The notes beneath the pieces are model-generated. The model saw only the letters and a program-made list of their open reading frames with translations. It had not been told where the DNA came from and did not search any database. Positions 1-64,000 of a stretch of DNA of 64,000 nucleotides are shown in pieces. This DNA is from Jaapia argillacea MUCL 33604. Taxonomy: Eukaryota; Basidiomycota; Agaricomycetes; Jaapiales; Jaapiaceae. The position numbers and the translations under genes were made by a program. The stretch lies in contig KL197717.1 in the NCBI GenBank assembly GCA_000697665.1, positions 352,761 to 416,760 of the forward strand. Reading direction: 5' to 3'. Positions within the stretch are counted from its first letter, which is position 1. Every line of letters begins with the position of its first letter.

Positions 1-1261
1 GCCCGCGGCAAGAGGACGCACTGAGATGAGTCACAGATGTCTCTCCCTCAAACTCAGCTAGCATGTCTTCAGCGTCATAAGGTTCCAACCACAAAAGTGT
101 TCGTGCTTCATTATCCGCTAGATAGTATCCGCAAGTGAGTTCGCCCTGCTCATTCCGGAGAACTTCCACTACGAGCTCGAGGTTCGTGAGGTGTTCTCCA
201 ACGCTTTCTATGGTTTCTCGGAACTGGTCGGCAAAGGAAGTGACGAGTTCAAGCATTTCCGGGTCGTAGAGGTAAGCCTCGGTAAAGATGTTCTATGGTG
301 ACAATATATAACTAGGCAGGTACCGAGAAAGTGAAGTATCGAACCTGTGATGCATTGTAGAAATATAGGGCACCTTCAGGATGGGCGCAAGCAACCCAGT
401 CATCCGGCAGAGGTTCCCTTAGACATCATCTCAATCAATTGGACATACCGACGTTCGACACAACTTACCAGTCAAACTTTCTTGTCATGGGTTCGATTTC
501 GAACCTCTCCTTCCGTCTTTTTCTGAAAGGGATCCATTCAGCTCATTACTCGTGTATGACAGCCACGGAGATGGTACTTACAAAACAACTCCTCTCTCGT
601 ATCTGTTGACATCAACAGGGTTGATCGGGATAGCTACTACATGTGTGCCGGTGGATGTGGAAGACCCAGTGCGAGTACGGATAGAGCCATGTTGTGGAAG
701 CTCAATGGATAAGTCCTCAGTTGGGGATTCTACCTGCGTGGACACCGGTGATTCCGAACGCCGTTGCCGGGACGGTGTAGGGGAGGGTGAACGCGATCGC
801 AACGTGAGATTGGAGACACGGGTGACAAGATACGGAGACCGGGAAGATGCTCGTGAGGAGGGACGCGAACCGCCCGGGGTTGGCGTCAGACGATATCTGG
901 ATCCCCCGGGAAGAGTTTGAGGGGGTATCCCGTAAATTGTGTGAGAAGGGGCGCCAGCGGTGCTGTGTTCGGGGGTAGGTGGAGAGATTACAATTGATGG
1001 TGGTTGTGAACTTGCACATATCGTTACAATGTCGTCGCAGCTTGGGGGTCCAGACGATGGACCTGGTAATGATTCAACGCTTTTCGTTTCATCACTGCGC
1101 ATATGCGGCCCAAGAATTCGTTTTCTCCATCCTCGTAGATGTCGAAGGATAGTGGACCAAAGTCGGAGTATCAACGAAAGCAGAGAACGCCCATGAGGGC
1201 CCTTAGTCGACTGTAGGTAGTTGCGCAGAATCTTCAAGACAGCGACAAGAACAGATGTCAT
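1..1261 (-). CDS. WW-domain-like hypothetical protein, C-terminal part cut off by the window
   Basis: Read right to left, three introns join four exons (introns near 568-530, 471-421 and 344-295). The first exon, from the ATG at 1261, encodes about 230 residues rich in Ser, Pro and Arg with no fold. A short basic exon follows, then a WW-like segment (LPDDWVACAHPEG, then LYFYN) and a region with GYYLADNEARTLLWLEP. This series of a disordered N-terminus, LPxxWxxxxHPEGxxYFY and xYYxxxxxRxxxWLxx is what I recall from a large Agaricomycete family of hypothetical proteins that often end in membrane helices. The end of the gene lies beyond position 1, so that cannot be checked here. In-frame non-ATG codons reach further upstream to 1324, and I chose the first ATG. 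Function unknown. The WW-like part suggests binding of proline-rich partners, but that is inference. Confidence 0.72.
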
Positions 1262-3004
1262 CGCAAGTGGAGGTGTCGAGCGAAGGATGTGCCAAAGTCC
1301 GCATGAGAGACCGGAGAGAAGCAAGGCGCTGTGATGTTTGCGTTATGTGTACATCGACCTGGAGGGTAACGGCACCGTACTTCTCTAGTCACCCACGTTT
1401 CCGTAAGGAGCAACCTCTGTTGGGCGCTTTGGTGTTCAGCGATCAGCGCTCAGCCGTTGCAGTGCAGAGTCTTGTCTTTGGGTCAGCGGGCCAGAGATGA
1501 TGGTGGTGCGCTCGTTGTGCCAGTGGTTCAGAGGGGAGTGACCGTGAATGTGACATGTGACATGATGGCGACTAGTACCCGAGGCGAAGTTCTCTGCGTT
1601 CATCTGCCCTCCAAGATGATTGCATGCAAGATTCCTTGCCCGGCGCAGCATCTGTACCACTTGGGGTCAAGATTCTTGGGTCAGAGAGATAACCGTTCGC
1701 CATCACGTTTTATCGTCCGGGCATGCTGTATTAATAGGCAGACCTCCGAGTCAGACCTGCAAGGAAACTCGCTCGATGTGGCCTACACGTCGTTCAACCT
1801 CTGATTTAGCCTGGCGATCTGAGATCTTTTGGGCTGCATGCTATCCCTTCGCCCTGAATAGTATGTCCCCGAGCCCACAGCGGTTTCCCTTGAGGAAGGT
1901 TGTCTTGTTGTCTCTCAAGACCTTCACCGCCAAGAAACGCTCCCAATTACAAAGCCTCTCAAGTAAGTACGACAAACTTTACGTCGTGGTGATTTTGCCG
2001 GGTATCGAATGCTGCTGCCCGACCTTTTACCCTGCCCTTCGAACATCAGTCCTTGGTCGTCATATTCCACTTTTCCACAGATCGATGTCGGGCAAATCAT
2101 TGCCGATTTAGATGCTGACCAGCCCAGTGATGTTGGTACAGGTGTACCGCCCGGAACGTCATTGGGCACATCCTGTGATTCTCAATCACTGACAGCAGGG
2201 TGAAAGCTGATTCCCGTTGGTTTTGATGCCTTCTGCACTCTTACTCCAATAAGATGATGGTCGCTCAATCCCCATCCCTCGCACTGTTCGACTCCCTTCT
2301 CGACTAGATCTTTGGCTCTTCCCCACCTTCGCCCCAAGTCCCGCCACAACTTCGCCTTCAGACCCGTTCTGTGCCTGGGCTAGATTTCAAGTAGTCAAAT
2401 TTGATAGCACATTAGAGTTCTGCCTGCCTCTGCATGCCAAATATTTTTTTATAATCATCGTCTCCAAAGACGACGGCGAGTGTCGACGAAGGACTTGTTA
2501 TAACTCTGAGTGTTTCGGGATGTCGAGGACTGCGGAAGAAGTGAGCGTGGGATGAAGCGCCCCACCTCGTGGCGCGTGGCGAGCGGTGTAATGCCGGTTT
2601 TCCCGTGTCCGATAATAGCAACCTGTAGCGTTGTGTCAGCCTTGCATATAAACGCTTCTAGCCTCTCACCCTCAGCTCTTACTTTGCCCATCGTCCTCGT
2701 CGACCCATGCGATGACATCGCTGGCAGCATGGTGTGCGTACCATTTCTTACTACATGCGTTGGTCGTGCAGGTCTTGTCCAGCTCCGAGGCCCCCCTGAT
2801 CAATGGGTCTGGTATGCTGAGTGGTCTCGGACTTATGATCGCTGCGCAAGACCCGCAGTTCTCAGCCGTCATTCGTTGTAGGATCGTACTTACGAATGGA
2901 TTTTAGATTCTAATCAGTATGCCCCTTGGAATCGTACCCGCAGACTTCAGGCCACACCATACTTAGCCCGAGTGGATACTGCAGCTTCTCGAACTGCTAC
3001 AGCC
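1262..3004. other. Stretch without a confident gene
   Basis: No recognisable protein. A weak plus-strand possibility is a coding-like segment at about 1856-1960, bounded by a plausible acceptor and a GTAAGT donor, followed after an intron by a short open frame that ends at 2203. Separately, 2907-3004 is open in the frame of the next gene, behind an acceptor-like TTTTAG, and may be an upstream exon of it. I see no repeats or RNA genes. Confidence 0.4.
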
Positions 3005-5021
3005 ATGGCTCGACAAGGTCAGGAATCTGTCACTGTCAACATGGGAGAAAGGAACAATGCTACGAATGCCAATGGCGACAAGAAGAAGTCTGATACACTT
3101 TTTGGTCCGAACATCGGGATCGTCACGAGCGGACCAGCATGGACGGAAACACAGGAGAAGGGCGCTAAGGATGAGCTGACGCCAGAGATTGTGAAAGGTT
3201 GGATCGCGAAAAGTAAAGAGGTGAGTTTCTACCCACCGCAGTGTTGTCCGATTTGTGGACAGCTAGCTTGGGACCTGTCCATGATCGGTCGCAAATGGAG
3301 TGGATCTGACAACCATCTCAGGCTTCTCAGCCCACTACGACTCTCCAGGCGTTGGTGAATCTCAAACGCCCTACCCTCCGTCTCATGCCCTTCAAAGTTT
3401 CCGACGCCGATGACCCAGAACACATCGATTCCCAGCACCATCACGGCCTTGAATTCGAATACGACTGCGACGCCCCCAAATGTGGGATTTATGTCCACGT
3501 CGTTTTGTCTCCCGACCATCGACTAGCCGACAAGTCCCAAAGTTTCACTCGAGTCTCGGTATTCGAAAGTATAACGGAAGGCGGTTTTGGAAAGTATCTC
3601 AAACTAGAGGAGGGGGCCATCCTAGAGCTAGGCAGGTTCGAACACAGTCCCCACGTAATTACCGACGAACCAACCGGAGATGCGGCTCCCTCTGGCGCTG
3701 CATCTAATGCCACTCCACCTTTGGCAGACTCAAGTACGCACGTTGCGACTCCGGCGGAATCCGACCCTACCCCTCGGGTTGGACGCAAGCGATTTACCGT
3801 GCTCAATTTCCGTAAAGATCGACGAACACAGGGTCGAGCCGTCGCCGGTCCAGCGCTAGCTGTCGTCGACGCAGAAGCCCACACTTCGGCCGCTGTCCCC
3901 GCTGATAAAGAAGGCCCAAAGTCTGAGACAAACGACTTCGACAAGGAGGGAGTCAAGGCTATGATTAAACTCGTCGCTTTGGACGATGATGGAAAAGAGA
4001 TGGAAGCCGCTAATGAACAAGTCACGTACTTGCATATCGTACGGTTTGGATCTCCCCCCGTCGCAATCGATGGTGCCCCGGCCGAAGAGGACAAGAGACC
4101 CTGGGTCGTCAAGGTCGTGAAGCGTGAAGCTACGGTGAGATTTACTGCTTCCATGCCAGTCAAATTTTTTTGACGGCCGTACGATGGTAGATTGGGCCGC
4201 ATACATTCCACCTGCATGAGATCTACGGTCTCTCTTCCCATTCGACGGCATCTTCCCAAGCCCCCCCTCCCCCTCCACCGCCCGTCTCGCCGACGCATAC
4301 CTATCCTCCCGTAGCTGTCCCACCGGTAACTCACGAAGACGAGCCTTCATCCGAGTGTCTTGTCTGCTTGTCGTCACCACGTGAAGTTGTCTTGCTACCC
4401 TGCCGTCATCTCGTAGCATGCAAGGAATGCGCGCTCAATATGGTCGAGTTCGGTGCCGGTGGAAATATCGTTCATAACGACGCACCGGAGCCCGCTGCTC
4501 CTGGAGAGGGTAGCGGCGATGCGACTGGCCAGAATGAAGGTGCTGCTGAAGGGGAGGGTCCAAGTCCCTCTGCCATTGCCGTTCCGCCACCCCCTATCCC
4601 ATCTCGGAGGAAGAGGAAGGCCAAGGGATGGTTCTGCCCAGTGTGTCGTCAACGTGAGCTTCCTTGTATTACGCATAATTCAGACCGGACCGCTCATTTT
4701 TTCTCGCTGACAGCATATACGTCGCTTCTTCGGATCACCACCTCCCCTCCCGCAGGGAAAGACGTCGAAAAGCGAGATTCTACTTCGACCGACGACGAGG
4801 CTGGGGAGGCTCCTCCTCCGTTAGATGTTAATGGCAGTGACCCGACAGATGCACCCGCTTCTCGAGGACCTCTGGGTAGTATCGGCCGTCCAGGATTTCT
4901 CAGGAACATGTCCTTCAGGACCGGACATGGTAACAACTCTCCCAGCCTGCCACCGGATTTAGAACGGGGCCAAGTCCCGCCGATTTTGCAGCCCACTTTG
5001 CACATGCCATCGGTTCAATGA
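3005..5021 (+). CDS. Mahogunin-type RING E3 ubiquitin ligase (MGRN1/RNF157 family)
   Basis: Four exons are joined by introns at 3221-3321, 4135-4190 and 4654-4713; all three joins restore the frame. The middle exon carries the domain that precedes the RING in mahogunin-type ligases: LKRPTLRL, then FEYDCDAPKCGIYVHV, then the VVKREATIGPHTFHLHEIYG segment created across the second intron. The RING begins with CLVCLSSPREVVLLPCRHL and CKECA. It is then split by an acidic, Pro/Ser-rich insert of about 65 residues before the final CPVC and RQPYTSLLRI, which the third intron joins. The tail is disordered. Such proteins transfer ubiquitin from an E2 to substrates, often membrane proteins; the substrate here is unknown. 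ATG 3005 is the first in-frame start, but the frame is open upstream to 2907 behind an acceptor-like site, so an extra 5' exon is possible. Confidence 0.88.
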
Positions 5022-8000
5022 TAACGCTTCCATGCCCTTCTATTGGCACCATGCCTTGCTCCGCGCCTCCCATTCCCTTCTCCCCGATGGATCGTGACCT
5101 TGGCCTTGTATGCCTGATTCTCTCTGGATAGTGGTTATTGTTGGATTTCTTGACCGTTTTCTTGACCTTTTGTTATCTTGTTGTGCCTTTACCTCGTTAG
5201 TTTGCTTTCCATGAATTGTAGTAATGATTGATGGGAGTGTAGGATGCTGCTCATGTTGTATTTTTTGCGACGGACACAGAATACTTTGTTGAGTTTTAGG
5301 AAAGTCACTGATGCGAGACGTGTCTGGCCTCACCAGAGGTGGCGGTCAATTCCGAGGTAATCCATCAAGTGAATGGGAATTGATGATGGTCGCAACCGAA
5401 CAGTGAGGCGTGTCGCTATCCCCTCCATTCCCTTACAAGTTTCTACGTTACAATTAGGAAGCGACCGTTGCTTCCCTTTGGTTGCGTGCTGAGGGTGTCG
5501 CGGCCATCATTATGGAACAACTTCCTTCCAGTTCACCGCCGCTACAACCCCAAACTCTGTTCGATATTTTGAACGCTACTTTGTTGGACGTAAGATATGC
5601 TTATCGATACATGGTAATTGTTCTTTGATGGCTTAAGAGGGAAAGTGCGTGAGGAGAGAGTTAAAGTGGACGCCGGTATTGACAATTCAAATACAAACCA
5701 CCGCTTCTTTCTAGCCATAGATGTATCTGTTCCAGACAAGGGTGTATCGCAGAGTTTGAAAGTCCTTACTCTCCCGGGGTATCCCAAACCCAAGACAATT
5801 TGCCAAAGACTGCGATAAAAGACTCGCCTGCCCGTTTACGTCTATACGCAACATTTATCCCACGAGAAGTTGCACACATACCACGTTGAACGGTTGATGT
5901 GTGTCGAAGTACTGAATTGGGGGGTGAGAGGAGGAATAATGAATGCCATAGAGGGAAGGCCCGTACGTTTGCGGTACCTCGGACGAATTGGCGTACAAAC
6001 AATTGGAGATGGGTGACACGTGTCGTGCATCAGCTGAGGCTTGAGTTGACTCGGCGTCTCGTTCCGTAGTGGTACTTAGGACGATGGGATAAGGTATGGT
6101 TCGGAGTTCGAGTTGCCGTCGTATCAAATATGACAGCATAAGTGGAGCCCTGCCCGTAGCGGGTGGCGAACCATGTAGAGCATGAGCCGTCTATGCACGG
6201 TAGATTGCCCGCCTGAAAATAAATACCAAAGCACATAGTATCACTAACGGTGAATCAGAGGGGAAACCCACGACAAGAAGGAGAAGCAGGGCGACATGCA
6301 CCAGGGGTCGTGATGATAGTCACCAGACGCACACTCAGATGAATTCATAATTTCGCGAATGGGTATGGGGCCGTACTGCACCAGACGATATCGTCGAGGA
6401 GGGACCTGCTTTTTTAACCCAGCATCGCAGGAGTACGGCTGCCGCCGTCCGAAGAGAAGCCATGAGTACGAAAATCCAGAATTGGAGAGACTAACGGGAT
6501 GGCGTTGGCACCATGCGCAGCAGTGACAAAGTGCTGGGGCCTGCACAATGGAAATTCGGGCCAGATGTGGCCCAATCTCAGAAGTATGGTGAAGCCTGTG
6601 CCGGAGAGGATGACAGGAGCACCCAGTACTGGAGGTCTTGGTTTCGGGGTTCCTGACATCAGATACCGCCAGAAAATTTGATGAAAGCTCTGCTCGGGCG
6701 GCGTGGCGAAGGCAGGTGCGAGGACCAGCTGATGGACGCCTTGCCTGTGACGTCAAAATTTCAGCTGGCTTGCTGAAACGCTCTGCGGTAAAATTTGAGG
6801 AACGACATATGTTCCAGGGAAAATTAACGGAGGGCTCATGTCCAAAGCGCAGAACTCAGGAGGAGGCGGTGACGCACCAAATCAGGGTTTCGAGGGTGGC
6901 GGTGGGAGAGCTTGGGCGGAGGTCTGCTCAGCCTTTGCAGGATTCCTTGGGCGCTGGACTGCGAGGCTCGGGGCGTCTATCGCAGCGTGAGACTTTGCAA
7001 ACACCAATGGCTACTGTGTGAGGGCCACTGCAGTTGGCGCTCAGCCTAATAGACCAGATAGGCTCAGCTATGTGAGCAAAGCGAACTTCCCGGAGCGTTT
7101 TGTCAGCCATGGCTGTTGGCGACGATGAACCTCTTCCCGCGATAGGTCGAAGCAGGTGAGATCTTAGGTCGATTGTATCAAGAAACCGTCCAAGTATACA
7201 GTGATTCAGTTGCACAGCTTTTGGGTAATGAATTATGAGGACGGTACCGTCAAAAGAATGCAAAAAAAGCAGTGGATGATCCGATGGTGCAGTGTCGGAT
7301 TGCGCTCCTGGTACTTTGGTCCGATGCACGGACCGGTGCTCTCGGACTGGGAGTTGTGCCCTGAGGGCAGGTTCCTGGAGCAATTCCTGAGAGCAAGATC
7401 ATAACGCGCTCACGTTCATCCACAAGGATCGAGATTAAAAGAAGAATGAATCAATGAGACAGGCTTCAAGATGGAATCCCCCAACCCTGCTGAGATGATG
7501 ATTGGACGAAAAAGAAGTTGGGGTAAGATAACACATCTTGATGTTTCAGGAAGGCGGGGACTAGCGGGCGAAGGGCGGATATTTGCTACCCGGCAATTCC
7601 CAGATGCTATTGTTGAACCATCTACCTGACGATAGTTGCGTCCAAGCCAGATTGAGGCTGGAGCAAAGGATGGGACAATGAGATGGAGACCATGATGATT
7701 GGAACGGAGCGACAAAGCAAACGCATCGGCTGCGAGGTTCCGCGAAGGCAGGACAATAAGCGATACCTAACGTGGAACGTTAGCTCGGCGCTTATTCTAT
7801 TCAATTGCCATCATCATTTGGTACCTGCAGCGCCGAAGAATTGGCGCCGAAAAGGGGGTTGATATCTCGATATCTGGTTTTTCCTTGCTGCATGGCTATA
7901 TGATTGTACATGGATCCTAGTGGTAGTGTTCGTGTATGAGCGCAAGAGTTCGAGCCCGAGGCAAGCGAATGACGAGCACAGCCAGAAAAGCCACATAGAA

Positions 8001-8230
8001 AATGCAAAGCAGGGTCCCTGAGATGTCGAGAAGCAATATTTAGAATCCGAGCGATGGAAGCACGAAATGTGTGGCGCTGTTATTGCCACGCGATCGAATT
8101 GCCCCGTTTTGTTTGTGTTGTACTTTTACGGAATACTGCTGCTCTCGCCTCAACCACACCCTCAACTCCACGCAGCACCTGTCCCCCCCGTCTATAAAAT
8201 TCGTTCTTCCCTTTGCTTCCCTCCATTTAC
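5022..8230. other. 3.2 kb stretch without a resolved gene
   Basis: The first 300 bases are probably the 3' UTR of the RING gene. After that no frame on either strand gives a protein I recognise. The minus strand has several medium-length open frames (about 7383-6928, 6756-6244 and 6139-5855) and one strongly hydrophobic run near 8010-7930. These could be pieces of a many-exon or decayed membrane-protein gene, but I could not join them with convincing splice sites. No terminal repeats were found. Confidence 0.35.
8192..8199 (+). promoter_or_regulatory. TATA box of the basic hypothetical gene
   Basis: TATAAAAT lies 39 bases before the chosen ATG and is followed by a pyrimidine-rich stretch. 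This is the usual arrangement at a fungal transcription start. Confidence 0.6.
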
Positions 8231-8959
8231 ATGCCCCCACACGCCCCCATGAATTCTTACAAAAGACAGCGCCGTACCGCTACCTCGGTTCTTGCCGGCG
8301 ATTTCGATATCAAGCCCCCTCGAGACGCGCTCACCAGCCTTTTGAATGGAGTAGGCCCTTACAAGGTGGTCGAGAGAGACGAAGAGTCGAGGAGGAATAA
8401 GAAGAGAGAAAAGAGAGAGCGCGACAGGGAGAGGAAGAGGGAAAAGGCGGCTGCGAAAGCGCGCGAGAAGGCTGCACTGGCAACTGCGGGTCCGTCCAAC
8501 GCGACACCCTCTATTATTCCCCCCATCAAACAAAATACACCGGCGCCCATGCCCACGGCCGCTGCTTCGTCATTTTGGCGCGCACGCCCTGCCATCCATA
8601 TCCCTTCTGCACAGCGATCGTTATCGGTCACGCCACCCCCGATGCCATCATCGCCACGGTCCACTCCAGAACCGTCCAATGCCTCTACCTACTCGCGTAC
8701 ATCCTCCAAGAGACCTCGGACACCTTCTGACTATGACGACCATAATCCTGGCGTCGTCAGTCCTTCCACATCTTCACCACAACCATCCCGCAAGAAGCGT
8801 GCGCCAGTTAGGAAGGGTTGGAAGGGTTGGGTGGAGGGATCGCCTCCGCCATCTGAGAAGTTGATCAACCTGGATCATGTACCCGTTCTGCAGGAGAGGA
8901 GGACGAGGAGTGGGAAGAGTTTTGATGCTATTGGTGTAGGAAAGGATAGCTGGGTCTAG
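8231..8959 (+). CDS. Conserved basic hypothetical protein, probably nuclear
   Basis: A single exon of 242 codons with a TATA box and CT-rich leader just upstream. A second ATG at 8249 is also possible. The N-terminus has RQRRTATSVLAGDFD, then a very basic charged helix of alternating K/R and E (about residues 55-85) that looks like a coiled coil or nuclear localisation segment. A Ser/Pro-rich linker follows. The C-terminus is compact and looks conserved: KKRAPVRKGWKGWVEGSPPP, EKLINLDHVPVLQERRTRSG and the final Trp-Val. The basic runs and the absence of a signal or membrane segment point to a nuclear role. I do not recognise a named family and assign no function. Confidence 0.75.
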   Translation: MPPHAPMNSYKRQRRTATSVLAGDFDIKPPRDALTSLLNGVGPYKVVERDEESRRNKKREKRERDRERKREKAAAKAREKAALATAGPSNATPSIIPPIKQNTPAPMPTAAASSFWRARPAIHIPSAQRSLSVTPPPMPSSPRSTPEPSNASTYSRTSSKRPRTPSDYDDHNPGVVSPSTSSPQPSRKKRAPVRKGWKGWVEGSPPPSEKLINLDHVPVLQERRTRSGKSFDAIGVGKDSWV

Positions 8960-9926
8960 GGTGAGTGGCACCGATTTTTCCAGCGGCTAATAATCTCTGA
9001 TCTTCAGTGCTAGTGCGATGACCGACTCGTTGTCCCCAGTAACTATATTGCGCACGGTCACACCCTCCTGAAAGACGATCTGCGAATTAACCCACCGAAT
9101 TGTGGTCCCGAGACTAAAATCTTCTTTATTGTGTTGTTCCAATACCTCTCCATACATCTTTTATGTCGTCTTTCACAAACGTATGTCTCCTTTGAATCAT
9201 TTGTTTTTTTGACTACCCATTTTGTCTTTTTTTATTACCGTCACCCTTGATTCCCTTTCCATTTCTCATCGTTTGCCTTGTGTTCCGGATAGCTATCGTC
9301 GCTTTGCATGAGAAAGACTCGTGTTATATTCAGGAAATATACAAGCTTTTTATTGGCGTATGACTAGGACCGATTGCGTCCTCTCGGGCGGAGAAAGCGC
9401 CATGCGTCTGACAAAGCGATGTCGTGGCAAACCGTGACCCCATGATTTATTTATTCGCACATCCCGTCTGTGGTGCCAGCTAGCCGAGTAGCAGAGCATG
9501 GCCGTAAGCTATTTTTTGACCGACCATAGCCGTCAGGCTGTCCCCTTGTAAGAGTGCTCAAGCCAAGTTCCGGTTTGGAAGCAGGAAGCATTTATTTCAG
9601 AATTTCCTTATTTGGAAAAGCGAAGTCTAAATTTCTGTGGCGGAGATTCGATACCTTCAACCTTGAACGCCCTCGACATTGGTTTGGACGGTTCAAGACC
9701 TATATCCTAGCTGTGGCACGCGGCTGCTGTGCTCTTGCTATCGCTGTTGATGAATCTCTGAAACTTCCACTGCTTCACTTGGGCCGCCGGATTTCACTCG
9801 CTTTTTTTCTGGGATTTCTCAGTCGTGCATCTGAGAGTTGGAGCACTTCCAACGTCTTCACGGCCTTACTACCAGAGCCATCATCTTCACAGCACCAATC
9901 TACCTTTAGCTGTCGTATTATCCGCC
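8960..9926. other. Intergenic region
   Basis: This holds the 3' flank of the basic hypothetical, T-rich tracts around 9170-9260, and the promoter of the MTG1 gene. The open frame from 9554 runs into the MTG1 first exon in a different frame and shows no family signature, so I treat it as non-coding. Confidence 0.6.
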
Positions 9927-11942
9927 ATGACGATGCTTTCCCACATCCCATTCCCCATCCTCCCTCCAGCTCCATCATGGTTCCCCGGCCACATGAACAA
10001 GTTCGCGAGGATGCTACCTGCTCTGCTTACTCGCACGGACGTAGTTCTTGAGCTCCGAGACTCGAGACTTCCGTTGACGAGTATCAATGGAGATTTGGAA
10101 GGTGAGATTTAATTCATATTTAACGGGATAAGGGGATTTGGGCTGGTTGGATCCTGGCTCTGTGGATTTTTTGATTTGGAAACTCGGATACTGTGTTTAC
10201 ACTCTGGCCGTTCTACGACTGCCTTACTTGCCGTATGGCCCTCCATGTCTCCACCTCCGTATCTCTGCCATTCAGTGGGATCTAAAGAGGCCCTCCTCGC
10301 CTCACAAGATCTTTTGGCCTGTTTGAACAATTTCTGAATCGATCTTATAAAATTATTCACTTCCTGGTGGAGGTTGATTCCACATAGTGATAATTTTTTC
10401 AGCCGTTGAGCCTCCCAACTGCGGGGTTGTTTCTCCTGTTTCTGCAAATGCGATTTTATGGCTGACCTGAATTTTACTTGACAGGTGCTCTGGAAAAATG
10501 GAGGCTCGATCGAGGTCGAATACCCATGGCCCACCGTCGCTTCCTCTCCCCTCATCAAACGTCCTCTCCATCTTCACCTGGGTCGGCAGGCCCCACCGCT
10601 TGCGAACACGTCGTCGTTTTCAACAAGCGTGACCTTGTACCCGAATGGGGTCTCGAGGTATGTTCTCAATTCCCCTTCACCTCTTTCGCCGCCATTCTCT
10701 GGTCTGATATCTCGACGTCGAAGCCATTCCGCCAAGCCATGGCATCCAAATTTCCAGAACAACAGTTCTTCTTCGCTTCTTGGCATCGACCAAGAGATAT
10801 CAAAGCCCTAAATGAGCTCCTAGTAAGTATGTCTACGCATATTCTAATTGATACTGCCAAATTCCCTCTTTTACTGATCTCGGAACGGTTATCGTGAACA
10901 GGTATAGCAAAACAACATCCAAACTCGCCAGAGTTGAACGTGTTGGTGGTGGGTATGCCCAATGTGGGTAAATCAACTTTACTCAACGCCCTGCGAAATA
11001 TCGGGATCCGTGGACGTGAGTTATCTCCATTCGTCGTTCTTGAGCTTTGTCGCTGACATGATTGGTTTGATACTAGCTACTCCCAAGGCTCTGCGAACTT
11101 CCCCGGAGCCGGGTCATACGCGCGCATTATCTACTCGGTTGAAATTATCCACAGAGCCTCTGGTCTATGCTTATGATTCACCGGGAGTGATGCTTCCATT
11201 CCTTGGGCGGGGTGATCGAGGTGCTGAGCGAGGCATCAAACTGGCGCTAATCGGTCCGTTCGTTCAAAGATTATCCGTCGTTTCATCAGGCAAATTGAAA
11301 CCTTTTGTAGCGGGCATCAAGGAAGGATTATATGATGTGGAATCCCTCGCGGCGTATCTGTTATACCGTCTTAATATTTTGAATCCCATTTGTAAGTTAA
11401 CCACCGCTCTGCTGGGTAGGTTCGGTATTGACGGACTGTTTTTTGTTGTTTTCCACGACTGCGTTTTAGCGCCGGTCTATTTACAACTACTCCCTCCTTC
11501 GACTCCACCTACCGCCGACGTGCATATTTTCCTTGAATTGCTTGCCGAGAGGCTGTGTATGATCAAGCGCGGTGGCGAACGGGATTATAGACGAGCGGCT
11601 GCATGGTTTGTCAAGTGGTGGAGAGACCAGGGCGGGTTGGCTTCTGCCTCTACGCTTCCTATCACCTCTTCCGATAGCACCCTCCCTATTCGCCAAGGAT
11701 GGGGATTCGATTTCGAATGGGCGGTTGATTACCCACAAGAGAATAATGCGGGGGTCGTTCGACAGAAGATGGAGGAGTGTATTGAGAGGTATTTGAGTGG
11801 GAGGATTGAGGATGAACAGGATGGTGGGGTTGTTAGTGTTACTCAGGTGAAGAAGATGGCGAGGGATGAGAAGAAGGAGAAATGGGCTGCTAGGTCTAGG
11901 GCTAAGGCTAAAGTGGGAGGACCTGGGAGGAAGATTAAGTAG
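9927..11942 (+). CDS. MTG1: Mitochondrial ribosome-assembly GTPase MTG1
   Basis: A circularly permuted GTPase of the YlqF/MTG1 family, which works with the large mitochondrial ribosomal subunit at the inner membrane. The exons give the motifs in permuted order. WFPGHMNKFARML and DVVLELRDSRLPLTS open the protein. G4 is NKRD. After another intron comes G1, VGMPNVGKSTLLNALR, and after one more PGHTR and G3, DSPGVMLP. The C-terminal exon has the helical region that ends in a Lys-rich tail typical of the family. Six exons are needed. The first intron (10102-10484, 383 bases) is far longer than the others and its join rebuilds LEGALEKWRL. The start ATG sits just before the conserved WFPGHM block. 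Its neighbours are unrelated, although mL59, a large-subunit protein, lies 8 kb downstream. Confidence 0.93.
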
Positions 11943-12236
11943 TGTTTTTGGGATGGTATTTGGTTGGACTTTTTGTCGTGGGGATATGACATTAGTTGGA
12001 CGGGGGTTTTCCACCGCTCTTTATTTCTGAGCCAGTCACCGCAATGTAGATGCTCGTGATCGTCGCTGACATTCCGACCGTCGCGTCGCTGTCAAACAAG
12101 GCTGCCTAAGGCTCTGGAGGGGCTCTCGTATTCCGACATGATCGTGGCCCAAAGGGCATGGTGTTATAAATGTGATGGAGAAACCCTGTACATTGCAGAT
12201 ACATCGAGATGCACTTGGCCGAACCCAGCGGGTCTA

Positions 12237-12911
12237 CTACGCCTGCCTTGCCATCGAGGCGTACATGACCGTTCCTTGCCACCATACCACCATGGCTAGA
12301 CCCAAGACACCGTGAAGAGTCCCCCACACAATCTCCGGAGTGACCTTGTAGCTGAGTTGGGTGTGAGATCAGTGAAAGCAGGGGGGCGGAAAGGGCAAGG
12401 ACTTACTGCTCCATGAGCGGGCCGAATGAATGGGGAATAAAGCGAGGAGCTTGGAAGAGGACGGTGGAGGTGATTGTGTGGTATAAGCAGAGGGCGATTG
12501 CGAGCGCTCGTTTGCCGGGGAGAAACTCTGAAAATGGAAAGATTAAAAGGATGTCTGGGACGAAGTTATCCTGCACGTGCCTGGTAGTGGGAAACAGAGC
12601 AAGCATGCGACACAGGTGGCAAGGACCAAGCAAGCGTACAACTGGGACCAGTGTGAGAAATGGGGGGTTCGCTGCATGGATTTTGTTGCTGGACATACCT
12701 TGATGAACACCAGAGTGGTGTTGTTCATTTGCATGAATGGTAATGCATGGGGAGACCAGATACCCTGAATTGCCAGCGGAATTTCCAGGGCAATATGGAC
12801 CAAGAAAACGATGGACCTATGACCTCAGCTCGGTGAGTACGTTTTCGAAAGTTTGACCTGGGTTGATACTCACAAAGGGCTTCGGGGAGCGACGACCTGT
12901 GGTTGGGACAT
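12237..12911 (-). CDS. Small four-helix integral membrane protein
   Basis: Five exons give a protein of about 150 residues. It starts MSQPQVVAPRSPL and has four hydrophobic segments: IVFLVHIALEIPLAIQG; LYACLVLATCVACLLCF; ALAIALCLYHTITSTVLF; and IVWGTLHGVLGLAMVVWW. Between them lie HALPFMQMNNTTLVFIK and EFLPGKRA. One intron must run 12580-12528 (53 bases) with a GC donor and an AG acceptor. Splicing there joins CFPLP to EFLPGKRALA, whereas the unspliced frame soon stops. The pattern looks like a conserved fungal membrane protein, but I cannot name the family. It is transcribed divergently from the TPR gene, with little more than 100 to 250 bases between the likely starts. Confidence 0.8.
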
Positions 12912-13163
12912 GGTTGAAGGAAGAGACTGCAGAAGAGTAGTATGGGAAAGTTTGAAACAAAACTTACACGTCCACGGTGTGTTGGACGAAAGCTGTATGG
13001 TTCACATCTTATCCGCCCGATAGCATGTGCCAGCGTACGTACACCAGATAAGATTGCCTCCGCCCGCGAATTTTCTTCCGCGACGACGGGCGTTCTGGGC
13101 GTCGATCACGAACTCGGTGTTCAATAACACGCTCAATACCGACTCCTGGTTCCTGGCCAGGTA

Positions 13164-14904
13164 TTGACCTCGCAAAAGTATCAGAATGATGTCGACATCT
13201 ACATCGCTGAGGCTATTTCAGGGGAATCTCTCATCCATGTTCGCACAAACGTCGCCAGACGTTCACACGCAGTCCCTGCCCCGAAATCTGGTGCTTTATT
13301 TGGAGGAAGGACATTTGCATCCTCATCACCATCTGGGTTCACAGCTCAAAGTCACTCTCGTATCTTCACAGTCTTTGGCATACTTCTCGCCGTTGGCGTG
13401 GGGACCACAGCGTACGGACTGTAAGTAAGCCCTGCATTTCCAGCCCAGTTTGACATGCGGATTTACCCTTCGAGAAAGGTATGAGTTCTTTTCGTCCTTC
13501 AATATCTGGCCTTCAGAAGTACGGAGCGACCTCCGTGCTGGAATAAAAGCCAAACATCAAGGGGATCTCGCACTAAGCGAACGGTTCCTTAGGCGGTGAG
13601 TTCCATCCCCCTCGCTTTCCCTTTACGCTCTGACACTGGCTTCCTATCTGAAGAGCATTAGATACCGCGTTATCACTCCCTGTCAACACATTCTCCCCCG
13701 AACCCTACCTCAAGATTTCGGGTATCGCCATCTCACTCGCAGAAGTTCTAGAGTCGAACAACCGTCCTAAAGAAGCTTATGAAGTTTACGAAAACATTCT
13801 TTCTCGGTTACAGAAAGCTCTGGTATTCGGACAGGAGCTTCAGAGCCAGCGTTTACACAGCGGCGTCCGTGTGTCATCCGATACCGAAAATGAGGATGTT
13901 GTAAAGGAAGGTGAAGAGGAAGAGTTGATGTTGACAGGGCCAGAACGGTTGCGGGCTATTTCCATTGCTTCCAAGTTAGGCGAGATGGCGGAGACATACC
14001 AACAACCCCTCGAGGAAGAAGAGAAGTGGTTGACTTGGGCAGTCGAAGAACTCCTTAGGACTCTTCGAGACTCGCAGAGGCATCCTCACCTTCCCTCCCC
14101 TGATAATCAAGAACATCGAAAGTCCAACGAGGAGAAGGAGGAGCAAGAAGTGAAGCTTGTCTTGTCAGATCTTGATTTACCTCATTGGGTGAGGAAGACA
14201 GATATCGGTGCACCTATCGAAGCCCTCGGTGCGTTTTATGCCAAGTCCGGGAAACTCGAGTGCGTATGTTGTCGTACTTCCGCACTATCTGTTGCTAACC
14301 AGAATTGAAGATACGCAATGCCTCTCTACCTCCAAGCCGTCTCACTCCTCATCCCTCCCCCCGGATCGCACCACGTAGCATCTCCCGAAGATACATGTAG
14401 AGGTAAAGCCCTCTCACTTCCTGTGGCGTATCCACGACTCAGCGCTACTCTTATACCAGCTGCACAATTGATGAATAACCTGTCTGAACTCATCATGCGC
14501 GGCAAACCTACACCCCAGGCACTCCACCAAGCCGAAGCTTGGGCTCAACAAGCACTCGGAACGATCAGAAAGACCGAAAGCAAAGCACGAGATCCCGGAC
14601 AGCTAGCTGTGTGTGAGCAGGCCTTGGGTGCTGTGTTGTTCAACCTCGCATCCTTCTCGGAGGTCCGTGTTCTCTCTCTCGTCCCCGCTTGGTGATAGGC
14701 TCAATGTTCGATTTGGTATTTCAGATGAGAGACGACCGAGAGAAAGCACGAGAGCTGTTCACTGCCAGCTGGGAGCAATCGAAACATGTGAAGTCGCAAG
14801 AGGGCATTTTGGAAGCTCGAGCGGCCCTTCGGAGACTCGATAGATTAGATCGCACTGCATCAAAAAATGGCTCTCAAGCCGGAGAGATAAAGCCCTCGTC
14901 GTAA
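13164..14904 (+). CDS. Mitochondrial TPR protein, TTC19/Mgr3-like
   Basis: The first long exon has a basic, Ser-rich, Asp/Glu-poor run like a mitochondrial presequence (VARRSHAVPAPKSGALFGG). A single hydrophobic helix (IFTVFGILLAVGVGTTAYGL) follows. Later exons carry helix pairs of the tetratricopeptide type: SDLRAGIKAKHQGDLALSE; PYLKISGIAISLAEVLE and NRPKEAYEVYENILSRL; LGAFYAKSGKLE...YAMPLYLQAVSLL; and AVCEQALGAVLFNLASFSEM followed by REKARELFTASWEQSK. This layout fits TTC19, which assists complex III, and yeast Mgr3, an adaptor of the i-AAA protease; I cannot decide between them. The 5' end is not settled: 13164 only marks where the frame opens, with no ATG before the presequence. A short upstream exon from ATG 13025 spliced to about 13221 would work. 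The gene converges with SEC62, with 69 bases between the stops. Confidence 0.78.
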
Positions 14905-14973
14905 ACCAGAATGAAACGAAGTCTATGTCCAAGAGAATCCATATACATCGCGAGTAGACAGTCGTCTCGACCA

Positions 14974-15943
14974 TCATGAATCATCTGGAACCTCCTCGAT
15001 CCTCGCTGCCCTACTCGCCGGACGAGAATCATCCAGTCCCGAATCTTGTACCTCTTCGATATGAGCGCCACTACCACTACCATTCTCCGCCTTGTCCTTT
15101 CCTTTCTTGCTCTTCTCCTTCTTCCCGGCCCTCTTCTTTGGGAGATCCCATTCCCACACTGGGATAAACGAGTCGACCTGAGTAGGTGAGGAGGAGATGA
15201 TCGTGAGCTCGAGGAATTGGCTGTATAAACGAGTGTACTCACAAATCCAACGTCGGCGAAGAGATTTGGGAATATCCAGATACCAGGTGACGCCACAATG
15301 ATAGTGATGATATAAAAGATCAACCGCACAATAGCGATCGCAAAGAACAAGCCCAACAATCCTAAAACTCCAATACTCAGATACCAAACTCCCAATCGCA
15401 GGATGGGTGGCCATAGCGGGAACATGACGCCAGCGAGCATAATGGCGACCATGGCGATTCCTCCGACGTAGGTGGTCCATTGAGAACCTTCGTAAAACCA
15501 TGCAAAGTATTCGTCGGTCTTGAATTGTTGTTCTCTGATGATTTGGAGGACTTTGGGAGAGGATGCGGAGGAGCCCGAGGGGTCGCCTCGTTGAACTCTG
15601 AGGAAGAAGGCGAAGGGAATTATGGAGTGTAGGACGGTTTGGGCTTCGGATTCGGAGGTGACTTTTGGGACGTTCTTGAGTTTCGCATAAGCGGGTGTGA
15701 GGAGCGCTTTCACAGCGGATTTGCCTGCAAAGAAGGATAGAAATCTTTGAATTCGAACAGCATAGATTGATCAAGGGAGATGGATGGGGACATACCTTTA
15801 AAGTAGTCTATGCGTTTGCCGCCTAGGACGCCGACTCTGACTTTCATGCCAGCTTTGCTGCTACGTAAGAAATCCACTACATTTCGAAGTTCCTTCGGAA
15901 CTTTCTGCTGCTGCTCGACAGCCGACATTGATACTGAGGACAT
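14974..15943 (-). CDS. SEC62: ER protein translocation subunit Sec62
   Basis: Sec62 works with the Sec61 channel and Sec63 in post-translational import into the endoplasmic reticulum. The first exon gives VPKELRNVVDFLRSS and VRVGVLGGKRIDYFKG. After an intron the protein continues KALLTPAYAKLKNVPKV, then FFLRVQRGD, DEYFAWFYEGSQWTTYVGG and two adjacent membrane segments (GIAMVAIMLAGVMFPLWP and IGVLGLLGLFFAIAIVRLIFY). Then come SPGIWIFPNLFADVGF and, after a second intron, VDSFIPVWEWDLPKK followed by a Lys-rich and then acidic cytosolic tail. This order of domains is characteristic of fungal Sec62. ATG 15943 matches the usual short N-terminus; the frame is open further upstream to 16018, but that extension has no conserved features. 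Confidence 0.94.
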
Positions 15944-18145
15944 TATGGCTCCTCTGAACCGAAAATTTTCAGGATATGGATGGGATTTGTGTGCTGGGTT
16001 GCTTACCTGGCGGTACAATGTGAGGGGATGGGAGAAGGAGAGGTTGGCGGACGCGTTGTGGCATTCCGAAAGCGCGATGTGCTGGCGTCCCGAAGGCTGG
16101 TCGCTTACGCAAGAATTTCCATTTTAGACGGACATGCTTGGCCATGTGGCGGGTCTTCCATCGACACTGAACATTTACCAGCAGGTCACTGGGAAGTTTC
16201 GGTGTACATCCGCACTCCTAGCTCAGTGTATTGGATACAATCACTTTGTGTAAATCTCAACTTGAATTAATTCCTCTCTCCAATTTTCCTATAGCATACC
16301 GACTAACCCTGGACCCAGTGGAGTGAATGTCCTTTCCGTTACTCTCACGATGAGAGACTTGCCATCGAATCACATCTCGATTCTTCGAGCGCCCCTTCAA
16401 CCAAATCGCTCAGAACCGGGAATGAATCCTTGGGGAACTTTACCAGCTGAACCGAACCCCAGCATGGTTCAAACGTCACTCAAACTGCTGGCGTAGAGAT
16501 AATAGCTTGAATGCACTTGCGCCGGGCGACCTAGCTGTGATTGACGAAGGGATGATATCACCTGTCGTCAGACATTTGTTGGACAATGGAGACGTCCGCT
16601 CGGTATAAATGAGATTAAAACTCTACTCAAGATAAGCACACGGGATTGCATGGTGGGTGGGAGAACCAGCTTCAAAGGGGAAAGAGTATTATGAACATTT
16701 TACAATGATGACAGTTATAGTGGAGTCCGAGTGCAAGATATGGTGAGGACTCACGGCAGTTTCACCACGAGGGAGCAAATCCTCGAGGTCTCTGCCTATG
16801 GTCACCGTGAAGGTTCGGAGCCGATAAGTAGAGGTGATGTCACCATCTCAGTTATGAGTGCAGCCGACGACGAGCCATGAGCAGAAGGGAACATTGCGCA
16901 TGGAGTGGCTCATCTGATATATACACCATGGTTCGGCAGCCGGATTACATGTGAAGAATTGACCATGGGATAACTTGCCAACAACGATGAGATACGTGCG
17001 AGCTTGACACCAGAGACTCGACCAGCAGCAAGTGACACAAATTCCAAGAATAGTCAAAAGAATAGTCGCTGGATGCTAGACGTCGGAGCCGTTGCATCTC
17101 ATGGTTGGAAGAAAGAAACTGTCAGACATGTGAATCCAAGCAACCCACGGCGGTGTCAACTGGGCGGTGGCTGTTGAACCTCGGGTCAATGTGGTTCCAG
17201 AGAAATTCTGATTTCTCCACCTGCTTTCATGCTGGGAGTTGTGAGCCTTGTGGGTGGAGAGAAGATATCGGTTCGAATGTATGTAGATCTTGTGTAAAAA
17301 TAGAGCTTGGCTTGCCTGAGAACTTGATTCCGACAAGCTGTCAAGTTCGAGGACAAGAGGACAAATTGCGGCACCATTTCATTCCACCAAGCAAACCGAG
17401 ACAACCCAGAATGCAGCTTGAGCGAACGCTCAGGTTGGGCTCTGCGGGCTCGCTGCCGTCTCCTGCTGTCGAGAACAGGCTCGGAATGGGCGAGGACGAC
17501 ACAGCCTCGAGAAATAAGGTATTCGAGGCACTGAGGCAGGCAAGAAAACTAGGTTCAATGATCGGAGAACGTCACAGGACTATCGATAAGCGCCGGCCTC
17601 TGGTTCTCCGCCGCCTCCGATGTCAAGGACTCCGTCGTTGGCCAAGCGGCCCAAGCCATCTGCAGCTGGCCGCTTGGCGAGAGAGAAGGCCTGAAAACTT
17701 TAGATGCATCCTATTTCTTTCTTATTTCTCTTGCTTTTACTTACTCTCTGATAATTCTCGGGTCCGCTGAGCCACCTGTCCAATCGCTCCACAGCACGTA
17801 GCGGCATCATATACCCATCTCAAGGACATATTCAGGCTGGGACGCCTGGCTCGGTCTACCGCAGTTGTAGGTTCGTGATGCAATCCGGCTCACGGATTGA
17901 TATGCGTGTCAATGGAGCCAAGTGGGCATGTGATGGCATTGTTTCTCTGACCGATGCTGTTTTTCCCTATGACAGCCGAACCGTCCTCTGAGCCACACGA
18001 TCACGCTCTTTCCCCCTTCCATCATCGAACTTCCTTCAAACAACAAGGTCAGACCCCTTCGTTCCTCGCGCTGAATCTCCTTTAATTATTCCGAGGTATA
18101 GGTGGTGCCTTGAACACACGTATATAACACCGGCATATTTCCAGA
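15944..18145. other. 2.2 kb intergenic region
   Basis: It contains the divergent promoters of SEC62 and the next gene. A plus-strand open frame at 17105-17770 and a Cys-rich minus-strand frame at 17057-16848 show no recognisable domain or supporting splice structure. The only structured element is an 11-base inverted repeat near 17650, listed separately. Confidence 0.5.
17641..17678. repeat. Perfect 11-base inverted repeat
   Basis: GCCAAGCGGCC at 17641-17651 is matched exactly by its reverse complement at 17668-17678, with a 16-base spacer. It could form a hairpin or be a palindromic binding site. No T-run follows and no gene end is near. Confidence 0.55.
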
Positions 18146-19692
18146 ATGGCAGATGAGTTCAGACCCAAGTTCCCCTTGGATCCCTTTGCTCCTGCTCGTC
18201 GAGAATATTGGTCCGTTGAGTTGGAGAGATTAATCGCGAATATGGGACGCGACGTCTATCTTATCTTGGGAGGTACGTGATGCGCTTCTTGCTGTGCCAA
18301 ATAAGGTTCGATCCTGAATCCTACTCTTGCTGTTTAGCACCGACGATCAGGGACCTCGAGCCTCTGATCCACACTGTCCAATTCTCCAGTACATTGCTCA
18401 TCATCGTCACTCACGATGCACCTGTGATCCCGCCTACTGCGGTACCCACCATACGGATATTACGCCTCGCCACACCCTTCAGCGTCGAGGGAGCGGGGGC
18501 TGTACGCTTGGTCAACATTCTGGAATGGGCAGAACGCGTAGCTCGAGTTTGGCGAAAGAGAGGAGGGGTGGGTTACGAAGAGTTGTTTGAGGGAGAGTGC
18601 TTGATGTCAAAGCCAGAACCTCGAGATTCTGGAGCGGCGATTTTCCGGATAACTAACAAATCATCCTCCCAACTGGTTTCTCCTCCTCCCCCAACTCGCA
18701 ATCGAGCTGTATCTCACAAGCTGAACAGAGGATCTGGTATCAATCTCCCCACCCCCGATCCTACACAAAGAGCTTTCGACGCTCTGATCAACTTCTTACC
18801 TCGAGAGTTACCTTCCAAGTCGCTTCTCAAGCATGTTATCCTCATCACCACCATAAGCCGTCCATTTCTAGTGGCCGCTGCTCCTCCACGTCCCATTCGA
18901 CAATCACAACCTCCATCGCGAAGCTCATTTTTCCGTCGTCCGACATCGACTCTCTCTCTGCCAATGATGGGAGGCAAGAGCCGAGACTCGCTGGCTGCAT
19001 CCGTCTGTGAATTTCCACCTCCTTCACCCATCGATGGTCACGTCCTCCACCTCCTACCACCCCAGCGTCCGGGGTCTTCCATCTCCAAGCTCGTTCACAA
19101 TATGGAGTCTTTCCTCATATCATTCCATTACCCTCCGTCCCATCAAGTGATACCCAAAAACCACACCCAACGTATTTGTCCATACTTGACTACCATCAAC
19201 GCCTTTGCCTCTTTTCTCCCGAATTCCCCTGGGGAAGATTCTGAGTGGACCCTTGCAGAAGCCATTCTGTGCGGCGCTCTGGATCCCGAGATTGGTCCGA
19301 AGAAAAAGGAAGTTTTACCTCGGGCTTGGATACCAAACACGAAGAAGTGCAGAATGCCTCCCTCCCCAGCCTCCTCTCTCCCTCCAAGTCCTCCGCGGCT
19401 TGTTTATCGCCGTGATAAACCTGCTGATAGCGGATACGCAACTCAAAGTGATAATACTTCGTCCATGACGGACTCCCCGCCATCTTCTCCCACATATCCT
19501 CCGAGAGCGCGAAAGCGCTCTCCCAGTATGTCTGGGTCTGAAGACTCGACGCTTGGCACGCCACCTACGGTACCCCAGAAGGACTTGGTGCTGGTTAATG
19601 GCCGGATGGAGAAAGTGCAAGAAGTCCCTGTCATTGATCTTGGAAAGGATCATAAACGAGGATGGAGATTCTGGAGGGCGCTTGGACGCTAG
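18146..19692 (+). CDS. Hypothetical protein with Ser/Pro-rich C-terminal half
   Basis: Exon 1 starts MADEFRPKFPLDPFAPARRE and ends in NMGRDVYLILG. A phase-1 intron (about 18272-18338) joins it to PTIRDLEPLIHTVQFSSTLL. Exon 2 then runs to the stop without further introns. The first part looks folded: a beta-strand-like VYLILG, SSTLLIIVTHDAP, TIRILRLATPF, and a helix VRLVNILEWAERVARVWRK. A second ordered stretch (AFDALINFLPRELPSKSLLKHVILITT) follows a polar linker. The rest is disordered and rich in Ser, Pro and Thr, ending RGWRFWRALGR. There is no signal peptide or clear membrane helix. I do not recognise the family. The gene stands alone between intergenic stretches, so the context gives no clue. 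Confidence 0.72.
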
Positions 19693-20169
19693 TCGTGTTT
19701 TCTCCATTGACTGACATGACATATACGACTAAACAAAGATTCATTCATTCTAGATAACAGACTCTAATGGACTACTATATCTCGCTTTACTACACACACT
19801 CGTTGCATTTGCTCGCTATTTCTCGTTTATTCTCATATTGCTCTGAGCATCGTCATACATGTACACTAACATCATCAATTCGAAACTGGAGTAGACACAT
19901 ACACAGTACATGTATCCATTACATTTTCCCCAACTATCGCGGCGTGAGAGGACCCGTAGTTGGGAGCAATACACTCGTTCTTCATTTTCCAACCACCACC
20001 GGTATTGTTGTGAGCGAGGTTCGAACCCCCGAAGTGAAAGCCGATCCGCGCCGAGGCCTTTGAAACCCTAACCTACAATTCTTGAACACGACCACCAATT
20101 CTCGCTGGACATTTCTGCTACTTTGCTCCTTGCCCTCCGTTCCGCGGGTGTCAAGCCACCGAGGTTCTC
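19693..20169. other. Intergenic region
   Basis: 3' flank of the hypothetical gene and promoter of the mL59 gene. Around 20015-20032 there is a GGTTCGAACCC run like a tRNA T-arm, but no matching acceptor or D-arm (see rejected items). Confidence 0.5.
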
Positions 20170-20964
20170 ATGTCCATCAATCCATCCTCATCCGCCTTCC
20201 AGGCCATAAAAAAGTTTCGCCTCACCTCCATCCTCGCCGCCAATTCGAAAGTAGTCAAGCAATTCGCGGCGCCCCCAAAGAAGGATGAAGCTTCCACCAA
20301 ACCCGTCGTCCTCGCCGTACCAAACCCTTTTCTTCCCACTCCACTCGGGAAGAAAGGATGGAAGGGACCGAAATACTCTTTGAGGCAACAGGTGGAGTTG
20401 GTGAGACACGCGAGGGCGACGAATACTTTACACCTCCTCCCTCCCGGACCCAAGTTTTCCGCCCAAGAACTGGGAGCGGTGATACAAGCCGCCAAGGAGA
20501 TTGCGGGAGAGTTTGGGAAGGATAATTGGTGGGCGCGTCCTGTTGTATGGCAGGCGCCAGAGAAGAAACGGGTTGACAAGGTTGAAGGTGGTGCTTCGGA
20601 GAAGCAGGCGAGTGCGTTGGCGGAGAAGCAGCAGAAGAAGCAGCATCCTTTCGCTCGTGTTACGGTGAAGGTGGAGAAGAAGAAGGTTGGAGGACTGCTC
20701 AAGCTTTATGCGAACAGGAAGAGGATGTTCAAGGGACATGCTTGGGAGAGGGCCCTTCCGAAGAGGAAGAGGAGGCAGAGTATGTTGTTGAGGGATATGG
20801 ACAAGAGAGTTCTTCGGTACAAGACTGTGCGTATTTCATTCGTTTTCATCGTAGGGCGCGATGGTACTGACGATTGACGCGTTTGTTTACAGTATCACGC
20901 GAAGAGACGCCCGAACCCTCTCGCCCCTCCCCGGGCAACGAAGGCCGCAAAACTTCCCTACTAG
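20170..20964 (+). CDS. Mitochondrial large-subunit ribosomal protein mL59 (Mrpl25 family)
   Basis: Two exons (20170-20826 and 20893-20964) encode 242 residues. Residues 1-35 are basic and poor in acidic residues, as expected for mitochondrial import or rRNA contact. The signature of the Mrpl25/mL59 family follows: NPFLPTPLGKKGWKGPKYSL, then RQQVELVRHARATNTLHLLP. The remainder is very rich in Lys and Arg, with KLYANRKRMFKGHAWERALP and KRKRRQSMLLRDMDKRV. The short second exon ends YHAKRRPNPLAPPRA...LPY. I rely on the NPFLP...YSLR...LPP pattern known from yeast Mrpl25; sequence elsewhere is too variable to judge. The protein would sit in the mitochondrial large ribosomal subunit, the particle that MTG1 (9927-11942) helps to assemble. 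Confidence 0.85.
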
Positions 20965-21299
20965 ATTATCCACCATATATTCTGTTGCTGCTCTTCAATC
21001 CAGTCATCTACTTCCAGACCGCATCGTTCTCCGCTCTGATCTTTACACCTGACACTCCCCAGAGGCAATGTCGAAACGCCCAAAGTCGGATTGCAGAATA
21101 AGTATGTGACCCAAGTTACAAACCAGCTAAATGAGTTGGGTGCCCGTGTATCCCAAAGCTCAAAACCGATGGAGAAATATGAAGTGTCAAAAGTGCTACG
21201 CGTTCAAAGTGAATAGGGACTGTACGATTCGATGTAAAGTTCCGCAAAAATCTAAGATCGTGTTACTTGTCCGGTGCAAATATCATCTGATGATCTACG

Positions 21300-22290
21300 A
21301 CGAGGACGTGGTGGAGGCTCGGTGCTCGGGGTAGCTGCGAACGGAGGGAAGTAACCATCTGATGGTGATGACGAGGATGATGGGGATGTTGACGGACGTT
21401 GGTGGGAGGGAGCCGTACGAGGAGATGTTCGAGGAGATGTTCTGACCAGATTTTGACGTCCAGCGATAATCCAGTATGGCGCTCCTCGTTGATCGGTTGG
21501 CTGGTAGATCAGGGATTAGCATGGATAATGCGTCGTATGCCGCTTCATACCTTCTTTGACTCGGAGGAGGTATCTGAGTCACGAATACACACATATCAGT
21601 ATGATAGAGCTCAAGATTAAGGGCGGTTGTGTGCTCACGAGCTCGAATACATTTGAATAGTTGCACCTTGCCATCAGGCATCATCAAACAACAATAAGAA
21701 GATTCCTCATATTCAACTCCAGTGTTCCATACTTGTGCCGTGGCTGGTATCCCTCCCGAAGGTACGTTAATATCTGCTCTCACAATACCCCGAGGAACAA
21801 ACTTGTAATTCTTCGGTAGTGAAGTAGCTGATGATATCGGCCCGTTACGAGAACTGCGAAGCCTCTTCCATCGAGAGGGAGCGATACGAGGCTGAGATAC
21901 AACCGCTGTTCAGGATGTTTGGGGATTTGAGTGCGGAAGACGTACATCAAAACTGTCACTTGAGGTGTCTGCAGTTGGCAATTAGTATGAGAACTACGAA
22001 AGGGAGATGGAAGTATGGGAGAGACATACGTGTTTCGAGGCATTGATACTGGTCAACACTACCATCTGAGTAGGGTATCCCACAACGAGAACCCACATGG
22101 AAAACGACTCCAGGACTCCAAACACGAGTGGTAGGTTCTTGGAAATTTTCCCATTGAAGCGCCTGCGCTCGCACCGGTGAAGTCGTGGTGGGTTGATCCA
22201 TCGAGACTGGAGGTGCAGATGCACAAGAGATGAAAGGAATCCAACCGAGACGAAGAGAGGAGTAGGGTCAAGTGTGATCGAGGACTTTAT
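21300..22290 (-). CDS. Unresolved hypothetical protein, several exons
   Basis: At least three protein-like exons lie on the minus strand. The first has QPTTTSPVRAQALQWENFQ and VWSPGVVFHVGSRCGIPY. The second has RSSRNGPISSATSLPKNYKF and RADINVPSGGIPATAQVWNT, then VEYEESSYCCLMMPDGKVQL. A third has YEAAYDALSMLIPDLPANRS and ends in a Ser/Pro-rich tail. Alternating hydrophobic strands and paired cysteines suggest a beta-rich, perhaps secreted, domain, but no signal peptide could be tied to a start codon. Exon boundaries and both ends are approximate. I do not recognise the family. Confidence 0.45.
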
Positions 22291-22330
22291 CCCTCCATTC
22301 TTTACACAGACGCTCTGGATCTTGGAAGGT

Positions 22331-23961
22331 ATTCGAGAGTATGCATTGACTGATTAGCCATGAGTAATCCGGCGACGGTGGTAGTGGCAGAACTATGCAG
22401 AAGTAGGGACTAAGAGTCGAGCGAACTCTGGGCGGCTATCCGCTTTTGGTAGGTAGATGCGACTCGAGCGGTTATCGGTGTGTTGGTGACTTTGAAGGGG
22501 GCGTACAGAGGGAGGAAAGCACTTGGATTCAACCGTGATACTCAACAACCAGTAATTCGGTGAAGACCTGTGGCGTATCTGACATCCAGAGAGTTGGTTG
22601 AGGTAAGGTATTTCTAGAGATCAGGCACGAACCTGAAATGCAAGGGGATGATCGGGCGGAAATTGCGGCACAACTGGGAGTCAGTGGCTAGACATTGTAA
22701 GCCAAGATATCATGTCGAAACCTCGACCACAATATAAAGGCTCGGTGGCAAGGAGAACGAGTCGACCCCGGGGTGGGAAGCACAGCGGGAAAACGAGAAG
22801 ACTGAAACTAAGCAAAACGGTTACAGGCCCAGATATCTTTTGGGAAATTCGGCGAGTCAAAAGGTTCCTTGTGGTAAGTAGGCTCAGGGCCACGCGTGAC
22901 GCCAGCACCCAGGATGTTGTGGGGGAGCCTTCTCCTTAAGCTTGTAGTTGCTTAGGAGGTCTACATAGGCTTTAGACGAAGCCACCCTCCTTGAGTTCCG
23001 AATTATCTTCCTTCGGGCTCTTTCAGGGCAACGGCCTGTGATAATGTCGCCCTTCTTCCCCATCCTCCGGTCATTCACATGGTGATAGACTACTTTTCTC
23101 GTGAACAGAGAGTCAGAGGAAACCGGTGACCTACGCAGGGTCAGATATAGATAGACATTTCGAAGGAATCAACTCCTCGAGCCTCGAGGCGCGAGGAACT
23201 GGGCGAGGGTGCGAATTCGATGCCGAGTGGGATCTGCGCCACTCGCCATCGCAGAGTCAAAGTGAGCAACTGCGGGGGGCGGGGGCCATGGTATACCAGG
23301 AATGTTATACCTTGGACCTTACAGCCAGATGACGTCGATGTGTAGGTCAAACATTGACCTCGTTAAGGTGGGGCGTGCTGATGCACTTTTCATCTAACCG
23401 AGAAAACTGGCCTGCTGATTGGACACGCCCATCTCGGCACAGTTGATCGAACACCCGGAACTAGTAATCCGTTGTGAACATACATCATCAAGTTCGCCGC
23501 AAACTTTCAGTTATATGTTTGGTCATTTCCTTGCTCTTCCATTTCTCTTCTCCTCGTAACGACTTTCACGATATACCGCACGACTCCCAGCCTGGGACCC
23601 TACCGCTGGCACTCTGATATCGACGATCCGAAATCCTCCACTGGATCTTCTTCATCTAGCTGCCCCCTACTGCAGTCCGGCTTTGTCTTTGAGCTGCACG
23701 GGGTGCCAAACTTGGTTTGAAGCACGAGCGCAGGCTCTATGGACAATAGGACGTCATCATTTCAGGTGTGTGTCTATGCTTAAATTTGGCTCGTTCCCAA
23801 TGAACACTTTTCTGCTCAAGTTGCGCTTCATCAAGAAGCTTTCCAACGTCAGAGTCAAGTTTGCTCGACAAAAGAGCTCGGATCTGAAGGGACCCGACAC
23901 CTTCTATCGTGGAGGCGCTCGGTCCATGGACTTGGGCCAAGGCCGTTGTCGAAAGCCTTTC
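22331..23961. other. 1.6 kb intergenic region
   Basis: Probably the divergent 5' regions of the minus-strand hypothetical and the PH-domain gene. The frame of the PH-domain gene is open from 23683 but lacks conserved features before the ATG at 23962. CT-rich runs near 23530-23660 resemble a fungal core promoter and leader. No gene, repeat or RNA recognised. Confidence 0.5.
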
Positions 23962-26461
23962 ATGTCTCAACCCGCCCTCTCTCTCGCCATGCCTCACTCC
24001 GCTGAGCCCACAGATGCGGATGATTCTCTAGTTTCGTCGTCGTCCAGCCATGGACCTACGAGAGCGAGACCCAGTTGGGATTTCCATTACAGAGCGACCT
24101 CCATGGATGTCGACCCCGCGGCGTGGGAGCTAGTTTCACCTCCTGGTGTCACAGCCACAACAGACCCACTTCCAACCCATGATTCGGGTGTTACGGAGGT
24201 TCCTATCACTGACTCAGGTCGCATTGGGCGATCGGTACAGCCCATTACTCAACAAGTGCCAGCTGCGGAACATATCCCCATTAACGATACCACAGGATCG
24301 ACTTTCGTAGCATCCTCAAACTCATTACCCAGTAAGCCAGCTGCGGAACCATATGTCGTCCCTGCTACGAATCCGAAAATTCCATCCCCACCTACATCCC
24401 CCAATCTCGGTGGTCGCCGATCACCCGCCCCTCGGCTGTCAGCGCTCCCTCCTCGAATCAGTTTCGCGAATATGGATGGGAATGCTCGGTTATCACCATC
24501 CGTCATTTCTCGTCTCCCTCCTTTTCCCATCCTCAATCTGCCTTCAATACCTCCGCCAACACCGACGGCATCGTCTCGTCCGGGACCTCAGACCAGGCTG
24601 AGGAGCATGCCTGCGCTACCTATGGAGGGTTCGGATGATCGAGGAGAAGATGCAGATCATGACAATGCTATGATGGAGTCTGATGAGGAGGAGGATATGG
24701 AGGAGGATGTGAACGAGCGAGAGATAGGTAGCGATGAGGAGGAAGGGGATGATGTCGCGGAGTCATCAACCACTGGTCGTCGCTCAACGTCGGATCGCCG
24801 TCAGCCATTACCCGTCGTGGATACTTCACGAATAGACCTTGGTTTCCTCGCTAGCGCTGGGGGTCAACGTACACCAAAATTCCCTCGACTCGGAGATTAC
24901 TTCACATCTCAGCCAGTAGATCGTGAAGTTGTCCCTTCGCCAGGACGCACGCCTCGACCTGTCGATATTGGCAAACTTTCCCCCAGCTTGTCTCGCCGTC
25001 AACCTATGACTGCTCTCCCGTCTCCTGGCTCCCCACGGCCCATCATGCAGCATCAAGCGTCTCGCAGCATGGTCAATCTCTTAACGACACCATCCCAGCA
25101 GGATAAAAAGCCTGACGGTTCCAGGGTTAAATCCCCCGCGTTAGCGATTACTCCACAAGAAACCCAGGGAGCTTTACCACCTCCCGACCTTAATCTTGGC
25201 CCATCGCTTCGACGAAGGAGGTCGATGCCAACTTTCAACGCTACCACAGAACCACCGCCTTATCCAACCTTCTTCCCTCATCCCTCCACCAAAGGTCACA
25301 TCGTGCAACCCCGCGAAGAAGAAGGTCGAGAGCATTTACCCCCTTATACCAATTCCCTTCATCTATGCGCTATCATGCCTAGGAAGGTGGAATTCACGTC
25401 TCCGGGTGTTCAGGCTCCGGATCGGAAATGGAGGAGGGTTATGTGTGTGTTGGAAGGTACGGCGTTTAAGGTTTATAAACCTCCTGGAGCGGCTGGTGTT
25501 GGTGTTATTGGGGAATGGTGGGAGAGGAAAGTTGGGGTTGGGGATTTGACAAATCATGTTGGTGCGCCGAGTGATGGGAGGATAAGGATTGAGAGTGCGA
25601 GGCCGAGACAGCCTTTGGAAAGGCCGTCAAAAGATGAGGGGCCGCCCACGCCATCACCAGCGAATGCATCAGAACCACGGCAATCTTCGGACTGTCATCA
25701 CCAAGTCCCTCCGATCAAGTCGAGAGGGAGTAAATTGGCGGCAACGCTTTTGCATCCTGCTCGGGTGGTTAATTCTTCGCGGTCTTCATCCAAGACTCGT
25801 TCAAGTATTGATACACAACAGGAACAAGCTGGTCGTTCTTCGTCGACGCTTGCTCGATCCACTGTTACGAATGGATCGAGTATTTCCTCTGGATCTACTC
25901 CTTCACCATCGGGAAATCATAGCGCCACCCCTTCGACTTCTAGTACATATCCTCCCTCAAGTTCGCGTTCGCATTTCCGTTCTCATGCGCGTTCTACGTC
26001 CTCTACTGGGAGTAATCAAGACCCCCCGACTCCGGAACCAAAAGACCTCATTAGGTGTTATACCCTACAGCATGCGGAGAGTGGTTTGGGGAGTGATTAT
26101 ACGAAGCGGAAGAATGTTATTCGTGTGAGGATGGAAGGAGAACAGTTTTTGTTGCAAGCTGCTGATGTGGCTTCTGTTGTGAATTGGATAGAGGTGAGGG
26201 TTCAGTCACATATTTCTTGAGTTTCTTTTGCTGATGGGCTTTTGGGTTGTAGGGATTCCAAGCTGCTACTAACATTGCATTGGATTTGGATGAACGACCG
26301 ATGCCTAAAGGTCCTATGTTCCCTCGGTGAGTGTTCCGCTGGTGTGTCGTGGGACATCTGGCTCATATGCGTCAAAATCTAGTCGACGAAGGCCGCGGAG
26401 ACAGCGAGCTGATGTTGGTCCGAATTCGTCCATCGCAAGTGGTGCCTCTCCTTCTCAATAA
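23962..26461 (+). CDS. Large PH-domain protein with a split PH fold
   Basis: Exons 23962-26193, 26253-26326 and 26383-26461 give 794 residues. The first 460 are disordered, rich in Ser and Pro, with a strongly acidic patch (DEEEDMEEDVNE). A PH-like start follows at about residues 465-510: HLCAIMPRKVEF, then DRKWRRVMCVLEGTAFKVYK. About 170 disordered Ser/Thr-rich residues intervene. The second half of the fold follows at about 693-755: LIRCYTLQHAESGLGSDYTK, NVIRVRMEGEQFLLQAADVA and VVNWIEGFQAATNIALDLDE. The last piece is the C-terminal helix, built across the first intron. The protein ends in a basic Arg-rich tail. PH domains bind phosphoinositides or proteins, so a cortical or signalling role is inferred. 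The frame is open upstream to 23683; I took the ATG before MSQPALSLAM. Confidence 0.8.
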
Positions 26462-27183
26462 CCTCGCGTCTGGCACATGCCTCATCCTCATTGTATCGGC
26501 GGACTCCTTTTATGTATCGTTATGCTCTCTTTCACGCAGGACTTTTTTTCACGCCTCATTCACGAGTTTATAATCTCCATACCCTACTGTGTATTTGTCG
26601 ATTTTTAGTCGTCAGTCGTGCTGCGATAATCTTGTCCGGCTCAGATGTGGAAGCATGGCTGCTGTTGTACATTTGACGTCACAAAGAAGACGGGTTCTTC
26701 CTTGTGCGAGCGTATGTACATCGATAGAGAAATTGACGCTCGCCTCATCCTTATCCCCCCGCCGTTTCCGCGCCCAACGTCGTCCGCAGTGTTGAGCAGC
26801 TTGTGACCAGCCCACTCTTACGAACCGCCGGTGAGTTTCGGTACAGCCGTCGTAAGTTCCCACGGGGGCGCCGCATCATTCCGAAAATGGTTTTTACCCT
26901 TGTTACAAACGTCCCATCAAGACTTGTTATCTGAACTCGCACCTCTCACATCAATTTTCTCTGAATTTTCTGCTCTTTGGCAGCCGGCTGACCACCGATT
27001 CTACTCTATCAGTCTACATCGCACGAAGACTCCCCAAATTTCCACCACTTTTCCAATTTTTTTTGGACTAACCAACCCCATCCCACTCGCTTGCCTTTCT
27101 CGTCTTCGTCACCCAAATCAATCAGGGCCCACTCGAGAGTTTTAACGAAGCCAACGACTTTTTCAGACTCGCGTCCCCATATC
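26462..27183. other. Intergenic region before the PP1 gene
   Basis: Holds the 3' flank of the PH-domain gene and the promoter and leader of the phosphatase gene. No gene or repeat seen. Confidence 0.55.
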
Positions 27184-28748
<1,565 letters not shown>

Positions 28749-29635
28749 GTTGCCGGTGCTCTTATCCACCTGTCATCCCTTGTACCTCCTATCCTTTCTG
28801 TTCCATTTCTCATCTCTTGGTTTGGTCCCTGTTGCGGCTGGTTGGTCTGGTCTCTGTGCGGGTGTGGTGCGGTGGTTGAAGCACGACATGATATGCAGCT
28901 GAACGAGGAAGTGTGCGATCTCTGGATTGGGAGATTGGTCAGGCTCACGCGCCAAACATGCGGGGACCTGCCGAGGCGAGGGGCGCAGATGAAGAAGGAA
29001 GTGTTGGAGGGGATTGTTGGGACGAGGGAGCTCTGACGATTCGTGGCTAGAAGAACAGCGGTGAAAAAATGCGACACGCATACGCGCTTGGACTTTCCAA
29101 TTTATTGTTGTTCTCACGCAAAGTTCGGTTTTCTACCCTCCATCAATTCCCCTTCCTCCATCCTCCTGCATTTATATCTATTGGTTGCTGCGCCCCGGAC
29201 TCATAATAATACATCTTCCCTCTCCCTTCTCACATCTTTCCTTCCGTTTCTGATGACAACTCATGGCTTGAAACTCCTTCCCATGCTATGTTCCCGAATA
29301 CGATACCTTCCCCCGTTTTGTGATATAGTTGGTGAAGTTGCGGCGCCTTGACCTGGCCCTCTGCTGAACCTGTTTCTTTCCCCCATTTTATCCCTGTTTT
29401 CCTGCTTTTCTTCTTATCGCCTCCCCCCTTTGTCTTATCGCGCGTCCTTTAGTCCGATCCTAATGTGAGAATAGGCTACAGTCGTACAATCGTCCCGTTT
29501 GTCAATCCACTTTGTATAAATGCACCAATCCGATGTTCTATCCAATGCCACGTTCGATCGTGATAGTTTATGCTCTTTGGGATAAGATAGCGAGGATCGA
29601 CGAGACCGTTTAGGCTGATATGAAGTGAAAATCAT
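28749..29635. other. Intergenic region after PP1
   Basis: Probably the long 3' UTR of PP1 followed by the 3' flank of the convergent F-box-like gene. Minus-strand open frames at 28745-29117 are of low complexity and have no recognisable domain. Confidence 0.5.
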
Positions 29636-30700
29636 CTAATGAACTGTGGGTCGGTTAGTCAGACAAAGTACACGATATAGGAGTTGACCATAGACTCACT
29701 CGACAGAGTTTCTAGTTGCCAGTCTCTAAATATCGTTCGAAAAATACCTTGAGTTTGCGCTTCTGGTCGAACAACGATTTTGACTCTCTTATCCAAGCAG
29801 AATGGGAGGTATTTCTCCTCCAGCTGCTTTAATCGAGCCTCCCACGCGTCATCTCCCGCGATTCCATGTAATTCGATACGCATCTCCTCCAAAGTGCTCG
29901 ACTGTGCGACGCAGGGCAGCTGTTGGAAGGCATACTCGACAGCCTGGGGTGATCGGATATAGGCTCGCCTAAAGACTCGACAATGCGGTGATAAGACGAT
30001 ATCTTTGACTTCGTCATCTCGCATATATGTGTCAATGCTGGTGATGGTTCTCAATCGAGGATGATGACGGAAGTTCTTTAGAATGAGGGGCCCGTGAATG
30101 GGTCCGAGCCATAGAGATTCGAGGGTGGTGGGGATGACTCCTTCAAGGTGACTCCAGTTGTTTTGGCCGAGGTTTAGAATGGCTAAGCTGCGGAGGGAAG
30201 TGCAGGATGAGAGGATTTGGTGCATCATTGTGATAGGCCAGGAAGTGGAGTAGAGTTGGAGGTCAGCGGATGACCAATAGCCGTCGTTTACTTCGAAGGC
30301 TTTTGGGAAACCGGGTGTTGGTGAACGCCCGATGGGTCCCATCCAGAGATGCCGAACGAGGGGAGCGAGGATGGGGCTAGTAGGGTTTGGACCGGCGTCT
30401 TGCATGAGCCCTCTGAAAAATCGGATGATTGCATTGGATGAAGTAAGGACGACGGTCGTGTATAGCACGGGTAGAATCCACAATCTGACTTCCTTACAAA
30501 CGAGGAGTAGGGATACCGCTGTTGGGTAATCCTGTGCGGCAGAGTGGATGAGAACTAGAGTGATAGGTTTAATATTGAAGTCAGTTCAGGTTTGATGAGA
30601 GACTGACTCTGGGAGTTCAAGATTTGGCCAAGTCAGGTTTGAATGGAAAGTACAGGAGAGGCGTGAAACGCACTCGATGTATGAGCTCTGGTGGAAGCGA
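29636..30700 (-). CDS. F-box/LRR-like hypothetical protein
   Basis: The main exon runs from about 30560 to 29700. It gives IHSAAQDYPTAVSLLLVCKE and LWILPVLYTTVVLTSSNAI, the usual pattern of the helix pair after an F-box in Agaricomycete F-box-like proteins. Leucine-rich stretches follow (ILSSCTSLRSLAILNLGQNN, TTLESLWLGPIHGPLILKNF, HPRLRTITSIDTYM). A terminal exon adds a few residues and stops at 29636. The first F-box helix, expected as LPxE(L/I)xxxI, could not be placed with certainty upstream of 30580, so the start is approximate. In this family the F-box would contact Skp1 of an SCF ubiquitin ligase. Here that is inferred from a partial match. Confidence 0.6.
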
Positions 30701-31043
30701 GTGCTGCCACAGCTCCCTCCCAGAAATATTGCACATGTGGAGGTGCGAAACAGAATGTATCCTGGAGAGTTACCGAGACTGAGGATAAGGTGGTCTGTAA
30801 TCTCCTCGGTCCGGCCGTCACGCTGTGTAAAGTCACAATCACAGCGTGACAAAACGTGGCACAGTCTCCCAATTTAGAAGTCGGCCTGCCTCTTTGGGAC
30901 CGTGAACGTGGCGCTGAGTCGCTTATGTCAGCGCCTATTGTGGGACCTTTGGGCGTTGCGGAGGTGGCTTGTGCATTGCGCCACAGGCTACAGCTGCAGA
31001 GCTTGATACTTGCCACCATCTGCTGCTATCCGTTGTTCAAATC
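30701..31043. other. Divergent promoter region
   Basis: Short region between the F-box-like gene and ATG11, possibly including the first exon of the former. An 8-base palindrome-like pair (CACGCTGT and ACAGCGTG near 30820-30848) is the only structure noticed. Confidence 0.4.
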
Positions 31044-34000
31044 ATGCTGCAGATATGTCGCGCAGAAGATGGAGAACTATTTCAGGTAACGTCGTCCATG
31101 TTTCGATTCACTTCGCCGCCTCACGCGATCTATGCACAGGTTAACGCAAGCCTGCGGGATATCGAAAGGTTACTTCGAGTTTCAAATTTATTCGAATATT
31201 TCTAATAGGCATGGTGTGCGATACAGGACGGGAAGCCTGGAGAGATTCTTGCACCAGGAGACTGGCGTGGAAGAGGATGCTGTCTTGGCTTACCTTTCGG
31301 ATGGACGACGGTTGAGGAATGAGAATGTTCGAGAATTAGCAGGGGCACAAGACCAGGTGTGTACCGCTCGGATGGCCCTATCCTGAAGAGGTGTCCATAA
31401 CTGGGTGTATTTGTCCATGCGAGGAACCATCTCGTTTCAGTTCTGGCTAATCCACCTTTGCCATGCCTTGGGCTTTCACTGACCTCTTTCAACCCAGTCC
31501 ATATTCGTCTTCAACAAGTACTACCTGGATGTGCCCCTGGACGAGGTTCTTGATACCTTACGAGTTCAGCCGCCCTTGCAACCTCCCGTCGAAGGTATAA
31601 CCTCAATCATATCATCGTTCCTACTCCTCACAATCCCACTCAGACACCATCACTGCTACACCCCCATTCCGTCCCTCCCAGCTTGCCGCGTCATACCTCC
31701 GCACCGCCCATACTCACCAAGAGCACGTCGCCCACACCCTTCTAACCCTCCGTTATCAACACGAAGCCCTCCGAATAGCTTCAAGCAGCCTCGACCTCAA
31801 CGTCCTCGCTATAGCCGATGCTTTCGAAGGCATATCATCGACTGCTCGTAAAGAACTAGACAAACAGACCTCCCTGTTAGCTGGGTTAGAAGCCGACTTG
31901 GAAATCATTAAAAGCGTGAAGATCCATGCAGAGTTTATGTCCCCTATAGTCAGGAAGGCCATCGAATCGGGGGACAGGGCTAGGACTCTAGGGGATTATG
32001 TGTCGAATACGAAGATGAGGACTGTCGCGGAGACCTGTGCTAGAACTCATGGTAAGCGCTCTCAATACTCCGATCCTGGAACCTTGTGTGGAAGGGGGAT
32101 GCGTTGCGACGGAGTATTCATATGAATGTAGACGATCTGCAGGCTCGGTTTCGCCAGGCCGAAGAGGCTATGACGAGATTGAATGAAGGAGCGGACTCCG
32201 TTCGTGGTCTGGTATCCGATGCAAGGTTAGTTGATCTCTGCCCTTTTTTACTGGCTTGAACTGTTGATGAGATAGATGATAGCTTATTGGAAGATGCAGA
32301 AGCGTGTGCTCGCCGAGCCCAGGAGCTGTCCGATAAGATCGCAGCAACGGTAGCCAGTTTAGAGAGTCAGTACCTATATCTACGCGATATTCCTTTGGCT
32401 GATATTTGTACACCCCAGCAGCAACCTCGGACGGGTTGATTCCAGGTGCGCTTACCCGACAACGAGTCGCCCATTGCAGCGTCTAATTTCACCCTCAGAG
32501 CTCCGGCAACTCGATGCCGCACTCCGAAATGAAGTGGTTTTTATCACTGATGCCAAGGTACTCGGGTGTCATTCTCCTTCATCTAGTACTCTCCCCCTCA
32601 TCCTCCGTGTAGAACGTCAACACTGAGCGATGTATCAGCGCTCTCCGTCAAATAAGCAATTTGAACAACGATCTCGTACAATTACCACCAGCTTTAACTT
32701 CTCTCTCCGCTAGTTTTCGGGTCAAGACTAGTTTCTCGCATATACAGCGACTGCATAATATGCTTTATGCATATGGTGCTACGCTGGTTGAGATTGTTAG
32801 GAGGAAAGAGTTCGGTAGGTTTGACTGCTTTGTTTATCCCGATGTGGCGGCAGGTTGTTGACTTTGGTCTAGCACGATTCTTCCTCCAGCGGGCGTCCAG
32901 TATATTGGAGGTCATGGCGAAGGTTTCGTAAGTACAGCTTTACTTCTGTGTTGCATTTTGTAGATGTCGTGTATACTGATGTTGCCTTGGTCAATGGGAA
33001 TTTAGCACCAGCGAACGAAAGAGGAGGCAAATCTATAGAGGAGAGATTCACGGGCAATTGCCTTTCGAGTGTAGAGGGATGGACGATGAAGTCCCCGCGA
33101 TTGACTTTACGCCGACTGGCAGGACAGAGTCGCCCTATTCCTTTGAGAGGGCCGATATTGACGGTAAATCCTTCTCCTCCCCCGACCCCCAATGTAGCGA
33201 GTTACTTACGTGGGTTTCGGTTCCAGAGTTTCTCCACTCCCTGGCTGACATCGAACAGCTCGCGAGAGACTCAAATGACGCCGTCGTACTTGGGACACTT
33301 CGTGACGTACGGATGTCATTGGAAAAACTGGTTAGTAGGATGGATGGTTTGGAGACGAGTTTTGATCGTATCGCTGAGCGTTCATGTGAGCGTGTTTGTT
33401 TCCTTCGAGTGGATAAGCGTTTCACATGACGTTGTGCGTAGTACTGTCGGCTTCTCGCTTGTCCGCATCTCGTGGAAGGGGTAGGCAAATATTACTCATC
33501 CTTACGCCGCACATCTGACGTTGTCAATCTCCAGCATCCCAATTCGATGACCAAGCTTATTACGAACTCGCAGAGCAGCTTCGAGTTGCTAAACAAGCCA
33601 AGGCAGATCAGGAAATTCAGCGTCAAGAGGAGAGACATAGGTTCCAAGCTGAAATAGAGCGTCTCCGAGCTGCTCTCCAGGATGCCGACTCTACTGCGGA
33701 GCAGGCCGATAGATTGGAGAGGGACCTACATCAAGCACGCGCGCAGATTGAGAGCGAAGTCGCCGCTCGCAAAGTGATGGAACAACGGCATAACGACATG
33801 CTTTCCGATGTGGAATCTCAGCGACAGCAGCTTGCCCGAGCCCTTGCTGATGCTACCGATCAGACCAGGCAGGCGGAAGTTTTACGACAGGAGCTTGCGC
33901 AAATGAAGTCGGAATATACTGAAATCAAGGATGTCGAGAATCGCCATGCTGCCAATGTCTCGAAGTTGCTTGAGGACCAAGCGGCTAACCTCCGGAAATT

Positions 34001-36163
34001 GGAAGAAGCCCGGGCGAGGGGGGAGAACCTGGAAGCTCAAATTCAGGCTGCACGACAGGAGAGTGAGCGCGTTCGAGTCACGCTAGAGGAGGCTGATAAG
34101 GAGAAGGAACGTCTCCTCCGTGCTCAAGCCTCTGAGCATGATCGTATCATGCGGGATTGTATTGCGGAGGCGGATGGTGACCGCGCTGTCTTGGAGCATC
34201 AATTCTTGGAAGTCAAGGCACGTCTGGACGATGCCGAGCGGCAACTCAAGGATTCGCGGGCACAGGTCGACATGACACGCGCTGACGCCAGAGGCCTTCG
34301 TGAGGAGGTTCAGCGCCTGGAGCATGCTCTTCGCGAAGCCACCCACGTCGAACAGGTGCTTCGAGGTGACCTCAGAACAGGCCGGAGTTCGCAATCCGAT
34401 TACGAACATAGATTGGAGGAGAGCAGCCGGCTTGTCGCCCAGATTCTGGACGTTGCGATTGGTTTCCGTGCTTCGCACGTGAAGGCCATGTCAACAGCCC
34501 AGGCCGTGTCAACTCATCCACGACTTTCTACCAACCTCGCCGATTCGGTCTTCTCTCACTCTGGTGTTCGCCCCAACATTGGCAACAATCACGCGGACGA
34601 GCCATCTCCAATCGATCCTTCGGATCCAGCTGGTGCCTTGGAGCAGTTGCGAGCATTTGATCACGATCAGTTCCTAGAAGTGATTGCGAAGACCGGGTCG
34701 ACCATCCGGAAGTGGCAGAAGCAATGCAAGGAATACAGAGAACGTGCGAAGGGCAAAATCTCTTTTCGTAACTTTGCGAAGGGAGATTTGGCGTTATTTT
34801 TGCCCACGCGCAATTCTGTGTCGAAACCGTGGGCTGCCTTTAATGGTATGAGAAGTTTTACCCTCTAAAAGTCTACGAGTTTTCTCTTCGCTGACAGCTT
34901 CCGCAGTTTCGTTCCCTCACTACTTTTTAAACGCTACCGGACACTTGGCGGAACAGTTGAAGACCCGTGAATGGATTGTGGCGAGAATCACTTCCATTAT
35001 TGAACGGGTCGTCGACCACCACGTAGGCCAATTTAGAGACTTTCTTCTCAGCCTTCCAGTGATCGACTGGCCGTCTAATTCTATTTATATTTTAGGACCC
35101 TGCGAGTAATCCGTATGGGCTGGGCGACGGTGTCAAGTACTACATTCTTGAAGTAGAAGACTGGACGCAACCTAGCCACTCAACGAAACGCAAGACTTCG
35201 GGTGGTAAGAAAGTGACGAGTGACGGTGAAGGGACGTCGCCTACCTCACCCGCAGCTCTACAACCCGGACCTCCACCTGCTGAATCGGAAGAGTCGTTCG
35301 AGGCTACTCGACCTCCTGGATCTCATTTATTTCCAACCCGGAATAGGACACAGTCGTCCCCTACGGCTGGTCCCTCTAGTTTGTCGAGGCTATTGGCACA
35401 AGCCCCGCCTGAGATCAGCCAAATCCAAACGCATCTAGAAACGATACCTGCCTCCAGAGACAGGACACCGTCGCCGACCACTTCTCACTTACCGCCTCCC
35501 TCTCCGACATTAGGTGCTGGTTCTCAAGGCAATGTGCCGACTGCACCATCGCCATTACGCCCCGGTTCTCGGGCGTCTCGAGTATCTGCCTCATCTAAAT
35601 TTTCGAGCGGGAGAATTCCATTACCACCTCTCGGGAGTTCCTCATCGGGTTCGTCTGGTACTACCAAGGCTGCTCCCACGACCGCTTTATCGGGAGCACC
35701 GGGTGTGTCCACCACTGTCCCATCACCTGGCAGCGGTGAGGGACTTCTTCCAAACTCGGAATCAGTCGCTAGCACGAGTACGCCTTCGCCTGAAGGATCA
35801 CCATCCGAGGGAATGTCGAATATAGTGATGCATCAGCACAGAAGGAGAACTGCTTCCTATCACATTCCTCGGACCTCACCATTGGCTACTACGTCCACGT
35901 TGGCTGCTCCCCCCACTACTTCCAATGGGGATGGTGCCGCTTCGAGATCGGGTAGTGGTGGGGTGGGGGAAACGACTGCGAGTGCGGCAGGTACGTTGGC
36001 TACATTGGCTAATAGTTGGGGAGTGAGTTTTGGTAGGAAGAAGAAGGCCGAGTTGAGTGTGAGGAGTCCGTTGGCTGCTGTTGCTGATGATGTCGCCACT
36101 GCTCCTTCTGGTAGACAGGGGAGGAGGGACTCTAGCGCGAGTGATATGCTCAAGCGTTTGTGA
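31044..36163 (+). CDS. ATG11: Autophagy scaffold protein Atg11
   Basis: Atg11 brings selective-autophagy receptors to the assembly site and activates Atg1. The N-terminus is the ubiquitin-like start of the family: MLQICRAEDGELFQVNASLR, built across the first intron, then ETGVEEDAVLAYLSDGRRL, NVRELAGAQDQ and FVFNKYYLDVPLDEVL. Many short introns follow through the helical central region. A long coiled coil occupies about 33540-34450 (RDLHQARAQIESEVAARKVM and onward). The C-terminal claw domain comes next: KISFRNFAKGDLALFLPTRN, KPWAAFN, PHYFLNATGHLAEQLKTREW and GVKYYILEVEDW. The last 330 residues are a Ser/Pro-rich tail. The ATG at 31044 starts exactly at the conserved block. Exon boundaries between 31500 and 33540 are numerous and only partly checked, but each segment fits the family. 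Confidence 0.92.
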
Positions 36164-37166
36164 GATTGGAGATGTTGCCTCTCGCCTCCCTCTGCTGGTG
36201 ATGGCGCTCGATGTTCGCGGAGTTGGTGATTAGATCATTTCGATCAAGTTAGAGTATTTACGCCTTGGTATATCCGAGATTCTTTCCATCCCGTTGCAAT
36301 TGTCATACTCGACGGAATGCTGACGTCGCGTGGCGAGACGATTACATTTGATGCCTCTTAGCACGCCAAGCTTGTTTGATATGAGGAGGTTGTATCTCAT
36401 ATTCTGTCGTTTTTCTCCTTAGTTTCCCCGTGAGTAACGTCGGCGAAGCTGATCACACCCCCGTGGGCGAAAGCGGTTTGGTAAATGGCAATTGATGAGA
36501 TATGCGTGCTGTCTACTTCTGGAAGGACTGGGAATGTGGAAGTATTTACAATTTAGTGTGGCGGGAAGGGGTGGGTATCGATTCAGTACCCCTTCCCAAC
36601 CGAACACGAGTGGAAACAGATACCGATAATCGTCGGTGTCTGAGAACAAGGTTAAACATTCATGTGGTTCGGGGGAAGGGGGGGAGAGAAGTTGGTGGGA
36701 AGGGCGAAGGGTGTGAGTGTTCGCTTGCGATAGGCTGATGTTTCAGGATCCGTTGGCACGAAGTTGAGGAGGGTCTGATGGCGCGTGCTAAAGACTTCTC
36801 GGAGTGTTTACGTTGCTACAAGAATGAGAGAAAATTGAATGGGACGCAATACATTCTGTCAGTGGGATCGAGCTAGGTGGGTTTGAGGATCGTGGGGGCG
36901 GGCGGAAACAAATTTTCAGGCCCTATGGATTTGCCAAGACCTTTGGGAGGGAATACGTATGTCGTAGGTTTCTAGTTCCTGGCGGGCCGACAGAGGGGGA
37001 ATGAGCGGGCCGGGGAAACTTCGGTGGTTAGGTGGATGCATGTGGTGATGCTTGATGCGGTTCCGGCCAAGAAGGAAGAAGGGTATTCTTGGAATCTTGG
37101 TACGATTTGAAGATACCAGAGATAGCTTGGGCCCTTTGGAGCGATACGAATCCCCTGCAGGCAGGC

Positions 37167-38035
37167 GCGGGGTTGATACGGACGTTGTGGGGATTGAATC
37201 TTGATGGTGCCAAACCGAAGAGAGAAGTGCGGGGAAATGTGTTGCATACAAGGATTAGACTCGAATTGTGTTACGGCGTTCGCTAGCTGATATTTCGGGA
37301 GCTTGGCAACAAAAGAATCGTGCCGACAAGTGGGAGCGGATCTAAGGGCAGGGGAACAACTTGGAGCGCGTCCCATCATTGTTGGGCTGTTGAAGCCGAT
37401 TGAGAGACTGCGATCCAGAAGGAGATGCAGTCTCGGTTTTGGCAGAATTGGCGGAGCATACCCAGGCTGCCCCGCCATGACCGACCTCGCTGATTGTTGT
37501 TGTTGTTTTTGGAACGGGAGGTACTCGATTTAGAATTCGGATTCTGTATTGCGGGGTGCGGGGGGAACGGGGAACGGTGACAGAGAAGTCCGGGGTAAGA
37601 AGAGCGGGCTATTCGTATCAACCTCCCGCGCGGACGACGTTCACGGGAGAGCCGGGGGGCGGGAGGTCGACTTGGAGGGCAAGCCATGATATGTGCTTAG
37701 ACACCGACGACCTTCGAGAAGTCGACTAGGGCTGGTTGTACAACGACATCAGCATCCGTCTTCTCTGATTCTCAGAGCTCTCGTAGGCTCTCGTCTGTGC
37801 CTGCCTGGATGCTCTCGAACCCTGATGTTTTTCCGCGTTGAGCGAGGCAGGTTTTCGGAGGAGAGAGCAAAACTTTTTTGCAAAAACCCACGATACTGGA
37901 TGGGCAAAAACTGGAAAATAACGGGAAGGAGATGCAGTTTGTGGTGAAACATACGGTCTGTGATTGTGCCTGGTGGCGTCGTCTGTTTGGTGGAGATGAT
38001 TCGGGAGGATGGGCATTCTGGTTGGAGGTGCGGGG
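37167..38035. promoter_or_regulatory. Cluster of CreA/Mig1-type GC boxes
   Basis: GCGGGG occurs at 37167-37172, 37229-37234, 37551-37556, 37558-37563 and 38030-38035, all upstream of the MFS sugar transporter. The known CreA/Mig1 site is SYGGRG, and GCGGGG is one form of it. Two copies lie only one base apart. Carbon catabolite repression of the transporter is inferred from this. Confidence 0.5.
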
Positions 38036-38156
38036 TAACTGGAGAAATCGTGGAGAAACTCCCACAGTCGAGGGCATCACATGGACTGTCACTCCGTGTC
38101 AACCTTTGGTGCACATGCCGGAACCAGTTACTTGCCTTCATCCATTCCTCCTTCCC

Positions 38157-38163
38157 TATAAAA
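38157..38163 (+). promoter_or_regulatory. TATA box of the sugar transporter
   Basis: TATAAAA lies 97 bases before the ATG and is followed by a CT-rich leader, the usual pattern of a strongly expressed fungal gene. Confidence 0.6.
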
Positions 38164-38253
38164 TCCACCCCATGGTTAGCATCTTTTCCTTACCAGCTTC
38201 CTTTCCCATCATCCCCTTCCCCCCTTCGTCCTACTCTTCGGAAGAAAGTCAAA

Positions 38254-40274
38254 ATGGGAGGCGGTCCTGTCGCTGTCAACAGAGAGGCTGGCTTTGTCCA
38301 CCTCATCGATCCTAACAGGACCTGGTACAATAACAGGCGGTACGTCCATCCTTCTCTATGGCTTCTTACTCTTCTGTTTTACTCAAAATTTGGTGGAATT
38401 TTTTAGTCTCATTGCCTTGAACGCATGGATCGTTCTGTTGCTTATCACATCGTCCACGAACGGATATGATGGTAGTATGATGAACGGTCTGCAGTCCCTT
38501 CCCCAGTGGGCTGGTTACTTCGGTCACCCCACTGGCGGTAAGCTTGGGTTGTTGAACGCTATCCAAGTACGTCTTTCATTCTCTCACTTCCTCCCCTCAG
38601 GATAACCCACATGCTGCTGTAGAATATTGGAGGTCTCGCTGGTTACCCCTTCTCGCCCTACATGGCTGATGGCCTAGGTCGTCGTACAACGATCTTCTTC
38701 GGTGCTGCTATCATGTGTATCGCCGTCGCTATCCAGACTGCCTCTCAGTCTGTGGGCATGTTCATTGGTGCTCGGTATGTTCCTCCCTCATGGCGTCAAA
38801 AGGGCCTTCTCGCTGACCCTGGTGCAGTTTCTTGATTGGTTTCGGTCTCACGTTCGCTGCTGGTGCCGCTCCCATGTTGGTGACGGAGGTTTCATATCCC
38901 ACCTATCGTGCACCCTTGACGTCGATGTACAACTCCCTCTGGTATTCTGGTGCTATCATGTGAGCTTCTTTTCTTACTTCTTTCCCGCACACCGCATGGA
39001 ACAACGGCACCGGATCTCACAATCTTCGTTCTATCTTTAGTGCTGCCTGGTCCACTTACGGCACCTTCAAGCTCAACGGAACTTGGGCATGGCGTCTCCC
39101 CTCGGTCCTCCAGGCCATCCCTTCCATCCTCCAGGTCTTCTTGATCTTCCTCGTTCCCGAGTCCCCTCGTTGGTTGGTTAGCAAGGGCAGGGACCAACAA
39201 GCCCTCAAGACTCTCGCTTACTACCATGCTGATGGCAATGAGTACGTCTTTCTTCATCTCGAGTTTCTTCAACCATAGCTAACTTTGCTATGTAACCAGG
39301 CAAGACCCCCTCGTCGTCTACGAATACGAAGAAATCAAGGCTGCCATCGACTTCGATCGCACAGTCGCTGCCAACGTTGGATGGAAATCACTCTTCACCA
39401 CTGCCGGAAACAGGAAGCGCATGCGCATCATCATTGCCATCGCTTTCTTCTCCCAGTGGTCTGGTAACGGTCTCGTCTCTTACTACCTCAACAAGGTGTT
39501 CGACGGTATTGGCATCACCAACCCCACCACTCAGCTCCTCATCAACGGTATCCTCCAAATCTGGAACTTGGCTTGGGCCATCGGTGCTTCGTTCATGGTT
39601 GATAGGCTTGGAAGGAGGTTCTTGTTCTTGACGTCTTGTGCTGGTATGATCGTATTCTTCTCCCTGCAAACCGCCATGGCCGCCACCTTTGCAAAGACTG
39701 GAAACACCGGTGCTGCTCACTCCGTCATCGCCTTCATCTTCTTGTTCTACGCCTCCTACGAGTGAGTTTCTTCCTCTGTGGTTTTGCCAGGTTGTGTGCT
39801 CATACGGCTGCTTGTTAGTCTCGCGTTCACCCCTCTCATCGTCTCGTACACCGTTGAGATCTTGCCATTCGCACTCCGTGCCAAGGGTTTCACCGTCTTC
39901 AACTTCGCCATCTCCCTCTCCCTCATCTTCAACCAATACGTCAACCCCATCGCTCTCGATGCCATCACCTGGAAGTACTACGTAAGCCCCACCTCCCTTC
40001 TTCGTCCTCTCACTCACCCACTAACCAACTATTTGTCAACCTGTAGCTCGTCTACGTTTGCTGGGTCGCCTTCGAATTCGTCTTCCTCTACTTCTTCATC
40101 ATCGAGACCAAGAACAGGTCTCTCGAAGAGACCGCCGCTCTGTTCGATGGTGAGGAGGCTTCCGAGACGATCGCTCGTGCCGCTGGACACGAGTTGCATG
40201 GAGATATCAAGGAGGATGTTGATGAGAAGGCGTCCCATGGGTCGACTTACACCCCTCCTGAGTCCAGGGCGTAA
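38254..40274 (+). CDS. MFS sugar transporter (hexose/lactose permease type)
   Basis: Twelve-helix sugar/proton symporter of the plasma membrane. Eight or nine exons give the family marks. The first helix has NGYDGSMMNGLQSLPQW, then GGLAGYPFSPYMADGLGRR (the loop 2 G-x-x-x-D-x-x-G-R-R motif), and PESPRWLVSKGRD after helix 6 (PESPR motif). FFSQWSGNGLVSYYLNKV stands for the helix 7 QQ/QWSG sugar-binding region. VDRLGRRFLF repeats the loop motif, and ETKNRSLEE closes the last helix (PETKG-like). The form QWSGNGLVSYYL and the short N-terminus (MGGGPVAVNREAGFVHLIDP) resemble the fungal lactose-permease/hexose group rather than quinate or maltose carriers. The substrate is not certain. The upstream GC boxes suggest glucose repression, and the next gene makes the glycolytic activator fructose 2,6-bisphosphate. 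Confidence 0.93.
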
Positions 40275-42710
<2,436 letters not shown>

Positions 42711-42945
42711 GGAATGTACAAGGAAGAGAATGTGATGTATAGAATGTATTCAGATTGTAATGAAAATTCTGTGTTCCCGTGAATAGCGGGTTTCCGAAAG
42801 TCTCCAGTTCCTCAAATTCATCCTAGTTGGTTGAACTTGAAACTGATGTGAGTAAGATAACCTGAGTTGGAATGGAGGTTCTATGCGGTCTAAATAGGCC
42901 CCAATGACAAAAAATTTAATCACTAGAGAGAAGTATAGCAGCCAC

Positions 42946-45291
42946 TCAATACTCCCAGTGTCGAAGCTGAAGTTCCCCCCGAGCCTTGTTAATCTCATCC
43001 CTTTTCATTCTCGACCACACCACCCCTTGCGGCCCCCTCGGCGCATCTTGTGTAATCTTGCCCTTGCCTTTGTCCGGTCCCTTGTCCCAAAACCATTCCC
43101 AACTCTTGGACCGGCCGAAATCGATGATCCTGAAACTGGGAGTCTTGGTCGTTCGCAAAAGAGGGTGGGCGGTCAACGGTCCCGGTTGAATACAGATATT
43201 TCGAAGATAGATGGATCCGTGGACGACGTCCTCGAGATGAAGTCGGAGGAGAAGGCTCATACATTCACTCCTAACGTACGCCGGGGTTAGAGGCGAAACT
43301 TGACATGCGAGACACAAAGGTCCAAATGCCATGACGTACTTCTCATCTTTGGTCAAGGTTTCAGGTGTGATAGGCACTCCACATTGTTCCATCAACAAAA
43401 TTGGGCGACGTTCCACCTTGGGTTCGGCCTTTCTCTTTCCTCGCCTCACGTCACTGTCCTCATCTTCCTCGGCCGGCACCCAATACCCATAAAACTTGGG
43501 CACCACCGGGCATACGGGCGTCGGATACATAGAAGGTGTAACCAAGTTGTACCCGCACCAATCCTCCATCATGTGTTTGGGGAATTGGTTATAAATCTTT
43601 GCCTCGTTATCCAAAAGGGCCCTTGGTGAGTCGCCTCTAAAAGGAATTTTCGCTGCGATCGCGACTCGCTTGTTGGGAGAACGGGCAGAGAGGGGACGAG
43701 GTAACTTCATCTCAGCGCGGTAGACGCAAGAATGGTGCCCTTCGCCTAGAATATCGGTGTCGCTCAGGTAGAGGTGACCAATTCGGGGGGGAGGCGCGCC
43801 CGCGGAGTCTTCAGACCTATCGGATGGTTGTTCCGAGTTGAAAACAGGGTAGATGCGCCTGTACTTGACAGGTTTCTTCTTATTCGCCTTTTGTTCGACC
43901 TTCGCAGATTTCCGACCGTCACCCTCTCCAGAAGCCTGTGACTCTTCCCCCGCTTTTCCACTCATATGACCTCCAGAAGTAAGATCATCCGGATCGTGCA
44001 CCATCAAGAAGTCGGGAAAGTACTGTTCGGGGATGAACTCTTCTAGCTTCGGGATCTCAGGAAGGTGTTTGACAGCTTTGGAATCAAGTTCGCAGACCTC
44101 TAGAAAGTGAAAGCGGGTACCTTGTCCGTTGGATTCAGTATTGCTAGGTTCAAACGTCTCTGCGACGATGGGGTCGGATGGACCATGGGGATCAGCGGCA
44201 TCGGCGGATTCTGGGTGCCGAGGGGGCTCTTTGGAGTCGGAGGGGAGAAGAAGTGAGTCGGTAGTCGCAGGATCGTTATCTGCGGCAGGCAACGGAGGCA
44301 ACTCAACGGGGTGCTTGGGGTCGACGAGATCAATGAGGTCGGCGAGTGGATAAGCATGGAGGGTCTTTCGAACGTTATTCCTTTCCGGCGCGCTGACCAG
44401 GCGAGGTTCGCTTGTCGAGGAGGTCGCGATTTCGGCAGCTACCAGCGTCGAAGAATCGAACGGAGGAACAGCACCACCGGGTGTAGTAGTACACTTCTTT
44501 TTCATTCCCGCCTTCTTTTTCCCCTTCCTTTTGGCCTTCTTCCTTTCCTCCTCCGCCAATCTGGCTTCATCCTTGGCTTTGGCAGCCGCATCATAGCGAG
44601 AAGCAGCAGCAACGAGACCGTCCCGCATATTAGGAGGATAGTTCTTCAAAAGATCAGCTCTGATGACTGGGTGTGCTGTAACGAAGAGTTCCTCTCGGAT
44701 CTTGGGCGACCATACCATAGGAGCAACCATTCGAAGGCCGTTGAAATTCAGATATATCGGATTATCTGGATCGTTGGGGACCGTCATTGGCTCATCGTCG
44801 GGCAGGTCGCTCGGAGGATCCGTGACTGGGGAAGATTGGTCGAGGGAGTGGGTGGAAGAAGCGTCACTGAGTTCATCGCTGGATTCCTCTGAGCTATCAC
44901 CGTCAATCAACACCTCATAACACCCATCATGGTCTGAACCTTCGTCTACAGCACCCAGGGGAGGAGAAACCTTGATACCACGAGGTAACTTGAGGAGAGG
45001 CCAAGGCCTCCTCAGTCGAGGAATAGGTTCTGGCTCATCAAACTCGTCCTCAGTATAGTCCACCCCATACTCCTTGATCATACTTCGAGACCACGCAGTT
45101 ATCAAGGTGGAAGGGGCCTTACGCTCCATCCAGAAGAAATCCAGTAGCGAGTGACCCCAGATGATTTGATTCGGCGGACGTACACCCGCAGGAGGAGGAC
45201 GGGGAAGGAATGAACCATCGGGATCGCGGCGCCACCAGGCGGTGAGCACACGTTTACGCTCAACAGGTTCAGCATTCTTGTTATGGGACAT
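42946..45291 (-). CDS. Kinase-like protein K-A with a degenerate catalytic loop
   Basis: About 758 residues, with one intron of 69 bases at 43271-43339. The N-terminal domain starts after RRDPDGSFLPRPPPAGVRPP and IIWGHSLLDFFWMERKAPST. An acidic, Ser-rich stretch and a Lys-rich coil (residues about 260-280) lead to the kinase-like half. This has LEEFIPEQYFPDFLMVHDPD; a glycine-loop-like LGEGHHSCVYRAEM; AIAAKIP, in which the VAIK lysine is probably kept; LLDNEAKIYNQFP; and LLMEQCGVPI. The catalytic loop reads VVHGSIYLRNI instead of HRDxxxxN, and the metal site is kept as IIDFGR. The missing Asp suggests a pseudokinase or an atypical (aminoglycoside-type) mechanism. This family is recalled as widespread in Agaricomycetes without known function. 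It is a paralogue of K-B and lies 333 bases downstream of MFS transporter M-A on the same strand. Confidence 0.82.
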   Translation of the reverse strand: MSHNKNAEPVERKRVLTAWWRRDPDGSFLPRPPPAGVRPPNQIIWGHSLLDFFWMERKAPSTLITAWSRSMIKEYGVDYTEDEFDEPEPIPRLRRPWPLLKLPRGIKVSPPLGAVDEGSDHDGCYEVLIDGDSSEESSDELSDASSTHSLDQSSPVTDPPSDLPDDEPMTVPNDPDNPIYLNFNGLRMVAPMVWSPKIREELFVTAHPVIRADLLKNYPPNMRDGLVAAASRYDAAAKAKDEARLAEEERKKAKRKGKKKAGMKKKCTTTPGGAVPPFDSSTLVAAEIATSSTSEPRLVSAPERNNVRKTLHAYPLADLIDLVDPKHPVELPPLPAADNDPATTDSLLLPSDSKEPPRHPESADAADPHGPSDPIVAETFEPSNTESNGQGTRFHFLEVCELDSKAVKHLPEIPKLEEFIPEQYFPDFLMVHDPDDLTSGGHMSGKAGEESQASGEGDGRKSAKVEQKANKKKPVKYRRIYPVFNSEQPSDRSEDSAGAPPPRIGHLYLSDTDILGEGHHSCVYRAEMKLPRPLSARSPNKRVAIAAKIPFRGDSPRALLDNEAKIYNQFPKHMMEDWCGYNLVTPSMYPTPVCPVVPKFYGYWVPAEEDEDSDVRRGKRKAEPKVERRPILLMEQCGVPITPETLTKDEKYVMAFGPLCLACQVSPLTPAYVRSECMSLLLRLHLEDVVHGSIYLRNICIQPGPLTAHPLLRTTKTPSFRIIDFGRSKSWEWFWDKGPDKGKGKITQDAPRGPQGVVWSRMKRDEINKARGELQLRHWEY

Positions 45292-45624
45292 CGATGAAAA
45301 ACGAAAACAAGGAGCGAACAGCGTTGAAAGGGCCTCATATACACATGAAGCTTGGACAATGCCATTCCTAGACACAACGAGGGGGATCAGACGATCAGTT
45401 TATGTCATGAGGCCTGAGGCCTGGAGGTGTGACGCGTGACGCGTGACGGTTTAGCTCTTCCTTCTTCTGTCAAAGTTCCTCAAATTCGATAGCATGGAAA
45501 GGTAAAGCCGCAATAGATATGAGAGCGTCTGCCTGAATTTACATGTACCTTGTTCGCGTTTCAGTGAATCGGAGCCTTCTCTCTTGTCACACCAGAAGGC
45601 GGATCGTATTCCGTGCGACATGAA
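45292..45624. other. Short intergenic region between M-A and K-A
   Basis: 3' flank of M-A and 5' region of K-A, including the triple 7-base repeat listed next. Nothing else seen. Confidence 0.5.
45429..45449. repeat. Triple 7-base direct repeat upstream of K-A
   Basis: GTGACGC, GTGACGC and GTGACGG stand end to end 138 bases before the K-A start. They could be a compact array of binding sites for a bZIP or similar factor, or a short tandem expansion. Confidence 0.55.
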
Positions 45625-47842
45625 CTACTCGCGTCGCCTATGACTAGCGGGGACAAGAGCCCACAGCCCAACCATGACACACATCATTGTCACCAACCTG
45701 ACCAAACATATGAGAAACCAAACAGCCAACTTCGGATGAATACATCCACTCACAATGGTTGCAGGCTCCCGATCCCAAACTTACTAGCCAATACACCAGT
45801 GGTGAACGGCAAAACAGCCGATCCAGCTTGACCGACGCCCGCAATCCACCCAACAGCACCTGTAATCAGCCATTTTGGCAGAATTCTTGATGCGTGGCTG
45901 ACTAGGATGGGGTACATAGGTCCGAGTAGAACGCCGATGATTGCGACAGCAACCGCATTTTCAATCAAGCTTGGGACTGCCCAGATTGTGATTTCAAGCC
46001 TGTTCAAAGAAAGATGAATCAGTATTAAAAGGCGGACACCGAGTTGGGCGACCCACCCAATAGCAATCAGGGCATAAATAAAGAGAACTCGTCGTTCTCC
46101 GACCTGAACAAATTTCAGCATACGAAACCAACATCGTATCCAAGAAACGAACTTTGCGATTGATCCAAAGCAGCGAGAGGCGCCCAATAGTCAGACCTGA
46201 AAGTAGTGTAGGGTTCAAAGTTCGGTACTAGAAGAAATGGGGTTGCACCTGCGAAGAACCCCGAGGAAATGTAGCCGGAGGAGGGCCCACCACCACGTTC
46301 ACGCTCAATGAACGTTACAATCCAACCTAGGTAAAATAGTAGATTCCGTGAGAGTCACGGGCTTCAAGACTCACCACCAAGGGTGACCTGTTGAGAATCT
46401 TCAATAACAATATCAAAATGTAGGACTTGGCCTTACCTCGACGCCCACGTAGATCAAGCAAAACAGGGCTAGGAAATGAATGGATTTTTGACCCATCATA
46501 TGTCGGTACTTACTTCCTCTCATAGTATCCGGTTCTCCGGGAGCTTGTCCCGCTTCCGCCATCGCCTCTGATAGGAGCTGAGTATGCAATGACCAAGAGC
46601 CCAAAGTTCGCTCACCTTCTTGGGTTTGGAAACGGAACACAGCACTGAGCACGATAGTGTTGAGGACGGCCATACCGACTGAAATGAGGAAGTGGAAAGA
46701 CCAGTGACGTGTCCCGGAAAAGTAGGTGGCCGCTAGAGGGGCGGAGAAGGCACCCAAACCTGTGAAGATGCAATTTGAAGGTCAGCGAAGTGCAAAGATG
46801 GCATCGACTGCTGCTCACCGTATGCACCATGCAGGAGTCCGAGCTTCATCGACGTATCGCCTGAGAGACTGCTTACAAACCCATTAGCCTGGGCGTTCTA
46901 TCGTATTAATGTAAAATGAACTCTGTGGTTTCGAAGAGATGGTGGCTAGATAGTTACCTGAAGGGCAATTCCGAACCCTCCAATGCAGTATCCGACGACT
47001 ATCACGGGGAAGGGACCAGCGGGTGCTTGCATCGAATAAGTGATGATCTGACAGATAGATCCTAGGGAAGAAATCCATTGAGACACTGTGGACAATACTG
47101 ATGGCTTTCGGTACCTAGAACCAGCACCTGAAAGGGGAATTCGGTCAGAAACGCATAGCATATATAAAGTGATTAATACCTTTCCAAGACCTAGTTTGTC
47201 GTTGAGCCATACGTTGGCAACGGCGCCAGATAGAAATCCCTGTAAGTAGTACCATTTATATGTCAGAGGCAGATCAATGTGGGAAACGGTACTTGCAATA
47301 CAATTCGACACGAAAATCAACGAAACGGTAGCAAACCCGATCTACGCACAATCAGACAATGACGATGGGTGGGATAGCATGAAATATACATGGTAGAAAT
47401 TTTGGATGGCAGGAAGGAGAGGTCCTGTGGACCCATCGTTCCAACCTTCGAGATAGAGGCTCCAACACAGTGCAGCAAACTGAATATACTCCTTGCGATG
47501 AGAGTTGGATGCCTCTCGAGGGACTGATGGTGGGTACTCCCGCTCCAGGACGCCCTCGCCAACTGAACGGATAGAAGGCGGAGCAATTTGATCACGCTCG
47601 ACGGGCTCAAGATCCACTTCTGACGTGCCCGCGGGATTGCGCACCTCCACCACAGACAGCGCTGAGTGGTGTCGAGAAGGATTAGGGGACGATGGTGGAT
47701 AGGTGACGGAAGAAACTCCTTCAGAATGCGCTTTTATGTTCATCACGTCTCGAGAAGATGCGTGAGCTGGACGGGGAGATGTCAGCGTTGGTCGCTCGCA
47801 TCCCGCACTGGCAGAGAGAACGGCAAGATTGAGCAGCTCCAT
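45625..47842 (-). CDS. MFS transporter M-A (fucose-permease/BSC6-like)
   Basis: The cytosolic N-terminus is unusually long (about 140 residues, Ser-rich). The first helix follows with YIQFAALCWSLYLEGWNDGS and TGPLLPAIQNFYH. Spliced exons give IGFATVSLIFVSNCIASTV, GAVANVWLNDKLGLGKV (the loop 2 motif with N-D-K-L-G), GGFGIALQ, and FSAPLAATYFSGTRHWSFHF. A cytosolic loop carries GEPDTMRGSKYRHMMGQKS, then FLALFCLIYVGVEV, SSGYISSGFFAGLTIGRLSL and VGERRVLFIYALIAI. PSLIENAVAVAIIGVLLGPM, VGWIAGVGQAGSAVLPFTTG and, across the last intron, FGIGSLQPLLVTMMCVMVGL close the protein (stop at 45625). The GLNDGxxGPLLP/GYxSSGFFxG pattern is that of fungal fucose-permease-like MFS proteins. Substrate unknown. Paralogues: M-B and M-C. 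Confidence 0.85.
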
Positions 47843-48257
47843 CTCGACAATTGAGTCCTGTTATGAGAGAGCTGGCTCGTCAGTGAATAAGTATCGTACT
47901 CAAGCAAGGCTGCAGTTTCTACTAGTTGAACTGGCGTCCCGAGAAATGGATGTAGGATGAAACCTAGTAGCTAGTGCTGGTGTCGACGATATCAAGCCTT
48001 CCGCAATGCCAGTGCGATTGAGAATAAAAACACCGTTGTAGACGGGGTACATTTCTCGGCGATTCCGGTCGAGGGCCGTTCTCAATCTTTTGCCACAACT
48101 TGAAACAAGCGCGACAACAAAAACAAATCTCCATCATGAGAGTCCATGTCACCTTCTGCATGGTCGAACCATGCGACTCTCACGAATGCTATTAATCTCA
48201 CGGATGTCCTTTCTATAGCAAAGATTAGTGGATGCTACCTCCACCGCAGTCTCCATC
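47843..48257. other. Divergent promoter between M-A and T-A
   Basis: The end nearest T-A contains stretches (around 48055-48090 and 48235-48257) that match the sequence before T-B (50415-50459). The duplication that made the two T genes therefore included at least some 5' flank. No gene seen. Confidence 0.55.
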
Positions 48258-49825
48258 ATGGAGTCCAGTCGGGAAGATGCAGAAGGGGACACCGAGTCCG
48301 CCTTCCGTCGCTCAGCCCAAACTCGACTCCCGTCAAGAAGAACGTCCTGGCATCCTCAATTCACTGGCTATCGAGCTCTCGTCATCCTTCTCACAGTTGG
48401 CTTTGGTTCCTTGAAAGCGATTTCGTCCTACACGAACTTGACAATTGTGTCGACCGCCGTAGAATGGATTTTTGGGGTTGTCGTATATATCGGGCAAGTC
48501 TGGTGGTCTTGCTGCCTTAATTTCATCTCCTCAACTGAAGGGAAGGTTATTCTGGTTGGGTTTATACGAAACCACGCACCCAAGCGCCATCCCTTGGTTG
48601 TTTGAAAGGGATTACACCCACAGCGTTAGACGGTTCGTCAACCCTCCAGCTGTCGTGACCAACCGTGGCGGCACCATTAAATACAACGTCGCCGAATCCC
48701 ATCAGAACCGAAGAGCCACACTCACAGCGTACCGGATCTTGGTCAGCGTATTGGTTGCGAGCCTTGGCCTGACGAAAGCATCCCTCGCCTATCAAGGATA
48801 TTCGGCCGTCCCTACCACCTTGGATTGGATATCGGGCACTCTATTAGCTGTCGGGTGTGTCAGTTTCAGACTTTCGCGTCGGATCGGCGTTTATCATACC
48901 TATGAAGTCTTTATTGGCTTGGACTCTATGAAAGCAGTCCTGACAACCCATTGCCTCTGTTGTTTACCGCGGATTATCAGCCTGCTATCGTAATTGGTGA
49001 GTTTTTATCAGGAAACCTAGACTACCCTAGCTAGCTCATCTGGCAGAACTAGGTGTATCCCTCATCGGACGTCTACTACTCCTCTCTCTCCTCTCGAGTT
49101 GGGGTTACTTCTGGTACTGGATTTGGACTCATTGGGGGGCTGGACTGTTGGGCTTCGAGCCTCCGACGTTTAGCTCTCCGACATTGAACACCTTGTATGA
49201 ACTGTCCTTTCCATTCTCTTGGATTCCCTTCGTAGGCATCGCTGAGCTCTTCGCCGTTGTTCCTGGCATCTTGTCACTCGTCTCCACCATCAAACTTATT
49301 TCGACTCCAGCGAGATCAGTACCGACGTATGTGGTCGGTCGGGCCTCATTGCCTGGTGCCTCCAATGGCTTCTGGGCCTCTCTCCCATTGCCTTCGCGTG
49401 CTCGCCTCGAATATGCTTCTAGATGGCTCGTCCCCTGTGAGTTCTCGATCTTACCCTTCTTCTACTGATCGATCTTCTGACGTCTCTTAGGCATGCACAT
49501 CGCAGGACACGTTTTTATTCATCTTATCCTGATGGGGCTTTCGCTCACCTGGGAAATGTTCGCACTTTTCGTCTTTCTGTCCATGTGGGCATCCCCGCAC
49601 ACTGGTTTCTTTTCATTAGTTGGCGCGGTTCTTGTTTCTATAGTACCATTCGGCTGGATTCTTTTGGGTTTGCCACTGTGCCTGTCGGTCCTCGTATCGT
49701 TTATAGCGCCTTTACTCGGGAGCAAGCCCCACTGGGAGTTCAGGAGGTCTCTAACCTCACTCTGGATATTCGTCAGTAGATTTGGCACAGACAATCCCGG
49801 TGGCAGATCCGATCGACTTGCTTAG
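48258..49825 (+). CDS. Multi-pass membrane protein T-A with internal repeat
   Basis: Five exons give a protein of roughly 440 residues with about eight hydrophobic segments. A polar N-terminus (MESSREDAEGDTESAFRRSA) leads to an internal repeat. Unit 1 reads FTGYRALVILLTVGFGSLKA, TAVEWIFGVVVYIG, LFWLGLYE and PWLFERDY. Unit 2 reads LTAYRILVSVLVASLGLTKA, TTLDWISGTLLAVG, LYWLGLYE and PLLFTADY. Then come LIGRLLLLSLLSSWGYFWYW, LEYASRWLVP, HVFIHLILMGL and a last pair of helices. The first intron (48494-48545) starts GCAAGT, not GT; splicing there restores IGLFWLGLYE. I recall similar repeat-built membrane proteins from Agaricomycetes but no function. T-B is a close paralogue in tandem. Confidence 0.8.
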
Positions 49826-49880
49826 ATACTAATGATCATGTTCAAGACCACGAATCATTAATCATCATCCACCACAGCAA

Positions 49881-50052
49881 TGGGATCCCAAGTCAGACTG
49901 CTACACAACAATTATTGGGCAAATGTGTCAAAACTCAAGAAGTGGAATCAAAAGCTCATTCCGAGCCTGGTTAATCTCGTTTCCACAAATCTGCCACCAC
50001 TCACTGAGCCTATTCCCCCCGTCGCCATCATCTTTGTCACCACCTTTTTGTG
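49881..50052 (-). pseudogene. Remnant of the 3' end of a K (kinase-like) gene
   Basis: These bases match the last part of K-B and its 3' flank (52492-52660) almost letter for letter, including the reverse-strand codons for NQARNELLIPLLEF and the stop. The similarity ends abruptly near 50052, so about 1.9 kb of the gene is absent. It follows T-A just as K-B follows T-B, which marks it as the far edge of a duplicated T+K unit. Confidence 0.8.
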
Positions 50053-50458
50053 AGAACTCCAGGGTTTGGACTTGCCGAGATGTTGAAGATGTCGAGTAGA
50101 TAGTCGAAACATCGGGAAAAACACCAAGATAGAGCTTCGAGACTGATAGCTTTGCTGATGTCGAGATAGACGGTGTGAAAGTACCGGTGTTTCAAAGACT
50201 GGGGATAAGGAGTAAAAGACATGGGGTATTTATACTAATTAGGATTCGGATTCAGAGCGAGGGAGCGGAGAAAGGAAAGTACATACAAAGGACTACATAC
50301 ATAGGAAATCATGAGTCTCGAGGTGATGTAGTAGCTGAAGATCCTCGAGGTGATAATGTCAAGGGTGATCGTGAAGATAATGGATGGATCTCGGGGATGC
50401 ATAGCTCGGCAATTCCGGTTGAGAGGCCATTCTCGTTGCTGCCTCCACCACAGTCTCC
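50053..50458. other. Spacer between the K remnant and T-B
   Basis: No gene recognised. The last 50 bases resemble the 5' flank of T-A. The rest matches nothing else in the window that I could see. Two CTCGAGGTGAT copies (50318-50328 and 50344-50354) form a short direct repeat. Confidence 0.45.
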
Positions 50459-52017
50459 ATGGAGGCGAGTCAGGAAGATGCAGAAAGGGACTCTGACTTC
50501 CGTCGCTCAGCCCAAACTCGATTCCCGTCAAGAAGAACCTCCTGGCGTCCTCAATTCACTGGCTATCGAGCTCTCGTCATCCTTCTCACAGTTGGCTTTG
50601 GTTCCTTGAAAGCGATTTTGTCCTACAAGAACTTGACAATCGCGTCGACCACCGTAGAATGGATTTCCGGGGTTGTCATATATGTCGGGTGAGTCTGGTG
50701 GTCTTGCTGCCTTGTGCGCATCTCCTCAACTGAAGGGAAGGTTATTCTGGTTGGGTTTGTATGAAACCGCCCACCCAAGCGCCATCCCTTGGTTGTTTGA
50801 AAGGGATTACACCCACAGCGTTAGACGGTTCGTCAATCCTCGAGCTGTTGTGACCACCCGTGGCGGCATCATCGAATACAACATCGCCGAATCCCATCAG
50901 AACCGAAGAGCCACACTCACAGCGTACCGGATCTTGGTCAGCACACTGGTTGCGAGCCTTGGCCTGACGAAAGCATCCCTCACCTATCAAGGATATTCGA
51001 CCGTCCCTACCACCTTGGATTGGATATCGGGCACTCTATTAGCTGTTGGGTGTGTCAGTTTTAGATTTTCGCGTGGGATTGGCGTTTATCATACCTATGA
51101 AGTCTTTATTGGCTTGGACTCTATGAAAGTAGTCCTGACAATTCATTGCCTCTGTTGTTTACCGCGGATTATCAGCCCGCTATCGTGATCGGTGGGTTTT
51201 TATCAGGAAATCTAGACTATCCCAGCTAGCTCATCTGGTAGAGTTAGGTGTATCCCTCATCGGGCGTCTACTACTCCTCTCTCTCCTCTCAAGTTGGGGT
51301 TACTTCTGGTACTGGATTTGGACTCGTTGGGGGGCCGAACCGTCGGACCCCGAGCCTCAGTTTAACTCTCCGACATTGAACACCTTGTATGACCTGTCCT
51401 TTCCATTCGTCCGGATTTTCACCGTAGGATTCGCTGTGCTCTTGCCCGTTGTTCCTGGCATCTCGTTACTCATATCCACAGTCAAACTTATTTCGACTCC
51501 AGCGAGATCAGTAGCGACGTATTTGGGCGGTCGGACGTCTTTGCCTGGTGCCCGCGATGGCTTCTGGGCCTCTCTCCCATTGCCTTCGCATACTCGCCTC
51601 GAATATGCTTCTAGATGGCTCGTCCCCTGTGAGTTCTCGATCTTATCCTTCTTCCACTGATCGATCTTCTGACGTCTCTTAGGCCTGCACATCTCAGGAC
51701 ACGTCTTTATTCATCTTATCCTGATGACGCTTTGGCTTACCTGTGAAATGTTCGCACTTTTCGCCTTTCTGGCCATGTGGGCATCCCCGTACACTGGTTT
51801 CTTTTCAATAGTTGGCGGGATTTTTATTTCCATATTTCCCTTATACTGGATGCTCGTGTGTTTGCAACTATGCCTGACGGTCCTCGCATCGTTTATAGCG
51901 CCTTTACTCGGTAGTACGCCCCACTGGGAGTTTAGGAAGTCTTTAACCGCTGTCTGGATAATCCTCAGTACATTTGGCACAGACGATCCCGGTGGCACAT
52001 CCGGTCGACTTGCGTAG
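50459..52017 (+). CDS. Multi-pass membrane protein T-B with internal repeat
   Basis: Close paralogue of T-A with the same exon layout and the same repeat units (FTGYRALVILLTVGFGSLKA with WISGVVIYVG, and LTAYRILVSTLVASLGLTKA with WISGTLLAVG). It keeps LFWLGLYE, PWLFERDYTHSVRRFVN and the C-terminal helices ending GTDDPGGTSGRLA. The first intron (50689-50740, 52 bases, the same length as in T-A) has the regular donor GTGAGT. Differences from T-A are scattered and mostly keep the frame, so both copies look functional. It lies upstream of a LINE fragment and of K-B on the other strand, with which it is tail to tail. Function unknown; residence in a cell membrane is inferred from the hydrophobic segments. 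Confidence 0.8.
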
Positions 52018-52083
52018 ATACCAATGATCATGTTCAAGACCACAATTCATTAATCATCATCCACCACAGCAATGCGATCCCAA

Positions 52084-52491
52084 CCAGCCTGCGGAGAACA
52101 CGACGAGACAGTACAACATTTCCTCCTCCGCGGCATTGCCCAGCTTACGCTCAACAACGCCACTTTCTGGACCGCTCACTACGTCGCGACGCTCGGAATC
52201 TCGGATACCTGCTCACATGTCCAGTAGCATTCGAAGCCCTATTCAAATACATCACGGAGACGAAACGATTTGAGAGATCGTTTGGGAACGCACAGGGATA
52301 GAGACTCAGCGGACGGACCATTGCCACCTATATCACCATGAACTCTCATGGCCTCGTAGCTCATGCTCACCATAGGCCTTTGTTTGGATCGACACTCACG
52401 GACTCGCGCACCTGTAGAACTACAAACTTGCATGTTATATCTGACATACGGCAATGCCACAACAGATAATAAATCGGATTTACAAACAAAC
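52084..52491 (+). mobile_element. 5'-truncated LINE fragment with target-site duplication
   Basis: About 408 bases lie between two exact copies of ATGCGATCCCAA (52072-52083 and 52492-52503). The left part encodes the end of a fungal non-LTR retrotransposon polyprotein in at least two frames: CGEHDETVQHFLLR (the CxxC...HFLxxC-type tail), then RNLGYLLTCPVAFEALFKYI followed by TETKRFERSFG and a stop. The right end is A-rich (AATAAATCGGATTTACAAAC). The matching place after T-A (about 49881-49892) has one copy of the 12-mer, with one mismatch, and no insert. This is therefore an insertion made after, or in only one branch of, the local duplication. Confidence 0.85.
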
Positions 52492-52539
52492 ATGCGATCC
52501 CAAGTCGGACTACTACACGACAATCAATGAGCAAATGTG

Positions 52540-54561
52540 TCAAAACTCAAGAAGTGGAATCAAAAGCTCATTCCGAGCCTGGTTAATCTCGTTTCCACAA
52601 ATCTGCCACCACTCAAGCCTATTCCCCTTGTCATCGTCGTCTTTGTCGCTGCTTCTTGGGTTTCGAGCCTTATCCTCGTACCAATTGAGATACTCTGCCC
52701 GTCCAAAATCGATGATCCGAAAGCTGGGAGTCTTGGTGGAACGCATAAGAGGATGAGCGGTCAAGGGTCCCGGTTGCGTACAAACGTTGCGGACGTAGAA
52801 CGAGCCTTGAACAAAGTCGGCGAGGTGGAGGCGGAGGAGAAGGCTCAAACACTCCGTTCTGAAGAACGATGTCAGACACGATACGATGCATAGTCCAGGT
52901 CCAGACATGACCACCTACCTCTGATCTGAAGTGAAGTCTTCAGGGTCGATAGGTGTGCCACATTCCTCGATCAACAATATCGGACTACGTGCCGAGTCGA
53001 TTCCCTCCCCACACTTTCTTCCCTCATCTACTTCCGCTTCGTCAACCGGCAACCAGTACCCATAAAACTTCGGCACGACTGGGACGACGGGCATCGGAAA
53101 CCTACAGGGCGTGATTAAATTATATCCCCACCAATCCTCCGTTAGGTCCTTCGGGAACTCGTTGTAAATCTTCGCCTCGTTATCCAACAGCCTTCTAGGA
53201 CCGCTGCCCGCTCTGGCGAGTTTCGCTGCGACCGTTACTCGTTTATTGGGAGAGCGAGCGGATAGAGGCCGAGGTAGTTTCATCTGTCCTCGGTAGACAT
53301 GAGAATGGTGTCCCCTGCCAATCTTATCGGATGCGCTCAAGAAGAGGTGGGCGATTCGAGAAGGCACGACAGAGTCCCCAGCCTTACTCGTCGAATCGAA
53401 TACGGGAAAGACACGCTTGTACTTGGTAGGTTTCGCGTCCGACGCCTTTCTCGGGCTCACCTCGCTCCCCGCCTCATCTTCACTCCGTTCTCCTTGAACA
53501 GTGAGATTATCCGGGTCATGTACCATCAAAAAGTCTGGATAGTACTCTTCTGGGATGAACTCCTCTAACTTCGGAACTGGGGGCTGTCTCTCAACAACGC
53601 TGGGATCCAAGTCATGGACGATGATGGTGGGTCTACCGGCTTCGTCAGTGCTACGAATCTCAGCTTTAGGAGGAGAACAATGGGCGGCAGTTGCTGCGTG
53701 GATGGGATCTGTAGAGGGCCCAGCATGAACATTTGCAGGTGGATTCACCGGAGGAGTTGTATCGGAGGCTGCACCGCTCTTCTCCTTATCACTGCACCTC
53801 TTTTTTGCTTTCTTCTTCGTCCCCGTCGTCCCGTTGCTCTTGGCGTCAGCTTTGGATTTCGCAGCCGCATCGTAGCGGGCGGCGGCAGCGGCAAGACCCC
53901 ATCGTAGATTGGGCGGGTAACTCTGCAAGGCCTCAGCCCTCTGGGTAAAACTCGTGGCAGCGAAGATCTCTTCGCGGATCTTTGGCGCCCAGACCATGGT
54001 TGTAGTGAAGCGATGGCCGTCGAAGTTACACTGCATAGGGTTATCGAGACCTTCGGGGACCACCATTGGCTCGTCGTCGACCTGATCGCCTGGGGGTTCC
54101 GCGACTTTAGAATCATCATTGTCGAGGTGCGGGGAAGAACAGTGATCGGCTTCGTCGCAAGACGACTCCTCGGAGCTCTCATCCACCAATTTCTCATAAC
54201 ACCCATCATGGTCCGAACCCTCGTCAACTGCGCCCAATGGCGGAGAAATCTCGATGCTGCGGGGCAGCTTGAGGATAGGCCACGGTCTCCTCACCCGGGG
54301 GAGAGGTTCATGCCACTCGAAAAGCTCCTCGGTATAGTTCTCTCCGAATTCCTTTACCATACTACGCGACCACGCCGTAAATAGGTTAAACCCTGGCTTT
54401 CGCTCGATCCAGAAGAAATCCGAGATCGAATGACCCCAGATGATCCCATTCGGTGTGCGTACACCTGCAGGAGGTGGACGGGGGAGTAGAGGCCCATCAG
54501 GGTCGCGACGCCATTGTATGAAGATGTCGCGTTTTCGCTCGGGGGTGTCGGTGTTGGACAT
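52540..54561 (-). CDS. Kinase-like protein K-B with a degenerate catalytic loop
   Basis: About 653 residues in two exons, with a 60-base intron at 52859-52918, the same place as in K-A. The N-terminus matches K-A (RRDPDGPLLPRPPPAGVRTP, IIWGHSISDFFWIERKPGFN). The kinase-like half has LEEFIPEEYYPDFLMVHDPD, KIGRGHHSHVYRGQMKLPRP, VAAKLA, LLDNEAKIYNEFPKDLTEDW, LLIEECGTPI and RLHLADFVQGSFYVRNVCTQ. The HRD motif is thus VQGS; RIIDFGRAEY keeps the DFG. It is about 100 residues shorter than K-A, mainly in the disordered middle. MFS gene M-B lies upstream on the same strand, the same neighbour relation as K-A with M-A. In addition to the catalytic Asp loss, the two copies differ in the loop (HGS or QGS), so phosphotransfer by the usual mechanism is doubtful. 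Confidence 0.82.
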
Positions 54562-54605
54562 GGGTGGAAGGGGAAGTCAGGAAGGGATGACAACTCGAAG
54601 TGCCC

Positions 54606-54612
54606 TTTATAA
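54606..54612 (-). promoter_or_regulatory. TATA box of K-B
   Basis: TTATAAA on the minus strand, 45 bases before the K-B start codon, followed by a short pyrimidine-poor leader. Confidence 0.45.
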
Positions 54613-54837
54613 CACAAAGCATACGGAAAGTGGCTCATGCCACGAAGGTGGATCACTTCCTCATGAAGGAATTGGGCCCACCCACTAAGTAGCGGTAACC
54701 TCACGTGGATCAAAACTAAGAGCCGCGGAGCTTTGAGACACACAAAGACCTTCGGCGAACGATTGACAGAAAAGGTTTGCCGTGCAGACGTCGACGAAGG
54801 GGTCGGAATCTAGAGCGACACCTGAAATAATCCTACA

Positions 54838-55310
54838 TTGGATCAAATGCCAGTAGGACCGAAGGCTTTTGAGAAAGATTACACAAAGCGCGTGCGTTTG
54901 GCAGGCCCTCGTCAGTCGAACCCCTCCGAGATAGCACACGAAACAAAGGAGGAATCCTCACCGTATCGCGTTTTGTTCAGCGCGAAAGCCGTTGGGTTTA
55001 ATTTGGTTTGCCCGAGGCGCTTTAACCTTCGCGATCGCAGACCTAGCACCGCCCGGAAGGCGTTATGTCTTCCTTATTTTCCTCAGTTTGCCAACATGAT
55101 TTCAAGTGACGTGCCACGGCAAGTGTCTGGTATGATTTACTCGCAGGCGATCCATTTGAAGCCTTCTCGTTCCCACATAGATCACTGCTCATATATGTTG
55201 CTTTCTTCACCATCAGCGCAACGAGTCTGGTCACCCATGAAGCTTCGGCTGAGTATCTTCCCTCACCTTGATATCCCGGGCAGACTAAGCCACTGCCACC
55301 GACCTTAACA
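54838..55310 (+). pseudogene. Relic 1 of a T-family membrane-protein gene
   Basis: The plus strand encodes AFEKDYTKRVRL, then IAHETKEESSPYRVLFSAKA, and later, in another frame, LLIYVAFFTISATSLVTHEA. The first piece corresponds to WLFERDYTHSVRR and the following segment of T-A/T-B. The last resembles the membrane segment after the HVFIH part. The parts are in the right order and orientation, but the frame is not continuous and the 5' exon is missing, so I call it a relic. Confidence 0.6.
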
Positions 55311-55537
55311 CTCACTTCCAGTACGAATGACAGCTCCGAATCGGCCGTTTGATGGGATTGGTTGAGTGTTTCTTCTATGGTCGGGATCTAGAAATGGATG
55401 CATACACAGTCGGGTTTAGGGCCACAAGGTGATCACGGTAGTTGGGATCGAGGGATGTCACAAGAAACGTATCGTCGAGATATATACAAGGATCAAAACT
55501 GAAGACTCGACTTGGCCAAATGATTCCCCAGAAAACT

Positions 55538-58001
55538 CTAATCAACACGACGTTGACCATTCGGCACGATGGCCCAAATCGCGACCATGACGGCCATCAT
55601 GACCACCACGCTACGTCGTAGAATTAGTAGCGCTCGACCACATAAAAAAAAGACTCACAGTGGCTGAAGAGACCCTATACCATATTTTGCGGCTGCAGCA
55701 GGGACATCAACTCGAATCCGGTTCGAAAATAAAGACTGCCAAGCTCCTTACCCAAGATTCCTGTGGTGAACGGGAAGAGTGCCGATCCCGCCTGACCAAC
55801 TCCTGCTATCCAGCCCATAGAGCTCGTGAGGAGAGGCGCTGGGAGAATCTTGGTCGCATGGTTGGCTATGATGGGATACATAGGCCCCAGCAAGAGGCCG
55901 ACGAAGGATACGGCTACGGCATTTTCAATGAGATCTGGTACCAACCAGACTGTAATTTCGAGACTGCAACTAGCATTAGACAACAGGGATAACGGAAATT
56001 AGGGTGGGCATACGCAATAGCCGCGATGGCATAAAAAAAGAGGATCCGCCGTTCACCGACCTGGGTGTCAACGGTCAGTGGGTCCAAGGGTGGCTGAAAA
56101 CTGAGAAGCTGGATTACTTTGCGATTGAGCCATATCAGCGCGATCCGCCCAACTGTCATGCCTGGTCACAACGTGAGTAAAGTTAGGAACACGACATGAA
56201 CTACATAGTGACCTACCTCCGAAAAACCCAGATGATACATACCCAGATGAAGGCCCGCCATGCCGCTCTCGCTCGATGAAAGAGACGCTCCAGCCTGTCA
56301 GAATATACCTGAGGTTACGTTGAATCATATGGGGTAGAATGGCGCGAACCTCCTATTGTCACCTGGAGTGGAAGGAAAGTCAAAATGACGTTGTTGGGCC
56401 TCAGGGGCCCCTGCGTACCTCAACCCCAACGTAAATCAGCGCGAAGATCGCCAAGAGATGTAAGGATATTTGCCCCATCAACTGACGATACTTGCTTCCT
56501 TCCCCAGTCCCGACCTCCCCCGGACCTTGGCCCACTTTAGCCATTACCTCTGTCAAGATGTGAATTTGAGGCGCCAAAGAAAAGATGGGAAAAAACTGAC
56601 CATCTTGTGTCCCGAAACGGAAGACGGTTGTGAGAAGCGCAGTATTGGAGACCGCTATCCCGACGGAGATGAGGAAGTGGAAAGACCAATGCTCGGTATC
56701 AGCAAAGTGGGTGGCGACTAGAGGGGCGGTAAAAGCGCCGAGCCCTTCACGGAATTTAGCAAAGAGTGGTGAAGGGACGAGGGAACAGAAATTACCGTAA
56801 CAGGCGAGCATGACGCACATTTTTGTAGACGCATGTTCTTTGAGACTGGCGACGAACCCGCAAGCTTGAGCGTTCTAGAGGATGAAGGTATGACACGCCG
56901 AACATGCTTTCATCGATCGTATTGGTCAGAACGCACCTGTAGAGCGATACCAAAGCCTGCGATTCCATAGGCGACGACCATTAACGGGAACGGACCAGCG
57001 GGGGCTAAGATGGCGTATGCAATGATTTGGCATAGTGATCCTGTTGCAATTATTCAGATATAGGGAAAGCCCGAGGGTCAAACTCTCATTACCGAGAACC
57101 AAGACCTGTAGGGGCGGCGTGTAAGAACGACCCCGTACAATATAACAGCCAAAGTGCTGACCTTGCCGAGCCCCAGTTTATCGTTCAGCCATACATTGGC
57201 CACTGCTCCGCTAAGAAACCCCTGGTAAACTCGATTCAGATTGGCCATGTCAGAGCAACCAGCACACTCACAACACAATTCAGAATAAAAATGCAGGAAA
57301 CAGTAGCAAAGCCGATCTAGTTTCTAGCTTCAGAAGGTCGCAAAAGATGACGACAGGATAAGACGAACGTTGTAATACTGCTGAAAGGCAGGAATTAGGG
57401 GCCCCGTCGTACCATCGTTCCAACCCTCCAGAAAGATGCACCAACACAAAGCCGTGAATTGGATGCGACTGTTTCGGCGAAATCGTGACAATTCTATGGC
57501 TGACTGAAGAAGCCCTTGAGATACCACGTCTTCACCAATTACACGAGGAGATTTTTCAGCCTTGACGTCGTACACTTGGTCCTCGAGGTCGGCGACCTCT
57601 GATGGACGGTCTTCCAAGTTCGAATTCACCCCGGGTAGTTCAGACCGTCTCCGTACGCGCTCCGTCGATGAGACATGTGGGTGTAAACCACTTGCAATTT
57701 CCAAGGTTGTCACCTTGTCTAGACATGGATCAAGTGGGCGAGGGTCAAAGTGAGATGCCCGGACACTCGAATGGGGTGGTCGCGATTGATCAAGAGTCGA
57801 TGGGAGCGTTGGTAGTTGAATAGAGATCGTGTCAAGAGAAACGGAATCATCGATCGCAAACTCGTCCCCTTCAACATCGGGAGGGATGGTACGAATTTCA
57901 GATCGCAGGGATCTAAGAATGGCAGCACTTGGAGACTCCTCGCAATCCCTGTCACGAGTCGTTGACGGTATGTGGAGGGTACCAGCACAGAAGGAGGGCA
58001 T
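55538..58001 (-). CDS. MFS transporter M-B (fucose-permease/BSC6-like)
   Basis: Paralogue of M-A with the same exon order. A cytosolic N-terminus of about 190 residues starts MPSFCAGTLHIPSTTRDRD and is rich in Asp, Glu, Ser and Arg (RRRSELPGVNSNLEDRPSEV). The first membrane segment has IQFTALCWCIFLEGWNDGTT and GPLIPAFQQYYN. Later exons show GAVANVWLNDKLGLGKV, FTAPLVATHFADTEHWSFHF, GSKYRQLMGQISLHLLAIFA and SSGYVSSGFFGG. VGERRILFFYAIAAI, IENAVAVSFVGLLLGPMYPI and MGWIAGVGQAGSALFPFTTG follow. The last intron restores KYGIGSLQPL and VVVMMAVMVAIWAIVP, with the stop at 55538. The DKLG and GYxSSGFFxG motifs are those of a proton-coupled sugar-type MFS; the substrate is unknown. It lies between K-B and the almost duplicate M-C on the same strand. 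Confidence 0.85.
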
Positions 58002-58917
58002 TCTGAGTAAGAGAAGTTCCCCAGTGCCGCTGGGCTGCGAGACTTATAAGGAGGAATGTACGACACGATCTGCAACAGTGTATGGCGAAATCGAAGGTCC
58101 CTTGCACATAAACGGAGTGAAAGACCCAGATAATAAATAGACGCTTCTTCGCTGGAAGTTTTTAGAACTTGAATGATAAGGCGGCAAAAGGAAAGCCGCG
58201 ATGCAGAGTTTAGTCAACTTCATGACGGCTGTTCGGTCCGTCGGAGATGACCTGATATCCTGCCTTCAGCTACGTGTAAGATGTAAAGGGTGCGCTACGT
58301 ACCTCAAACAGGTAGGTACGGACACGAAGATGCCAATCTCCTCTCGCGGTGTTTTACTTGGGACTGAAGTCTCCTCACTCGAGGAGGTCATCTTACTTGA
58401 TGGTCTGTATGTTTTCAGAGCGGAGCTTCGTAGTGGGAGGGTCTTCGGTTCAAAGATAAAATCAGCTCCCCAAAGCAGGAATCCTACATCCAAATTTGCT
58501 TTGGAGCAAGGGATCGCTGAGTAGCTGTGAAAGCCACATCTCTTGAGGTATCCATGGGAGAAGAACCGGAGGACCCAATCCCGGATACCCGCAGGCCCAT
58601 TAGTAAGACAAGGGAGCTCTCGCGAGCACATCTCGGAGGTTGGGTACTACGAAGTATGGGATGTTGAGATTGCCGTGAAGTCGCCGAGCCTGCGTAGGTC
58701 CAGCACTCTGACTGATCACTGATCAGAATCCTTCCTTCAAGCTTCAAGGCTTCAACCGCGGACGTGCCAAGTCGTAAGCCGAGAATACTAGGAGAGACTC
58801 TGAGAGAGAGAAAGACCGCCGGCGACCGATTACGTTCCACAATCGTCTGAAAGGGTCGCAAGTAACCAAGTATCGATCGAGTCCTCAGTCGACTGAGGTT
58901 GTAATTGCATCGTAATT

Positions 58918-59520
58918 TTGTTCCCTTGTTCCAATCGCCGATCCCTCGAGTGTCAGTGGATTTACGGAGTGCCTATATCTTGGGTGTGTTTATTGGGATC
59001 GATTCATCGTCTGGCATTCAAGTTCTCATTTGCTGGATTCCGAAGGAATAAGTGCTGCGCAGAAGCTTTTGAAGAGGATTACACGAACATGGGTGTTTGG
59101 TGGGCCCTCGTCCGTCGAACTCCTCCGATAGTACACGAAACGAAGGAGGAATCCTCACCAGATTCCCATGAGGCCCTCCGCTCACAGCATATCGCGTTTT
59201 CGTTACCGCTAAAGTCGTAGGGGCACAGTCGCGTTCATTTGACGCGGATGTCACAATTGTCACATGGGTGGTCACTGACTGACCGCGGTTTTGACCTTCG
59301 CGGGAAACTAGTTGGACAGACCTGAAGGCGACACATTTTCGTCAAACTGCCAACCTGCTTTCGATGTGGGCTATTGTCTAGTATGATTCGCTCGCAGGCG
59401 ATCCATCTGAAGCCTTCTTGCTCCCACTTAGTTCAGTGCTCATCCATGCTGCTTTCCTCACCATTCGCGCGATCTGGCCATGCTTCTGCTGAGCATCTCA
59501 CCCTAGTATTCTCCGTTTCG
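58918..59520 (+). pseudogene. Relic 2 of a T-family membrane-protein gene
   Basis: Pieces in T order on the plus strand: CQWIYGVPISWV (compare TAVEWIFGVVVYIG of T-A), EAFEEDYTN (compare LFERDYTHS), IVHETKEESSP (also in relic 1), and a hydrophobic VLIHAAFLTIRAIW near 59430-59475 (compare VAFFTISATS of relic 1). Stops and frame shifts interrupt it. It sits next to M-C as relic 1 sits next to M-B, which supports joint duplication. Confidence 0.6.
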
Positions 59521-62500
59521 GGCAGACGAAGCCACCACCAACCGTAGCACCCACCCCTTCCAGTACCAATGACGTCTCCGAGTCGCCATTAGATCAGAGT
59601 GGTTAGGTGTTTCATTTTGGTAAGCATCTGGAAATGGATCCATACCCCGTCGAGTCTGGGGCCGCAAAGGCGGGTACGGTATTTGACGTTGGGATTGAGG
59701 CAGGACACATAGCATACAAGGACCAGAAATGAAGCGACTTGGCCTGACTGGTGTACGCATCGACAAATGATTTCCCTGAAGACTCTAATCAACACGACGT
59801 TGACCATTCGGCACGATGGCCCATATCACGACCATGATGGTCATCATAACCACCACTCTGTCGTAGAATTAGTAACGCTCGACCAGATAAACGGGCAACT
59901 CACAGAGGTTGAAGAGACCCTATACCATACTTTGCGGCTACAGCAGAGACATCAACTTGAGTCAGATTTGACAATGAAGACTGCTCAGCTCCTTACCCAA
60001 GATTCCTGAGGTGAACGGGAAGAGTGCCGATCCCGCCTGACCAAATCCTGCTATCCAACCCATAGAGCTCGTGAGAAGCCACGCTGGGAGAATCTTGGTA
60101 GCATGGTTGGCTAAGATGGGATACATAGGTCCGAGCAAGAGGCCAACAAATGATACGGCTATGGCATTTTGAATTAGGTCTGGTACCAGCCAGACTGTAA
60201 CTTCGAGACTGTAATTAGGCGTTAGACAACGGGGATATCGAAAATGAGTATGGACATACGCCATAGCCGCGATGGCATAAAAAAAGAGGATCCGTCGCTC
60301 TCCGACCTGGGTGCCAAGGGTCATTGAGTCCGAGGCTGGCTGAAGACGTAGAAGCTAGCTTACTTTGCGGTTAAGCCATATCAGCGCGAGTCGTCCAACT
60401 GTCATACCTACCCACAACGTGAGCAAAGAGACGAAGGCGACATGAACTACATAGTTTCCTACCTCCGAAAAACCCAGATGATACATACCCAGATGAAGGC
60501 CCGCCATGCCGCTCTCGCTCGATGAAAGTGACGCTCCAACCTGCCAGAATATGGCTGAGATTATGTTGGATCGGATGGGATAGAACGACGCGAACCTCCT
60601 ATTGTCACCTGGAATGGTAATAAAGTGAGAATGGCGTTGAGTTGAGTCTCAAAGACCCTTGCGTACCTCAACTCCAACGTAAATCAGAGCGAAGAACGCC
60701 AATAGATGTAAGGCTTTTTGCCCCATCAACTGACGATACTGGCTTCCTCCCCCAGTCCCGACCTCCCCTGGACCTTGGCCCGCTTTGGCCATTACATCTG
60801 TCAAGACATTAATTGAGGCTCGCAAGAGAAGACGGGAAAACTTGCCATCTTGTGTCCTGAAACGGAAGACGGCTGTGAGAAGCGCAGTATTCGAGATCGC
60901 TATCCCAACTGAGATGAGGAAGTGGAAAGACCAATGTCGAGTATTAGCAAAGTGGGTGGCGACTAGAGGGGCGGTAAACGCGCCGAGCCCTTTACGAACT
61001 TCAGCGGAGAGTGATGGATGGACAAGGGAACGGAAATTACCATAACAGGCATGCAAGACGCACATTTTGGTGGATGCATGTTCTTTGAGACTGGCGACGA
61101 ACCCGCAGGCTTGCGCGTTCTAGAGAATGAAGGTATGACACGCCGAAAACGCTTTCATCAATCTTGTTAGGTCGGAACGCACCTGCAGAGAGATACCGAA
61201 ACCTGCGATTCCATAGGCGACGATCATTAACGGGAACGGGCCAGCGGGGGCTAACATGGCATATGCGACGATTTGACATAATGATCCTGTTGCAATTGAT
61301 CAGATACGGCAGAAGCCAGAGGGTCAAACTCTCATTACCGAGAACCAAGACCTGTCGGGGCGATGTGTAAGAACGACTCCGTAAAATATAACAGCCAAAG
61401 TGCTGACCTTGCCAAGCCCCAATTTGTCGTTCAGCCATACATTAGCCACTGCCCCAGAAAGAAAACCCTGGTAAACTCAATTCAGATGTGCGGTCATATC
61501 AGAGCAACCAGTGCACTCACAACACAATTCAGAATGAAAATGCAAGAAACAGTCGCGAAGCCGATCTAGTTTCTAGCGTCAGAAGGTGGCGAAAGGTGGC
61601 GAAAAGAGCAGACGAACATTGTAATAGCGCTGAAAGGCAGGAATCATGGGCCCAGTCGTACCATCGTTCCAACCCTCCAGAAAGATGCACCAACACAAAG
61701 CTGCGAATTGGATGCGACTGTTTCGGCGAAATCGTGACAACTCTGTGGCTGACTGAAGACGCTCTTGAGATGCGACGTCTTCACCAGTTACACGAGGAGA
61801 TTTTTCTGACTTGACGTCGTACACTTGGTCTTCGAGGTCGGCGACCTTTGATGGACGGTCTTCCAAGTTCGAATTGATCCCGGGCAGTTCAGACCGTCTC
61901 CGTGTGCGCTCCGTCAATGCTATGTGCGGAAGTAAACCACTTGCAATTTCCAACGTCATCACCTTGTCTAGGCATGGTGGGTCAAGGTGAGATGCCCGGA
62001 CGCTCGAATGGGATGGTCGCGGTCGGTTAAGAGTCAATGGCAGCGTTGGTAGTTCAATAGAGATCGTGTCGAGAGATACTGAATCATCGATCGCAAACTC
62101 GTCCCTTTCGACATCAGGAGGGTTGTTACGAATCTCAGATCGTAGGGATCTAAGAATGGCAGCACTTGGAGACTCCCCTCCATCCCTGTCACGAGTCGTT
62201 GACAGCCTGTGGAGGGTACCAGCACAGAAGGAGGGCATTCTGAGGAAGAGAAGTTCCCCAGTGCTCACGCTGGGTTGCGAGGCTTATGAGGAATGGACGA
62301 CACCATATCTGCAACAGTGAACGGCGAACTCGAAGGTCCTTTGCACATAAATGGAGTGTAAGACCCAGATAATGAACACTTCTCCACTAGTCATTGAAGT
62401 CTTCAGAACCTGAACGATAAGGTGCAAAAGGAAAGCCGCGATGTGTAGTTTAGTCAACCTTCATGACGGTTGTTCGGTCCGTCGGCAATGACCTGACGCC

Positions 62501-63040
62501 CTGCCTTCAGCTACGTGTAAGGTTGTAAAGGGTGCGCTACGTACCTCAAGACCTGCCCTGCCGCACAAGCCAGTAGGCAGGAACGGACACGAAGATGCCG
62601 ATCTATCCTCGTGGAGTTTTACTTGTGGCTGGAGTCTCCTCACTCAAAGCAGTCATCTTTCTGCGATAGTCTGTACGTTTTACGACTGAACCTTCGTAAG
62701 TGGAGGGGTTTCGGTCCACAGATGAAGTCCGTTTCCCAAGGTAGGATTGATGTGTGCCATATTGCTTTGGAACGAGAGATCGCTGGCTCTCATCGCGTCC
62801 CCTAAACTATCCACGGGAGAGGAAAAGGAGGACCCAATCCCCGATCCCCAATTCTCGCTGGTCCATTATGAGGATAAAGGAGCTCAGGCTCCCGCGAACA
62901 AATCCGGGATGTCGTAGAGATTGGTAGTGGGTAGAAGTCTTGAGATCACCGCGAAGTCACCGCTCTGCGCATCAGTGCAAGTAGGATGAGCGCTTGGACT
63001 GATCGCTAATCCACTGATCAGAGAAGTCTTGCTTCAACCA
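59040..63040. repeat. Tandem unit 2 (part of T relic 2 plus M-C and flanks)
   Basis: Second copy of the unit described at 54838-58760. It differs by many scattered substitutions and by small insertions, for example about 30 extra bases near 62550-62580 carrying CCTGCCCTGCCGCACAAGCC. Edges are approximate. Confidence 0.75.
59785..62238 (-). CDS. MFS transporter M-C (fucose-permease/BSC6-like)
   Basis: Very similar to M-B in sequence and in exon positions. The N-terminus reads MPSFCAGTLHRLSTTRDRDG, the first membrane segment IQFAALCWCIFLEGWNDGTT and GPMIPAFQRYYN. Further on come FTAPLVATHFANTRHWSFHF, GSQYRQLMGQKALHLLAFFA, VGERRILFFYAIAAM, IQNAIAVSFVGLLLGPMYPI and MGWIAGFGQAGSALFPFTSG. The end matches M-B, with the stop at 59785. 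Compared with M-B the differences are mostly conservative, including IENAVAV to IQNAIAV inside a helix, so both copies appear intact. The frame is open upstream of ATG 62238 without an ATG. The extracellular or vacuolar substrate cannot be read from the sequence. Confidence 0.84.
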
Positions 63041-63330
63041 GGGACTTACATTCAACTTACATTCTGAGCATTTGTCGTCTTCGGTTGGGCTTCAGTCAGA
63101 TCTGTCTTGTGATTGAGCCCAGGGTTCCGCTTTGCCACGGATCACGATGCCCAGCCAGACGTGTCGCGAGCAGCCGGAGAGCGTTGGTCTCATCCACCTT
63201 GGCTATGGTCTACTCTCTTCTACTCTTTGTCTATCGCCGCATCCTTTCCAAGTCTCGGCTACTGCGCCTCTCGTCACTCTAGGATTATCATGCCTTGATC
63301 CTTGTTAATTTTGGCACCCCAATCGCTACA
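62239..63330. other. Intergenic region after the duplicated block
   Basis: Up to about 63040 it is the 5' flank of M-C, homologous to the flank of M-B. Beyond that it holds the promoter of the last gene. The open frame at 63085-63282 has no known features. Confidence 0.5.
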
Positions 63331-64000
63331 ATGAACGCCCCAACCCAGAATCCGAATGGCGTCTTCCTCGGAAACTCCTCAACCATCATCTTCGCCTTCT
63401 TGATCGCATTTCTCGCCCTCTTTGGCGCATTCATGGTCATTGGATCCTTGTTTCATTATGTAAGGCTTGGTCGGCAGGGATGGCCAGCTGATTTTGACCA
63501 TCCATACGAAAGGGATGGGTGGAGAGATGAACCTCGCTTGTACGAGGTTTGGGTGAAGGAGTATAGTGGGAGTGCTGTTGATTGGGAGAGGCTCAATGTG
63601 TGTTGCAACTTTGATATTATCTTGTTGCTCGCCTGACTCGTGTCCTACCACGCCAATAGCCCATCTCTGCACGAATGCTTGACACGGAGGGTCAGCCCTC
63701 TGTGCATTCTCCTGCAGGTAGTAGTACCCACCAACCTCCCTTATCGCGCGCGTTCTGGAGATCGAGAGATTCAGATGCGCGACGACACGAGGTGGAAGTA
63801 GGCAAGTCACGGGAGCAAGAGCCATATACACCCCTTCACACAGCTGAAGTCATTATGCTCCTTGCTTTGCCATCCCACCAACATCCTCGAAACGTCATTC
63901 CATACGATGACACGGCGACGTGTCCCGACGCCGGTGCTATCGAACGAGGAGCCGCTTTCGCGACGGAATTCGTTCTTGGAAGGACATATGTTCCTTATCA
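63331..64000 (+). CDS. Hypothetical single-helix membrane protein, 3' end beyond the window
   Basis: Exon 1 (63331-63597) starts MNAPTQNPNGVFLGNSS and has one strong membrane helix, TIIFAFLIAFLALFGAFMVI, followed by FHYVRLGRQGWPADF and acidic-basic segments ending in VKEYSGSAVDWERLN. A phase-0 intron (63598-63659) leads to exon 2, which begins PISARMLDTEGQPSVHSPAG and includes VIMLLALPSHQHPRNVIPYD. It is open to the window edge. The short Asn-rich lumenal N-terminus and long cytosolic part suggest a type III or type I membrane protein. I do not recognise the family. Nothing links it to the duplicated block beside it. Confidence 0.7.

Follow-up and report, generated by a model that had tools for sequence, protein, structure and literature searches.

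A block of seven genes from three unrelated families lies in the window, that is, the whole stretch of 64,000 nucleotides that was analysed, which corresponds to C9:352761-416760 in a genome of 43.7 Mb and 95 contigs. The order from left to right is K1, M1, T1, T2, K2, M2 and M3, where K denotes kinase-like genes, M MFS transporters and T repeat-built membrane proteins (Table 1). K1, K2 and M1 to M3 are on the minus strand and T1 and T2 on the plus strand. A K fragment lies in the gap from T1 to T2, and T relics lie between K2 and M2 and between M2 and M3. The gene models were spliced by hand from the DNA, with GT-AG or GC-AG introns, and all seven form a complete frame from ATG to stop. The inventory of the first-pass annotation (two K plus a remnant, three M, two T plus two relics) is present in full, although the signal of the T relics is weak, and the orientation that it described, with every K and M on the minus strand and every T on the plus strand, holds throughout. 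The joint local expansion that it proposed agrees with the detectable paralogy of the window, which is confined to the block: when the whole window was compared with itself at the protein level (open stretches of at least 60 aa, E 1e-6), both sides of all 148 off-diagonal matches lay beyond position 42500, and the off-diagonal BLASTN self-matches (E 1e-5) all fell within 43111-62885. The block had been placed at 42946-63040; it stands as a block, with an upper limit closer to 62885. A literature search returned no published account that we recognised as this block.

Table 1 Genes, relics and duplicated segments of the block (positions in the window)
Feature	Position	Strand	Description
K1	42946..45291	minus	2 exons (43340-45291, 42946-43270); 758 aa
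M1	45625..47842	minus	14 exons; 509 aa; MFS transporter; one GC-AG intron
Duplication A	48233..52647		48233-50038 and 50437-52647; T and K2 3' tail; ~90% identity
T1	48258..49825	plus	5 exons; 456 aa; repeat-built membrane protein; GC-AG first intron
K fragment	49880..50038	minus	copy of K2 3' end; ~110 coding bases and flank
Dispersed repeat at T-segment junction	50039..50436		six further partial matches: C17, C34, C27, C21
T2	50459..52017	plus	5 exons; 453 aa; segment with 90% DNA identity to T1 segment
Non-LTR retrotransposon 3' end	52084..52491	plus	5'-truncated; flanked by two ATGCGATCCCAA copies
K2	52540..54561	minus	2 exons (52919-54561, 52540-52858); 653 aa
T relic 1	54826..55300 (about)	plus	C23 T paralogue match, E 1.4e-6; 0/500 shuffles
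Duplication B	54865..62885		54865-58619 and 59065-62885; T relic and M; ~82% identity
M2	55538..58001	minus	15 exons; 569 aa
T relic 2	58950..59440 (about)	plus	DNA relative of T relic 1
M3	59785..62238	minus	15 exons; 565 aa; one GC-AG intron

The kinase-like motifs of K include G-x-G, AAK and DFG, which were picked out by eye only. The loop that, on a motif reading, would occupy the catalytic loop position is HGSIYLRN in K1, in place of the HRDxKxxN of active kinases, and QGSFYVRN in K2. The aspartate of the HRD motif is absent from K1 (HGS), from K2 and from a third full locus, K3 (C33:158387-160812), the latter two having QGS, and DFG is retained in all three. Neither K1 nor K2 had any match in a Pfam scan, and a PDB sequence search gave no match for K; hhalign of K against seven FunK1 pieces returned a probability of 0.2%. 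The best candidates for K loci in a protein search of the genome are K1, K2, the fragment and K3, with protein identities of 55% (K1-K2), 56% (K1-K3) and 58% (K2-K3); in the kinase-like half, K1 is 64% identical to K3 versus 58% to K2. K is thus the exception to the rule that the nearest copy is the local one, K3 on C33 being about equally near.

M1, the M protein included in the Pfam scan, matches PF07690 (E 2.5e-26), and M2 and M3 are tied to the MFS family through their 60% identity to M1. The single PDB row returned for M1 was at chance level and was rejected. Other M loci among the best candidates are M4 and M5, both on C9, and lone weak rows on C19 and C1. With M2 DNA as the query, the matches are confined to C9 and comprise M3, M4 and short stretches of M1 and M5. 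The M2 intron that matches the GC-AG introns of M1 and M3 starts with GT, as does the T2 intron that matches the GC-AG intron of T1.

T1 has six hydrophobic segments, and the six rows of its PDB sequence search, all at chance level, were discarded. At the DNA level T1 matches T1 and T2 only, and the best candidates of the protein search outside the block are on C50, C12, C23 and C42. A separate group of four T-family loci, with no K or M match, is found at C50:211000-219200. The T1/T2 dN/dS is 0.65, with 51, 35 and 48 differences at codon positions 1, 2 and 3, and 81 amino acid changes were observed versus 90 expected at random (SD 4.8). The introns of the pair are 91% identical over 197 bases, which is near the value of the coding part. 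Random-substitution simulations left the frames free of stops in only 0.8% of 5000 runs. The T frames have been kept open and yet evolve fast, under weak constraint or diversification.

Duplication A spans a T gene together with the 3' end of K2, and the K fragment has 90% DNA identity to 52492-52647, which comprises the K2 3' end and its flank; the K remnant is therefore an overrun of the segment and not a lost K gene. The element at 52084-52491 is flanked by 12-bp repeats, ATGCGATCCCAA, at 52072-52083 and 52492-52503, and the T1 segment retains the unfilled site. Most other copies of the element share its 3' end, and a longer copy on C12 encodes RNase H and zf-RVT. The target-site repeat, the common 3' end and the RNase H/zf-RVT copy identify it as a non-LTR retrotransposon.

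A third copy of the duplication B unit lies 63 kb away at C9:479138-481360, with an identity of 81% to the M2 unit and 83% to the M3 unit. This third copy is decayed, and its M gene, M4, has lost the 5' end, with 1628 of 2464 bases remaining. In the 10 kb around M4 no K or T match was found at E 1e-3. Within C9:475001-485000, M4 is flanked on both sides by copies of a gene that by eye looks coiled-coil; the two copies lie about 6.5 kb from each other, their identity is mostly 89-91%, and one is partly N.

The T relics were assessed by the number of dinucleotide shuffles reaching the observed score. The C23 T paralogue detects T relic 1 (Table 1), with the best match to reversed relics at E 0.004, and with this query the observed score was reached by 6 of 500 shuffles for T relic 2 and by 149 of 500 for the M4-side relic. 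When the top scorer among 26 T queries was taken instead, 12/40 shuffles reached the score for T relic 2 and 2/40 for the M4-side relic. These two were accepted because their DNA is similar to that of T relic 1 (72% identity over 706 columns and 79% over 701, respectively). T1 and T2 as queries found T relic 1 at E 0.35-0.51, and the scores of either against three spacers were equalled or exceeded by 4 to 26 of 100 shuffles; in profiles built from T1/T2 and paralogues no relic stood out and the reversed window matched as well. Three of four control spacers were ordinary; the fourth, 45292-45624, beat its 40 shuffles (score 48 versus 47), compared with a score of 69 for T relic 1. The 5' flanks of M2 and M3 were also considered as T relics and rejected (37/40 and 20/40 shuffles).

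Parts of the three relic copies carry T-like motifs in the order of the gene, but no copy has the full set. By eye, the stretch from YRVL to the next T motif is shorter in all three than in the C23 gene, and no second repeat core is recognisable in it. This motif reading suggests, short of proof, that the T relic was already damaged when unit B was copied. The relics adjoin M2, M3 and M4, so that T and M have been neighbours for a long time.

Fourfold-site identity is 0.898 for T1/T2 (n=206) versus 0.807 for M2/M3 (n=285), and this difference indicates that A and B are separate events with two dates. The K1/K2 and M1/M2 duplications are old, with fourfold identities of 0.471 and 0.367 and dS of about 1.8 and 2.4, respectively, at which synonymous sites are near saturation. 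The K1-K2 fourfold identity (n=174) is somewhat higher than those of K1-K3 (0.40, n=200) and K2-K3 (0.41, n=184), which mildly favours the view that K1/K2 arose by local duplication. The dN/dS values of 0.20 for K1/K2, 0.13 for M1/M2 and 0.22 for M2/M3 indicate purifying selection on these K and M pairs, and the patch is therefore not debris.

The K, M and T protein searches covered the 43.7 Mb of this genome and scored the best candidates, so that distant members may have been missed; they found no second site where two of the families adjoin, save the T relic beside M4, which is itself part of segment B. The 18-19 kb surroundings of K3 contain no M or T, and the short flanks of M5 and of the T loci outside the block contain no other family of the three. 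By these searches, linkage of K, M and T does not recur within this genome.

We consider it probable that the block is a patchwork of local, interleaved tandem and segmental duplications. The patch would have grown from K, M and T genes that lay side by side, through the copying of segments some 2 to 4 kb long on separate occasions, with unequal exchange or something like it as the possible mechanism. Older events, in an order that we infer, would have produced K1/K2 and M1/M2. Event A would have copied a T gene with the K2 3' end, which left T1 and T2 as well as the K remnant, and event B a T relic with an M gene, giving the tandem M2 and M3 and the truncated M4 63 kb off. The retrotransposon would have inserted into one of the T segments after event A, the other dispersed repeat being at the junction. 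The segments, their breakpoints, their identities and the gene models are observed directly, and two segment pairs have traceable breakpoints, as in a local duplication cluster. The conserved orientation follows from copying in direct orientation, with no need for selection, and the reach of the copied segments into parts of two genes accounts for the recurrent neighbours of K, M and T. Presumably no joint selection acts on the three families. The first-pass annotation had suggested a module as the copied unit, which is supported in that the segments reach beyond a single gene, with the K2 tail next to T in A and a T relic next to M in B. A K-M-T module as that unit is not supported, since A and B, the two datable events, each copied one whole gene, not several intact ones, and are of different ages; nor is a T-M unit of intact genes, since its T half was seemingly broken before copying. 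A module is not required by anything found here in the block's own genome.

Alternatively, K and M, and perhaps T, could have formed an ancestral segment that was duplicated whole (K1-M1 with T1, K2-M2 with the T relic), T and M being later recopied singly; the module would then be a unit of history and need not be one of function. K1-M1 and K2-M2 share order and strand, which is what copying K and M together would produce, and both pairs are old and near synonymous saturation. M1-M2 identity is 69.6% versus 63% for M1-M5 and M2-M5, over the 369 positions onto which M5 could be projected, and the slight excess of K1-K2 fourfold identity points the same way. We nevertheless judge this history rather unlikely, because K1-K2 protein identity is no closer than that of the K3 pairs, K1 is nearer to K3 than to K2 in the kinase-like half, the fourfold identities of K1/K2 and M1/M2 are unequal, and T lies 5' of M1, yet the T relic lies 3' of M2.

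The presence of seven complete frames in 20 kb, with K and M under purifying selection, would also be expected of a functional cluster of a transporter, a pseudokinase-like protein and a membrane sensor held together by joint selection. This is very improbable, since neither K3 nor M5 nor any T locus found outside the block adjoins another of the families, the T copies beside M2 and M3 are relics, and the dispersed M4 unit is decayed too. It is likewise doubtful in the extreme that K, M and T cooperate, for example in sensing or self-recognition, and that they are linked since variants must match their partners. Tandem repeats are a common place for assembly errors, but a false joining of repeats is scarcely conceivable here, given that the copies differ by 10 to 40% in DNA, that frames and splice sites are intact and that the retrotransposon occupies one copy of its site only. 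For the patchwork of duplications, the breakpoints, overruns and unequal ages explain most of the module-like appearance, and the block offers a worked case of how a seeming joint expansion of unrelated families can arise from neighbourhood alone.

In Coriolopsis trogii, four HSP20 genes are described as a tandem duplicate cluster (PMC8552761), and the side-by-side paralogues of this fungal example are also seen here; in contrast to the cluster as described there, the block interleaves three unrelated families. A likeness to FunK1 can be drawn for K, as FunK1 is described as a fungus-specific kinase family grown by lineage-specific duplication (PMC3203195). The assignment of K to FunK1 was rejected, since K1 and K2 have no match to PF17667, the FunK1 profile, at E up to 10. 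All seven FunK1 loci fetched keep HRD, whereas K has HGS or QGS. K and T are two families unmatched in the Pfam set scanned, and may merit a search in wider fungal data.

Fungal metabolic gene clusters can include their own transporter gene, and the block likewise has an MFS transporter gene adjoining unrelated genes. It differs from such clusters in that its genes include no recognised biosynthetic enzyme and no recurrence of their linkage was found in this genome. The PF17667 profile, which also gave matches in 4 of 14 control genomes, matched 66 stretches in this genome, 63 of them above the cut-off and none on C9; many of these stretches lie close together on C7, C4, C42 and C46.
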